The notes under the pieces: generated by a model
What the model was told of the DNA's origin: nothing
The model's database searches: none
The model's input: only the letters and a program-made list of their open reading frames with translations
Source of the DNA: Branchiostoma floridae
Lineage: Eukaryota; Chordata; Leptocardii; Amphioxiformes; Branchiostomatidae
Reading direction: 5' to 3'
Assembly (NCBI RefSeq): GCF_000003815.2
Contig: NC_049995.1
Coordinates: 5,172,729 to 5,236,728, forward strand
DNA length: 64,000 bases
Shown here: in pieces, positions 1 to 64,000 of the stretch
How the letters are laid out: every line of letters begins with the position of its first letter
Numbering within the stretch: the stretch's first letter is position 1
Program-made: the position numbers and the translations under genes

Positions 1-3000
1 AAACAAGACTAAGATCTCCTAAGCTGTTTCCACCATAAACAGCCACATGTGGAGGTCTACAGGACGCGTCCCATAAATGACCAGCTTGCTTGGGAACAAG
101 TTTCAGAGCCAGGCTTTGCACAGAGCTTATGTTCTTTTTCATTTCTAACCTGATCCAGTGCTGCAATTGAATAAAGGATAGAAAATATTTGTTTTTTTCA
201 CCAATATTTAAACGATGGTAACGTCCCTAGAACCAGTGTGGCAATAGCGTTTTAAAAGGTCTGATGCAAAGATCGTACACTGAATGATGTGATAAAGATT
301 TAAGGAGAGAAACGAATGACCTAACTAAAGTACCTTTCCTCCCTCTTGATCACTGCACCAGCAAGTATCATCCCTCCCATCCAAAAGATGTGAACTGGTT
401 GTATTAGAATATGTCGATGACACTGATATGTTGCAATCATTGGTTGTGATCTGCTTCAGACAATCTGAAACACAATTATGTTTTCATAAACATGCGCATA
501 TAGGATGATCCTCAAGAAATTATGTGTAAAAACATTTAGATTAAATACTTAGCACTTAATGATATTTAGATTAACTACTAATTTTTTCCGTACGTACGTG
601 CAATTTGTCCGTACGTTTTTTTGGGAGGCCACGTCCGCCACGTATTTCTAAAAACGTTAATGCTGTACAGGACAAGCGCGTCGCCCGTACTGCATGGCAC
701 GTACGGGGGCGAATCCGCAGCTCGATGGTTCACTAAGTTTTGCCTGCACGTAAAGTTCTACCGCGTGTCTGCGTGCTCCAGAATCCGTCGGATTCTCTAC
801 GAGTTCGTACGGAGGCGGTACGTTCCACTTACGGATCCCAAAAGATTGCCTACGTTTGGCACGTAGACAGCACGTATTTGCACGTACGGCGGGTTGTGCC
901 CTTAGCCTAAGTGTCAATAACATACTCCAAATTTTCCATATTGTTAGATACACTGTGTAAAACTCAACAGTAGCACATAAAACAATGATTCAGCAACATA
1001 CCGATCTTCAGGCGCAGTGGTTCACTCCAAGGACCGTACACTCTGCTCACGGCCGATCCACGAAAGCCTCGCACTTGACACACAACCGCGCACGACTCTT
1101 TTGGTAGAGCCAAGTTATACCGGGATTCCTGAATGTCAGACACAGTAACCCACTTGTCTCCATCATCTTCTTTGAAGTCTTCTTTCTGCCACTGTAGTTC
1201 ATGCCGAGGGATTGGTCCAACGAATACGTTTGCACTTTTGACATCTTCCCAGGAAAGGACAATGTTAGTGCCGTCTATGGTGTGGTCCAGAAATTTTGAC
1301 TGACCTGTAGAAGAATGCATATATACATAGGACAATTAGCTTCAATCACAGATAGAATCTAGTACCTACTAGTAGAATCTACATGAAGAGGTCAGACTTC
1401 ACATTGTAGGGCTGTCCAACCACTCAGTTTATACTCTGCTGTTTGGATAGTGTATATTTAGTGAAATGAAGTAATAGTATACACCGAAATAAAAGAGAAC
1501 ATATCAAATTACTTGAAGAAACTTCTCCTGTTTACAGTGTGTGATTTGGTAGGATATAAAACATCAATAGTGACCTGGAGCTTGAGTCACACACAGCTTC
1601 TTCAGGACCTCCGCAACACTGCTGAAATCTGGAGACGGAAATTCTCCATCACATGGTAGTTTAAGATGACCCTTAGTCGGTGTAGTCTTGGTTACCCTAG
1701 ATACATGTCAGACAGGGGAATACGTTTGTTAAATTAAACTATTGCATAATGTCACAATCCTCGTTGACATTGTCAACAAAGAGACCAAAATACGAATAGA
1801 TTCAAGAGCACCTCAGGAGGAAGCCAACAAAACATAATTGCTTACCTGTCATTTGTAGCTTTAACAGCCTGGAAGTGAAACAATAAGGATGGATGGTATA
1901 AGATAAAAGTAGCGGTATACAACATTTGGTACACGAATATCACAATAAGTGTGGTACTTTTAAAACCGCCTTTTTTTTCAAATTTTGATTTACTAGTACT
2001 TTTATTGAAGCAAAAATCATGGATGGTGAGACCGACCTGTAAGAAGCAGGCTTGATCCGTTTCCTTAGCGACCTCATCTGCATATGACGTGACGGCCTTA
2101 CACGTCTTGAGTTCGTCCTTTCTCTTGGTGTCTTCCTGTTCTAACCTGTCCATCTTCTCCTTCTCCATGTCCCGACTCTTCTCAAGCATGACATCACGTC
2201 TCTCTTGAAGGATGCTGACCAGCTCGTCCATGGCGCTGTTGATTTTCACTCTCATCTGCTCTCCTCCGTTCTGTACAGGCAAACGTTAGTTGTTTCCAAA
2301 TGACGTGATTTATGCAAATGTATGCATGGACAGTGTTTAGTCCATATGAAGAGATAGCACGCTATACCATGCCTAGATTGGGTTCAGTGTGCCTAACCTT
2401 AAATGCTCTTTGGTTAAGATTTGATATTGCTGCATCAATATGCAAATGTATTACAATGCCACCATGTTCCATATCGAACGAACTTGCATTTAAAGCATAC
2501 CTTAATCCATTCTCCCTCTTAAGGCGTACAATGAGGCAATTAGGATAGTTACCTTTACTTGCTGTTTCATTTTATCCAAGTCGTTGATGAATGTTTCCAG
2601 ACTTGACATCCATGACTTCAGCTTCAACACATTACTGCCGAGGTGCTCCTGTCATGAAGAGTAGAAAATCATTTCTTAGAAGGGTATTTAACGTTATATA
2701 CTATACATTGACAAATAATCAATGTGCTACGACATCAACATGTTAGAGATGCAATATTGGCATTCTACAACGCACCATAAAACACAAAAAATACAGTTAT
2801 TTTTGTATTTGCGTGTGTAAGAGAAAAGTGCAAACTTTAACGCCCGTTACCTTTTTGACATTGTACTGTGTGGATAGTGCTGCCACGTCATGTTCCTTAT
2901 GTTCTCCTACCAACTTACAGAGATGGCAGATCGGAACTTCACACACCATGCAGACCAGGTTTACCTGAATTAGGATAAACACTTAGACTTTTAAAGACTG

Positions 3001-4573
3001 TTAGTTAAAGCTCCTAAAGCTCCACTTTATCCTCTGAATGTAGTTCGAAGTGTGCAATGAATTGATGACTGATATACAAGTATGTGTATAGACATGTACA
3101 AGTACAGTCATGCTATAATGCTATTCCTACATTTGTACTGCTATTTCGGCAATGGCACAGTAATGCTTCGGCAAGTAGACAATAGTACAGTGTCTTGGAA
3201 TTGGTTTATACAAACATCTTTTTGCTTCCAAGTGTAAATAAGGTCCCGTAAGGTTCTGTATATAAGTAAATATCAAGTTACCTTCTCATCATCATGTTCA
3301 GAACACATGACGGTTTTCTTCTCAGCTGTTGGTTCCACAAGCTGATGTCTGGCAAAAACACCTTTCCTCGGATGGTAGTTAGACAGGCACGTCTCGCAGT
3401 ACTTCACATTACACTGAACACAGAGCTTCACGGCTGGGGAGGGGGGTTCTTCCTCACAGATCTGACAGGGGAGGACCTGTCCCTCTCCTCGACCTGCATG
3501 GTGTACAGAATGTACGATACGCCAAAAAGCAGTTACTCAAGCAACTGGATATGATTTTTGAAGCGGTCAGACGTTTCAGGTAGCATAGTGTTCCTATATC
3601 CAAAATTTGCCTTCAACTCCTGTGCATATAAATTCATACTTAAGAATAAAATCTGATCATTGTCACTGATAAGTGGTAGTGGATTCTACATGAAACGTCT
3701 GACCGTTTCCAATATCATATTCAGTTGCTTGGATAACTACTTTCTGCCCTACTCATACTATACATGGTTCGGTGCAGTGCAGTGCAACAAGACCAGCTGT
3801 TGCCACGCCAAGTGCATGCAAAGCTTGTATATTATATCCCGAAGGACGTTTATTATATCAACCATACAGAACCAGACCTGCGGCTTTGCGGTACCGTTCC
3901 ACGATGTTCTGGAGGAGGATGTTCCTTCTCGGTGTTGCCGCTGCCCCGCCAGGACTCAGGTCGGCTTCCTCTCTACACGTGGGGCACAGGAACGGCTCCT
4001 CTGTGACGTCAGGGTCGGAAGACTGGGAACTTTGAGAACTAAGAGACCCACTTTCCTTGCCAGGCTCTGAGGCAGCTTCGGCCCCATTATCAGTCTTCTT
4101 AAGAGACCTGTTTTAAGACGTTAAAAAGTACTTGTAAGACAGTCTAGCCTTTTCTTTCCGTCGAAAAAGGGGCGAGCAGAAAGGTGACAATATAACATTG
4201 TGTACTACTGAAGTGACGCCTGTAAAAATGGCGACAAACGTCCACAGTGCACGCTTATATGCTTACGTTGTCTCAGTGACTGAGATATACGTGGCACAAA
4301 GAAAAGAATACCATTATCATAACAAATATCTTTACAGTAATGTCACACGGGAAAGACACATCCATGTTGAATGTGTGGACAACCAGTACTGCCATACCCC
4401 ACCCACCCCTTAGGATTAAGGTTACAAGGATCACGGCGGCAACGGTCTTACGTTTACCTGCGCATGTTGTCAAAGCACCTGCGGCACAGGTTATGCTGAC
4501 AGGGCAGCTGCAGGGGGTCCTCAAACAGGTCCAGACACACGGGACAGGTCAGCTCCGACTCTAGAGCCTCCAT
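1..4573 (-). CDS. TRIM-like E3 ligase (RING, B-box1/2, COS, FN3) with a DOC-like C-terminus; 3' partial
   Basis: Eleven exons on the minus strand: 4573-4458 (ATG), 4107-3878, 3493-3282, 2964-2851, 2648-2553, 2270-2037, 1868-1846 (23-nt microexon), 1696-1575, 1304-1002, 464-334, 160 to beyond position 1. Phases agree at every junction, giving at least 580 residues. RING: CPVC near residue 10, CQHNLCRRC, then a Ser/Glu-rich insert of about 50 residues before the last pair CPTC. B-box1 (CQIC to YHPRKG to H), B-box2 (CSEH, CHLC, HKEH), coiled coil and a COS-like segment with [10 protein letters not shown], closest in my memory to TRIM36/TRIM46. FN3 is residues about 383-483. The last two exons read as a DOC/F5-8-like jelly roll ([35 protein letters not shown]) where a B30.2/SPRY domain is expected. 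Known family role: ubiquitin ligase, often microtubule-associated. The donor of exon 2 (GTCTGG) is weak. The N-terminal domains are near certain; the DOC call is strong inference. Confidence 0.85.
575..895. repeat. CGTA/ACGTAC-rich element in a TRIM intron
   Basis: About a dozen CGTAC or ACGTA motifs lie within 320 bp between TRIM exons 9 and 10. The two ends carry inverted versions of CGTACGTGCAA, so this may be a small inverted-repeat transposon (MITE). No coding sense is convincing. Confidence 0.5.
3530..3740. repeat. Inverted repeat with GAAACGTCTGAC arms in a TRIM intron
   Basis: Arms at about 3530-3577 and 3690-3740 are reverse complements over roughly 48 bp with a few mismatches; the shared core includes GAAACGTCTGACCG and CAGTTGCTTG. 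A diverged copy of one arm lies at about 55940-56010 in the RhoGAP gene, so this is a dispersed repeat, probably part of a retroelement tail. Confidence 0.6.
3765..3870 (+). mobile_element. LINE 3'-end fragment beside TRIM exon 2
   Basis: The stretch matches 7560-7650 on the same strand (shared words such as CAGTG, ACCAGCTG, CGAAGG, TATATC), which is itself the end of a reverse-transcriptase reading frame. It stops only a few bases from the TRIM exon 2 donor, which may explain that weak donor. Confidence 0.5.
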
Positions 4574-6901
4574 GGTGAGGGGTAAAAAAGGACGAAGACG
4601 ACCCTACTGAAACTAGAAGCAAAGGTTTCGGACTCGATACTTCCGGGTGCACTGGCCTGTGGATACCTTTGACATACGAACCTTAGCCGCTATTGTGTTT
4701 GCTTTACTGGCTGCACTGAAACACGTATGAAATTTGGGGTTTTGAAAAAGAAAATATAAGCTATGTTAGGCCCTCTTTTTAATTATAAACAGGACAACAT
4801 AATCTTTTGAAAGACTAGATATGAACGTCTGTAGCCGTCTTTAGGTAGACAACCTACCTAACTTTATTAGTAATCTCCAAGCAGATGTTGGGAAAAAGAT
4901 TGGAATGTTTCCTGGTTAACGACCAGGCTTCTATGATGGTTAGTTACGCCTTATTAGCATAGTAGTTATGAGACTTGAAAACCTGAATATTCCTATGTTA
5001 GATTTAAATTCGTTATCTGATAGTTCTTTTGTCTATCTGCTACTTAAAGGATCGGCTTTACTGACATCTGATATAAATTCCGAAATTCTCTCCATAACTC
5101 AATCATATTTATCCGAAACAAAACGATTTTGAAATTGCTTTTTGACTATCCTTATCATTTACTATTGGTAACATAAGTTTATCCGTCCGTTTCTTTTTAG
5201 AATTCGGCGTTCCCGTACCCGTTTCATCTTTTTTGTCCTATGTTGTGTTGTTATTTTGTCTAGTGGTGTCTTTAATATAAGCCTGTGTGCTTTAGTGGGG
5301 GCACCACTATGTTTTGTACTGTATTAATGTTGCAATAAAAAAACAAATAAGAAAAAAAATTGTTAAGGGAGAAAAACAGGATGTCCTCATATATTCTTAA
5401 CCGACTCGTTTCAGACGGAGGCGATGGTTGCGGTTCGATAGGTGAGTTTATTATGTTCAGGTCGAGAGTTTACAACAGCGGCACTATCTTAGCTCAATTA
5501 AGCCATGTTGATTTCATTATATGGATGACACCCACAGGGAACTCCAAACCTGATGCGGTTCCATGGGGTGTGAACTCATGCTCACCCGAAAGAAGTCTAC
5601 TCTACTCTACTGTACCCTAATAAAAAAAGGCCCCCCTCCCAACAAAACTCTGAAAGTCGCCTTCATTATGAAACCTTAGTGGTCAGGAAGATTGAATAAA
5701 GGACTAAACACAGGGTGTAGTAAACCAAACACTAGATTATCATTTTTGTTCTGTCACACCTTCTTGGACTTTACTTTGGAACTCTATGACGTTAGTATCC
5801 TTGTCCTCAATTTTTATTTAAGGCATACATTTGCTCATTTTACATGTATACAGCTGCTTTGTACGATTTACCGTATGGTTGAAAATTTAATTTTGGGGGG
5901 CCTAAAATTGATGCGCGTTGATGTCATCCATATAATCACATCAACAAGGCCTTACTAAACTTGGTAATAATGAATGAAGCACAATATCATCATCTTTAAG
6001 TTTTATCATTCATGACAGAAGTGTCGTGATGGACCCGGTAGAAACTCAGTATTCGGCCGCTACCTGCTCGGCCACAACCTGAGTGTTGGAGAAAACAAGA
6101 CAAACGTTAGGCACTTACCAAAGTTGTCGTCAGTTCATTACAATATGGAGAATTAGCATGAAAGCCGCTCATCTGTGTTGGTTTGATCCATTTTTTAGTT
6201 TGTAACTTTCATTCAACACAAGCAAGTATTACTTCATAAGGGGGGGGGGGGGGTGAAGGCGGTCATCTACAGAAGAACACGCCAGCCGACACTCAACTGA
6301 GACGGGGGGATATACATTGTTTGTATATATATATCTTGCCAGGCATTTACGATTCATTACTCGAGTCACGTGTCCTTAAAATCACGCGCTCAGAGTAATT
6401 GAATCACCATTCCAAAAGAAAATGGATGTGTGACTGAAAATTCGAGGTGAGCAACTTGTGTTGAAGGAAATTCCAACACGGCAAATTGTGTAACACTCCC
6501 TTGTAGCCATTCCAACGAATTATAAAGAATCCAGTTAACACAAGGTAGCTTAATGCACCTTACCGTGAAAGCCAAAAATCAGTATCACGATATATTTCAA
6601 TTATAGATACAATACAGCAAAATACAGCAAAATATTTCTTATCCTTGTACCATTCCACATGCCTCATAACTATTCGAAGGTATCACCAGGTCAGGTAACG
6701 ACTTACTTAAAGTCACATTTCCAAAACAAGGCTCAGCCGTGCAGTTTGCGGAAACGAAAAATACGTATAAAAAATACACACAAATGATGCCAAAGACTTT
6801 TCTCTTTACGTCTTGTGTACTTTGGTGTTTCTTACATCATACTTTTCGTTACCGAAAGCTGTCCGGTCGGGCCCGGGCGCCCCTGTTGGAATGATGTGAC
6901 A
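4574..6901. other. Intergenic, no gene seen
   Basis: Space between the TRIM start (4573, minus) and the carboxypeptidase stop (6902, minus). It contains the TRIM promoter region, a copy of the dispersed TAATCTCCAAGCAGATG motif at about 4871, a retroelement-like tail at 5200-5345, a run of 14 or more G near 6241, and a short TA repeat near 6325. The open frames here are short and show no family signature. Confidence 0.6.
5200..5345 (+). mobile_element. Possible non-LTR retrotransposon 3' tail
   Basis: A T-rich stretch with a GTGTGCTTTAGTGGGGGCAC segment ends in TTGCAATAAAAAAAC followed by an A-rich tract, the layout of a retrotransposon or retroposed mRNA end. No coding part was recognised upstream. 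Confidence 0.35.
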
Positions 6902-9900
6902 TTATCCTACCAGAAGCCCTGCGAAGAACTCGTCGGCAGAAGGTCGGATTTGGTCGGCAGGTAGGACGAAGCCGTCACGGAGCTGGATGGCGTAGGAATA
7001 CTTGATTCCGGCCACGGTGTAAGCCCAATCACAGCTGGATCCTCCCACCAAGCCGTCTGAAAAAAAAAGCCCCGTTTGAAACATTCTGTTGTCTGATTAG
7101 AACATTCACCTGCGGACATAAAATTACTAGAAATGTAGGAAAAGGTTGGCGACGATTGCATTTTAGTGAAGTTTTCTTTTTGTGGTACAATACGTATTTT
7201 CTGTTCCGAACACTCACTGATGTTGGCGATTGTTCCATGCATGAAACTGATCCCGTTGACAGAGTAGATGGCGCTTACTGCCCTTCCAGCAAGGTCATCC
7301 TAGAGAAGGAATTTCAAAGGAGTTAGTGGATGAGAAAGGTGACAATATTAATGTAGATGCTGAGATTGGCATATCAATTGGTTTCAATAATCGACTACAG
7401 TAGAGTTACCAACCTAGGATTGATGTGTTCAAAAATTCGTATTTTCCCAGAACTATCGTAGAGTGGAACTTGTTATCACCAAGCACATTAGGGGCATCTT
7501 CTCTGGATAGTTTTAAAGAACGCTTGCAGATAACTGTGCAAAAGTTAGGTGTGGCGGATCGTTCAGTGTAATATAACCAGCTGCTGCCGCATCGCGTGCC
7601 TGCGAAGCTGGTGTGTTACGCCGAAGGGCGGTTATACCGGCTATATAGATACAGATACAGATACAGTAGATCGAAGACCTGAGTTCCAGACCAATATCCC
7701 CGCAATAGTACATGTAGATTCTATTTTTCAAAGGTCGAGTTTTTCAACCTCCTTGGTCAGCACTCATCTTCCTCAGGTTTTAAGTAACAATCGAAGGCAG
7801 TGTCCCTCACCTGTTCCTCATAGTCTGGCGCTGAGTTGAAGGTCCAGCCGTGAGGGGTCATCCACGTCTGACCGGAGGCGTGCACGCTCAGGTAAGCCTT
7901 CAGGTTGTCGCTGTTCTCCATGACCAAGTCGCGGACCGCCTTTGTCTCGGGCTCGGAGAAGGCGACCGGTCCGTGGTAGATATCAGAGCAGGGGTCGTCG
8001 CTGGGGCTAGAGCCTGGAAACCACACACGTACAGCTGTCAATCATTATTTTGGTTGAAGGACGTTTATATCCAAACTTTCGTTTACAAGTAAGACGAAGG
8101 AAAACTTAGATTTTACCGACCTTGAAGACAGCAACAGACGTGGAAAACTACTTGTTCCATAATGATTTTGAATACCTCTCAGCAATATGTAAATTACGAA
8201 TTAGTTCGCACCCGTTAGAAATAGAGAGTGGACGATACCAAAAGCTACCTCTTCAGGAGAGATTTTAAGCAGTGCACAACGAATGCGGTGGAAAATGAAA
8301 CACATTTCATTTGTGAACGTCCCAGATTCGATGCCGAAAGAAACAGACTATTCGAAAGAGTGGAAAGGGTTATGTCTGAATCTGTATATAAAAGTCGTTT
8401 ACAGTATAACGTTAGGTCACCTTTATCCGCGGGGTAACCTATATTCGTTGTGTTAAAAAAATGTGTATCGATATCTAGGGATTTCAAATTGAAATATTTC
8501 CAAAATATTGCAGTATAAAGCTACCGTCTTTCGACTTGACGATCCCAAATACCCTATTCTTAAATACAACGGATATACGTTACCCCATGGATAAAGGTGA
8601 CCTAACGTTACTACCAAAGTGTACGTCCCAGTTACGGTTGGCGTCGACTCCGAAGCACAGCCCCCGGACGGAACGAGTTTTTTTCCACATCCGGTCCTGG
8701 TACCACGGAAATAAAAAGTTTTGATGAAAAATCATGCAACAGATTAACCTGTTATGTTGTCACCAAGGACGTCTTGAATAATGTGTCTAAACTTTTACTA
8801 AGGCCACATGGTCTTAATTTTATGGATGACATCCTCTGGAGACCCAAAACTAATGCCCGAGGGTGAAGAAAGAAAGTCCAGTGGAAAATGCTGCTAAAAC
8901 ACAGGACTGAACATCTAGACCCTTCTATCCCAGCCTTGTTTTTTTTCTTCTTATGTTCCCGTCCAGCACGACTGTAAGAGACAACCGTCACCATTTCAAT
9001 AATGTTTTTATGGCCATTCTTGTTTAAAGAGGGGAAGAATGGCGCAGTGGCCCCATGTCCTTAATCGCGGTGGCAAATTTTACCCCTCTGCCGGCTGAAG
9101 TCCCTCCCCAGCTTATGTTACTGTTTTATGCCACCGGAGGAATCTGCTTGGAGATTACCATGTCCTGACCATGTGACCAGGTATGCTGTTGGGTGACATG
9201 TGGCCACAGTTTGTTTTGTTTTATTTTCCAATGCAACGACAGGCGAAAATCAATGAGCGATCAGACATCATCCAGTGTGGCCTTATCTCCAGCCATATCT
9301 TCTAGTGACAGAACCGGATGATCTGCCTGGAGATTAAATTTTTACTGCCTACTGTCGGTGCTCTCTCTACTGCCGAAGAAAATTCGGGGTGGATACCAGC
9401 TCCCCTCTCATGAATATTTCAAATTATCTGGTTGCAAACTAATTTGAACGAAACACTATTTTGTTAACGACCAAAACTCAAACAAGATAGTTTTTAGAAA
9501 AGCTGACCGCGGCCGAAGATGGGAAATTAGAACTGGTTGGGTGTAGTAAGTGTCGTGAGCTCTTTCTAGTGGAGAAGAAAAAAATGTTAAGCCGAGGGGC
9601 TTGGTGGGCATGACTCCACCGTCAAGGAAAGTCGGGCACAACGTCGGAGAAAGGACATTATATAAGATATGTAATCTTTTGTAATCTTTTATAATGTCCT
9701 TGGTCGAAGGCATGGTGAATATCGAACCTAGAACCTCTTGGCTCTGAGCCGAATTTTTAGCCGGGCAGAAAGCCACCAAAATATGCTCGCTAAGCGACCA
9801 CTACCATTGATGACGGACGACTGATGGCGCATGATGTAACTAGCCTACCGACCAATCAGAAAGCTACAAAGGTCGTCTTTTTTCATTGGTTGGCAGAAGA

Positions 9901-12900
9901 ATTGAAATGAACGGGCCAGCAAAAATAAAATGTTTTCCTTCGGAAACATTATATACAAAAGCATGGAAACCACCATAAAAGTCAAGAATTGAAATGCACG
10001 AAGTGACTGTGATATTTCGTTACTTACCTCCGTGTGAGTGAAGACGTATCCGTCAACGTTGGTGACCGGAATGAAGTAGAAGTCCACCTGGTCCATAAGG
10101 GACGTGATCTGGCTGTCATTGCCATAGCCCTCCAGTAACTGGAATGTACATATTTTGCATTTCTTGGGTTGCATTTTACACGCCCTTTTTTGGCCTATAT
10201 CCAAAATTGTAAGTGAAACATACCGTGATTAAAGCACTGTTATTTTCGGAACTACTGGCAGTACTAGGTAACACATGACGTGACTGTATTTTTGCGTAAG
10301 GTAAACGTTGTATTTGCTTCGCCTATTTCTGTATACCCGTACAAGCTGCCTATCCGGACAGATTTATTTGATCCACTCGCACCGGGAAGGGCCCCTGCTT
10401 TTTTCGATAAGTGCGGTGTGTTCTTTAACGTGATCGAGGTGTGGCTGTCCTCAAACAAGGGAGACGGCCCTAACCGGTGAAGCTAGGTACTCATTGTCAC
10501 CTCAGTGAAGTGAGGAAAGTTGTGCAAAGTGTCACAAGTGCACAAGATCGGTGGCACATCAACGATTGGAACCCAGAACAATCTAGCAACCTGACAACTG
10601 TGCCACATGACCCGACATTGCGTCACCAAAGGTTGTCTGTTTTTTGCTGCTTGCTCGATCACCTGGTGACAAATGGCCCTATATGTACTTACGAACTTGA
10701 TGTTGTACATCAGAGTAGCAGACACGATCCAATCCCGGGCGTGGAGCTGTCCCTCCAGTAAAACGGCGGGCTTGTTTCCACCAGCGCTCCCCACCTGTGC
10801 GCGAGAGTAATACTTACATAAATAAGAGACATTACCTTAAAGTTTTGTTTCAACCTATATCGCCGCACAAAACAGTATCAGATCTTCAATCTGGCATCAT
10901 ATTGAATGAATCTTGACAGAGTACTACAAAAGTTCATTCCCGATACAGTGTACATGTACTCAGCTGATGTCAGCACATTTATGAACGAATCATCACACCT
11001 TGATGGCTCTGATATAGTAGCCTTCATACGTGGTTCCGATGGTGAAGACGGACGCCAGACTGGGATAACTCGTCGCGAAGTCTGTTAGCTGCGAATCGAT
11101 CTGTGGAGAGAAAGTTGCGACTCAAAGTCAAAGAAATTAGAAAAGTGGAAACTAATAACATAATGTCTAATGACACGATATGGACAATTATCATATAACG
11201 ACATCGATCAATCCGAAGGTCCCATCTCAATTCGGTTTTGACGCCGTAACACATAATTGCAACGAGCCGGATGTTAAATAAAAAGCACCGGATCCAATCA
11301 GAAGGAGCAATATACAGGGCATTGACCAATCAGACCACGTCCGCCATTTTCGAACAGGAATCATGGGTGAGAGGACTGCACAGTGCATTTCTTTTCGTCA
11401 AATTCGAAACCTCAGACTCATTTTCGAGTCACTGTAAGCTTCCTCCACTGGCTTCTCTGTGGGCATTGACCATTGTCGTAGCTAGGGGCGAACTACCCGG
11501 CATGTATTCCTTTCCCGGCATATTTTTCTTCCCGGTGTATTCCCGGTTAAAAATCACATCTTACCCAGAGAGGCCGGTGAAGGAGGCTACTGTAAGCTGG
11601 GTAAGTCCAAGAGCAACAATCAGTGGCTGACGGTCGGAAAGTTGAACATTTTGACCGGGAAAAAATGGGCAAAGCGGAACCTCGGGTAGTTTGGATAGGC
11701 TATATGGTAATATGATTCATGACCAGTGGATTAGGTAGTTATATATAGCAAATGACTTGGTGTTATTACACCATATACACCTCGGGGCGGGTCATTAAGC
11801 CTTAAATTTCGAATTGCACACGGTAGAATACCTACGTCAGCATAGGTGTTGTAGTCGTCGAAGTTGAAGCCTACGGCGCGAATGTGGCGTGATCTCGCCA
11901 TATTGATGCTTTGTTGAAGGTCATCAACCATCACCTTGTGCAGTACGGAAAAAAAGCATTATTGCCTTAACAAAAAGTACAGTGACTTTCGCATGGTCGG
12001 CTATAAACTACAAAGAAGGGACACAGAAAAAAACTTCAAGTTTTACAGACTAAACAATATAGGATAAAAAATACAATGAGGTGGGGCTAACGTTAACATT
12101 AGTGTCATTATTCTTTCTAATAACAAAACAATCTTTTGTGTATTTGCATGTAGCTATATCAGTATTATGTGTGTGGTCTCAGTATTATAAAAAAACATCA
12201 TTATGATAACCATCATCAAGGGTCGCTAACCATTGCGAATGATTATTCACAGGAAACGACTGGAGACGCGAAACATTCCCGGCCTACCGTGTACTTCATG
12301 CCAGTCTTCTCCAACAGGGTCTTCACTTTCCTGAGGAGATTCTTGGGCACGCGCACATCCACGGGACAGGAGAGGCAGGTCGGGCCCTTCCAGAAGTCAA
12401 CCTACGACAGCAAACAAAATCATTTCGCTCAAGTTAAACTAGAATCTGGGAAGCGAACGTTTGCATATAGAGTTAAAGAAAGCTAGAACTCACTTCCACT
12501 AGATGTTTCATCCACACAAACAAACACTAGTGTAAAAGAATTGGGTGACCCCTGGCCTCCAACCCTTACGACATGGCACGGATTATGAGGATATGGTTTT
12601 ATGACTTTATCTTTTTGTAAATATTGTTTGTATTGTGTGTTCCTGGGGTCTCAATAAAGCAGTCCTATGTCATGGATGAGAGCTATCCTGATGAAAGAAA
12701 ACAGAAATGAACAAGAGTTCGGAGAGCTCATATCTCCATGAAATAGTCTGAATATGTAAATGACCTCCACATTTACATAATTTATGCTTGGTTATGTACA
12801 TCTTTTGATAACTTACGCCGGTCACAATGTTGATTGTCCAATAATTTATCAATTAGAAGAATTATAGCACTTTTACATGAATTATGCAAATTATAATTAG

Positions 12901-14854
12901 TATCTGTTAAATGTTCCACTAGCCACAAACTTCAAACATCACAGGTATTTGAGTCCTATAATGGAAACACTACAAATATCTCATTAAATATGCAAATTAA
13001 GTGCCAGTTCGCATAATTTGCACTTGATGATGTTCATCTCTGTCTAAGCTACCTACATACCAAATATCACCTAAATTTGTTGCCTCCTTGTTCAGTTATC
13101 CTCCTTAGACGATTTTGACAAAACGCCCCTGCAGTTCCAGAGCAACCTGCTAGGGGACCTAAACATATACCTCGTATTCCTTACGTCACAAGCTATCTGC
13201 CACCAAAACATCAAGAATATAGCACATTCAGATGAAAATATACAAAAATGGAATTTCTGCTGCAGTACCAAGGTCACATACCAAATATCATCGTAATCCA
13301 TCCAGAGGTTCTTGAGTTATGCTGACTACGAGGGTGAGTCAGAAAGTAATGCAAGTGGTTTCATAACAGACTCGTTTTTTAATCAATTGAGTTGAAATTT
13401 GGCACAAAAGTAGAGGTATATGTCCTCTTGAGATTGAATGTTTTAAGTTTGGTCTTTATCATTTTATGAGCAACTGAGTTGATTTCAAGATGAACACACC
13501 CTTGGTAGCTTGTCAGACTATCAATTCCTCTAAATCTGACCCACTAAAAATCATTGTAGGAGGTTGAAATTATACATGTATGATACCAAATGTCTCTATA
13601 GGTTGCGTGCCAATTTTCTTCTCTAAACTCGTAATGATTCCTTATTTACAGCTGCTAGGATGCAGTAAGTTGTGTTATAGAGCTGTTGGATTTATACACG
13701 AATTCGTGAGTTGTTGGTTAAAATACTACTTTTTCATTCACCAAAAGAAACTAAACTTTATACAGCTATTAACTGTTTAAAGGACGAAAAGTGTGCTAAG
13801 TTTCATTTCTCTTTGTTAATTGGAAAGAAGGCTACAGAAAGTTTAATCATAAAACCACAGATCTCATGACCCTGAAGACCGCGTATACCTCACTCTACAC
13901 CAGCAACGAAAAAAGAAAAACTGCTCGGATTTCAGAGTTGAAATTAAGCATGTGGCTTATAGAGCAATGCAGCTTATTACATGTGCAGGCTTAGTCTCCT
14001 ACAATAGCAAAAACTGGTTTAGTGAAATTCTTAATTGTACGTTGATTAGACCTCACTTTTCTTCTGACGGGATACCAAGGGTGTGGTCACATTGAAAGCA
14101 GCTCAGTCACTCATAAAATAATGAGCAACAAATTTAGATATTTCAATCTCAAGAGGAGATATGTATTAACCTTTGTACCAAATTTCAACTCATTCGATCA
14201 AAGAACGACTCTGTTATGAAACCACTTGCATTACTTTCTGACTCACCCTCGTACAAAAACCGGAAACACAGACACACAGAGACAGACAGACACACCCAAA
14301 ACTATATCTTCATTTTTCATGGTGATAACAAAGTACTTTACAAAAGTCTGTTGTCTTTGTAATATTTTCAAAGTACTTTCAAAAGTATTGTTGTAAGAAA
14401 GTAGTTCCTACCAATTGTTCGAACCTCTCCAGTCGCACCAGCTTCTTCAGATGCCCCTCGTGCTCCGGGTGGATACGCAAAACTTGGTGTCTGTGGTTTA
14501 TTTACATAAGGATTCAAAATTACAAAAGTATGAGCATAATGTGAGCAAGTCTGGGAATTCCATTTCAAAACCGTCCAGTGGGTCGAATTCTAACGAGGAA
14601 TACATATCCAAGAGAGCATGTTTCATACTTTTTGATCGTAGAACAGAAGGAAGTATGGAGATAGATATGTGATGAGAAGGGACACAGGTCTAGAGGCAGA
14701 CAGCATGAGGAAAGCGGTGCTTGACATAGTCTTCTGGGCTGCTACAGTGGTTCGGGTGGCAGGGGAGTACGTCAAGTATGGAGAAGACTTACCCATCGAA
14801 TCGCTTGGCCGCGAACGCCACGAAAACCGTTGTCAGGAGCAGGAAAGCCTTCAT
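6902..14854 (-). CDS. M14 carboxypeptidase A/B-like zymogen, probably catalytically altered
   Basis: Eleven exons, all phases closing, 396 residues: 14854-14793, 14490-14412, 12401-12288, 11934-11836, 11100-10999, 10794-10693, 10138-10028, 8696-8615, 8013-7811, 7299-7218, 7056-6902 (stop 6904-6902). The protein begins with a signal peptide ([15 protein letters not shown]), then a propeptide of about 100 residues (HQVLRI, VDFWKGP), then the catalytic fold. Kept: zinc histidines H170 (LHARDW) and H295 (SVHASGQ), and substrate-binding R231 (KKTRS) and N243-R244 (ANRNW). Changed: the zinc-ligand Glu of HxxE is Asp173, the catalytic Glu of ELRD is Gln370 (QLRD), and Tyr198 and Tyr248 equivalents are absent. 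Residue 255 equivalent is Cys, neither CPA- nor CPB-like. The C-terminus is short. A secreted digestive-type fold is clear; activity is doubtful. The last exon could alternatively splice at GTAGGA. Confidence 0.92.
7440..7690 (+). mobile_element. CR1-like LINE reverse-transcriptase C-terminal fragment
   Basis: Plus-strand frame reads like the end of a LINE ORF2: R-x-x-x-EWN-x-L, then SLDSFKERL, then a stop and a tail with CCGAAGGGCGGTTATACCG and a short GATACA repeat. It lies in the carboxypeptidase intron between exons at 7811-8013 and 7218-7299, opposite in orientation to the gene. Confidence 0.65.
8228..8437 (+). mobile_element. LINE C-terminal fragment (zf-RVT type)
   Basis: The translation contains [20 protein letters not shown], the E-x-x-HF-x-x-x-C-x-x-x-x-x-x-x-R pattern of the zinc-knuckle tail after the reverse transcriptase of CR1/L2-like LINEs. 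The 3' end overlaps the start of the MITE at 8405. It sits in a carboxypeptidase intron. Confidence 0.6.
8405..8610. mobile_element. Small MITE with TAACGTTAGGTCACC ends
   Basis: Ends are inverted repeats of about 36 bp (TAACGTTAGGTCACCTTTAT then CCGCGGGGTAACC or CCATGGGGTAACG). The right end stops about 4 bp from the splice donor of carboxypeptidase exon 8615-8696. A related element is at 33505-33672. Confidence 0.7.
9130..9345. repeat. Two copies of the ATCTGCTTGGAGATTA dispersed motif
   Basis: Near 9150 and 9319 the motif occurs twice on the same strand inside a carboxypeptidase intron. The reverse complement, TAATCTCCAAGCAGAT, occurs at about 4871 and 41320 and in shortened form elsewhere in the window, so these are probably ends of a dispersed MITE family. 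Confidence 0.5.
10280..10590 (+). repeat. SINE-like repeat in a carboxypeptidase intron
   Basis: The segment with TACTCATTGTCACCTCAGTG followed by AAGTGAGGAAAGT resembles the stretch at 56925-56990 (CACCTGTCAGGAGTAAAGTG then AGGAAAGTCATGTAAAGTGCC). Two copies in one window suggest a dispersed short element; family not identified. Confidence 0.4.
13100..14320 (+). repeat. Dispersed CTGCAGTACCA...TTCTTGAGTTAT repeat, split by the mariner-like element
   Basis: Segments with CTGCAGTTCCAGAGCAACCT, CTGCAGTACCAAGG and TTCTTGAGTTATGCTGAC on the left, and an acacagacacacagag tract on the right, form one copy of a family also seen at 28375-28525, 31803-31950, 58110-58310 and 61600-61680. The mariner-like element interrupts it exactly after the GAGTTATGCTGAC segment. 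Confidence 0.65.
13329..14251. mobile_element. Non-autonomous Tc1/mariner-like element (MITE), TA target duplication
   Basis: The element begins CGAGGGTGAGTCAGAAAGTA and ends with its reverse complement. The ends stay recognisably inverted for well over 100 bp. TA dinucleotides at 13327-13328 and 14252-14253 flank it. The roughly 600 bp interior has no transposase-like reading frame. It lies in the carboxypeptidase intron between exons 14412-14490 and 12288-12401 and has landed inside another repeat (13100-13326 plus 14254-14320). Confidence 0.85.
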
Positions 14855-14919
14855 GTGGGATTGTTCTTCTACACTGGAGCGAAAAGACATTGAGTGTCAG
14901 TCACAGGAAGGAGGCAGGC

Positions 14920-14925
14920 TTTATA
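14920..14925 (-). promoter_or_regulatory. TATA box of the carboxypeptidase gene
   Basis: TATAAA on the minus strand (context TTCTATAAAGCC) lies about 66 bp upstream of the ATG at 14854, leaving room for a start site near 14890 and a short 5'UTR. This fits a tissue-restricted, highly expressed secretory gene. Confidence 0.6.
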
Positions 14926-15940
14926 GAATCAATCTTACAACAGTTACTGTTTGTGAAAGCATTTTGCATACAAGTACAAAATGTACGTCCTTAAACTCGA
15001 GTGGTCCCTTCTACAGCCCTGTCTGGTGGCAAATCAACTCGTATGCATCAGGAGCTTAGCCTGGGTACCCACCATACTCTAAATTGTGTGGGAAGGGTAT
15101 AGGAGCCCGGTAAACTAACCAGGGTGACACTCATGCTACCAAGAAGTGTTTACTTGCTGTCCCCACAATATTGCAGTATTCACGCATTTCATATCAGTAA
15201 TAGTTGATAGTTCAGATTTCTCGCCACCGTTTAGTACGCATACGCGGATCCAGTCCGGAGGAGTGAGGTACGCAAGTCTGGAATACTGGGACTCAAAGTC
15301 AAAGTAGAACTTCACAATACATTTATGCGCGCCCCCCGGGGTCTGTGACGTGGGTATATAAATTTACATAAATTTGAGAGGTAGTCAGATATAGTCTGAG
15401 CTACATGGTCATGGCATGTGTCGAATTTGAGACTGCATGATTTGGATTGCGAAGGTTAAAATACTTTCCCTGGTCGCCATTTTGTTCTGACATTACCAAA
15501 CATTTGATCGGACAATCGTTCCAAATAGTTGACTTCTCATGGACAAATAAGGCATCAGTATAGTGAAAAAACACAGAGAAGAAATTGTCGACTTACCTCA
15601 GTGTGAAAGGAAGCTGTCTACAGTCTGCAAGCTGCTTAAAATCCCAGGGAGTCTGTCTTAACTATGTCCTTAAGTGTGCCCTTCAACTCTGCACTGACTG
15701 AGGTAGTTGGACTACCTGAGGTTAGCCGCCTATTGTCTTATATGCCCACAGGCGATACCTGAGATGTGTCACCCATGTGGACATGATGCGATGTATGTAA
15801 TCTTCTGTCATGGCTCGAAATTCTTTTTTCTACACTGATTTTTATCTAACATATTACACTGTTGGATGAATGTAACAGTGGACCTGATGAGCTTTGAAAA
15901 AAATATTTTAAGTAGTTGTATTACCTGTAATCCTATTTTT

Positions 15941-16087
15941 TCTGTGACGTCATGGTCGGAAGGCTGGGAACTTCGGGAACCCGGAGGTACACTTTCCTTG
16001 CCTGGCTCTGAGGCAGCTTCGGCCCCATCGCCAGCCTTTTAAAGACTGTATTAAGACGTTATAAGATACCCGTAAGACAGTCTAAGA
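15941..16087 (-). pseudogene. Duplicated fragment of TRIM exon 2 and its upstream intron edge
   Basis: The stretch aligns in the same orientation with about 4000-4147: shared blocks include TCTGTGACGTCA, GGTCGGAAG, CACTTTCCTTGCC, GGCTCTGAGGCAGCTTCGGC and GTAAGACAGTCTA. The match covers exon 2 plus about 40 bp of intron before it, so it is a DNA-level duplication, not retrocopied mRNA. The rest of the gene is absent here. Confidence 0.8.
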
Positions 16088-17346
16088 CTGCCGACAAAGC
16101 TCAGGCAGACAGAGGGAATCGCACATTTAGTTGAGATATAACAAAAAGGAAAATTACAAATCATTAACTTTCCATCATGCCAATGGCAAGTCAGCTCCAA
16201 CCCTATTCTGCAAGATATTTTACACTCTCGATTTACTACAACTATCAGTCGATACATATAAAGTCTATAACACAAATACAAACACTCGAAAAAAAACTGT
16301 CCACACGGTCCAAATATGCAATTCAGAAGTTGGAGAAACAACTGTTGATCGCCTTGTCATAAATCCTCAACATGCAAAACTTGTCTAACACCAAATCCTC
16401 TGACAGGGCGTTCACACGACCACCGAAGTTGGGCGACCTCTCGTCAGGATTCATCCAACCATGAGCGTTGAATGAACTTTCTTTAACCGCATTGCATCTG
16501 TTGAGCCTGAAAAGTCTTTAAGTTGATTTGTCCAAATGCCTTGATGTACCTCAACAGGACCATGCCGTACGCTCGCACCAGCTGCAAGAAATACAGAAGG
16601 CTTAACGGCTAAACAAAGGCACATAGATACATACGGGACGTGTACGTGGAATGCGACATACAATTGGACATCTCCAATGAACAAAAGAAGGTGTACAGGT
16701 CCAATACTTCAAAGCACAATGCTGTGATGTGCCGCGAGGCACTTTGTCCTGAATCACAAAGAAGAAATTATCAAGTACTAATGATCGTAGACCTGGATAA
16801 CAAAATGCTAATAAACAGAGCCCGCTATTACAATACACTGTATAAAATGCTCACCTTGTCACATGTGGTACGACCATCAAGTCATTGTGGACATTTCTGG
16901 AAAACCAGGTATTTCCTCAGTTTCGGAATGTCTTCTCTTCATACGTCCTATGTTACACACAGAAAGATACCTTGTATTAGGACACTCATTCGAATGTCCC
17001 GAAGTTTTTTGTCAAACTGATTTTCCATGGTTCACACTAAGTGAAAAAAATTATAACGCTGTGAAACAGACGATACTTGAATTAATGTTCTCGAGGTGAT
17101 TATTACCACAGTACGATACCTTGTCAAATGTCTGGGGAAGGCCTTGTTGTCATGAAGCGTCGGTTACGGCGACGCAACTTTCCGTTTCGTACACCGTCGT
17201 TGCCTTCGAGAAGGGTCGTTGCCAAATCTAAGAACGCTCGTTGCCTTTCTAATAGGCGATGCCATTTTCGAGCGACCGATCTTAAATCCCGAGTGCTCGC
17301 GGCATGTTCGTGAAATATTCATGAATTCTCGGAACTCTTAGTATTG

Positions 17347-17800
17347 TGGGTATGCATCCCTTGAAGTAGCCTGGATACCATACCCAAACGTCAAAAATAT
17401 CTTTCCTGTTGGGGTCTGGCAGGATGGCTGTAGAAAAGTTCTCGGAAGGCCCTTGATCAGAGGGAGGAGAACCTAGGATTTATGACCACTAACACCACAG
17501 GTAGGCAGCTACAACACACCACAGTTGGTCAGCAGGCTATCACAGTAGCGAATCAGGTACTTAGTGGTCTCAGTTATGGATTTAAAAAAAATACAGTTGA
17601 GGGTCTTTAACCAATCATGGTAGCGGTGTATTACCTCCTGCTGATCCTGCTGCTGTTCTATTGGTGGAGTTTTTTGCCCACTATAAGGGGCAAATTTGAG
17701 AAGCCGGCCTATGCCATCCGGCCAGACCCCTGCACGATAGATACTTGAGATCGGGCTGGGGTTTGGTAACCAGGCTACCCTTGAAGCATATGACTCTGGG
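17347..17800. repeat. Degenerate inverted-repeat element
   Basis: The left end (GGTATGCATCCCTTGAAG, AGCCTGGATACCATACCC) and right end (GGGTTTGGTAACCAGGCTAC, CCTTGAAGCATATGA) are imperfect reverse complements over about 40 bp, suggesting a MITE of about 450 bp. The match is only moderate. Confidence 0.4.
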
Positions 17801-18119
17801 CCTGGTTCTCTATCACCGCTCAAACCTTTTCTTATTCTACTTCGCACTTCTACATTTTTGAGGTGGGTGTTATAGATTTGGATTGCTACTAACTAGTTTT
17901 TGCCAAAAACTGTGTTTTTTGAGAAGTAATCCCAAGAGGTGTAATCACGTTAACTATTGGATGCTTGAGGTCAAAGGTCAGGCTTCCGTCTGTTTATGGA
18001 GATTTAAAGTTTAAAAAGCTGTATGCAATTTGGCAGAAATTGGCCTTTGGACTTCAGGAGGTTTGCTATTCGGTGGAGATGAGTTTTAAAGGACTTTTAG
18101 TCTGAGGTAAGATTTTGAC

Positions 18120-18460
18120 TCCCTCTTCTTGTGGTTATTTGTGTAAAATGTCATATATACTCGAACGTTCTCTTGTTTTGTTCACATTGATATACAAATT
18201 TTCATTTATTTCCATTTATTTCATTTTGATTATGATTTCGAGTTATATTATGCTTACATTGTAAACTTTGTTTTCCTTTACCATTTGTCACCTAAGTTGT
18301 GTTAATTTTTGTTAGTTCTCGCTTTGTTACCATTTATGTTATTATATATCGTATCGATTGCTATTATGTTGTATGTATGTACGGGGTCGCCCCCCAGGGA
18401 ACTTTGAAAAACGCCTAAAATGGCGATATTTAACCCTGGTAAAATAAAAATAAACAAACA
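18120..18460 (+). mobile_element. LINE 3' end with A-rich tail
   Basis: An AT-rich tract runs into GGGGTCGCCCCCCAGGGAAC, AAAACGCCTAAAATGGCG and ends in AAATAAAAATAAACAAACAA. A related end lies at about 33110-33215 (GATAAAAACGCCTAAAAC). The layout is that of a non-LTR element terminus; no coding part is visible. Confidence 0.5.
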
Positions 18461-19068
18461 AAGAAACAAACGTTTTGGTTGGGCATGCCCATTAATCGTT
18501 GTATTGAAGCTATGCAACTTACAGCGCCCTACCTGTGATGGCGACTTATAACAGTACTGCAACTGTTCGGGCGTTGTGACTGTGGTAGAAAAACTGACTC
18601 GAAGTACATATGCTAACTAGATTTCAGGAAATGGTTGGAAGGGAAGAATTCTACAACGATGATAATGTTTTGGACTTAAGAAATTTTTTAAAGTTTAAAT
18701 CAACGGAACTTGCCACATTGAAAAAGAATTCTATGTAAATGCCATCTACATTTACATAATGCATACTTGGTGACATTCACACTTAATTAGCTTACACATT
18801 CCACAAGTATGTAATTCCCAACATTTAACTTGGGTTTATAGCATTTTGTGTCAATTATATGAATGGGGACATTATTTCTATAATACATGTATGTATCTGT
18901 AGCGACAGAAGGCCTCTTTGGTATATCTTTACTACATATTAAATACTTTTTTTTATTGTACGAAATATGGTAAATGTTCAATTAGGGATAATATATATTG
19001 CATTGTTGCACATATACTAGTAAGTGAAAAAGAATACCAAACATGTTCCATTTCAGTGACGACAATAC

Positions 19069-19074
19069 TTTATT
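19069..19074 (-). terminator. Candidate polyadenylation signal of the LRR receptor
   Basis: AATAAA on the minus strand, about 140 bp downstream of the LRR receptor stop codon at 19213-19215. No other AATAAA in that direction was seen nearer. Confidence 0.4.
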
Positions 19075-19212
19075 CCCACATGTGCTGTGGTCTGCCTCAT
19101 TTGATCATGAACTTCTTTATTGGTCTAAAGTTGCTACGTGTGTAGATTAAACCATACATGTAGGCAATAAAGCTACAAGACATCTTCGGCCAAAAACTAG
19201 GCCATTCGACGC

Positions 19213-21468
19213 CTATCTTATATAAGCTGTCTCGTCTTGGTTAACGGACTTAATGGTATTGTCTAGTGTTGCCATTTCCCTGCACAAAACTAAAGCGCTG
19301 ACCACTGTCTCTGAAGCTGTATCATAAACTGAAGCATCCGCGCAAACGTCTTCAGCGATTGGCAACTCAATGTCCGCTGACGTTGCAGCGTAGAAAGTCC
19401 CAGTCTCACTGTCCTCGTTTTGTGGGTCCTGTGCAGAAGAATCACGAATGTCTTCGCCGTTTATTTGAGAATAGTCGTGCCCAGTTGGAACATACACTTC
19501 TTCGTCGTTTATTTGAGAATAGTCGTGCCCAGTTGGAACATACACTTCTTCTTCGTTTATTTGGTTGTAAGTGTTGTCGTCTGGTTGACACAAGTCGGGC
19601 ACGCCCCCTGCCGGGGACCTTTGTACTGCATTACCTTCGTACATTGGATTACTTTGCAAAACATGTTCGATATTCATGATGTTTGCTAGTGGAATATTTG
19701 GGGGGCTGTTGTTGCTTGTTCTGTCAGGATTTTGATTTTTTCTACTTCTCTTTCGGTAGTAACACAAAGCAATGAAGCATACCGCAACAAGACAACCCAC
19801 AACCACAGAAGTTACTATCACAGGAATCGTTAAATCTGTGACACCATCTAGAGTCATGTGACTTTGTGTAGAAAATACCGGCACTTCGGATGTCACCAAA
19901 ACTCTATTATTTAGTGATTGTTTTGTCTGATGACTTCGTTTGTAAGGATTGGACAAAGATGTGTTGTCTGGTGTAACAATTTTGTTACCAATACTGTCAG
20001 TAGTGGCGGTATATGTACTGGTGAATGTTGCATCTTTTGCGTCAGTGTTAACCGCTTGAACACATTGAGACTCATGTATTGTGGGCGCATCCTCAATAAA
20101 AGAAATCCGTTTCTGATCATGAATGATAGTGTAACATGCTACTAATGATGGACCGGGTATAGAATTCTTCGTTGTGTATGCCACCACACTTAAGTCTTTG
20201 TAACTTGTTTCTACGCCAGAAAATCGCAAACTCGACTCTCCCTTCAAACCCAAATTTATGCCGACTGGCTCTTTCCACGCCTTCAAACAGCGACTTGAGA
20301 AAGACTTGTGCTTTTGTGTTTCACCGTTCTGTGCAATGATGACGAAGGGGTGAATCGTTTTAAAATGACCCAACCGAATTTCTTCAGACAATGACTCACA
20401 ATTATTCTCCAACTTGTGGATGTTTTTCTTTCCATCCGACATCTCGTACCAATCTATACTGAACACGTTTCTCGTTCCTTCATAGTTGATATGCAAAACC
20501 ATGCCAAACGCCTCAAATCGTACCCACTGCTTCGTTTCTGTTGGATCCGGCCGCGGACACTTCTTCAAAACAACATTCCAGGCCGCACCATACCTATTAT
20601 CTGAGTCGTCTAGAGAAGTGGGCCCGCTGAGCTCGAAGTCAGGCGCAAGAAGTGCATTTTTGTGCACACATACCAAGTCGTTGTACGTTACATCAAGAAT
20701 CTCCAAATCTTTCAAATAGTTAAACGCGTCTGGTGGTATCGCTTTGATTCTATTTTTCCTCAGGATAAGTTCTCGTAACCCACCCAGACCAGCAAACCAC
20801 TGTCTACGCACTTCTGATAATAAGTTACCTTTGAGGTCTAACACATGAAGGTTTTCTAGATTTTCGAAACATCCTCGTTCCAAACTGGAGATTTTGTTGT
20901 AAGATATCGAAAGCCAGGACAGATTGTATTTGTCGCGTGATTTTGAACCACTGTACCAGTTTCTGGGTACGTGAGTTAACATGTTATTATAATCTATATG
21001 CAATACTACCAATCTAAAGAAGTCTTTAAACGTCGCGTTGCCTAGATCAGTTATTCCCGACTGAATAAGAGAAAGAGTTGTGAGTGAAGAGTTGTCGATC
21101 ATTGCTAGTTTTTGTGACGATAGTATCCCGTATTGTAGCCCTCTTAATAGGAGCGTTTCCGTACCAAAAAAGCATTCTCTTTTTGTATCGTTTACCGTTT
21201 CGACAGAATGACTTTGAACATCGGAACATGAAACGCATAGTGCGTTCTCTACATAGAATCGGCTAGTATGCCATCTGCTGTAGTGGTTATTGTATAAGCT
21301 ATTGTCGCTTAAGCTTTCGTTGTCAGGAAGGCAATACATATACTGCAATTTCCTTTCACATGTTGGAAAGCAGTTCTGTTCTGTAGAGGCATTTGATAAC
21401 GTTGCCAAAGCTATTACGATCAAAATGAGACATTTAAATTGAAAAATCGGATTCATTTTGGACATCAA
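19213..21468 (-). CDS. Single-exon leucine-rich-repeat transmembrane receptor with ITAM-like tail
   Basis: An uninterrupted 751-codon frame. Residues 8-28 form a signal peptide, followed by a Cys-containing cap (NCFPTCERKLQYMYC). About five LRRs run from residue 128 to 265 (e.g. NLHVLDLKGNLLSEV, LRELILRKNRIKAIP), then a truncated LRR C-terminal flank. A long ectodomain of unknown fold with several Cys and N-glycosylation sites precedes one membrane helix at about 547-571, closed by YYRKRSRK. The tail has NPMYE (608-611) and tyrosines at 634, 643, 650, 659 and 666 within a 16-residue repeat (YNQI/YSQI, EVYVPTGHD), and ends TAYIR. Known logic: LRR receptors bind ligands outside; YxxI pairs recruit SH2 proteins when phosphorylated. 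No orthologue is recognised. Being intronless, it may descend from a retrocopy or from an intronless LRR family. Confidence 0.92.
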   Translation of the reverse strand: MMSKMNPIFQFKCLILIVIALATLSNASTEQNCFPTCERKLQYMYCLPDNESLSDNSLYNNHYSRWHTSRFYVENALCVSCSDVQSHSVETVNDTKRECFFGTETLLLRGLQYGILSSQKLAMIDNSSLTTLSLIQSGITDLGNATFKDFFRLVVLHIDYNNMLTHVPRNWYSGSKSRDKYNLSWLSISYNKISSLERGCFENLENLHVLDLKGNLLSEVRRQWFAGLGGLRELILRKNRIKAIPPDAFNYLKDLEILDVTYNDLVCVHKNALLAPDFELSGPTSLDDSDNRYGAAWNVVLKKCPRPDPTETKQWVRFEAFGMVLHINYEGTRNVFSIDWYEMSDGKKNIHKLENNCESLSEEIRLGHFKTIHPFVIIAQNGETQKHKSFSSRCLKAWKEPVGINLGLKGESSLRFSGVETSYKDLSVVAYTTKNSIPGPSLVACYTIIHDQKRISFIEDAPTIHESQCVQAVNTDAKDATFTSTYTATTDSIGNKIVTPDNTSLSNPYKRSHQTKQSLNNRVLVTSEVPVFSTQSHMTLDGVTDLTIPVIVTSVVVGCLVAVCFIALCYYRKRSRKNQNPDRTSNNSPPNIPLANIMNIEHVLQSNPMYEGNAVQRSPAGGVPDLCQPDDNTYNQINEEEVYVPTGHDYSQINDEEVYVPTGHDYSQINGEDIRDSSAQDPQNEDSETGTFYAATSADIELPIAEDVCADASVYDTASETVVSALVLCREMATLDNTIKSVNQDETAYIR
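19459..19580 (-). repeat. 48-bp coding tandem repeat in the LRR receptor tail
   Basis: Copies start at 19459, 19507 and 19555 (the last partial). Two full units are nearly identical, so the duplication is recent. Each unit encodes 16 residues including one YxxI and one EVYVPT motif. Confidence 0.9.
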
Positions 21469-21623
21469 AATTCTTTTTGTTGGAAAATGTTTTGATAGTG
21501 ACAGGTTCTTCTTAACGTTTCACGTGGATTTGCAATCTTAAGCTAGAGCCGCAATTTCATTTTTCTTCAAGTGTCTCGATTTAGAAGAATTTGCTTATTC
21601 TTATATGGTTCTTATTTCTTCTT

Positions 21624-21717
<94 letters not shown>

Positions 21718-21835
21718 CAGAGAGACAGAGAGAGGGAGAGACAGAGAGACAGAGACAGAGATAGACAGAGAGAGACAGAGCGGAGAGAGAGAAAGAGAGA
21801 TAGAGAGACAGAGACAAAGAAAGAGATCAAAACCT
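21624..21835. repeat. GA/GACAGA microsatellite
   Basis: Nearly pure (GA)n grading into (GACAGA)n and GAGACA units. Long frames across it on both strands are Arg-Glu or Ser-Leu strings and are not genes. Confidence 0.95.
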
Positions 21836-22324
21836 TGTCTGTGCTTTGCAGCTAGGTTGTCGGTGTTGAACAGAACGCGAACAGTTCACAGTGAGATGGA
21901 CGTTGACTTCGCGATCGAATTTCAGTCCGTTTTTAAAGAATCAGTACCTGACAAAATCTAAAGATCCTCCGTTCTCTGGACCGTGATGCCGCTGAAAAGT
22001 GGGCGGGCCTCCTGGCTTCCTTGGCCGCAGGATCAGTACAGATGTGCCGTGTCGGTGGATTCAATAGTACCGTGCCAATCTGCAATACACAATTTGAGTA
22101 CAACATTCAGAAATCTAGACATTAACCCTTATCTTGCTGATAATTTCTTGCCAATTCAACCCCCAAGCTGGTTAATCTATCAGATCAGTAAAACTTGACC
22201 TATTCTGTGCTGCTGCTGCAGATTTACTTCCCCAATCGATGCGTTTTGCTGCGGTATGCCAGATTTAGGAGAGAGATGCCCCAAACTCACAAAGAAACTG
22301 TACCCACATACAGGCATATACATG

Positions 22325-22424
22325 NNNNNNNNNNNNNNNNNNNNNNNNNNNNNNNNNNNNNNNNNNNNNNNNNNNNNNNNNNNNNNNNNNNNNNNNNNNN
22401 NNNNNNNNNNNNNNNNNNNNNNNN
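22325..22424. other. Assembly gap (100 N)
   Basis: Exactly 100 undetermined bases, the usual placeholder for a gap of unknown size. Confidence 1.
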
Positions 22425-23309
22425 TTGTTATTTTCTCCGTTTTTTTTTCAATTTAGATATTGCTTACTACGTAAAAGTATGACCAAGAAGACGACAAAAT
22501 ACACAAAAAGGAAGAAAATTCTTTCCTTATCTCTGAAATTCGTTCAGTATCTTTCGAACCCCGCAGTGACGCAAGCATGACGCAATTGCAGTGAGAGTGC
22601 ACCTTAAGCTACCGCCACAAATCAAGAATCGAGCTCTAAGTCTAAGTGAGCATTTTCGGCCAAAGTATGGCCGACATTCTAACGATTACTACGGCTTCGG
22701 GTGAATTTTAGTAACTCGTCCGTTGGGATTTAAACCTCAATGTTATGTCAGTTGTGCACAAAAAAAAACACAGAAAAGTCAATAACTTAAAACTTTCCGG
22801 GATGACACTCCGAGCCCAGTCCAGTGTGACATGGCAGATTTTCGGCGACAAATACGATCGATACTCGGACGATCTTAAAATCTGGCGAGCTCCTGCCGAT
22901 TTAAAAATTCGGCCGCGTTTCTCTTGAAATGTGACGCAGGCTTTTAGCGGGTACCTCACAGACGCTAAGGTACGTTGTCGGCGTCGCTGTTGTGTAAATT
23001 GCCGTCCGAAGATCTGCTTGGAGATTATACTTGGGGTAGATCGTGGTCGACTTTCGTTTGCTTGTTTACGAACGAATGATGTTTTGGCGTCATTCTGATA
23101 AACATATGATCAATAATCTATAACATGTAGTACCGAAGAACAATTTTGAAAAGAGTCGAAGTTTGAGCAAACATATGCATATTAAACATTTCCATGTAAC
23201 ATAACGTTACCATGCAAAAACTACAGACTAATATTGACAGGCCGCGAATATGTTTAATCTTTCTTGCGAACATCCTGACTTTTCTTTCCATTCTGTTCTC
23301 TGTGATTAA

Positions 23310-24222
23310 CCCTATCCAGACCGGGGGGGGGGGCTAAAAGTGCCTGCGCCAACTTTGACATCTTATAACTGCCGAACGACGTGTGCTAGGACTACGAAAC
23401 TTGGTGACTTTTCCTAAAATATTGTTAGCAACAATTCTGCGGAAAAAAATTTAGTTTGTGATTTTTCGTGTTGCCATGGCAACGGGTTTCTGACAGGCAT
23501 ATTTTACCGAATTTACTAATTTCAGTTTGAATTATGGGATTTCATATTTTTCTTGCTATACCAAACTTGTTTATCGATATCATTAAGATCCTGTGCAATT
23601 TTAAGTTACATTTCTAATTATTCATTCCTAATTTATGCTAATTTGATGACGTCATGGGTCAAAATCCAAGATGGCGGACAATGCCATTTTCAACGATAAA
23701 TACATGTTATTTTTACTCAAATTCCGTCAAAATCTTTTATTTTCTTACATAACATAATCATTTGAACCTTTTTAGTCCACTTCCATTGGGTTTTCGGGTT
23801 ATATGTGGAAAAAATCGTATTTTAGAAAATTCAAGCTTGTCGATCCAAGATGGCCGACAAATGACGTCATTTTCTGACGTCATATTGGCTTCAGTGTCGT
23901 CGTCATTGGCAACGAAAGACTTGGCAGACTTAGACACCAAGACGATAACCTTTATAGTCATTGTTTTCTTTAATACATTTAAGTATAGCGGAAATTTCAT
24001 ATATAGACGATTTTAGCCTAAAATATGGCATTATGACGTCATAATTACGTCATATTGCGTCATAACGATACCAAACTTACAGAAAATATAAAAGTTTACT
24101 AGTACATCATCCCCTCCAAATTTGGTGATCGTAACTCAAGCCGTTTTGAAAATACGAAGGGGGGGTCAAAAGAGCCCCCCCCCCGGTCCCATGTATCCCA
24201 AAAAAGCCCGGTCTGGATAGGG
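23310..24222. mobile_element. piggyBac-like non-autonomous element, TTAA target duplication
   Basis: The left end is CCCTATCCAGACCGGG and the right end its reverse complement, flanked by TTAA at 23306-23309 and 24223-24226, as in the piggyBac superfamily. Both subterminal regions carry G or C runs. The interior has no transposase frame. It contains four exact TGACGTCA palindromes (23646, 23862, 23875, 24034) and two CCAAGATGGC words. Confidence 0.85.
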
Positions 24223-24226
24223 TTAA

Positions 24227-24723
24227 GACAAGAGGAAGACTGCATGTACCCTGAAGGCCTGACGGATATGATAGCTTCCTCCCTGATTGGCTGTGGTCGA
24301 GCAGCTCACTTTGGCTGTTTGAGACTTCCCTTTTTTATTTCCTCTTTTACGAATATTTCATAAACGTCAAGTTGTCAAAGTATCTAACAATGTTTCTTAC
24401 CTGCAACCAAGATTTCTTTGATGTCAATAAAATCTGACAATTCCATGGCCTTTATTTTTTTTAACTTTCTTTTCTATTTGCAAAACCCCAGACAAATACT
24501 AATGTATAATCACATGTCCGCGCCATTGCGCATCATGCATGTTAATCAAGATGTTCTTTCCGTGATCAAAATATTTTAAGAGGAAGACAGCAAGTGCCCC
24601 AAGTTCTAACGGACATGATTACAACTTTCTAGACTGACTGTGGTGTAGCATATTTGATATGGTAAGCGAGAGGGAGAGAGGGAGGAAGGGATGGAGGGAG
24701 AGAGAGCGAGAGAGAGGGCGGGG

Positions 24724-24761
<38 letters not shown>

Positions 24762-24856
24762 AACAGACAGAGAGACAGACACAGAGACAGAAACAGAGAG
24801 ACAGAGAGTGACCGAGAGAGCCAGAGCGAGCGAGCCAGAGAGACAAAGAGAGAGAC

Positions 24857-24889
<33 letters not shown>

Positions 24890-24939
24890 GACAGAGACAG
24901 AGACAGAGACAGAGACAGAGACAGAGGGACAGGGGGGGG
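24227..24939. repeat. Spacer with a second GA-rich microsatellite
   Basis: 24227-24664 shows no gene. From about 24665 to 24935 the plus strand is purine-rich (GAGA, GACAGA, GACAGACA units), ending in a run of G. Frames across it are low-complexity artefacts. Confidence 0.8.
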
Positions 24940-25120
24940 GGGTCCCCGGGTTCGATACTTGCTATGCTCCCGACGTTGTGCCCTTGGAAAAGACATTTTA
25001 CACGACTTCCCCTGACGGTGGAGTGAACCCCACTCTTCGGCTAATCTGTCAATAGTATGCCGAGAACACACACGGATTTGGCAATGTCGACATATGCATG
25101 TACGTGCCAATTAACATTTG
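24940..25120 (+). repeat. tRNA-derived SINE-like repeat upstream of Link gene 1
   Basis: CCCGGGTTCGATACTTGC resembles a pol III B box, followed by GTTGTGCCCTTGG, ACGACTTCCCCTGACGGTGG and ACACACGGATTTGGCA. A close copy at 30220-30390 lies at the matching place before the second Link gene, so the repeat was probably copied with the gene. Confidence 0.6.
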
Positions 25121-25614
25121 CCACTAAGGACAGCAAATTTATTCATTATCATTTATTATAGCTCGTCTGAACCGGGTATGTTCTTCCTGTATGGAATGAC
25201 AAACGCTACCAGAATAAAAGAACCCAGATTTAATTCAGGTGAAAGTAAAAGTCAACTGTCAACAACAATGTAGTCTCGTAGTTAGACACCTTCCCCCCCA
25301 TGTCAATATACTTTCCACGCCCATATACTTTCCATCTGATTTTGTTCCAACACAGCAGCATTGTGGAAACTGAGAATACATGTACACCGGATGTTTCGTA
25401 ACCTTGGCCTGTGGTCTTTCTTTAGAACAGCGTACAATACATAATAATGAAATTATGATACAACACAACGTGTCACTGCATTGCCACAATGGTAAACACA
25501 AATCATTAGTATCAAATGTCGCTTCAAAGTGCTAAAAGAGTCCTCCTTGTCGGCATACGCACAGGTGTCACAACGCTCCTACCCCACCTTCAAGGAAGCA
25601 TTGTACATAAGGAG

Positions 25615-28600
25615 ATGACGCCGCGTTTGGCCGTCGTCGTAACGTTCCTTGTGACGTTTGTGTTCCTATGCTCTGGTCAGTCGGTCTACAGGCCTCCGGC
25701 AGGGGAGAGATGCGCGCCGTGTAACCAGGTGTTGGGCGTCGGTACGGACGAGGGGCTGAAGTCTGAACTGGATCACATGAAAATCGTCGTGAAGCAACTT
25801 TCACGGAAGATTGCAGATTGGCTAAAGGGTATGTCAAGTCGAGAGCTTCATGCAACATCTCCTGAATAGATCACTCTCATAGCAACTCACCTTGTTATGG
25901 ATTGTTCACGATATAATGACAAACGCACAGAGCTGTTCACATTAATTTCCGCTTGCTCTAAAGAATTTGCTACTCTCTTTTCGATAGATAAATTCAACTA
26001 CATTCTGGGAGGCGATAACCCTTACTGTGTACAAGCAGGCAAATATATCCACGAATGCTTATACCGTAGAACCAATAGTGTAAATGACATGCTAGATCCA
26101 ATATGTTGACTTATTCATACCTATAGATATCCATATATGTCTGTTTAGTTGTACTGTAAGTAGTTATTATACATGTAGACCTTACGAAAGTCACTGTACT
26201 TTTGTTGTGTCAATAACGATTTCTATAACAACAACTCAATATCACATGAAGTATCTTCTCGATTTGCTTCCCCGCGAAATAACTCAAACAACTTCTGAAC
26301 AAATTCAGACTTTCAAGATATTGGACGATTAGACTTAGTAAATCCTTTGTTGTGTAAGTCATTGGACCGAACTAGCTATATAGAAATAGAGTCCAGCGCT
26401 CGCTGTTTGAGATATTCAATGTTTCGTAGTTACCTTATCAAATTAGTACGCCCCAATAGTCCCTTACACTTCTCGTCCGGTCCCCGATACACCTGCGCCC
26501 TTCCGTGCTCGGTTTCTCATTGTTACCTGCGTACTTAATCACTGTCTTTTCAAACGAGGTTTGGTTCCAAGCCTTAGTTTCCAAGCAGACCCTACGGTGC
26601 CTTAGAAATAGTATCAAAGCTGGCCAGGGACTTAGTATAGCGGCACCAGCGCCGTTTGACTCCCTTAGCCGGCTATCTCCCTTTGGCCGGCTATTCTCCT
26701 TTGCCAGCTTTGATACTATCTCTAAGGCACCGTTGGGTCTGCTTGGAGACTACCAAGCCTATCATGCGCCAGTGGTTACCAATCCAAAACCATTTATCAC
26801 AATTTGAGTGCCCTATTTGATAAGTATAAAACGATTTTTCCCGACAATATATCTAACTTAAATGGCCACTTGTTTGACTTTAATACCATTTCCGACGATC
26901 TGAAACTTTCTATAGTCCTTAGAGGTTCGCCTACATTCAATGCTGAACAGTGTTCTTGTTGTTGCCATTACGTGTGGTATAAAGATTAGCTCTACATATG
27001 CCTCTGATACCGCATTCGTTTACGTTGTATGGTAGATCGTTAGATATAGATCCGTTTAAAACAGATACAGTCGTTCGAAGAAAATGGCTATATCTGGTCT
27101 ATCACTGTTTTTGAGATAGCGGGCAATACGATTGAGTCAAAAGATATTTTCTTTGTTGTCCTTAGTATGAAACTGAAGAATTTTGTCGATGACAGCCGTG
27201 CAAATATTGTCTGTAACACTGCAAATATTTGCTGTAGATAATTTGCTGTAGATTTAAAAATAAATACGCTCTCTGTCTCCTTTGCGAACAGAAAACTAGA
27301 AAATAGCTGGTTTGGTCCACCACATTGGCGAAATACCTGTTAACACTACAGTACATGATCTACTACTACCTGTGCCCTTTCTTATCCCCTATTTCCATAC
27401 GTAGACCGAGTATCGACCCTTGAGGAACAACTGGCTCAGGAGCGAAACAGGGTGAATAGTATCCAGGAAGGCCTCGCGCATGTGCAGAACGCCACGACCC
27501 AGAATAGCAAGCTGGCGGGAAAACTGAAAACCGATCTGTGCAGCGTAACACCGAAACTGGGTAAGGGACAACCAAACAAATGAAAGCTCATAAAATACGA
27601 GTGGATGTGAGAATTATGTGGAAAGAAATCCAAAACTATTTTTTCAGCATTACCAAAACAGCACACAACTAGAGTTTGGCGACCTCATACCTCCATGAAA
27701 TATGTAGAGCAGTTCCGAGCAGGGATATTACCATTGTACATTGAGACCGGACGGTATCAAGCAATACCTGAGGATAATAGAATCTGCACAATGTGTAGTC
27801 TGGGCGAGGTAGAAAATGAGGCACACTTTCTTTTTTACTGCCCGTTTTATGACGACTTGCGAGAAAGCATCTTCTGAAAAATGTTCGACAAATGTCCAGA
27901 GGTCATCTGGGAACGGGACGAATTCAGAATTAAGTGGTTGTTTGAAGAGGGGGTCTCCGAAATTTCTAACTTCTTACGCAAAGCTTGGAACAAAAGAAGA
28001 AGGCGATTATACACTTGAACTCACAACCTGTCCACTTATGTACAACTATTACTGTACTACATGTATTATGTTTTCCTTATTTTCTGTATAAACTCTGCTC
28101 TGTTTAGCTCTACGAAACCCTTGTTTGATGGTTTAATTTTGGTGATTATGATTTGATATCTGGTCTGTTACCCGATACCGATTATGTTCCTGACGTTCTT
28201 TTATGTCATAATATCCTTTGTCCAATTATGATTTGTATTGTGTGTGTCTTATAAGCCCACGTGGGCTGGGCGTTCTAACGCATGACACGTTAATAAAATT
28301 CATTCATTCATTCATTCATTCATTCATTCATTCATTCATTCATTCATTCATTCATTCATTGTAGATATCGAACACGGAAGTTGCGCTGCAGTACCAAGAG
28401 AAGTTGCTAGGAGTCCCAAAATCTAATCATTTTCAGCTTTTATCACACCCTACCAACACACCAAGTATGAAACCAATTCATTTAGCCGTTCTTGAGTTAT
28501 CTTGTTGACAGACAAACGCAGGGTAAAGTCTAACCTCAATGACATTTCATGGAGGAAACTAGTTTCTTAATAAAGCCAAGTAAATAGAAAAGCGGATGCT

Positions 28601-29972
28601 GTATACAAAAGACATTGGGCAGTGCTCAAGTTGAAACAGTATAAATTGCATTTGTACTATTTCTTGTAAAAGGAACCAAGTACCTATATCAAATATCACA
28701 GAAAATCATCGACGGAAGGCAATGTCCTATGATTGGACCTGTAACTAATCAACCATTGTGATGCATTTGGTAACGTGTAACATCGATTCCTATTGGTTGT
28801 TTCAGGACGACTCTTCCATCTACAGTCACCAGCTGGTGGATATAAGTACGACTTGGATGAAGCAAGGCACGCATGCGCAGAACAGGGTGCTAGTCTCGCC
28901 TCCTATCACCAGCTGGAGGAGGCCTGGCAGGACGGACTGGAGCGCTGCTCATGCGGGTGGCTGTCTGACGGGACCGCCCGGTATCCGACGCAAACATCCA
29001 GGTATGCTTGTCGAGAGTATCCGGTGCACCGGTGATGGAGGAAACATATTGTTTATGCTGGTGTGTTCTTTTTCTTTCTGCCTCCTGGCATCAAGGGTTT
29101 ACGAAAAGGCTGGACTGTGCACCAGGCCTGGCTACCTGGGCTGTCTACCTGGTCTGGCTATCACGCCAGTGTACTTAGACACCCCCATTCATAGCCCAAA
29201 TTCTTTTTTTCACTCACATACACTACTTTGGGGCGAGCCTAGTGATATAGTATCATATGGGAGTAGCTTGACATGAGGCTAGAGGGAAAACATTCTGCGT
29301 TTTTGCAAAAATGTTGCCTTTCTATTTTTTTGTTCCTTTTGCTAACTTCCAATGATTAAAGCTGTACACAATATTTTTGTTGAGTCGCATTGATTTCCGA
29401 TGTCTACAAAGCAATCATAACAACCTCTTCTCCTAGTAACTATATGAAGCAACAGCTCATTACATGTTTTTGTTTGTTTGTTTGTTTATTTGAACAACAA
29501 ATTAAAGTTCTTTCTTTACAACCGATGAGCAACATAGCCGTCGATATTTCGGTAGCCACCTGTCACCTTCTTCAGGACAATAAAGACAGGTTCACTTTGC
29601 TCTGCAGCTACTTGTTACTGCTATCAATGCGTTCCCAAACGTAAAGTTACGTGCCACATACAAAGTGCGAAGTGAATCAGCCATTTTTGCTCTTAAGAAA
29701 TTGACAGACGGTCATCGAAACGCCAGATATTACTCCTTATTTCAGTCGCTCATTAACCTGACGAAACCAAGGAGGTTGAACCCCTCTTCTCAACCTCATT
29801 GATGAAACTATTCACCAATGTTTGTTTAGTTTTGTTTCCTCGTTTGTTTGCTTCATTATTGTGCATTGTCAACCTTAGCCCTGCCTGTGGAAACCGGGTT
29901 GGCATCAACCGCTGCGGATGGAGCACCCAATGGAACGCCTGGTGCTTCCGCCGGCTCCCTGTCTGTGACTGA
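25615..29972 (+). CDS. Secreted coiled-coil Link-domain protein, copy 1
   Basis: Four exons, all phases closing, 219 residues: 25615-25828, 27405-27560, 28806-29001, 29879-29972 (stop 29970). The start is chosen by alignment with copy 2. Residues 1-23 are a signal peptide (VVVTFLVTFVFLCSG); a Cys pair CAPCNQ follows; residues about 48-115 are a coiled coil (GLKSELDHMKIVVKQL, LEEQLAQERNRVNSIQ). Exon 3 starts a Link module at residue 124 (LFHLQSPAGGYKYDLDEARH, CAEQGASLASY, AWQDGLERC, GWLSDGTARYP), completed by exon 4 (PACGNRVG, WNAWCF). The four Link cysteines are present plus extra ones. Link modules bind hyaluronan or other glycans in TSG-6, CD44 and hyalectans. A coiled coil directly before a single Link module suggests an oligomeric secreted lectin; ligand unknown. 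Intron 2 carries a LINE insertion absent from copy 2. Confidence 0.9.
25897..26240 (+). mobile_element. LINE C-terminal fragment and 3' tail in Link gene 1 intron 1
   Basis: The frame 25897-26109 (YNDKRTELF, FNYILGG, AGKYIHECLYRR) matches the C-terminal tail pattern of LINE reverse transcriptase. Its 3' noncoding end, GAAAGTCACTGTACTTTTGT then TGTCAATAA, recurs at about 35920-35960 and, inverted, at 61070-61110 and near 11970. Confidence 0.65.
26575..26752. mobile_element. Hairpin MITE with TTCCAAGCAGACCC arms
   Basis: Arms of about 49 bp at 26575-26623 and 26704-26752 are near-perfect reverse complements (ACGGTGCCTTAGA, ATAGTATCAAAGCTGGC). The outer tips contain CTCCAAGCAGA, linking it to the motif dispersed through the window. 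It lies in Link gene 1 intron 1. Confidence 0.75.
27709..28365 (+). mobile_element. 5'-truncated LINE with (ATTC)n tail and target duplication
   Basis: Absent from the matching intron of copy 2, where the sequence is continuous at TGTAGATATC. Here TGTAGA occurs at 27703-27708 and again at 28360-28365. The insert encodes a reverse-transcriptase tail (ICTMCSLGEVENEAHFLFYC) broken by a TGA near 27876, then ends in about 20 ATTC units. Confidence 0.9.
28367..28530 (+). repeat. Copy of the CTGCAGTACCAAGAG dispersed repeat
   Basis: CTGCAGTACCAAGAGAAGTT, CTAGGAGTCCCAAA and TTCTTGAGTTATCTTGTTGA belong to the family split by the mariner-like element at 13.3 kb. The same copy is at 31803-31950 in Link gene 2, so it predates the duplication. 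Confidence 0.65.
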
Positions 29973-30084
29973 ACAGCGAGGTCGACGAAGAGGAAGGAGT
30001 TACGAAAGCGCCTACGTGCACCAGAGATAACTTTCAACATGCTTTCAGATACAAATCACAATTTCATTTGAAAAAGATGTGAAA

Positions 30085-30090
30085 AATAAA
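30085..30090 (+). terminator. Polyadenylation signal of Link gene 1
   Basis: AATAAA in GAAAAATAAAGACCC, about 115 bp after the stop. The equivalent AATAAAGACC follows copy 2 at 33017. Confidence 0.7.
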
Positions 30091-30934
30091 GACCCTTAAG
30101 CTTGTGTTTTCCCTTGCTATCCCTTGTCTTCCTTTAAAAGTGTCATTTTCTAACACTCTGTAGCTCGCCTGTTTCACTATGTACTGGTGTAACTGGTACG
30201 GGCGTTGTCTCGGAACCTAGGTATCCCGGGTTCGCTACTCGCCGTGCCCCCAGTGTTGTGCCCTTGGGAAAGTCAATGTATACGACTTCCGTGACGGTGG
30301 AGTGACGCCCACCGAGCCTCTTCGGCTAATCATCTGTCAATGGTGTACACAAACACACACGGATTTGGCAAGGTCAAAATGTACTACGGTGCCAACATTT
30401 TCCACTAAGAACCTTATATTTATTTATCATCAATTATTGTATCTCATCTGAATCAGGTATGTTCTTCCTGTATGGAATGATGAACGGTACCAGAATAAAA
30501 TTACCCAGATAACGTTACATATCCGGTGACAAGTAAAAGTCAACTGTCGGCAACAATGCCGTTTGGTAGTTAGACACCTTTCTTTCCAGTCATGACCTGT
30601 GTTATCAAGCTTGTCATAAAGTTGTTTGACTTGTCACGGTTTCCAAAGAATGTTTAAATCCCTTATACGTTCCATGTGATTTTGTTTCAAAACAACAACA
30701 TTGTGGAAATCGGGATACATGCACACTGGATGTTTTGTAATGTTGACTTGCGGTCTTTTAAGAACAGCTCACAATACAACGCAACATGGCACTGAGTCAA
30801 GTTCCACAATGGTAAGTGAAAAACCAACAGTATCAAATGTCGCTTCAACGTGCGTAAGAAAGACTTCCTTGTCGACATACGTACAGGTGTAACAAAGTCC
30901 CTTCCCCACCTTCAAGGAAGCATTATAAGGAAAT
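30091..30934. other. Spacer between the Link genes, part of the duplicated unit
   Basis: 30420-30570 aligns with 25140-25270 (GGTATGTTCTTCCTGTATGG, AAGTAAAAGTCAACTGTC), and 30220-30390 carries the SINE-like copy. The 100 bp just before the ATG is highly similar to that before copy 1, including CCCCACCTTCAAGGAAGCAT, so promoter and 5'UTR were copied too. No separate gene. Confidence 0.7.
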
Positions 30935-32796
30935 ATGGCGCCGTGTCTGGCCGTCGTCGTAACGTTCCTTGTGACGTTTGTGTTCCTGTGCTCTGGCCAG
31001 TCGGTCTGCAAGCCGCCTACAGAGGAGAAATGCACGTGTAACCAGGTAGTGAACGTCGGTACGGACGAGGGGCTGAAGTCTGAACTGGATCGCCTGAAAA
31101 TCGTCGTGGAGCAACTTTCACAGAAGATAGCAAATTTTTCAGAAGGTATGTCAATACTAGAACTTCCTTTAGTATCTTCGTGACATTTGTTTGCTACATA
31201 GTTCGTTAATTTGAAAGTAACAGACCAGCAGATAAAGATAGCGTGCAATACGATCGGGTCTTTGGCATCTTTTCTTTGCTGTCTTTAGTATGAAACTCGA
31301 AGAATTTTTTAGATGACAACCGTGCAAATATTGTCTGTAACACGCGTACTCTGCCCCCTTCTTTGCGAACAGAAATCTAGAAAATAGCTGGTTTGGTCCA
31401 CCACGTTGGCGAAACACCTGTAAACACTACCTGACATTATCTACTACTACCTGTGCCCTCCCCCATTACATTTTCCCATCTCCTATTGCCTTACGTAGAC
31501 CGAGTATCGAACCTGGAGGAACAACTGGCTCAGGAGCGAAACAAGGTGAATAGTATCCAGGAAGGCTTCGCGCATGTGCAGAACGCCACGACCCAGAATA
31601 GCGAGCTGGCGGGAAAACTGAAAACCGACCTGTGCAGCGCAATACCGAAACTGGGTAAGGGACAACCAAACAAATGAAAGCGCATAAAATACGAGTGGAT
31701 GTGAGAATTATGTGGAAAGAAATCCAAAACTACTTTTTTAAGCATTACCAAAACAGCACACAACTAGAGTTTGGCGACCTCATACCTCCATGAAATATGT
31801 AGATATCCAACACGGAAGTTGCGCTGCAGTACCAAGAGAAGTTGCTAGGGATCCCAAAATCTAATCATTTTCAGCTTTTATCACACCCTACCAACACACC
31901 AAGTATGAAACCAATTCACTTAGCCGTTCTTGAGTTATCTTGTTGACAGACAAACACAGGGTAAAATCTAACCTCAATGACATTTCATGGAGGCAACTAG
32001 TTTCTTAATAAAGCCAAGTAAATAGAAAAGCGGATGCTGTATACAAAAGACATTGGGCAGTGCTCAAGTTGAAACAGTATAAATTGCATTTGTACTATTT
32101 CTTGTAAAAGGAACCAAGTACCTATATCAAATATCACAGAAAATCATCGACGGAAGGCAATATCCTATGATTGGACCTGTAACTAATCAACCATTGTGAT
32201 GCATTTGGTAACGTGTAACATCGATTCCTATTGGTTGTTTCAGGACGACTCTTTCATGTACAGTCACCAGCTGGTGAATATAAGTACGACTTGTATGAAG
32301 CAAGGCACGCATGCGCAGAACAGGGTGCTAGTCTCGCCTCCTACCACCACCTGTACGAGGCCTGGCAGGACGGACTGGAGCGCTGCGCATGCGGGTGGCT
32401 GTCTGACGGGACCGCCCGGTATCCGATGCAAGAAGACAAGTTGGTCCTTTTTTAGCCTCGGCTGTACTTCCGTATTTTGTGCAGTGCTGCATCATTGTTT
32501 TCATTTGTAGGTCATGCAAGTTCAACTTTTGAACCTGTCCTCAAGCCGAAGTGTTGAATTGGGTTTCCTCAGAAAAAGACAATATCATAAAGTTCTGGAA
32601 TTCCATAAAGGACCATATGTCGGCTTTCTGATTTGCGTGTTTGTACGTTTGTTTGTTTGTTTATTGTTTCTTTGTTTGTTTTACCGTTTCAACCCGTAGA
32701 GGTCCTGGCTGTGGCGGCGGGCGTGGCATCTTTACCTGTTCGCACTCAAGTACTTATAACGCCTGGTGCTTCCGTCAGCTCAGCATCTGTGACTGA
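30935..32796 (+). CDS. Secreted coiled-coil Link-domain protein, copy 2
   Basis: Four exons, all phases closing, again 219 residues: 30935-31145, 31499-31654, 32244-32439, 32700-32796 (stop 32794). Signal peptide (VVVTFLVTFVFLCSG), CTCNQ cysteines, coiled coil (GLKSELDRLKIVVEQL, LEEQLAQERNKVNSIQ), Link module (LFHVQSPAGEYKYDLYEARH, CAEQGASLASY, GWLSDGTARYP, then PGCGGGRG and YNAWCF). Exons 2 and 3 have exactly the lengths of copy 1. The exon 3 donor is GTTGGT, weak but in the right place and phase; without it the frame hits a stop at 32453. Unlike copy 1, intron 2 lacks the LINE, which makes this gene much more compact. Likely a functional paralogue with the same secreted glycan-binding role; if the weak donor fails, it is a pseudogene. 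Confidence 0.85.
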
Positions 32797-33016
32797 ACAG
32801 CACAACAGGAAGGCTATATCACAGCACTGACGGAAGGCATATATGGTCTTAACTCTTATGATAATGCCATAGTAATCAAAATAAATCGATTTGATATTCA
32901 GCTGATAACTCTATCTATCCATGATATTGTACATAATACATGATTTTTTTACGAACCCGGGATAGTTCTATACGAGTGTTTGAACAACAAAATTTTATTT
33001 GAAAAGGATATTAAGT

Positions 33017-33022
33017 AATAAA
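33017..33022 (+). terminator. Polyadenylation signal of Link gene 2
   Basis: AATAAA in AGTAATAAAGACC, about 220 bp after the stop, matching in context the signal after copy 1. Confidence 0.65.
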
Positions 33023-33228
33023 GACCATTGTGCTTTTCCTTAAAGCTTTTTTGTCTGGTTTAAAGTGCCATTATATTTTCTAACACCCTGTTACTCTCCA
33101 AGCAGATGTTTGGCTGCGGCTTGTATTTTGTATTTTTAGACTTTTTAACGGGTTTTCTATTTTGTACCGTTTTCTTTATGTCTCGCGGCCGATAAAAACG
33201 CCTAAAACCGCCGTCGGACAGTACTTCT

Positions 33229-33480
33229 CGGTATCCGATGCAAGAAGACAGTTCGGTCCCAGCAAGGGACTGGTAAAGTATACAAGTGTTTGAATATTGT
33301 TGTACATGTACTTGAAAAAGATGTGTGAAAAATTAAGACCCTTTCATATTCCTTGACCTTGTCTTGTTTTGAAAGTTTGATAGTGTGATTTTCTAAAACT
33401 ATGTATACATATACGTAGCTCATCTGAACCTGGTATGTTCTTTCAGTCTGAAATTATGAACGGCAGTGGAATTAAATTTT
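33229..33480 (+). pseudogene. Relic of a third Link gene copy
   Basis: CGGTATCCGATGCAAGAAGA repeats the 3' end of copy 2 exon 3, then jumps to a 3'UTR-like stretch (GAAAAAGATGTGTGAAAAAT, TAAGACCC) and to the upstream unit marker CATCTGAACCTGGTATGTTC. It is what remains of a further tandem copy after an internal deletion. Confidence 0.7.
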
Positions 33481-33504
33481 ACATAAAAGTTACATTACAA
33501 AGCT

Positions 33505-33672
33505 AACGCTAGTTCACCTGTATCTGAGGGGGTAACCTATCAGTGGATAAAAAAAGGCATTTAGGGATATCAAGTGGACGGACGATGGTTTTCAAAATGC
33601 AATATTTTCAAAATGTTGCACTTTGATATCACAATAGATATAGGTTACCCCGCGGATAAAGGTGAACTTGCG
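33505..33672. mobile_element. Small MITE related to 8405-8610
   Basis: The ends AGTTCACCTGTATCTGAG then GGGGTAACCTAT, and ATAGGTTACCCCGCGGATAA then AGGTGAACT, are inverted repeats like those of the element near 8.4 kb. Confidence 0.65.
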
Positions 33673-34559
33673 TAAACATGTGACCTTTATATTCTCCAAT
33701 ACCACGTTCTACATGCTTTTATAGATGTACTTTCCATCCCAGTGACGTGCTATCCTGCACAACATTGCTAGTGTGGTAGACTGGCATCACCAACAAAGTT
33801 GGTAACCACACTCATAGCTGACATATTGGTGTCACTTTTACAACTATCCAATAAGTTTCATTTCTACATCCATAGTACCTCGTAAGTGTCATTTCTACAA
33901 GTACAATTAGTAGGCTACAATACAACATATTTGCTCATTTTGGCACTTAATCGTCATGTTAACCATCCCTGCAGAAGAAAAAAAATCTTGTTTTTTTTTT
34001 CTGAAATCAGGCGAAAATTAATGCGCACGGTGATGCCATCCACAAAATTTACTTGCTGTGGCCGTAGGCGTATTTTCTATAATTATTCACGTTGTTATGA
34101 GGAATGTCACAATTAGACCATTTGAATTGAACGGAAAGTTTGGGTGCAAAGCACTTGTACATGCATATATTGTCACACTCCAAGCAGATGTTGGGGTGCT
34201 TACCTAACAGGTGGTTGGCGGCCGTGTTATCAAAACATTGATCTTTATCTACAACGTCATGCCGACGTACAATTGCAAGAGGATACACAAATACGATGAC
34301 GTAAAAATGCATAGTCTATATATGTTTATTATATTCCTCCATATATCTAATGGGGCTGATCTCTTCTTGGGGGCAGTGGGTACCAGATATAGTCAGTTTT
34401 GTGAAGTAAGCAAACAATTTAGTTTTTTCATGGTTTATCTAGATGGTAAAAGCTCGGTATTGTAACTGTTTGAATGAGCCTTTTTCTTTTGGCCTCGTAA
34501 TGAAGACACTTAAAAACTGATTATGTGATAAAACCTCCCCATGCACGCCCTCAGATTAC

Positions 34560-34721
34560 CCATGATACCCCTGACACGTGGGAGCCGCCATGTTGTGACC
34601 TCTGACCTAACGCGTGGGACAGACAGTACTTGTAGCACACGTACCGGGACAAACCAAGGACAAAAAGTCCTACAAAAACTCCCTTAAATATCACCAACCG
34701 TACCAGCCCACCACATAACCC
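34560..34721 (+). promoter_or_regulatory. Candidate AK2 promoter, TATA-less
   Basis: Directly upstream of the AK2 ATG there is no TATA box. Visible words are an E-box CACGTG at 34575, GCCGCCATGTTG at 34584 (YY1-like), and TTACCCATGATACC just before. Such sites are typical of housekeeping promoters; function is inferred. Confidence 0.5.
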
Positions 34722-40225
<5,504 letters not shown>

Positions 40226-42029
40226 ACGTCACAAGGGGGTATTGCTGCATATGGTACAGGGATTTAGTTTGTGCAAATTGATTTCTGAAATTGGGAGCAC
40301 AATGAAATTAGATGTCTGTCTACAACTTTGGGACCCAACATTTTTTGCCCAGGCAACTAGTAATGATAAATTGCTGTTCATGTGAACATCACAAGGGGGC
40401 AGTGCTGCATATGGTACAGGGATTTAGCTGGTTCTGAAATTAGGAGCACAATGTAATTAGAGATTGACATGTCTATAGACAATTTTGGGACCCAACAATT
40501 TTTGCCCAGGCAACTAGTAAAGATAAAGTGCTGTTCATGTGAATGTCACAAGGGGACAGTGCTTCATATGGCACAGGGATTTAGATGGTGAAAATTGATT
40601 TTTCTAATAGGGAGCACAGTGTAATTAGAAATTGACATGTATATCTACAACTTTGGGACCCAACAACCACTAAAGATAAGGTGCTGTTCATGTGAATGTC
40701 ACAAGGGGGCAGTGCTTCCTATGGCAAAGGGATTTGGATGGTGCAAATTGGGAGCACATTGTAAATCATGGCAAAGTAATACTAATAGAAACTGACATGT
40801 GTATGCACACCTTTGGGACCCAACATTAAACTCTGTGCTGTTCATGTGAAAGTCAATAGGGGGCAGTGCTTATGTTATGACACAGAGATTTATGGTACAA
40901 GCTGAAACAGGAAAATGAGAAAGTTACATCCTTGTCTGTATCCAACTATGGGCGCCAACATGAATTCCTGTCTGTGATATTTTGTAAGTACATGAGTTTC
41001 TGACCCAAACAATTTACAAAAATACTTCCACAAAAGTCTTAAATCTGAACATTTTTTTGAAGTTTGAAAAAATACTTTTTCCATTAGGTTTTACATATCA
41101 TTTTCCCACATAACAAGACTTTTCTTTCAAATATCACAAATTAGTGTTATGTTTGCAAATACATGCAGACAACATTATAGAATTTCCAGTAAAAGATCTT
41201 TATAGTTCTGGTGCATTAAGATAAATCTGTCAGTCACAAATATATGGCCATATTTTTACACATTTAACAGTAATTTCTCTACAATGTCTGTCATACAGAA
41301 CTAGAAGCATTACTATGTAATCTCCAAGCAGATGTTAGGATGAAAAATCGAAATGTTTCATTGACTAGACTTATCTGATAATCTGTAACAATTTCTGAAA
41401 AAAAAAATGCTGTTCATGTGAAAGTCAGTAGGGGGCAGTGCTTCTTGTGATATAGGAATTTAGATTGGTGGCCTATAGAATGTAAAAATGACCAGTTCTG
41501 TCTCAGGTGAACATTGTTTGATGTCTACAGTGTCAGTATTTTTGTCTACTCCTACTATACAGCCTACTCTAAAATGCTGTAAGTCTAGGGTTGTAGCCTT
41601 GAAGTTTGTCTGTGTTGGTACAAGTCATAGTGAAAACAAATTTTAAACTGTAACTTCCAACACATGATATTGGCCATGTCAAATCTCTATGACTGAGTAC
41701 TGTAAATCTGAAAACTTTCACAGTGGTTTTATTTTTGTGGTAAAAACTAAAATATCCACAGTGTTTTCATAACACTGTGATTATGTCAACTGTGTATGGC
41801 TACGGTACTGTAAGAATGGAAATTTAAAAACTGCAAAAAATCTTCTTGTCTTTCCAACTAGTCCAAAATGAAACCACTAGGAAAGGAAATGAATAGTAAA
41901 TCCCCTGAACTAATTAGTGTAGAATATGTCATGGTGCAATAGTGGATTTGGGGGGTTCAGGAAGGAATCATTATCATGGAAGACGGTGAAAATTATTTTC
42001 TTCTTCAACAAGCTACTATATAGATGAAC

Positions 42030-42035
42030 AATAAA
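42030..42035 (+). terminator. Candidate polyadenylation signal of AK2
   Basis: AATAAA in GAACAATAAAGACTTC, about 1.8 kb after the AK2 stop and beyond the repeat array. If used, the array lies inside the 3'UTR. Confidence 0.4.
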
Positions 42036-42059
42036 GACTTCTTTGGTGTCAATGCTTGC

Positions 42060-43839
42060 TTCTTGTTATGTCTGATGCTATTCATTATAATTACTCCAGG
42101 AAGGAAGGTCACCTCCTGAAGGAGTATTGAAGTTGGGTGGGTTACCAGTTGTTAGCAGCTGTTTCTTTTTCTTTTGCTGAATTCGTATATAGTTTGGTAT
42201 GTCATCTGCTTGCACAGTGTTTTTTTTTTACCGTAGCTGTTTCTATAATCTAATAATAATGTAATATTTATGAAAACTCTATTTTAAAAGAATGTGGAAC
42301 AGGTTATCATTAGGCTTTTGTGGGTTAGTGCTAATTGTTCTTGTTTTTTCAAGTATATATAGGGTTATGTGTATTTGGTGATATAATCTCTGGCTGCCAG
42401 GGGAACACAAGAAGCAGCTCCAAGCAGGTGTTACAGCTTCATGCACTGCATTCATTTAATTATTGCTTAATTTTATAATCAAACAACTACCTGGACATAA
42501 AAAGAAAACACGATTAGATAAAGATCAAGTGAAATAGGAGCTAATCTGAATAATTAACTAATTTTATTATCATAAATGAGGAAAGTTTATAAATCCACTG
42601 CATCAAAGTTAACTCTAATGCGGTATTTCTAAATCCTTTCTGCTCAACGAAAACAGCTCATTGGTAAGAATACGGTCAATCGACACCTTCTCTCTGCGTG
42701 TCAAGGGCGCTACTAAGCGAATTAAAAAAGAACAACAGAAGAGTAATATTGCAAAAATACGAATTTTCATTAGCTATTCAAGGGCGACCCCTAGCAGTCA
42801 ATGAAATAAATGCAACAGATTGACCTCTGCGTAATGTAGTAGCTAAACATTGATTGGTCGGTTAATTCTTGTTGACCAATCAGCAGGTAACATTGTTTGA
42901 TGTGCAGCATCATAGCAATACAATTTTCTGTATGTACATGAATACGACCAATCGGCGTCAATATCACCTTCCGACCGCACAACACAGCTGTTATCCGCGA
43001 TACACAAAATAGTGCGACCAAAATCTTGATACTTTTCACTTCGTTGCTGTATAATTACCACCATTTGTACACCATTTGCAAATATTTTCACGTGAAAGCC
43101 AGCGAGGCTTGAAATTTACTTTCTGGTGATATACTAAGTCGGTTTTTGGTTGTAATTAGGCAACCTGGGTCGTAATTTATAGCGTGATGGTAGAGGCAGA
43201 TTGATTGGTCAACTAATTTTAGTTGACCAATCAGCACGTAAGATCATTTGATGTGCAGTATCATAGCAATACAATTTTCTGTGTATATGTACATGAATAC
43301 GACCAATCAGCGTCAATATCACCTTCCGACCGCACAACACAGTTGTTATCCGCGATACACAAAGTAGTGCCACCAAAATCTTGAAACTTTCCAACTTATT
43401 GCTGCATAGTTACCGCCATTTGAACACCATTTGTCAATGATTTGACGAGAAAGCCAGTGAAGCCTGAATTTTACTGTGTGGTGGTATAATAAGTCGGTTT
43501 TTATCCGCAGTACAAATTAGTGCGCCCGAAAACTATGTTATATTTCCTGCAATGATATTTTTGCTCACTAGTCGGCGCTTTTGATCCATGTAATTTATCA
43601 GCGCATCAGACGCATTGTCTACGGAACCATCATAAAAGCTATTTTGTGAGCCACTAGCATGCTAGAAAGTTACAGGCAAAGCCAGTCATAACAGGATCAA
43701 ACTGGTCGCTCCTGAAGATATGCTCAGTTGTTTTACAATTCCCCAACTCCTCAAAATCAATGGATCACGATTCTGAGTATCATCATAGTGGCATCTAAAG
43801 TCATATTTCAATGGATTTACAGAAATTTTGAATTTTTCA
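42060..43839. repeat. Spacer with a 400-bp direct duplication
   Basis: 42840-43140 and 43198-43500 are direct copies of about 300 bp, period about 360-400 bp: both start GATTGGTC...GACCAATCAGCA and share ATAGCAATACAATTTTCTGT, CACCTTCCGACCGCACAACA and GTTATCCGCGATACACAAA. The remainder of the interval shows no gene. Confidence 0.8.
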
Positions 43840-44150
43840 TGTTACAGAGATGGAAGATTCTGTGAAAAGTGAGATGACCAAGATTACTGACGATGTAAAA
43901 GTTCTGCAGTAGCGATAGAGTCGGTATAGGGGGGCTTTGGGCTTTATCCCATTATAAAACAATAAATCCTCTATCATTGTTCTTTCATCAGGAAGAGTGT
44001 AGTAGTTCAACAGAGAGGGGTCCTTAGTTTGTCCGTATGTCATTGCTAGGAAAATGTCAGGGGGAACGTTTGGAACCGCCGCACGACCGGCACTACAACC
44101 TCTTCTCTTGCCCAACAGTCGCAAAGGAACATATTGCAAAGACGAAAACA
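43840..44150 (-). mobile_element. Possible LINE fragment
   Basis: Minus-strand frame with GKRRGCSAGRAAV and an end reading PLYRLYRYC, which echoes the end of the LINE tail at 7640. The Arg-Gly-rich segment resembles linker regions before LINE reverse transcriptases. Assignment is weak. Confidence 0.35.
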
Positions 44151-44439
44151 CAGAAACAACGCGTTATCAACTTAGCACGTACGTTGTGAATATCCATATG
44201 CACATAAGTAAGTCAAGTAAGAGGCCAAAGTTATCATTGCAAATCGCATAATGTCTCCAAGCAGATGTTAAGGACAAAGATCATAATGTTTTTAGAGTGA
44301 CGAGTTGACTTCTCTGACAGACTCTACCCCTAGATAAGTAGATGAATAGTAGAGTGAAAGACCAAAGGTGATATGAGATAGCGGGTGATGTCCAAATATA
44401 TCCATAACCTGCTCATTACGCACAAGATATGATGTATAC

Positions 44440-47400
44440 ATGAGTATAGGTGGCGCTTTGAAAGGTGGACATGGTGTTACAGGGGCTCCTCGCGCGTCGC
44501 CGAAAAATTGATCCTTATTAGGTTGACTTGCGCCCTAATGTCATTCTAGATGCGTGGTAAGTTTGTTGAATCTATTTGGGAAAGTTTCACAGGCTTTAAG
44601 CATACGTTTTTGTTCATTTTTACATTTTACAAGTCTGGACTACATACCCTATGAGAGCCCAAACTGCAGTACCGCTCCTGGCCGCGTCCTCAAAAGTGGC
44701 TAATACGACCGTCAAATTGCCAAATTTCTACCTTTTCGGGAATTGGGAAATGGTGAAAGGCTCAAAAGGGGTTTGATTTTTAATTTATGTTAAGACTTTG
44801 TTTTTCATAAAAGTGGCCATTTGAGAAAACGAAAACAACATTTAAGACAACTCACAAACCGGATATTTGTTAGAACTTCTTCTAAAACAGTGAAGGAACA
44901 ACGATAACTAATCAAGTGTTTGTTAGAACATGTTCTCAGTATCAAAATACTTAATATAACCTTTGTTATTTTTTTTAGCTCTTTTAAACCAGGGGATATC
45001 CTGATGGTGTAATTCATCACATGAAGTAAAAGTGGTCTTCTGTGCCACTGAGTTTGCAACAATTAAGGTAGAATGATTTTAAAGTGATTTGAAAATACAA
45101 ACGCAGGACGATTTTGCCAAAACAGGAGCACAGATTGAACGGAACGCAAACAGTTCAAAACATATGAAAGCATCTGTATTTCTTTCACAAAATGTTGACG
45201 TATGTAGCCAATTATAATAGAATGTTTATGAAGAAAAATTATAATAATGTTACATAATGTGGCGGAAGCGTAACTCAGTATGATGACTCAGCGAATACAA
45301 CTTGATGTCATTATCATAATTTATCAATTTGAGCTTGTGATTCTGCCACTGGTGCTATTTGTCATCAAATAACGATAGATGTACCTCATGTAAGAACCAT
45401 TAATGTATAATTTGATGTATCGATGTAATTCTCTACAATTAATTAGCTGTTGCTATCAGAATGTCGTTTTGTTTTGTTCGGTTTGTGTAATAAACCATAA
45501 GTACAACTTATTTATTTCTCTCGGCTTTGCTTACCGAAGATCGTCTGTAAGGATGTTGCCCACGCCTGGTCCACTTCTTTATGACAAAGATATATAAACC
45601 CAGCTTTCATGAGTATTTGTTAAAACAGTTTCCAAGACAATGTTACTAGTTGTATAGGAGGTCTAACGCTATATCTGTTAAGTATTTCCTAACTTGGGAA
45701 CTTGAGATGTACTCGAAATGTAACAACAACATCAGCAACGGTATACATGTAGTTGAATACATCATGTTATATAGGGAAGTATTCTTGGTCTTATCCTGTC
45801 ATGATTTGAACCTAATCTTTTTTCTGACTATTCTAGACCCTTTCTAAATTGATAGGCTTGATATCAAATGATTAACCCTAAAATGCCTGGTTAACTAAGC
45901 TTAAACACACATTGTCAACGAATTGTTGACATGAATTTCACCAGTTTCCTTTCTTGCCTTTGTAATGAAATAAGACTCGGAGAGTTTGATTCGTGGTTTA
46001 TTGAACAGCATGAACAACAGAAATTAGACACTACAATAGCAAAAGCCAATTAATTGTACAAAATAACATCAACGCATCACATAACATACGTTATATGTGT
46101 CTTATAACAAATAGCATCGATAAGCAGAACACCAAAACCATTTTATAAATTATGATAATTATAGCATTTATCAGACTGAGGTTTACCAGTTACGTTTTCT
46201 GTCATATGATATAACATTGTCATCATTATTTGCCGCACAGGCAGTTTAAGGCCTGTGACACCTGTAGATTCTCAGTCGAGCAGTTATATGGCCATAACTT
46301 TTGATGTAACCATCTGTTTTCAACAATTTTTGGCCAGTTAACGTAATTCACCCATATTCAAAATATGATGACTAGAAAATTGTGGATCCTCAATATTTTG
46401 GGGTTAAAAAACCATTTTTTGGTAAAAAATAGGGATGCTATTAAACTGGGTCTGTGCCCACTATGAAATGATTGTCTAACTGAGTCATATTTTCTGGAGT
46501 AATAGATTATATCTCTGTGATATCTAATATGCCTGGGGATCTTGCCGCTTTACATCGGTAAGGCTCCGTTTTGGGGCAAAAACAGAATTTTTTGACAATT
46601 TTTTGGTATTTTTCGTACAAATATCAATACAGCCACGGAAATCAAAGATATTGCAAGAAGGCCCGCTTGATTTCTGAAGGTCTAAGGCTTAATGAACCTA
46701 AATCTGCACAAAACTCGTAATGAAACTGGTGCCCTGATGTGGGCAGGGGCCGACGAAACACTACTTACCCTACATGAACTGCGCCCAAGTAAGACATGTT
46801 TGACTGTACGTAACATTAACCGATGGTAAAATATGAATGTTTTATGTCTGTATCTGTTAAATTGCTGTTGTATCAATGCGAAATTTCGCAAGCAGTTAGC
46901 CTTATAAGACATCAGTCAACTGCCATACAATCATTTTGGGCTAGAAATACCGATTTATAGCATTATTTTGCTGTTTCCTTGAAGTATGAGCGCCTCGCTG
47001 TTTTCCCGCCACTCCACACCCCGGGAGGTCGGAACACATGTTCGGACTGTACCACTTGCAGATCTCGCGGGGGTGCCCTTTTGTTAACCGCTTCTAGTTA
47101 TGCCGATATTTAATAAATACTAGATCAATATCTTTAACATTCAACATTAATAAGTCTCAAGAAAAGTAGTCAGTGTGGCCCGTGCATCGTAAGTTCCTGT
47201 TTTCGCAATGTAACATTAGGTACTGACATTGGACCGTTCTAAAAACGCTCCGGCCCGGCGGGGTTACCTGAGGTCACGCAGTGGTTCAAATTTCATGTTC
47301 GACCAAAATTGTCACAGGCCTTAAAGTGCCCGTGCGTAGACATTTTATTGCAATGAGCTACACATAGCGTTAACATTTGTTGGAAATGTGAAAGAAATAT

Positions 47401-48345
47401 ATGTACAGATCTGTCCAATCATGTCATGTTTTTGTATTCCCCTCATTCTGTGTTCATGCTTTGGAAAAAAAATTAATGTCTTATACAGTTGTATTTTCAA
47501 ATCTCTTATCCCACCTTCACCATTGCAAATTCTGTAGCACAGAAGACCACTCTGACTTGATTTTACATCCTACGCACTAAATATTAATGTTCCTTCATCC
47601 TGAGGTAAGTTGTAATGTAATACGAAGTCTTGCTCTTTCAGCCCAGGGCCCATCAAACGGCTTCCCCTAGCGCTCAATGTCATATTGCATTCGCAAGTGA
47701 TCTACACAGCTTACAAGATTTGAAAATAGGATTCAGATCTTTTGATAAAAACAGAAACATTGTTGCCTTTGTTGAATGTCTATGTCTTCTTGCACCTGTT
47801 TCCCAAAATAGAAATGAAATTTGGATGTGGCAGCCCAACAGACAATTCACAGGCCATGCACTCGATCGCTTCTACTAATTTAAGGAAACGTGTCACTTCT
47901 GACGTAATATTTCATGGCTTTGTAGGTGACCTGCCTTAGATATTGTCATTCCTCATATAAAATGGTCATATTTTGGACGGGAAAGTCAAATTAGCCCCAA
48001 ATATTCAAACCCCTTTGCGAGCCTTTCACCATTTCCCCATTCACGAAAAGAGGAAAATTTGGCAATTTGACGGTCGTTTTAGCCACTTTTCAGGACACGG
48101 CCGGGAGCGGTACTGCAGCTTGGGCTCTCATAGGGTATGTATTCCTGACTTCTAAAATGTGAAAATGAACAAGGACTTATGCTTAAAGCCTGGAAACCTA
48201 CCAAAATAGGTCCAGACATCTTATCACAAATATAGAATGACGTTTAAGGCGCTATTCAACATAAAAAGGATACTTCTTAGGAGCCCCTGTAACACCATGT
48301 CCGCCCGCCGAAGCGCCGCCTACATTTATGTCTACATTATATACA
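44440..48345. mobile_element. 3.9-kb structure with about 340-bp terminal inverted repeats
   Basis: 44450-44790 and 47975-48330 are reverse complements: GGACATGGTGTTACAGGGGC near the outer ends, then TACCCTATGAGAGCCCAA, CTGCAGTACCGCTCC, GACCGTCAAATTGCCAAATT and AAATGGTGAAAGGCTC inward. No transposase was found between the arms. It is either one long-TIR element or two MITE copies in opposite orientation. Confidence 0.65.
46241..47332. mobile_element. MITE with GGCAGTTTAAGGCCTGTGAC ends
   Basis: The left end GCACAGGCAGTTTAAGGCCT then GTGACA is inverted at the right end (TGTCACAGGCCTTAAAGTGC then CCGTGC). About 1.1 kb; nested inside the 44.4-48.3 kb structure. Confidence 0.65.
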
Positions 48346-48506
48346 AATGTATTGTACGTATTGAAAAGGTTAAGAATAGTTGGGCACCATCAGTTTTCTT
48401 CAACAACTTTATTCAATTGTTAATCTACCTATATATATATATATATAGCTATATGGGGCAAGGGGACTGTCCAAGAAGACCGGTAACCATACAGAAAACA
48501 TCACGA

Positions 48507-48900
48507 TCTTTAATGAATGAATGAAGACCTTTATTGTACAATTTTGCCCAACCGAGCTAAGTTCAGGTCACAACAAGTCAGGATATATACATACATAAAA
48601 GTGTCACAAATCTAGTCTAACACAAAAGTTCGGCTTCTTCTCGCTTCTTGGTAATAGTGAAAATGTAGGACTGTATGGGTTTCGCTATTGTCGGTTTGTC
48701 AAAACGCATGAGAAATATAAACTTGTCAGTGCTACTCATGTGTCTAAAATGAGGGAATCTACTTTCTATATAACTAAATAGAGTATTTCTATCATTCGCA
48801 TACATATCGCAATCAACAGTGAAGTGCACTTCATCTTCTACCATGTTTGAGGTACAAAATTGGCAAACTCTTTGTTCTAGAGGAGTGCGGTTGTGCCTTC
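48507..48900 (-). mobile_element. LINE C-terminal fragment with ATTC tail
   Basis: The minus-strand frame has MVEDEVHFTVDCDMYANDRN, the zf-RVT-type pattern, preceded by CQFC, and ends in AATAAAGGTCTTCATTCATT then CATT. Same tail type as the insertion at 27.7 kb, but shorter. Confidence 0.75.
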
Positions 48901-49194
48901 CTGATTCAATTCGCAGTCGGTGGCAACTGATTACATCTGCTTGTAGAGTTTATCCGATTTGTTTGGGCATCGTCTTTGGCCTTTTATTTGACTTTTTACT
49001 TGTGTCCAAATGCATATCCCCTACTTACGTGTTAAGTTAGTAACGCGTTGTTTCTGTATTTAGGTTTTTGCATTACGCTTTTGCGACTGTTAATCTATAT
49101 AACGAAAGCAAAAGATCTATAGAAGACGTTGTAGTGCAGTGGTCCTGAGGTGGTTTCAAACACCACGACTTTAACAATGTATATGTTGTCCCCG

Positions 49195-49580
49195 AACGGG
49201 ACATTCACGAGATATGACTCATAAGCACTAACCGCTAGTGTTAGCCGGTTAGCGTTAGGGTTAGAGTAGTGCTTAGATGCAACATGGCCAAGAGTGTGCT
49301 CTAGTCGGTCAAACTTGGTATCATTGGAAAGGTATCTTAGTACGCGGTTCTAAGCTGCAAACCGTTTTCAAATCGGGTGCTTACTTCCCGAGATATGACT
49401 TAGCACTAACAGCTAGGGTTAGGGCAAGGAGGTTAGGGTTAGGGTTAGGGTTAGGGTAGTGCTTAGATGCAACATGGCTAAGAGTGTGTTCTAGTCGATC
49501 AAACTTAATATCATTGGAAAGGTCTCTAAGTATGCAGTTAAGTTGTAAGCTGCAAACCGTTTTGAAATCGGGTTCTTACT
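49195..49580 (+). repeat. Duplicated unit with interstitial TTAGGG repeats
   Basis: Two units of about 185 bp share AGTGCTTAGATGCAACATGG, AAGAGTGTG, ATCATTGGAAAGGT and AAGCTGCAAACCGTTTT. Four perfect TTAGGG units plus degenerate ones lie at about 49431-49460, and single units occur in the first copy. Confidence 0.85.
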
Positions 49581-52500
49581 TGCACGTTTTCAGGCGCACA
49601 CTACTTCCATCTTCATTTTAAGTGTCTTACAAAGACACCTGAACTCAAGGCTCCTCAGTACCTGTCAATGTCCGTTTTTCTTTCAACGATGCAAGTTTTA
49701 TCACCCTAATTTAGTAAAAGTTTACTTTATGTACGATCATATACCTGGACATATAGCCACAGCTGCAACAGCGTGTAACCGAGGCACCCTCGTACCCCTC
49801 GATGTCGAGTTCAGTTCAAGTCACTGTTATCTAAAAACATACTAGACTGACACACTTACCATGGCGTTCAGGACATATTGTGTATGTACGTTGATAACTT
49901 ACAATACTGTTGTTTGACGATCAGACATTATGTATTTTGTTATTTCTCTGAGAAGGAGGGTCAATAGTGTCATTTTTTACTACACTTCTTGAATACAGTA
50001 TAATGAATGCCTTGTTTAGTTGTGATGCCAATTTTTGTCACTTTATTTCTTGTTACAAAGTTAATGGTGTCTATTTTGAAAACTTAATCATCTTGCTTTT
50101 TACCCATCTTATTTTTTTCTCTCGACCTATCACATAGTTCTTGTAGTCTGCAGTGGATGATATCCATGATAACATTTACTTGCAGTGGCCTAGGTGGAAA
50201 AACAGACAAAAAACAGTACCTTATACCTCCCTATAAATCAGTAGCCTCTTCCATTGACCTCATGACCTGGACTGCCTTGGTTTGATAAACAACTAGTTTT
50301 ACCACCTCTACTTCCTTCCACTCCAGCAAGTTTGACCTTTGCAGTCATCTTCACACTCACTTCCTCTCACTCCACAGTACAAAAATGTATACTGATAGTG
50401 TCTTGAAATAACACACACACACACACACGGTCACAAACACACAGAATGATGTAAAAATGATGTCTTTGCACAGTGACAGAGTCAAATGATGAGAACACAA
50501 AGTTTAACACGATACAGTAAATCTTATACTGCACTTTAATTGTCAAGTATTTTTTTCAAAATCATCCAACAACTCTTCCTCAGGGAAATGATATAATACA
50601 ACACCTACGCAAAAATACAACTTACTGATCATCCAAGTGGCTTTATCCTCATGGCTATGGAATAAATAATACATCTTGATTTGCATCTAATATTTAAATA
50701 TTTCATACAACAATGTCAGTGGAAGTCTATGTACAAGCATTGGAACACATGTTTGAATGGACAAAATTTACTAAAAGGTGTTTTTGATTCAAAGATTGAA
50801 TAAAAACTCGTACAACGAGAGAACATTATTTCACATACATGTTACTAAAAAATCATTTACCTAGAAATCAGATAGTTTTGTGGGATGTATATGGACAGAA
50901 TTTGTTCACCTAAAGGACACAGAGTACAGTGCAGGATTTTATTTGCAATTAAAGGTTTAAAATGTTAAAAATATTTATTAAATATTTATTCCAGTGTAAA
51001 CGCTTTTGAAGACACACCCTGATGATCTTTAAAAAAAAAAATCTTAAATCTAGAATGATGCTGATGCTAGGCAATTCACAGTCTATATATGTATCAACCA
51101 ATCACAGTAAAGATATGAGAAATTGTGAGAGCTCATTGGTTAGGATGTACAATTGGATTTTGCATCACTTTTTTAAGTTTGAGCTTTTACTGCAGTAAAA
51201 TCATACAATTTACAGTATAAAGCTGCCATTTTTTTAATTACAAGACTTGGGGGTGATAATCAATGGCTGGACAATACAAGGCACAATCTATAGTACAATC
51301 ATACATTATAGTAACTGGAAGGAAGGTTAAGACACAATTTTCATAAGTGCTTATGTCAATATTGACGCTAAAATATAACAGTTCCTCATTACAAACAGCC
51401 ATCATAAGTATTATCAATAAACATAGAACATTCAGACAGTGACTCGAGTAAACATTCTTTTGAGAAGCAAACAGTACATCATTATTGTTAAGTACATACA
51501 ATATAATTGCAGTTTTCATAATGTTTTTTTTTCCTTCTCAAAAGAACAATTTTATGTATAGTAAGTCACACTGCCAGGTTAAGAATCGGCTGCTATCTTC
51601 ACTATGGGCAGAAATTGACATAGTAGTGTATTAAGTACCAGGTGACAGGAATCGAGAATTGGAAGTACGTTTCGTAAGATGTAATATTCAATAACATTGG
51701 AAGTGTGTATAATTTGTACAAACATCTATGTTCATTGAATAATGCTGTTATTATATTTAGGCTAATTGCAACCAGGAAATGTTAACTTTTGGTGACTTCG
51801 GCAATTTAAGCTATGCCAGCATGCCATACCATCATATTAAAATTTGGCCCTCTCATATAGTTCTATCAAAAATACACTCTAAATAAATGGAAGGAACTGC
51901 AGCTACAATAATGTCCAAAACTTTCACATACACTGCAACCAAAAGAAGGGAAGGAATTTAATTGCTTTGGATACCAAATATCTTGACAAAATTTGCTTAA
52001 AAATGTTTCCATCAATGGTTTGGTAAAGGCATTCCAGTTACATGTACTAGTTTTCTTCTTGAATATTAAGATTTTTTTTATTATCCCCCACTTTAAAAAT
52101 CTTTTCATTAACATTAAGCTTGACGTTGTACTTTAGCCCAACAAATCTTTATGCAATATACATTTGTATATCTTTAGGTACAAACAGAAAACAGGTAATG
52201 AATTAGATCATGGCAGTGAAATTGAAACGAATCTGAAAAAAATCCTACTGGTGGCAAAAAGCATGTTGCTTATTTTGGAAGAGCCATTTTTGTATGACGT
52301 AAGGCCACATGACTTCATTCCTATGGATGACTATTCTTCTAAAGATGCCAAATCTGAAAACATACTAAGCAAATAGCCACAACTTTTGACAGTACACAAA
52401 AAGCACTTACTCATCAAAGGTCTAAGAATCTGAGTATCTCTGACACTGATATAAGAGAAGCTTCAATTAGACAACTTTTAACACGGTAAATCACACATTT

Positions 52501-53664
52501 GAGGCATGATTTTTGTCACATAAGTACACTGGAAAGGTTTTAAAATTTAAGGTACCAATATTTACAAACTTCTACTTTTGCTATTAAGGACATCATCTGA
52601 TCAAGTTCAGTTGCATTCATATAATACTTACATTCTTCTTTTTACATAATTCATGAAAACCAGCAACAACCTACTAAAGGCACCTACAGTGTTATATAGT
52701 CTAAAGGGATGTACCAATTTGAGTTCTCGGTTCTTTGATTTTTTTCCACAAAAAATGGGTACCAGTATTCTAAAGAACTGATTCAGAATAAGATTTGTAA
52801 AAACTTTCATTTCATGCAAAACTTACTGGATATTAAAAAAAGGGCAAAACCCATGTTTGAGCGAATATAGAACATTAGGCACTTGCTGATTGGTCCATAG
52901 AAGTCATGTGATAAAGGAAGAAGGGCATGTGCACAATTTGTGACTTAAATGAAAGATGCAACATAGAACAAAATGTAATTTCATTATTCATAGGTAAAAA
53001 TGGGTCAATAAAAGCTTGTCCATTGGATAAAACATGTAACAATAGTGTGCCATTAGGCCCGCCCCTGAGGAGTCGCCAAAAACGAACGAGAAAGAAACCA
53101 AGAACCGAGAACTCAAAGGGTGCAGAAGGGTTTCATAGAACACTGGAGACAGCATTGAACATTTTGTTTAATTCGAAGGCAACATTCACCCCAACTTCCA
53201 CATACCTAGTTACAGCAACAACAATATAGAAAACATAGTTTTTTCTCACAAAGCAGAATGATACAAGGAAGCTTTTTGAGGGTCTGTTGGGGGTTTGGAA
53301 AATCTGAAAAAATGACAAACCTTGGATGGTCTTTTTTCATCCACACTATATAAATCTGATGTATATAAGTACGTTCATAAATATGTAAACTGCTTGATAT
53401 GTTTTAGTTTACTTTCTACTAGTTTGTATTAGACAAGATATTATATTCATTTATGGTCATTCAGTTATGGTCAGTCTTGACCAAACAGAGACGATGAGAA
53501 TACCCCTTGCACAGACTATTGTCAAATTTTGACTTTATGATTCAATAAAATTCACATCCAGCCCCTATAGGGTCAGGGACTGGACCTGAACAATTGTACA
53601 GAAAACGAAAATTTAAACTGAAAGACAAATGATCTTGAATCTTAAGTACTATAAGGAAGGGCAC
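49581..53664. other. AT-rich stretch, probably partly the RhoGAP 3'UTR
   Basis: No gene recognised. The part nearest 53664 must contain the 3'UTR of the minus-strand RhoGAP gene; its end is not defined. A CA microsatellite is at 50410-50428. Short frames lack family signatures. Confidence 0.5.
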
Positions 53665-56600
53665 TTAATGACTTTTTGGTTTTAAGACCCACTCAGCGTG
53701 TGGATTAACCTTGACCAAGGTCGCTATGTTGGTGTCCATGTCCAAACATCGTTCCCCTGCAAACAATCATAAACCAAGAGTAAGAAAAATTTCAAGCAAA
53801 GCAACAAACAAGGTACCAGCCCAAGAACTACGAAACAGCTGCTGTAACAGTTTGTTATAGGCTCTCACCAACATTAACATTAATTTTGCTTGTGACAAGC
53901 GAAACATGCAATATCTGGAAACACAATACAATGAGGAAATGGAGCTGTGGGGGCCCTTCTGAACATTACACATTCTGTCAAAAGACATTTTTTTTTTACA
54001 ATTATGAAATGTACAGTGAAATAAACATGGTATCCTGACATATCCACTGGGTTCCTACCCTATTTGGCAAAGTAGTGAACATTAAAAGAAAAAGAGTCTG
54101 ACTGAAATAGTGAACAGATGGCTACATTGAATAAAAAACTGGCCCATTCTACATTCCATAGCTATAGGACTAGTACTAATTTGCTAAATGAAGACTGAGA
54201 AAGTTTGCACTACATGTACCTACCAATGTTTCCACCTTTCTCGTACAAGTACGTGTTGTTCCTGGCATACACTGCTGACTGTCGAGGGTTGATACAGCCG
54301 GGCGGTGCATTCCCAGGCTCCGAGGAACTGAGAATGTTACAGAGATAAATTATCATTTATTTCTCCTACTGTAACATTTCTACTTGACAACGACAAGATA
54401 CTTAAGACACTCAAGCAGTATACTTCTTGAGGAGAGCTAAGGAGGACTATGCATGTCAAAAACTGGAAAAAGTCTTCATCTATCATGTTTAACCTCACCG
54501 GAGTAGTCAAGAGGAAAGATGAAGATGATGACATATCAAGGAGCATCACCCTTCATTAAGCAGAGACGGGGGCTGCTACAGACTTCCACTCACCTTTGAC
54601 CTCAAACATGCATTGATGGAGGGAGGCACATCAAATAAAGGCAACAGTATCTGTGCTGAAAGAAAGATTTTAGTACTCACTTGTCCTGGCTAGCGGTTCT
54701 CCCTCTGAACCTTTTAACGACATCTCCTGCTGTCAGCTGTGGGTCCAGGTCGAGCACCATGGCTGTTTTTGTCAGATGAGGGGCTACTACTTTTATCACA
54801 CCTTTGGGCAGAGGATCCTACAAGAAATAAATGAATTATGTACATATTATCATGTAACAGGGTTGTAACCAGCGCCTGTCCTTCCGTCCTTTGATGGGAT
54901 TTGGCAGCTGGGAACAGACAAAAATTATGCTCATTCCGTTCTTTGGTGGAAAAAATTGACATGTAAAAAATGTAAAAAAAAAAACAGATGCCATTCAACA
55001 ACTTAGTCTACCAGCAAAATTCACACCTCAAAAAACAGAAATTAATAGCGTTTCAGAGGGTTTAGATTTGAAAATTCTAGAAAACAGTCAAGAAAGTTGT
55101 AAAAAGGACCTTAATACGTTTTCATTAGCCTAAGTGCTTAATAGGTCCCTTGCACCTCTTCTTAACCTACCAACCTATTGAAACTATATATATTCTGTGT
55201 TCAAAAAGTACATCATGTGCTTGGGTTTCCTACCTCCTGACCAGCAGAAGGGATGGTAGTTTTCTTCTCTTTGTGGTGTCTGCCGATCAGCTTCATCAGC
55301 TGCAAGAACAGACAAAATATATTCAAGTTTAGAACTAATATATAAACACAGCACATACAAGTATTACAAGATATAAGCCCATGTCAGATGCACCGTTTAA
55401 GTAACCCAGTACACACAAAAATGCAAAAAAGACACAAATATCATGTGCTATTACAGACTCTTTGGAAAGTGAGAAAAAAATTAAGTGAGAAAAAGGAACT
55501 GCTCTTACCCCTTTAGAGTCCTTTGTTTTACTACTCTCCACTTGGTACAGGCGACGAACCTGCATCACCATAAACGAAGGCACCTGCAAAAACAATGCAC
55601 CTGGCATTAGGGTTCAATTAATTCAAACACCTACATCTACATGTATAGGGCACAAGTTATTTTCTTGTTGTTGTTTTTTTATCAAGATTTCAAATATGGG
55701 AAAAAATGATAAAGAGGAGACCAGTACTAGTTGGGCAGTCAAAAATATGGGTGAGTTAAAAATTTCAACTTTGCTTCAGAATGATTTAGACCAACTACGA
55801 AGCTATATACCGTGTACTAGTATGATAGAAAAATGATCCTGTTCCCCAACTAGATCTCTTTTGCATATCAATTCACAGCTAGGATATATAAAAACTCTCT
55901 CCAACAAGATTTCTCCAGTGTCACTGACGAGAGACACCGGAAGGTTGTCTGAAACGTCTGCATGACGGTTTCCAAAATCAAATCCAGTTGCCTGAGTAAC
56001 TCCTTTTTCATGTATCTTACTACCTGGATGTCTAACCTTCATTAACGTGATAGGAAAATAGTTGAATATGGACCAAAACCTACTGTCCATAGAATCTTGT
56101 GGTACTTGATCAACATTCGGACAATCTGGGACGTCCCTGCCGCCATCTTGACCTCGTTGTAGTTGACGTTCTTTGATCCTGACTTCACAAGGAACATGTT
56201 GGGAGCCATGATCATGGCCACGTTGTTGATGTTCATTTTGTTCTCCTTCTCCTTGGACACCACCTTGGACAGGAACTTCAACAACAACTGAGGAATTAAA
56301 GTATAAGATACATTTATTTTTTTTAATGTTCAAGCATTTTATCATGTTACAATTTTAAGACCATATATCCGTACACAAAATAAAGAGAGAAAGAACGCAG
56401 AATATATCTTAGAATTCTACTATAATTACAATAATTATTCTTAAATGCTACAAGCTATGAGAAGTGGTCCCAGTACCTTACCTTGAGGGAGTCTCTATGT
56501 ACAGTAGGCAACAGCAGGATGAGCAGGTTGAGTGCTTGGAGCTGTTGCCTCCTGTCAGGGATATCTGTAACAAACCACAATGGTCACTGTTTTTTTCTTC

Positions 56601-59600
56601 TTTCAAAATCAGGTTCGTAGGGCCTGATGTTACCATCATGAAGATGAAGAGTGGCCCATAGCGATAACTGTAGCAGCATCTCTTTTCTCTAAGTCAGAAA
56701 CATCGAGCTTAGGCAAGCTTGACTTCACTGACTCAATAGGTGAAGCAGGGGTTACGAGGCTGCTCTGAAAATTCCTTTCCCCATTTTGGCCGGAATGGTT
56801 TGATCCGCACACATCGCACCATCGCACATCTAGCGGGTTCTTATACGTGCCTGGGGTATGGCTCTCCCCAAACACGGGACCTACATTTAACGTCCTATCA
56901 GAGGGCGGCCCTAGCCAAAGCTAGGTCTCATTTTCACCTGTCAGGAGTAAAGTGAGGAAAGTCATGTAAAGTGCCTTTCCCAATTTTTTATTCTTTATTT
57001 GAATTCTCCATACAAAATGGAATAGCTGGCAAAATAGGTGACTGTCAACAAGTTAAAGTTGCCATACTGTCACTTTGGTTTCGATTTGGGATATGTTGCA
57101 GTGCAAGCAGATTAAACCAATGGGTCCAGCTGTATATGGAGCTGCGTACAAAACTGGTTATGCCTAAAAATCTTACAGTTTCTACCTGTCACTGACAGTG
57201 ACTCAGTAAGTTACTGTAAATCTTTGGATGTTTGCTTTGTAACTAGTTTGTTTCTGTTTTCACAGTTTTCACCATCCTCCTACGCAGGGACATCCAACAG
57301 CCAAACCACCTGTCTGAATGTGCCCTGCTCTTTCAACTGTCACTCTTGGCTGTTGGATGTCCCTGCGTAGGAGGATGAGTTTTCACACGTTCACTGTGAA
57401 TTCATGATCCCACAAATGTGCATCTTACAAATTGCACAATAGAAGTGTTTTCGAACCTCATATAAAAGTCTAGTCTTCCCTTCTATCATAGAAAAAAAAA
57501 AATTAATTTACAACAATACAACCAAACAACAAGTAGGGAAACCACTTACGCTCCACAGATGCAAAGGCAGACAGGTACTCATAAGTTAGTAGGGGGTTCG
57601 GCAACTCCCGTAGGAACTGTTTAAGTAGCGCTGCCACGTCATTGGGCCGTACACGGTCCCACGTGAAGTCACCGTTGTTGAACCTCTCTTCTATATCTTT
57701 CCTGAGATTCTGAAGACATAGAAAGGTATCATTAACACACAGGTAAAACATTATACTGTAATTTTAATGCAGAAACATGAACTTTGGCTTTATGTTTGCA
57801 GTTTTCGCAAGGCCGCTTCACCGCAAACTCAAAACCACCACCAACACTCTTCCATTACAGTATGTGAGTACAGTATATGGCACTACCACAAACTCAAACC
57901 ACTGCAAACACTCAATCTTCCGCAAATTTTAAATCCCCGCAAACTTTAATGAACTTAGTAAAGAGTAACTGAACTGTGTATATATTGACAATGTTTTGGC
58001 TCACAATTTCATCGTTGAATATTTGTCGTGCAATGATATTTCCTTACAATGTATCAAATCTTTATCTTAAGATGTCAGTTTCATCCAATGCTCAATGTAA
58101 AAACAAATTCCCCCCTTGCAGTTCCAGACACAAGCCACTAGGGGTCCAAACTTATGTCACTTCTTCCCAAGCACAAAAACTCACTACCATCCTAAAATCT
58201 TGACCATATCATGTCCAGAACACATGATAACGGTTACCGTATCAAAACTGGAATTTCCGCTGCAGTGCCATAACACGGCGCTAGGGGCCCCAAATCAAGA
58301 AATGTAAAAAATAAATGGACTGATAATACAATATGGAGATTACTTACTTTTATTCTAGCTGCCGACCCTGGAACTCTGAGAATCCCCTCAATGTTTAAGG
58401 CATTTTCCTCCAGGAATAGTATGATCTATAGAAAAAAATAATCTTGTTTACTTAGGTTTATAATCTAACTTGCTTGTCCACATGATTTTCCATTTCATTG
58501 TGCAGATAAAAATAAAACTATGGATACATTTTGTGTCAGAAATTGTTAAGAAACAATGCAGTGAATAGTACACTTTATTTTAATCAAAATCAGATGTTAA
58601 AGCCATCAACATTAATGGACCAATCAGAGATCAATACAGATTGATACAATCACCATGTGAACCAATCAGAACTTACAGACTGTAATATGAGAGGGGTCTT
58701 GATTCCATCTCTTTTCTTCTGGTCTTGCTCAACAAGAACCTCCAGTGGGACACTAAATACTCCAGATTCTGTAGTTATAGAGACAAAAAAAAATCACATA
58801 TAATTCAATATCCTGTGACAAAATAATTCAAAGCAATACTTGCTCACTTACTAAGCAAAACATCATACTACTGTAACACATGTCAGTGTCCGAAATACTT
58901 TTTTCAGCCAGGTTGCTCAGACGGCAACCTGAGCCAAAAGCCAGGTTGCGGCATCAACATCTTAGGTTGCCCCACCTCTAAGTCATTACTTTCTCTAACG
59001 AGCTACTTATCCATCTTTTCTTACAGTTAGTATACATGTAACTACTTAATATGTTTTATCTTACAAAGCAGATGCACATAGATGGGGAAAACATGTGTTC
59101 CAACTGCAAAATTTCCAAGTATCGCACTGTGCTACCTGGGTTTGAAATTAAGTTGCACCACTTTGCAAGTGCGCATGTGAGCATTTTGAGCACTGCTGAA
59201 CTAAATCAAATTGACTAAGCAATACTGACCTTTCAACTTGACCTTTCCTGGCCGTCTTCTCTTGAGTTCAATGTTGTGGGTGTCGAAGAGCGCCGTCAGT
59301 TCGATCAGCGCTAACGATCGCACCTTCTTCATGTCTCTCTCCGACAAGTCACCGACTTTGGTCACTCCGTATTTGTCTTTGACTAGAGTAAAATTCTACC
59401 AAACAGAAAGCAATTATTCGAGCTGTGTAGAAGGTCTTACAATATGGCATAGTACTAAACTTGAAATCATTACAGACTCTTTGTGGGTATGACACAATGT
59501 TAAGTATGGAATCCGATGTGGATTTGAATAGTCCATTATCCATTGTTTGATTAATAATTAATTGATTATACCATTGTTTGATTATACTGCTGCTGGGGGT

Positions 59601-62600
59601 CCCTGCCGCAGCGGTAGGCAGCAGTCGGCTAGTCTTCACACCGCGCTTAAGATATTCAATTTTTTTTCTTCCATAATTTGGTTTGAAAACTCTCTAGTGC
59701 AAATTTGTCTTACATTACACATTACTTTAAATCCCCTTTCTTTTACACCCGATGTCCAAGTTTTTGTCTATACATTTTGAATTGTATAACATGCATACAA
59801 CAAATACTGACAATTTGAATTAAAATAATGTGGCAGTTACTTACCGGTAATTGATCTGCACTGTATTCATCGTCTGACTTAGCCCCAACTTCCTACATTG
59901 GAGTAAAAAAAAAACATGCTTTATCAGTCAACAGTACTTTTCTTTTTGATCATAGTATCTTGTTCTTTTCATATTTTCCTAAAATCACATTATTCAATAG
60001 AACCTCTTTTTTCAAAATGAATTTCTAACTTGTAGTAAAAGAACTACATTTTTTTTTTCATTTTTTCTAGCAATTGTTTATCAAATTCAGCATATAAGTC
60101 AACATAAAATTAAAACAACAACAACTGTTACAACAGAGTAACCTGTGTGCCATCCTCTTTAGTTAGAACAAGGCTCCCATACTAGCTCCTTTACATTTTT
60201 TAATATAATGGCATTCAGAATCATTACAGAGGAGAAGATCATGTAAAACTTTTTACTTACCAGTTTTGCATCTGATGAAAAGTCTAAGGATATGTCTGTA
60301 TCTGACACAAGTTCCTGGTTGGACACTCTTCTCGAAAGTTCCTTGTGAGTCCCCGGGGACTTGGGTTGAACACTCATTGTTCGGACACCTGAAAAACAAA
60401 CAAAATTTGAAAGTTTGTATTTTTTTTTTTTTTCAAATTATGAACTAAATCCATCTACGATACTGTAACCTATGTACATGTATTACAAAATAATTTTTGA
60501 AACACAATTTGATTTGATTTGTTAACTCTGCATGAATGTCGGTCTAAATGATTATCATTGAAATGAGATTTCTTCAGTTTGTTTTTGAAAGGATTCAAAA
60601 GGAAATTCATAAAACCAGAGACTTTCAATAACAGCAGTCAGGAGAGAAATCATTCATTTTGGATACCCCCGAGTGTGTGTGTGGGGGGGTGGTGGTGGGG
60701 TGGGGGGGCCTAAACCCTGAACCCCTGCATATTGGCACGAATTGGGTGGATAGCATCTGGGTGGATGACTAGATGATCATAATGTAAAGGTACAAAATTG
60801 ACAATGACGTCATCTAAAGAAATGTTTAACAAATATTGTTTAAGACATCCAGCAGTAAGTCCTACCTCCCCCTACTCCACAAGGAGGCAGAGGAGGGGGA
60901 GGTCCACGCAAGTCATGGGCTTAGTTTTGTGATCTCGCGAGTTTAAGCCATACCGTGATAAAGTTATTCTGATCAGACACTGAAAATTTTGAGGTGTGTG
61001 TTTAATGTGTTTTACGTGTTTCCAAGAGTCACTCAGATTGAAGAACTATTCTATTGAATTATATAAAATCTTTATTGACACGACAAAAGTACAGCGACTT
61101 TTGCTATAATAACTACTTACAATACAACTAAACAGACATATATGGATATATCTATAGGTATGAATAAGTAAACTTATTGGGTCTAGCATCGTTACATATA
61201 TTATGTTACAAACAAAGTTATTTACCAGTTGCTGCATCTGTAACTCCCAGGTTGATGGATGATGAGGAAGAGACTCTCCGTCGAACAGGGGGGTGTCTGC
61301 TGTCCTCCAGGGGGGAGGGGAGAGGGGGGCTGATGCTGCGCGGGGGGCTGGGGATGATCTCGCGAGGCTGGGGAAGAAATGGACTTGGAATTATCTCTCT
61401 TCCTTCAGCCCCCTGTGGAAAAAAAGAAAGAAATTATGAACTAATGAATAAACTAGAAAGACAACTTTTTGCAAAATGTTTTCCCTCTAGCCCTGTGTTA
61501 AGATTCTTGCTTACATATAATACTAATACCATTAGGTTCACCCCAAAGTAGAATGTGCGGCTCAAAAATGAATGGTGATAGCCAGCTCAATACAATACAT
61601 CTATAGGGGTTCTTTAGTTATGCTGACCACACAAACACACACACAAGTACACCCAAAACAATACATTTTGTACCTCCCTTGTTTATATTAAGGGAACAAT
61701 GTTTTGTACATGTACCAGGTGGTAATTCTTAAGTCGTAATATGCAATAGGTTATACCTTGGGAAATTTAAGGCAATATCTAGGACACAGTATGTTTTTTA
61801 TGAAGGGCCAGTATGTTACACTGTAGGTGTTAGTAGTCATCAGAAACAGCTCCAATTTCAACCTATACATGCAAGTATGATTTCTGGCCCTGATGACTTT
61901 CTACATTTACAACACAGTAGTACTTATTGACCTCACACTACAACAGCCTTTCCCTGGTATCCAAGTCTCACAAATGTCAGATGTTTTACAAACTTCAGTA
62001 ATCAGTATACAACACCCATGTACGACAAGGCATTCTTTTGTTTGTTCCACACTTTTAATAGTCCATTTCTGACACATTGGCTAAACGTTACCAGGAAACC
62101 TTAACTTTCCTGTTGCTAAGGAGAACAATAACGGCCATATAAAAAGACAATAGAAGCAGCAAATAGATCGCCACATGACCTCAGGTCACCTTACGAGGCT
62201 TCATGTAACAGTTGCCCTTAATTTTGCAACATCCTGAATGTTGAAAGCCCTAAAAAAGCCTATTTTGGGTTATACAGCAAAGTGGACTAATTTTTTATAC
62301 AGCAAACTTGTGTTCTTTAAATGATTAAGCTTCTCTCCCAGACAGAGTATTTTTTGCACGGCCTATTTGCCAGTGAATTTCGAGCAATCATCCGGCTGGT
62401 GCAATTATGCGAAGTTATCCAGCTGGACTGCACCAGTTTGGGATTTAGGGATTCTGTGCAGTTAACAGAAGTGTGCGTTGATCCGTTGTGCATGTGCTGG
62501 CTTCTACTGTACTGCAAGTTGTTTTGGTGAAGGAAAATGTTCAAATACCCCCTATTTCATGAATGGAACTGTCCTCACCCTTTGTGCGTCCTCCTGAGGC

Positions 62601-63980
62601 ATTGTGGGACTTGTCGGAGAGGACGGTGGCTGGAAGATATCCCTGACGTCCCGCGGCTGCGCCCTGCCCTTCATCCGCAGTGTCTGGTTCAGGTTGGAGA
62701 CGCGACGTTCCACGGCCGCCGCTTGCGTCCGTGTAAGTGTTGACATCAAAACCTCGTCGACTTCTCCATAAACATTGTGGACCTCGTTCCCAGCTAGAAG
62801 TAAGAAAAAATTGAAACATATTCTAATCAACAAACTTATTAAAATATATGATATACCCTTCTGAAATGAGCTTATAGTTATACAGTGTCATATATTTTTT
62901 TTGGTAAATTTAACATTGAATTTCTTTTAATCTGCAGTTTGAAAGGCAGATGCTAGGTGACTAAGTATAACAGCGTGATTAGAAAAGAAAATCCTTAAAG
63001 TTAGAAAATTTTGTTATGAATCTGAAAATATAACATTTTGTGGCAGTTTCTTAACAGTAGACACCATAGCAACTCCCCTTCCCCCCCAAAATTTAAAAGC
63101 TTAATTTTTTCTCTAATTCTCTCATTCAAAACAGCATACAAAATGCTGATGAAATCCTGGCAAATAAACCTGACATGTTTATTTGCCAGGTTTATTTGCC
63201 AGGATTTCATCAGCATTTTGTATGCAGGATTCCTGGAAAAATAGACATGTTACTTATACTGTAACATCTTACCTGAAAGCTTTGAGGCCGCACCAGTAAG
63301 TCCTGAGTCCTTTAGCCACTCTGTGTTGTGTTCAAATTCTGTCCACATAAAAAACATTGTCATGACTGGTTTGAACAAATGGTTCAAATGTAAAGATAGA
63401 CAAATGTATATGAATGCTCACAATGTTATCCAAAACACTCATTGTAAATTGTGACATTTGTCAAAGCCAAAAAAAAAGAAAAATCATAAGCAAACATAAT
63501 ACTTAAGAAAGTAAATCATACTGTTTCTCTCTTAGAAACAGTCCTTCAGGAAGCAAAATATATCTTAGGGCCATTGTAATACTGCTTCCACTCCTGAAAG
63601 GTTGCCAAAAATCTAAACAATATGGCATAGCTTTAATTTTGTTTGCTATAGAATGTAGAAAACTTACCTTCTGGGGTCTTATAATTTGCTAAAAAAAGTC
63701 AACCATATAGTCTGTATTTTTTGTAGAAACAGTCCTCTACAGAGCAAAATAACTTGACTGTTGCCTCAATAAAGGTGAACTGAACTGAACCCCTGAGGGA
63801 TTGCCAAAAATTAAAACTGATGACAGTGACTTTATTGTAGAAAAACTTACCATCTGGCGTTTTACACAGATCTTCCTCGCTACCGAAACTTTCTGAGTTC
63901 TCCTCTATGTCCTTGATCTCCGTCCAATAGTCAGACAAATCGTTGTCCACGACACCGGGCTGGCTCAGTTGGCGCTGCAT
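53665..63980 (-). CDS. ARHGAP18/28-like: Rho GTPase-activating protein of the ARHGAP18/28/40 type
   Basis: Eighteen exons, phases closing throughout, 683 residues from the ATG at 63980: 63980-63851, 63688-63668 (21-nt microexon), 63338-63273, 62793-62579, 61412-61226, 60388-60261, 59892-59845, 59395-59230, 58768-58677, 58425-58348, 57709-57550, 56564-56482, 56287-56084, 55583-55509, 55299-55234, 54817-54681, 54327-54224, 53756-53665 (stop). The frame is open upstream of 63980, so the N-terminus may extend out of the window. N-terminal family motif TRTQAAAVERRV and PRDVRDIF; Pro/Ser-rich middle; RhoGAP domain about residues 319-526 with arginine finger R368 (GILRVPGSAARIK), FLRELPNPLLTYE, NMNINNVAMIMAPNMF-type core; C-terminus TYLYEKGGNIGERCL and NPHAEWVLKPKSH. 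Stimulates GTP hydrolysis by Rho-family GTPases and so controls actin. The exact paralogue cannot be fixed. Confidence 0.95.
55860..56040 (-). repeat. Copy of the GAAACGTCTG dispersed repeat
   Basis: CTGAAACGTCTGCATGACGG then TTTCCAAAATCAAATCCAGT, TGCCTGAGTAACTC matches the arms at 3530-3740. It lies in a RhoGAP intron. Confidence 0.5.
56870..57000 (+). repeat. SINE-like fragment in a RhoGAP intron
   Basis: GGACCTACATTTAACGTCCT then ATCAGAGGGCGG, TCATTTTCACCTGTCAGGAG and TGTAAAGTGCCTTTCCC. Related to 10480-10540. Confidence 0.45.
57273..57377. repeat. Intronic hairpin, 32-bp perfect arms
   Basis: CATCCTCCTACGCAGGGACA and onward to 57304 is exactly reverse-complemented at 57346-57377; the loop is 41 nt. 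It sits in the RhoGAP intron between exons 57550-57709 and 56482-56564. Confidence 0.9.
58095..58315 (+). repeat. Copy of the CTGCAGTACCA dispersed repeat
   Basis: TTGCAGTTCCAGACACAAGC, CACTAGGGGTCC and a second CTGCAGTGCCA...CTAGGGGCCCCAAA belong to the family also at 13.1, 28.4 and 31.8 kb. Confidence 0.55.
58885..59200 (+). repeat. Second copy of the AK2 intron 1 repeat
   Basis: Matches 35545-35855 block by block in the same order. It lies in the RhoGAP intron between exons 59230-59395 and 58677-58768, antisense to that gene. Confidence 0.7.
61058..61195 (-). mobile_element. LINE 3' tail, minus strand
   Basis: Reverse complement of the AAGTCACTGTACTTTTGTTG then TGTCAATAAAG terminus found at 26.2 and 35.9 kb, followed by the matching upstream tract (CATATATGTCTGTTTAGTTG then TA). 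It ends about 30 bp from the RhoGAP exon at 61226-61412. Confidence 0.65.
63134..63225. repeat. Intronic hairpin, 39-bp perfect arms
   Basis: GCATACAAAATGCTGATGAA and onward to 63172 is exactly reverse-complemented at 63187-63225, loop 14 nt. It lies in the RhoGAP intron between exons 63273-63338 and 62579-62793. Confidence 0.92.
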
Positions 63981-64000
63981 GGCGCTACCGGGTGCGTAAC

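Follow-up and report, generated by a model that had tools for sequence, protein, structure and literature searches.

The window analysed here, a stretch of 64,000 nucleotides from Branchiostoma floridae, carries a gene (WIN) for a homologue of the M14A carboxypeptidases in which essential catalytic residues are replaced. As the best reading of the sequence we suggest that WIN represents a lineage of zymogen-type M14A pseudopeptidases which is kept for non-catalytic binding or regulation, and we put the probability that WIN is non-catalytic and retained by selection at roughly 70%. Because two sister genes carry part of the same damage, we are probably dealing with a small retained family of non-cutting look-alikes rather than with one broken gene.

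WIN lies on the minus strand, as do all its parts named below, and extends from position 14854 to 6046 with 12 exons and an open frame. The original prediction had assumed 11 exons and given the coordinates 6902–10794. This interval does contain exons 6–11, but the gene starts at 14854 and exon 12 lies beyond the other end, and the earlier model was thus incomplete at both ends. The stop at 6902 is reached by reading past the end of exon 11 at 6911 into intron 11, and a structure of 11 exons ending at 6902 was therefore rejected. About 65 nt 5′ of the start codon a putative TATA-like element (TTCTATAAA, 14920–14928) is found, and its aligned position is equal upstream of WIN and the paralogues L011, L016, and L017. 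Exon 1 (14793–14854) comprises the start codon and a signal-peptide-like stretch, exon 2 (14412–14490) encodes propeptide with the start of PF02244, exon 3 (12288–12401) likewise encodes propeptide, and exon 4 (11836–11934) contains its end, an Arg-containing activation segment, and the start of the mature domain. The carboxypeptidase domain follows in exon 5 (10999–11100), exon 6 (10693–10794), exon 7 (10028–10138), exon 8 (8615–8696), exon 9 (7811–8013), exon 10 (7218–7299), and exon 11 (6911–7056). Exon 12 (6046–6078) codes for the C-terminal VVAEQVAAEY and the stop and has a counterpart in all five modelled paralogues (L011, L012, L013, L016, and L017). Judged by hand, the donor of exon 8 may be shifted by 3 nt, so that the exon would end at 8612, and the frame is kept in both cases. 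This donor agrees with the consensus at 4 of 9 places, the lowest value among the 11 donors of WIN, and is weak in relatives too (3/9 in L016, 5/9 in L011).

In the 396-residue earlier model Pfam identifies Propep_M14 (PF02244) at residues 25–97 (E 5e-19, 68.6 bits) and then Peptidase_M14 (PF00246) at residues 121–390 (E 3.2e-81, 273.5 bits), both over the cut-off and in the order typical of M14A homologues. The predicted propeptide is hereby confirmed, and the signal peptide was recognized by eye only. The best solved relative is human pro-carboxypeptidase A2 (1aye, E 1e-88). With the human pro-carboxypeptidases A1 and A2 (M14A; 5om9 and 1aye) WIN shares the order of propeptide and catalytic domain, ∼40% identity, and the residues His69, Arg71, Asn144, Arg145, His196, Cys138, and Cys161 (numbering of carboxypeptidase A throughout).

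WIN differs from these enzymes at the active site. Exon 6 encodes HARDW, in which His69 and Arg71 are kept and Glu72 is changed to Asp173 (codon GAT, 10734–10732), and exon 11 encodes QLRD, in which Glu270 is replaced by Gln370 (codon CAG, 6985–6983); both motifs had been read correctly in the original prediction. Likewise, alignments to five solved vertebrate carboxypeptidases bear out that the equivalents of Tyr198 and Tyr248 are missing, with Ser297 (exon 9, 7876–7874) and Gly347 (exon 11, 7054–7052) in their places. Two further lesions had been overlooked, namely Arg127 to Lys228 in the DRMWKK stretch of exon 8 (8684–8682) and the loss of residues 274–277 beside Glu270 in exon 11. The specificity position 255 is occupied by Cys354, also encoded by exon 11. 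The alignment shows that exon 9 retains His196 (His295) and exon 8 both Asn144 and Arg145. The zinc triad 69/72/196 accordingly reads His, Asp, His, the pair 127/270 reads Lys and Gln, and the Asn144/Arg145 carboxylate site is intact. Judged by its residues, WIN therefore falls among the M14 pseudopeptidases, having a recognizable M14 domain with the essential catalytic residues replaced.

Glu72, Arg127, Glu270, and Tyr248 are present in all five vertebrate sequences. Among the best 80 of 425 prokaryotic relatives Glu72, Arg127, His196, and Glu270 are each kept in 80/80 and Tyr248 in 78/80, in a survey that leans to conserved enzymes because the relatives were found via two conserved peptide patterns, one of them spanning position 127 (with Arg or Lys allowed). 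Position 198 is Tyr in just 50 of these best 80, so that its change in WIN says little and loss of Tyr198 was rejected as a sign of inactivity. When WIN alone was compared with the five vertebrate sequences, losses were not significantly enriched at ten core residues (5/10 vs. 28/91, p = 0.29). For positions invariant in eight intact enzymes the clade described below has lost 11 of 29 cleft sites and 2 of 37 sites elsewhere (p = 0.0014), with cleft windows that are wider than the ten core residues and were set from recall once the lesions were known, and with columns 122–133 of L017 left out of the losses where L017 has a gap. The p-value becomes 0.003 without position 199 and 0.095 without positions 72, 127, 198, 199, 248, and 270. 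The change of Ser199 to Gly was discarded as a mark of the clade, since the intact loci L014 and L015 have Gly as well.

Searching the assembly from which the window was taken, we recognized 10 M14A-type loci including WIN; further M14 matches, namely others among 85 listed and two with 31–34% identity located on C11 and C1, were assigned to different types of M14. A tandem active paralogue, for which the original prediction had proposed to look, was not found in the window, and intact relatives are located elsewhere in the assembly: the seven loci other than WIN, L016, and L017 keep Glu72, Arg127, His196, and Glu270. The paralogues L016 and L017 lie on another contig, and with these two sister genes the notion of a single odd gene was rejected. 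Glu72 to Asp and Tyr248 to Gly are common to WIN, L016, and L017; Arg127 to Lys is common to WIN and one paralogue and is unreadable in L017, which has a gap of 100 N in exon 8, an irregular exon 8/9 junction, and an irregular exon 10. Position 270 is Gln, Lys, and Glu, and position 196 is His, His, and Gln in WIN, L016, and L017, respectively. The three genes form one clade (support 99/95) adjoining the intact L011 in a tree that, like the dN/dS analysis, covers six of the 10 loci; L009, L010, L014, and L015, whose automatic models have internal stops or wrong 5′ exons, were read for their motifs. As the three genes are 76–79% identical to each other, the conservation of Asn144, Arg145, and Arg71 among them is in our judgement not significant by itself.

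The loss of catalysis raises the question whether WIN is a dying gene that is no longer constrained and whose frame is open merely for now. In fact an open frame alone, from which the original prediction had argued, is weak evidence for selection. Moreover, omega of the clade has risen to 0.62, compared with 0.28 elsewhere (p = 3e-6), codon positions 1 and 2 of WIN and L016 have diverged almost like position 3 (13.0% vs. 15.4%), and a 204-nt inverted-repeat element (8407–8610) adjoins the exon-8 donor of WIN. Branch L016 has an omega of ∼1.2 with L017 omitted, and therefore this copy may be drifting. Nevertheless, the clade is still below 1 (p = 0.0016), and selection on it is relaxed yet constrained. 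The window branch has a dN/dS of 0.46 (below 1, p = 0.006), and two analyses with L017 omitted gave 0.41 and 0.40 for this branch (p = 0.003 and 0.002) and 0.65 and 0.63 for the clade (below 1, p = 0.029 and 0.019). The shared lesions are older than the split of the three genes, and since then frame damage should have accumulated: the introns of WIN and L016 show 85 gap events over 3247 aligned nt, 60 of them frame-breaking, and at the intron rate ∼22 frame-breaking indels and ∼6.5 stops would be expected in 1209 coding nt, but both frames are open and no stop is seen. Relatives also have counterparts of exon 12 and of the TATA-like element. Thus, we consider a dying gene unlikely. Retention by selection after the loss is found for the window branch, based on paralogues of one genome, and L016 alone fails to show it. 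The original prediction is hereby supported in part: a secreted pseudoenzyme kept under selection is backed by some lesions shared with sister genes, the dN/dS of the window branch, and the missing indels and stops.

Alternatively, WIN could have stayed active by a modified chemistry, with Asp as a zinc ligand, Lys for Arg127, and no classical general base. Both zinc histidines are still present, and another M14 enzyme reportedly uses Gln as a zinc ligand. In addition, Asp is described as able to coordinate zinc in another member in PMC5683605. However, the same paper describes Glu270 as essential for catalysis, and WIN combines changes of the zinc ligand, Arg127, the general base, Tyr248, and the 274–277 loop in a single protein, while the sister L016 has Lys270 and the sister L017 lacks His196, which makes activity very improbable. 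A sequencing or assembly artefact is practically negligible: although the two first-reported codons (GAT and CAG) are each one base from a Glu codon, the changes at 72 and 248, located in separate exons, recur in two loci on another contig, and WIN also has Lys at 127 and a four-residue deletion.

We therefore return to a retained pseudopeptidase. The three clade genes would have arisen by duplication from an active, L011-like gene. Glu72, the zinc ligand, would have become Asp and Tyr248 Gly in the ancestor shared by the three, probably together with Arg127 to Lys, which is unreadable in one copy; a lack of activity and a single ancestral loss are what we infer. Further parts would then have been lost separately in each copy, and WIN would afterwards have lost the general base and the loop behind it. 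WIN would thus encode a secreted, zymogen-type M14A homologue that does not cut peptides but still has its propeptide and fold, together with the two zinc histidines and, for a C-terminal carboxylate, the Asn144/Arg145 site. Its role might be that of a decoy binding C-terminal peptides or inhibitors or that of a regulator of active paralogues. According to the discussion in PMC5683605, Gln for Glu at position 270 allows binding but not hydrolysis. Laboratory E270Q mutants of carboxypeptidase D (PMC5683605) share this change with WIN but are engineered, in domains whose site is otherwise intact. That WIN binds via the old substrate cleft is a tentative proposal, somewhat doubtful at present. 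The changes at positions 248 and 127 alter the pocket of WIN as well.

To our knowledge, the animal proteins AEBP1/ACLP, CPXM1, CPXM2, and domain III of CPD have no M14A propeptide. According to PMC11266112 they are secretory M14 proteins retained despite the loss of catalysis, as we suggest for WIN, and in CPD domain III, too, Glu72 and Glu270 are replaced, by Ala and Tyr, respectively; these proteins differ from WIN in carrying discoidin or transthyretin-like domains, and in the table given there none has Asp72, Lys127, or Gln270. The zymogen architecture of WIN is shared by the fungal Ecm14, an M14A-type pseudopeptidase with a cleavable prodomain and a replaced general base, which is kept across ascomycetes (PMC7706225 and PMC11266112, in part). 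However, Ecm14 as described there keeps His69/Glu72/His196 and Arg127 and has Asp144, His145, and Lys270. WIN lacks this combination and shows the opposite pattern, with the carboxylate site kept and the zinc Glu and Arg127 changed.

The available part of a review names four vertebrate M14 pseudopeptidases and one characterized fungal one, the latter related to digestive A/B enzymes (PMC11266112), and a further group of inactive homologues is described in basidiomycetes in the corresponding part of PMC7706225. An animal clade of digestive-type pseudopeptidases in zymogen form would add a separate origin. A literature search of open-licence papers revealed none that deals with these genes. Intact sister genes, present in this genome as well, offer a natural control, and the losses can be put in order: the zinc Glu and Tyr248, probably with Arg127, were changed first, and the general base followed in a way that differs from copy to copy. 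What a dead protease is kept for thus becomes a question that expression studies and a comparison between amphioxus species can test.

A rather improbable variant of the retained pseudopeptidase is that the clade genes act as propeptide carriers, the propeptide of a pseudo-zymogen, displayed on the dead scaffold or freed by trypsin, inhibiting or chaperoning active paralogues in trans. If true, digestive carboxypeptidases would have a regulator that is gene-encoded and self-derived. The possibility follows from the stronger selection on the propeptide than on the carboxypeptidase domain within the clade (omega 0.42 vs. 0.70, p = 0.004 for the difference); outside the clade the values are 0.27 and 0.29, with no measurable difference (p = 0.55 for a tied value).

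The procarboxypeptidase-like gene of the window lies on the minus strand, and when it is read exon by exon with GT–AG joins its frame is open from position 14854. The original prediction let the last exon end with a stop codon at 6902, which is not borne out: the intact next relative, L011, reads CTG/GTAAGT there, a plain splice donor, and an acceptor together with a last exon is found in a short downstream block conserved among the window gene, L011 and the sister genes L016 and L017. Because of the donor at the old stop and the conserved last exon downstream, the corrected gene has 12 exons (14854..6046, 404 residues). Exon 12 (6078–6046, minus strand) encodes VVAEQVAAEY before the stop codon, and its counterparts in the paralogous loci L012 and L013 encode VVAEHIAIEFYT and VVAEHIAKEFST, each likewise followed by a stop. 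An alternative exon-8 donor three bases further on would give 405 residues; as worked out by hand, the frame is kept either way. The protein carries the Pfam carboxypeptidase activation peptide (residues 25–97, E 5e-19) and zinc carboxypeptidase domain (residues 121–390, E 3.2e-81), and its top solved relatives are human pro-CPA2 (E 1e-88) and pro-CPA1 (3.9e-88), with ∼40% identity. The G+C content is 40% in the window overall versus 56% in the coding sequence of the first gene model and 72% at its third positions.

Alignment to human CPA1, in carboxypeptidase A numbering, gives H69, R71, D72, K127, N144, R145, H196, S198, G248, C255, and Q270 for the window protein, and residues 274–277 are absent. 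The changes predicted earlier at 72, 198, 248, and 270 are confirmed by this alignment, but R127K and the deletion of 274–277 had been overlooked. Among the best 80 of 425 prokaryotic relatives, collected via conserved patterns, E72, R127, H196, and E270 are found in all 80 and Y248 in 78, whereas Y198 is present in only 50. Because substitutions affect the zinc ligand, Arg127, the general base, and Tyr248 alike, we infer that the window protein has no peptidase activity. This is supported by a statement in the discussion of PMC5683605 that Glu270 is needed for catalysis and not for binding, and that a Gln at this position permits binding without hydrolysis.

Family and protein queries against the assembly from which the window comes (431 contigs, 513 Mb in total) yielded at least 10 loci recognizable as M14A-type, alongside other M14 matches. 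The HARDW motif, which carries the E72D change, is also present in L016 (C15:19.14 Mb) and L017 (C15:19.37 Mb), and in the alignment all three genes share E72D and Y248G. The window gene and L016 both have R127K; in L017 this position falls under a 100-N assembly gap. At position 270 the window gene has Q, L016 has K, and L017 has E; His196 is kept in the first two and replaced by Q in L017, and the 274–277 loop is altered in a different way in each gene. Gly199 occurs in all three but likewise in the intact L014 and L015. Seven other recognized loci retain E72, R127, H196, and E270 (L011–L013 aligned; L009, L010, L014, and L015 by motif). The three HARDW genes group together (ultrafast bootstrap 99, SH-aLRT 95) in a tree built from six sequences of this assembly and five vertebrate ones, with L011 as their neighbour (100/98). 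The shared changes are spread over exons 6 and 11, plus exon 8 in two genes. Since they sit in different exons, a single common loss followed by duplication would be a simpler explanation than spread via gene conversion.

Sixty-six positions of the mature domain are invariant across eight intact enzymes, and those changed in at least one HARDW gene amount to 11 of 29 in the cleft windows versus 2 of 37 elsewhere (p=0.0014), the windows having been chosen once the lesions were already known. Without position 199 the enrichment has p=0.003, and without 72, 127, 198, 199, 248, and 270 it falls to p=0.095; a previous test of narrower scope, limited to the window protein, gave no significant concentration of losses (p=0.29). 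For these reasons, the cleft test is only supportive.

Over the 3247 alignable nt of introns 1–9, the window gene and L016 show 492 mismatches as well as 85 gap events, 60 of them with lengths not divisible by three. At this rate the 1209 aligned coding nucleotides would be expected to hold ∼22 frame-breaking gaps and, given that a random substitution in the coding region creates a stop with probability 0.035, ∼6.5 stops. Both frames are open through to the conserved exon-12 stop; the coding alignment was protein-guided and its 4 gaps are necessarily multiples of three, so that the result is the intact frames. Substitution is nearly equal in coding sequence (13.8%) and introns (15.2%), which is consistent with relaxed constraint on residues together with constraint for an intact protein.

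In a GY94-type codon model (F3x4, fixed tree, 411 codons) omega is 0.62 within the clade of HARDW genes versus 0.28 outside (difference p=3e-6; 0.62 below 1, p=0.0016) and 0.24 on the stem. The window branch alone has an omega of 0.46 (p=0.006 against 1), and without L017, with or without gapped columns, of 0.41 and 0.40 (p=0.003 and 0.002); the two-gene clade in the same two runs has 0.65 and 0.63 (below 1, p=0.029 and 0.019). As the window-branch omega is below 1 in all three analyses, the window copy is under constraint. The L016 branch alone has an omega of ∼1.2 when L017 is left out and may reflect drift or change under selection. Within the clade, omega differs between the domains (p=0.004), with 0.42 for the propeptide (below 1, p=2e-5) and 0.70 for the carboxypeptidase domain (below 1, p=0.02); outside the clade the two show no measurable difference (0.27 vs 0.29).

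We propose that the window protein would act by binding. The retained carboxylate site would be compatible with C-terminal peptide ligands, its three kept residues not being significant as evidence. A role in regulating the active paralogues in trans is an alternative, suggested by the tighter constraint seen in the propeptide. A review table of M14 pseudopeptidases lists AEBP1, CPXM1, CPXM2, CPD domain III, and Ecm14 (PMC11266112); as tabulated there, none has D72, K127, or Q270, unlike the window protein. Closest in kind, from what is described in PMC7706225, is Ecm14, a pseudopeptidase of digestive type whose prodomain can be cleaved off, although the losses reported for it differ from those of the window protein. 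Our searches of open-licence papers showed no publication on these genes.

The window gene, L011, L016, and L017 all carry a TATA-like TTCTATAAA ∼65 nt upstream of the start codon. An inverted-repeat element in intron 8 (8407–8610; arms of 62 nt, 84% complementary) abuts the exon-8 donor, which with a consensus match of 4/9 is the lowest among 11 donors. The element is a possible sign against the gene's health; nevertheless, it need not have harmed the donor, as the same donor is also weak in L016 (3/9) and L011 (5/9). By eye, the match to L016 within the intron seems to pick up again beyond the element.

Additional partial copies of the exon 6 3′ end (VSASLLYNIKF or another 11-residue stretch) lie beyond exon 6 in L016 (∼5855–5937) and L017 (∼2403–2435 and 2665–2697), and a partial copy of the exon 9 start (PSSDPCSDNYVGPSPFSE) lies upstream of the exon in use in L016 (2444–2497). 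L010 has two adjoining exon-6-like stretches (4692–4848), possibly an exon duplication. In the M14A-type paralogue L015, an insertion rich in Cys and Thr (5560–5750) separates the WRK motif from NRNW, and L014 has a shorter one (by eye). Elsewhere in the window, a RING finger exon (4457–4603, minus strand) is accompanied by a Cys-containing stretch (3861–4112) for which a family search gave no match. On the plus strand there are two similar exons of the extracellular link domain Xlink (28781–29032 and 32219–32452) and exons matching adenylate kinase (34719–40222), two above the Pfam cut-off and the first below it.
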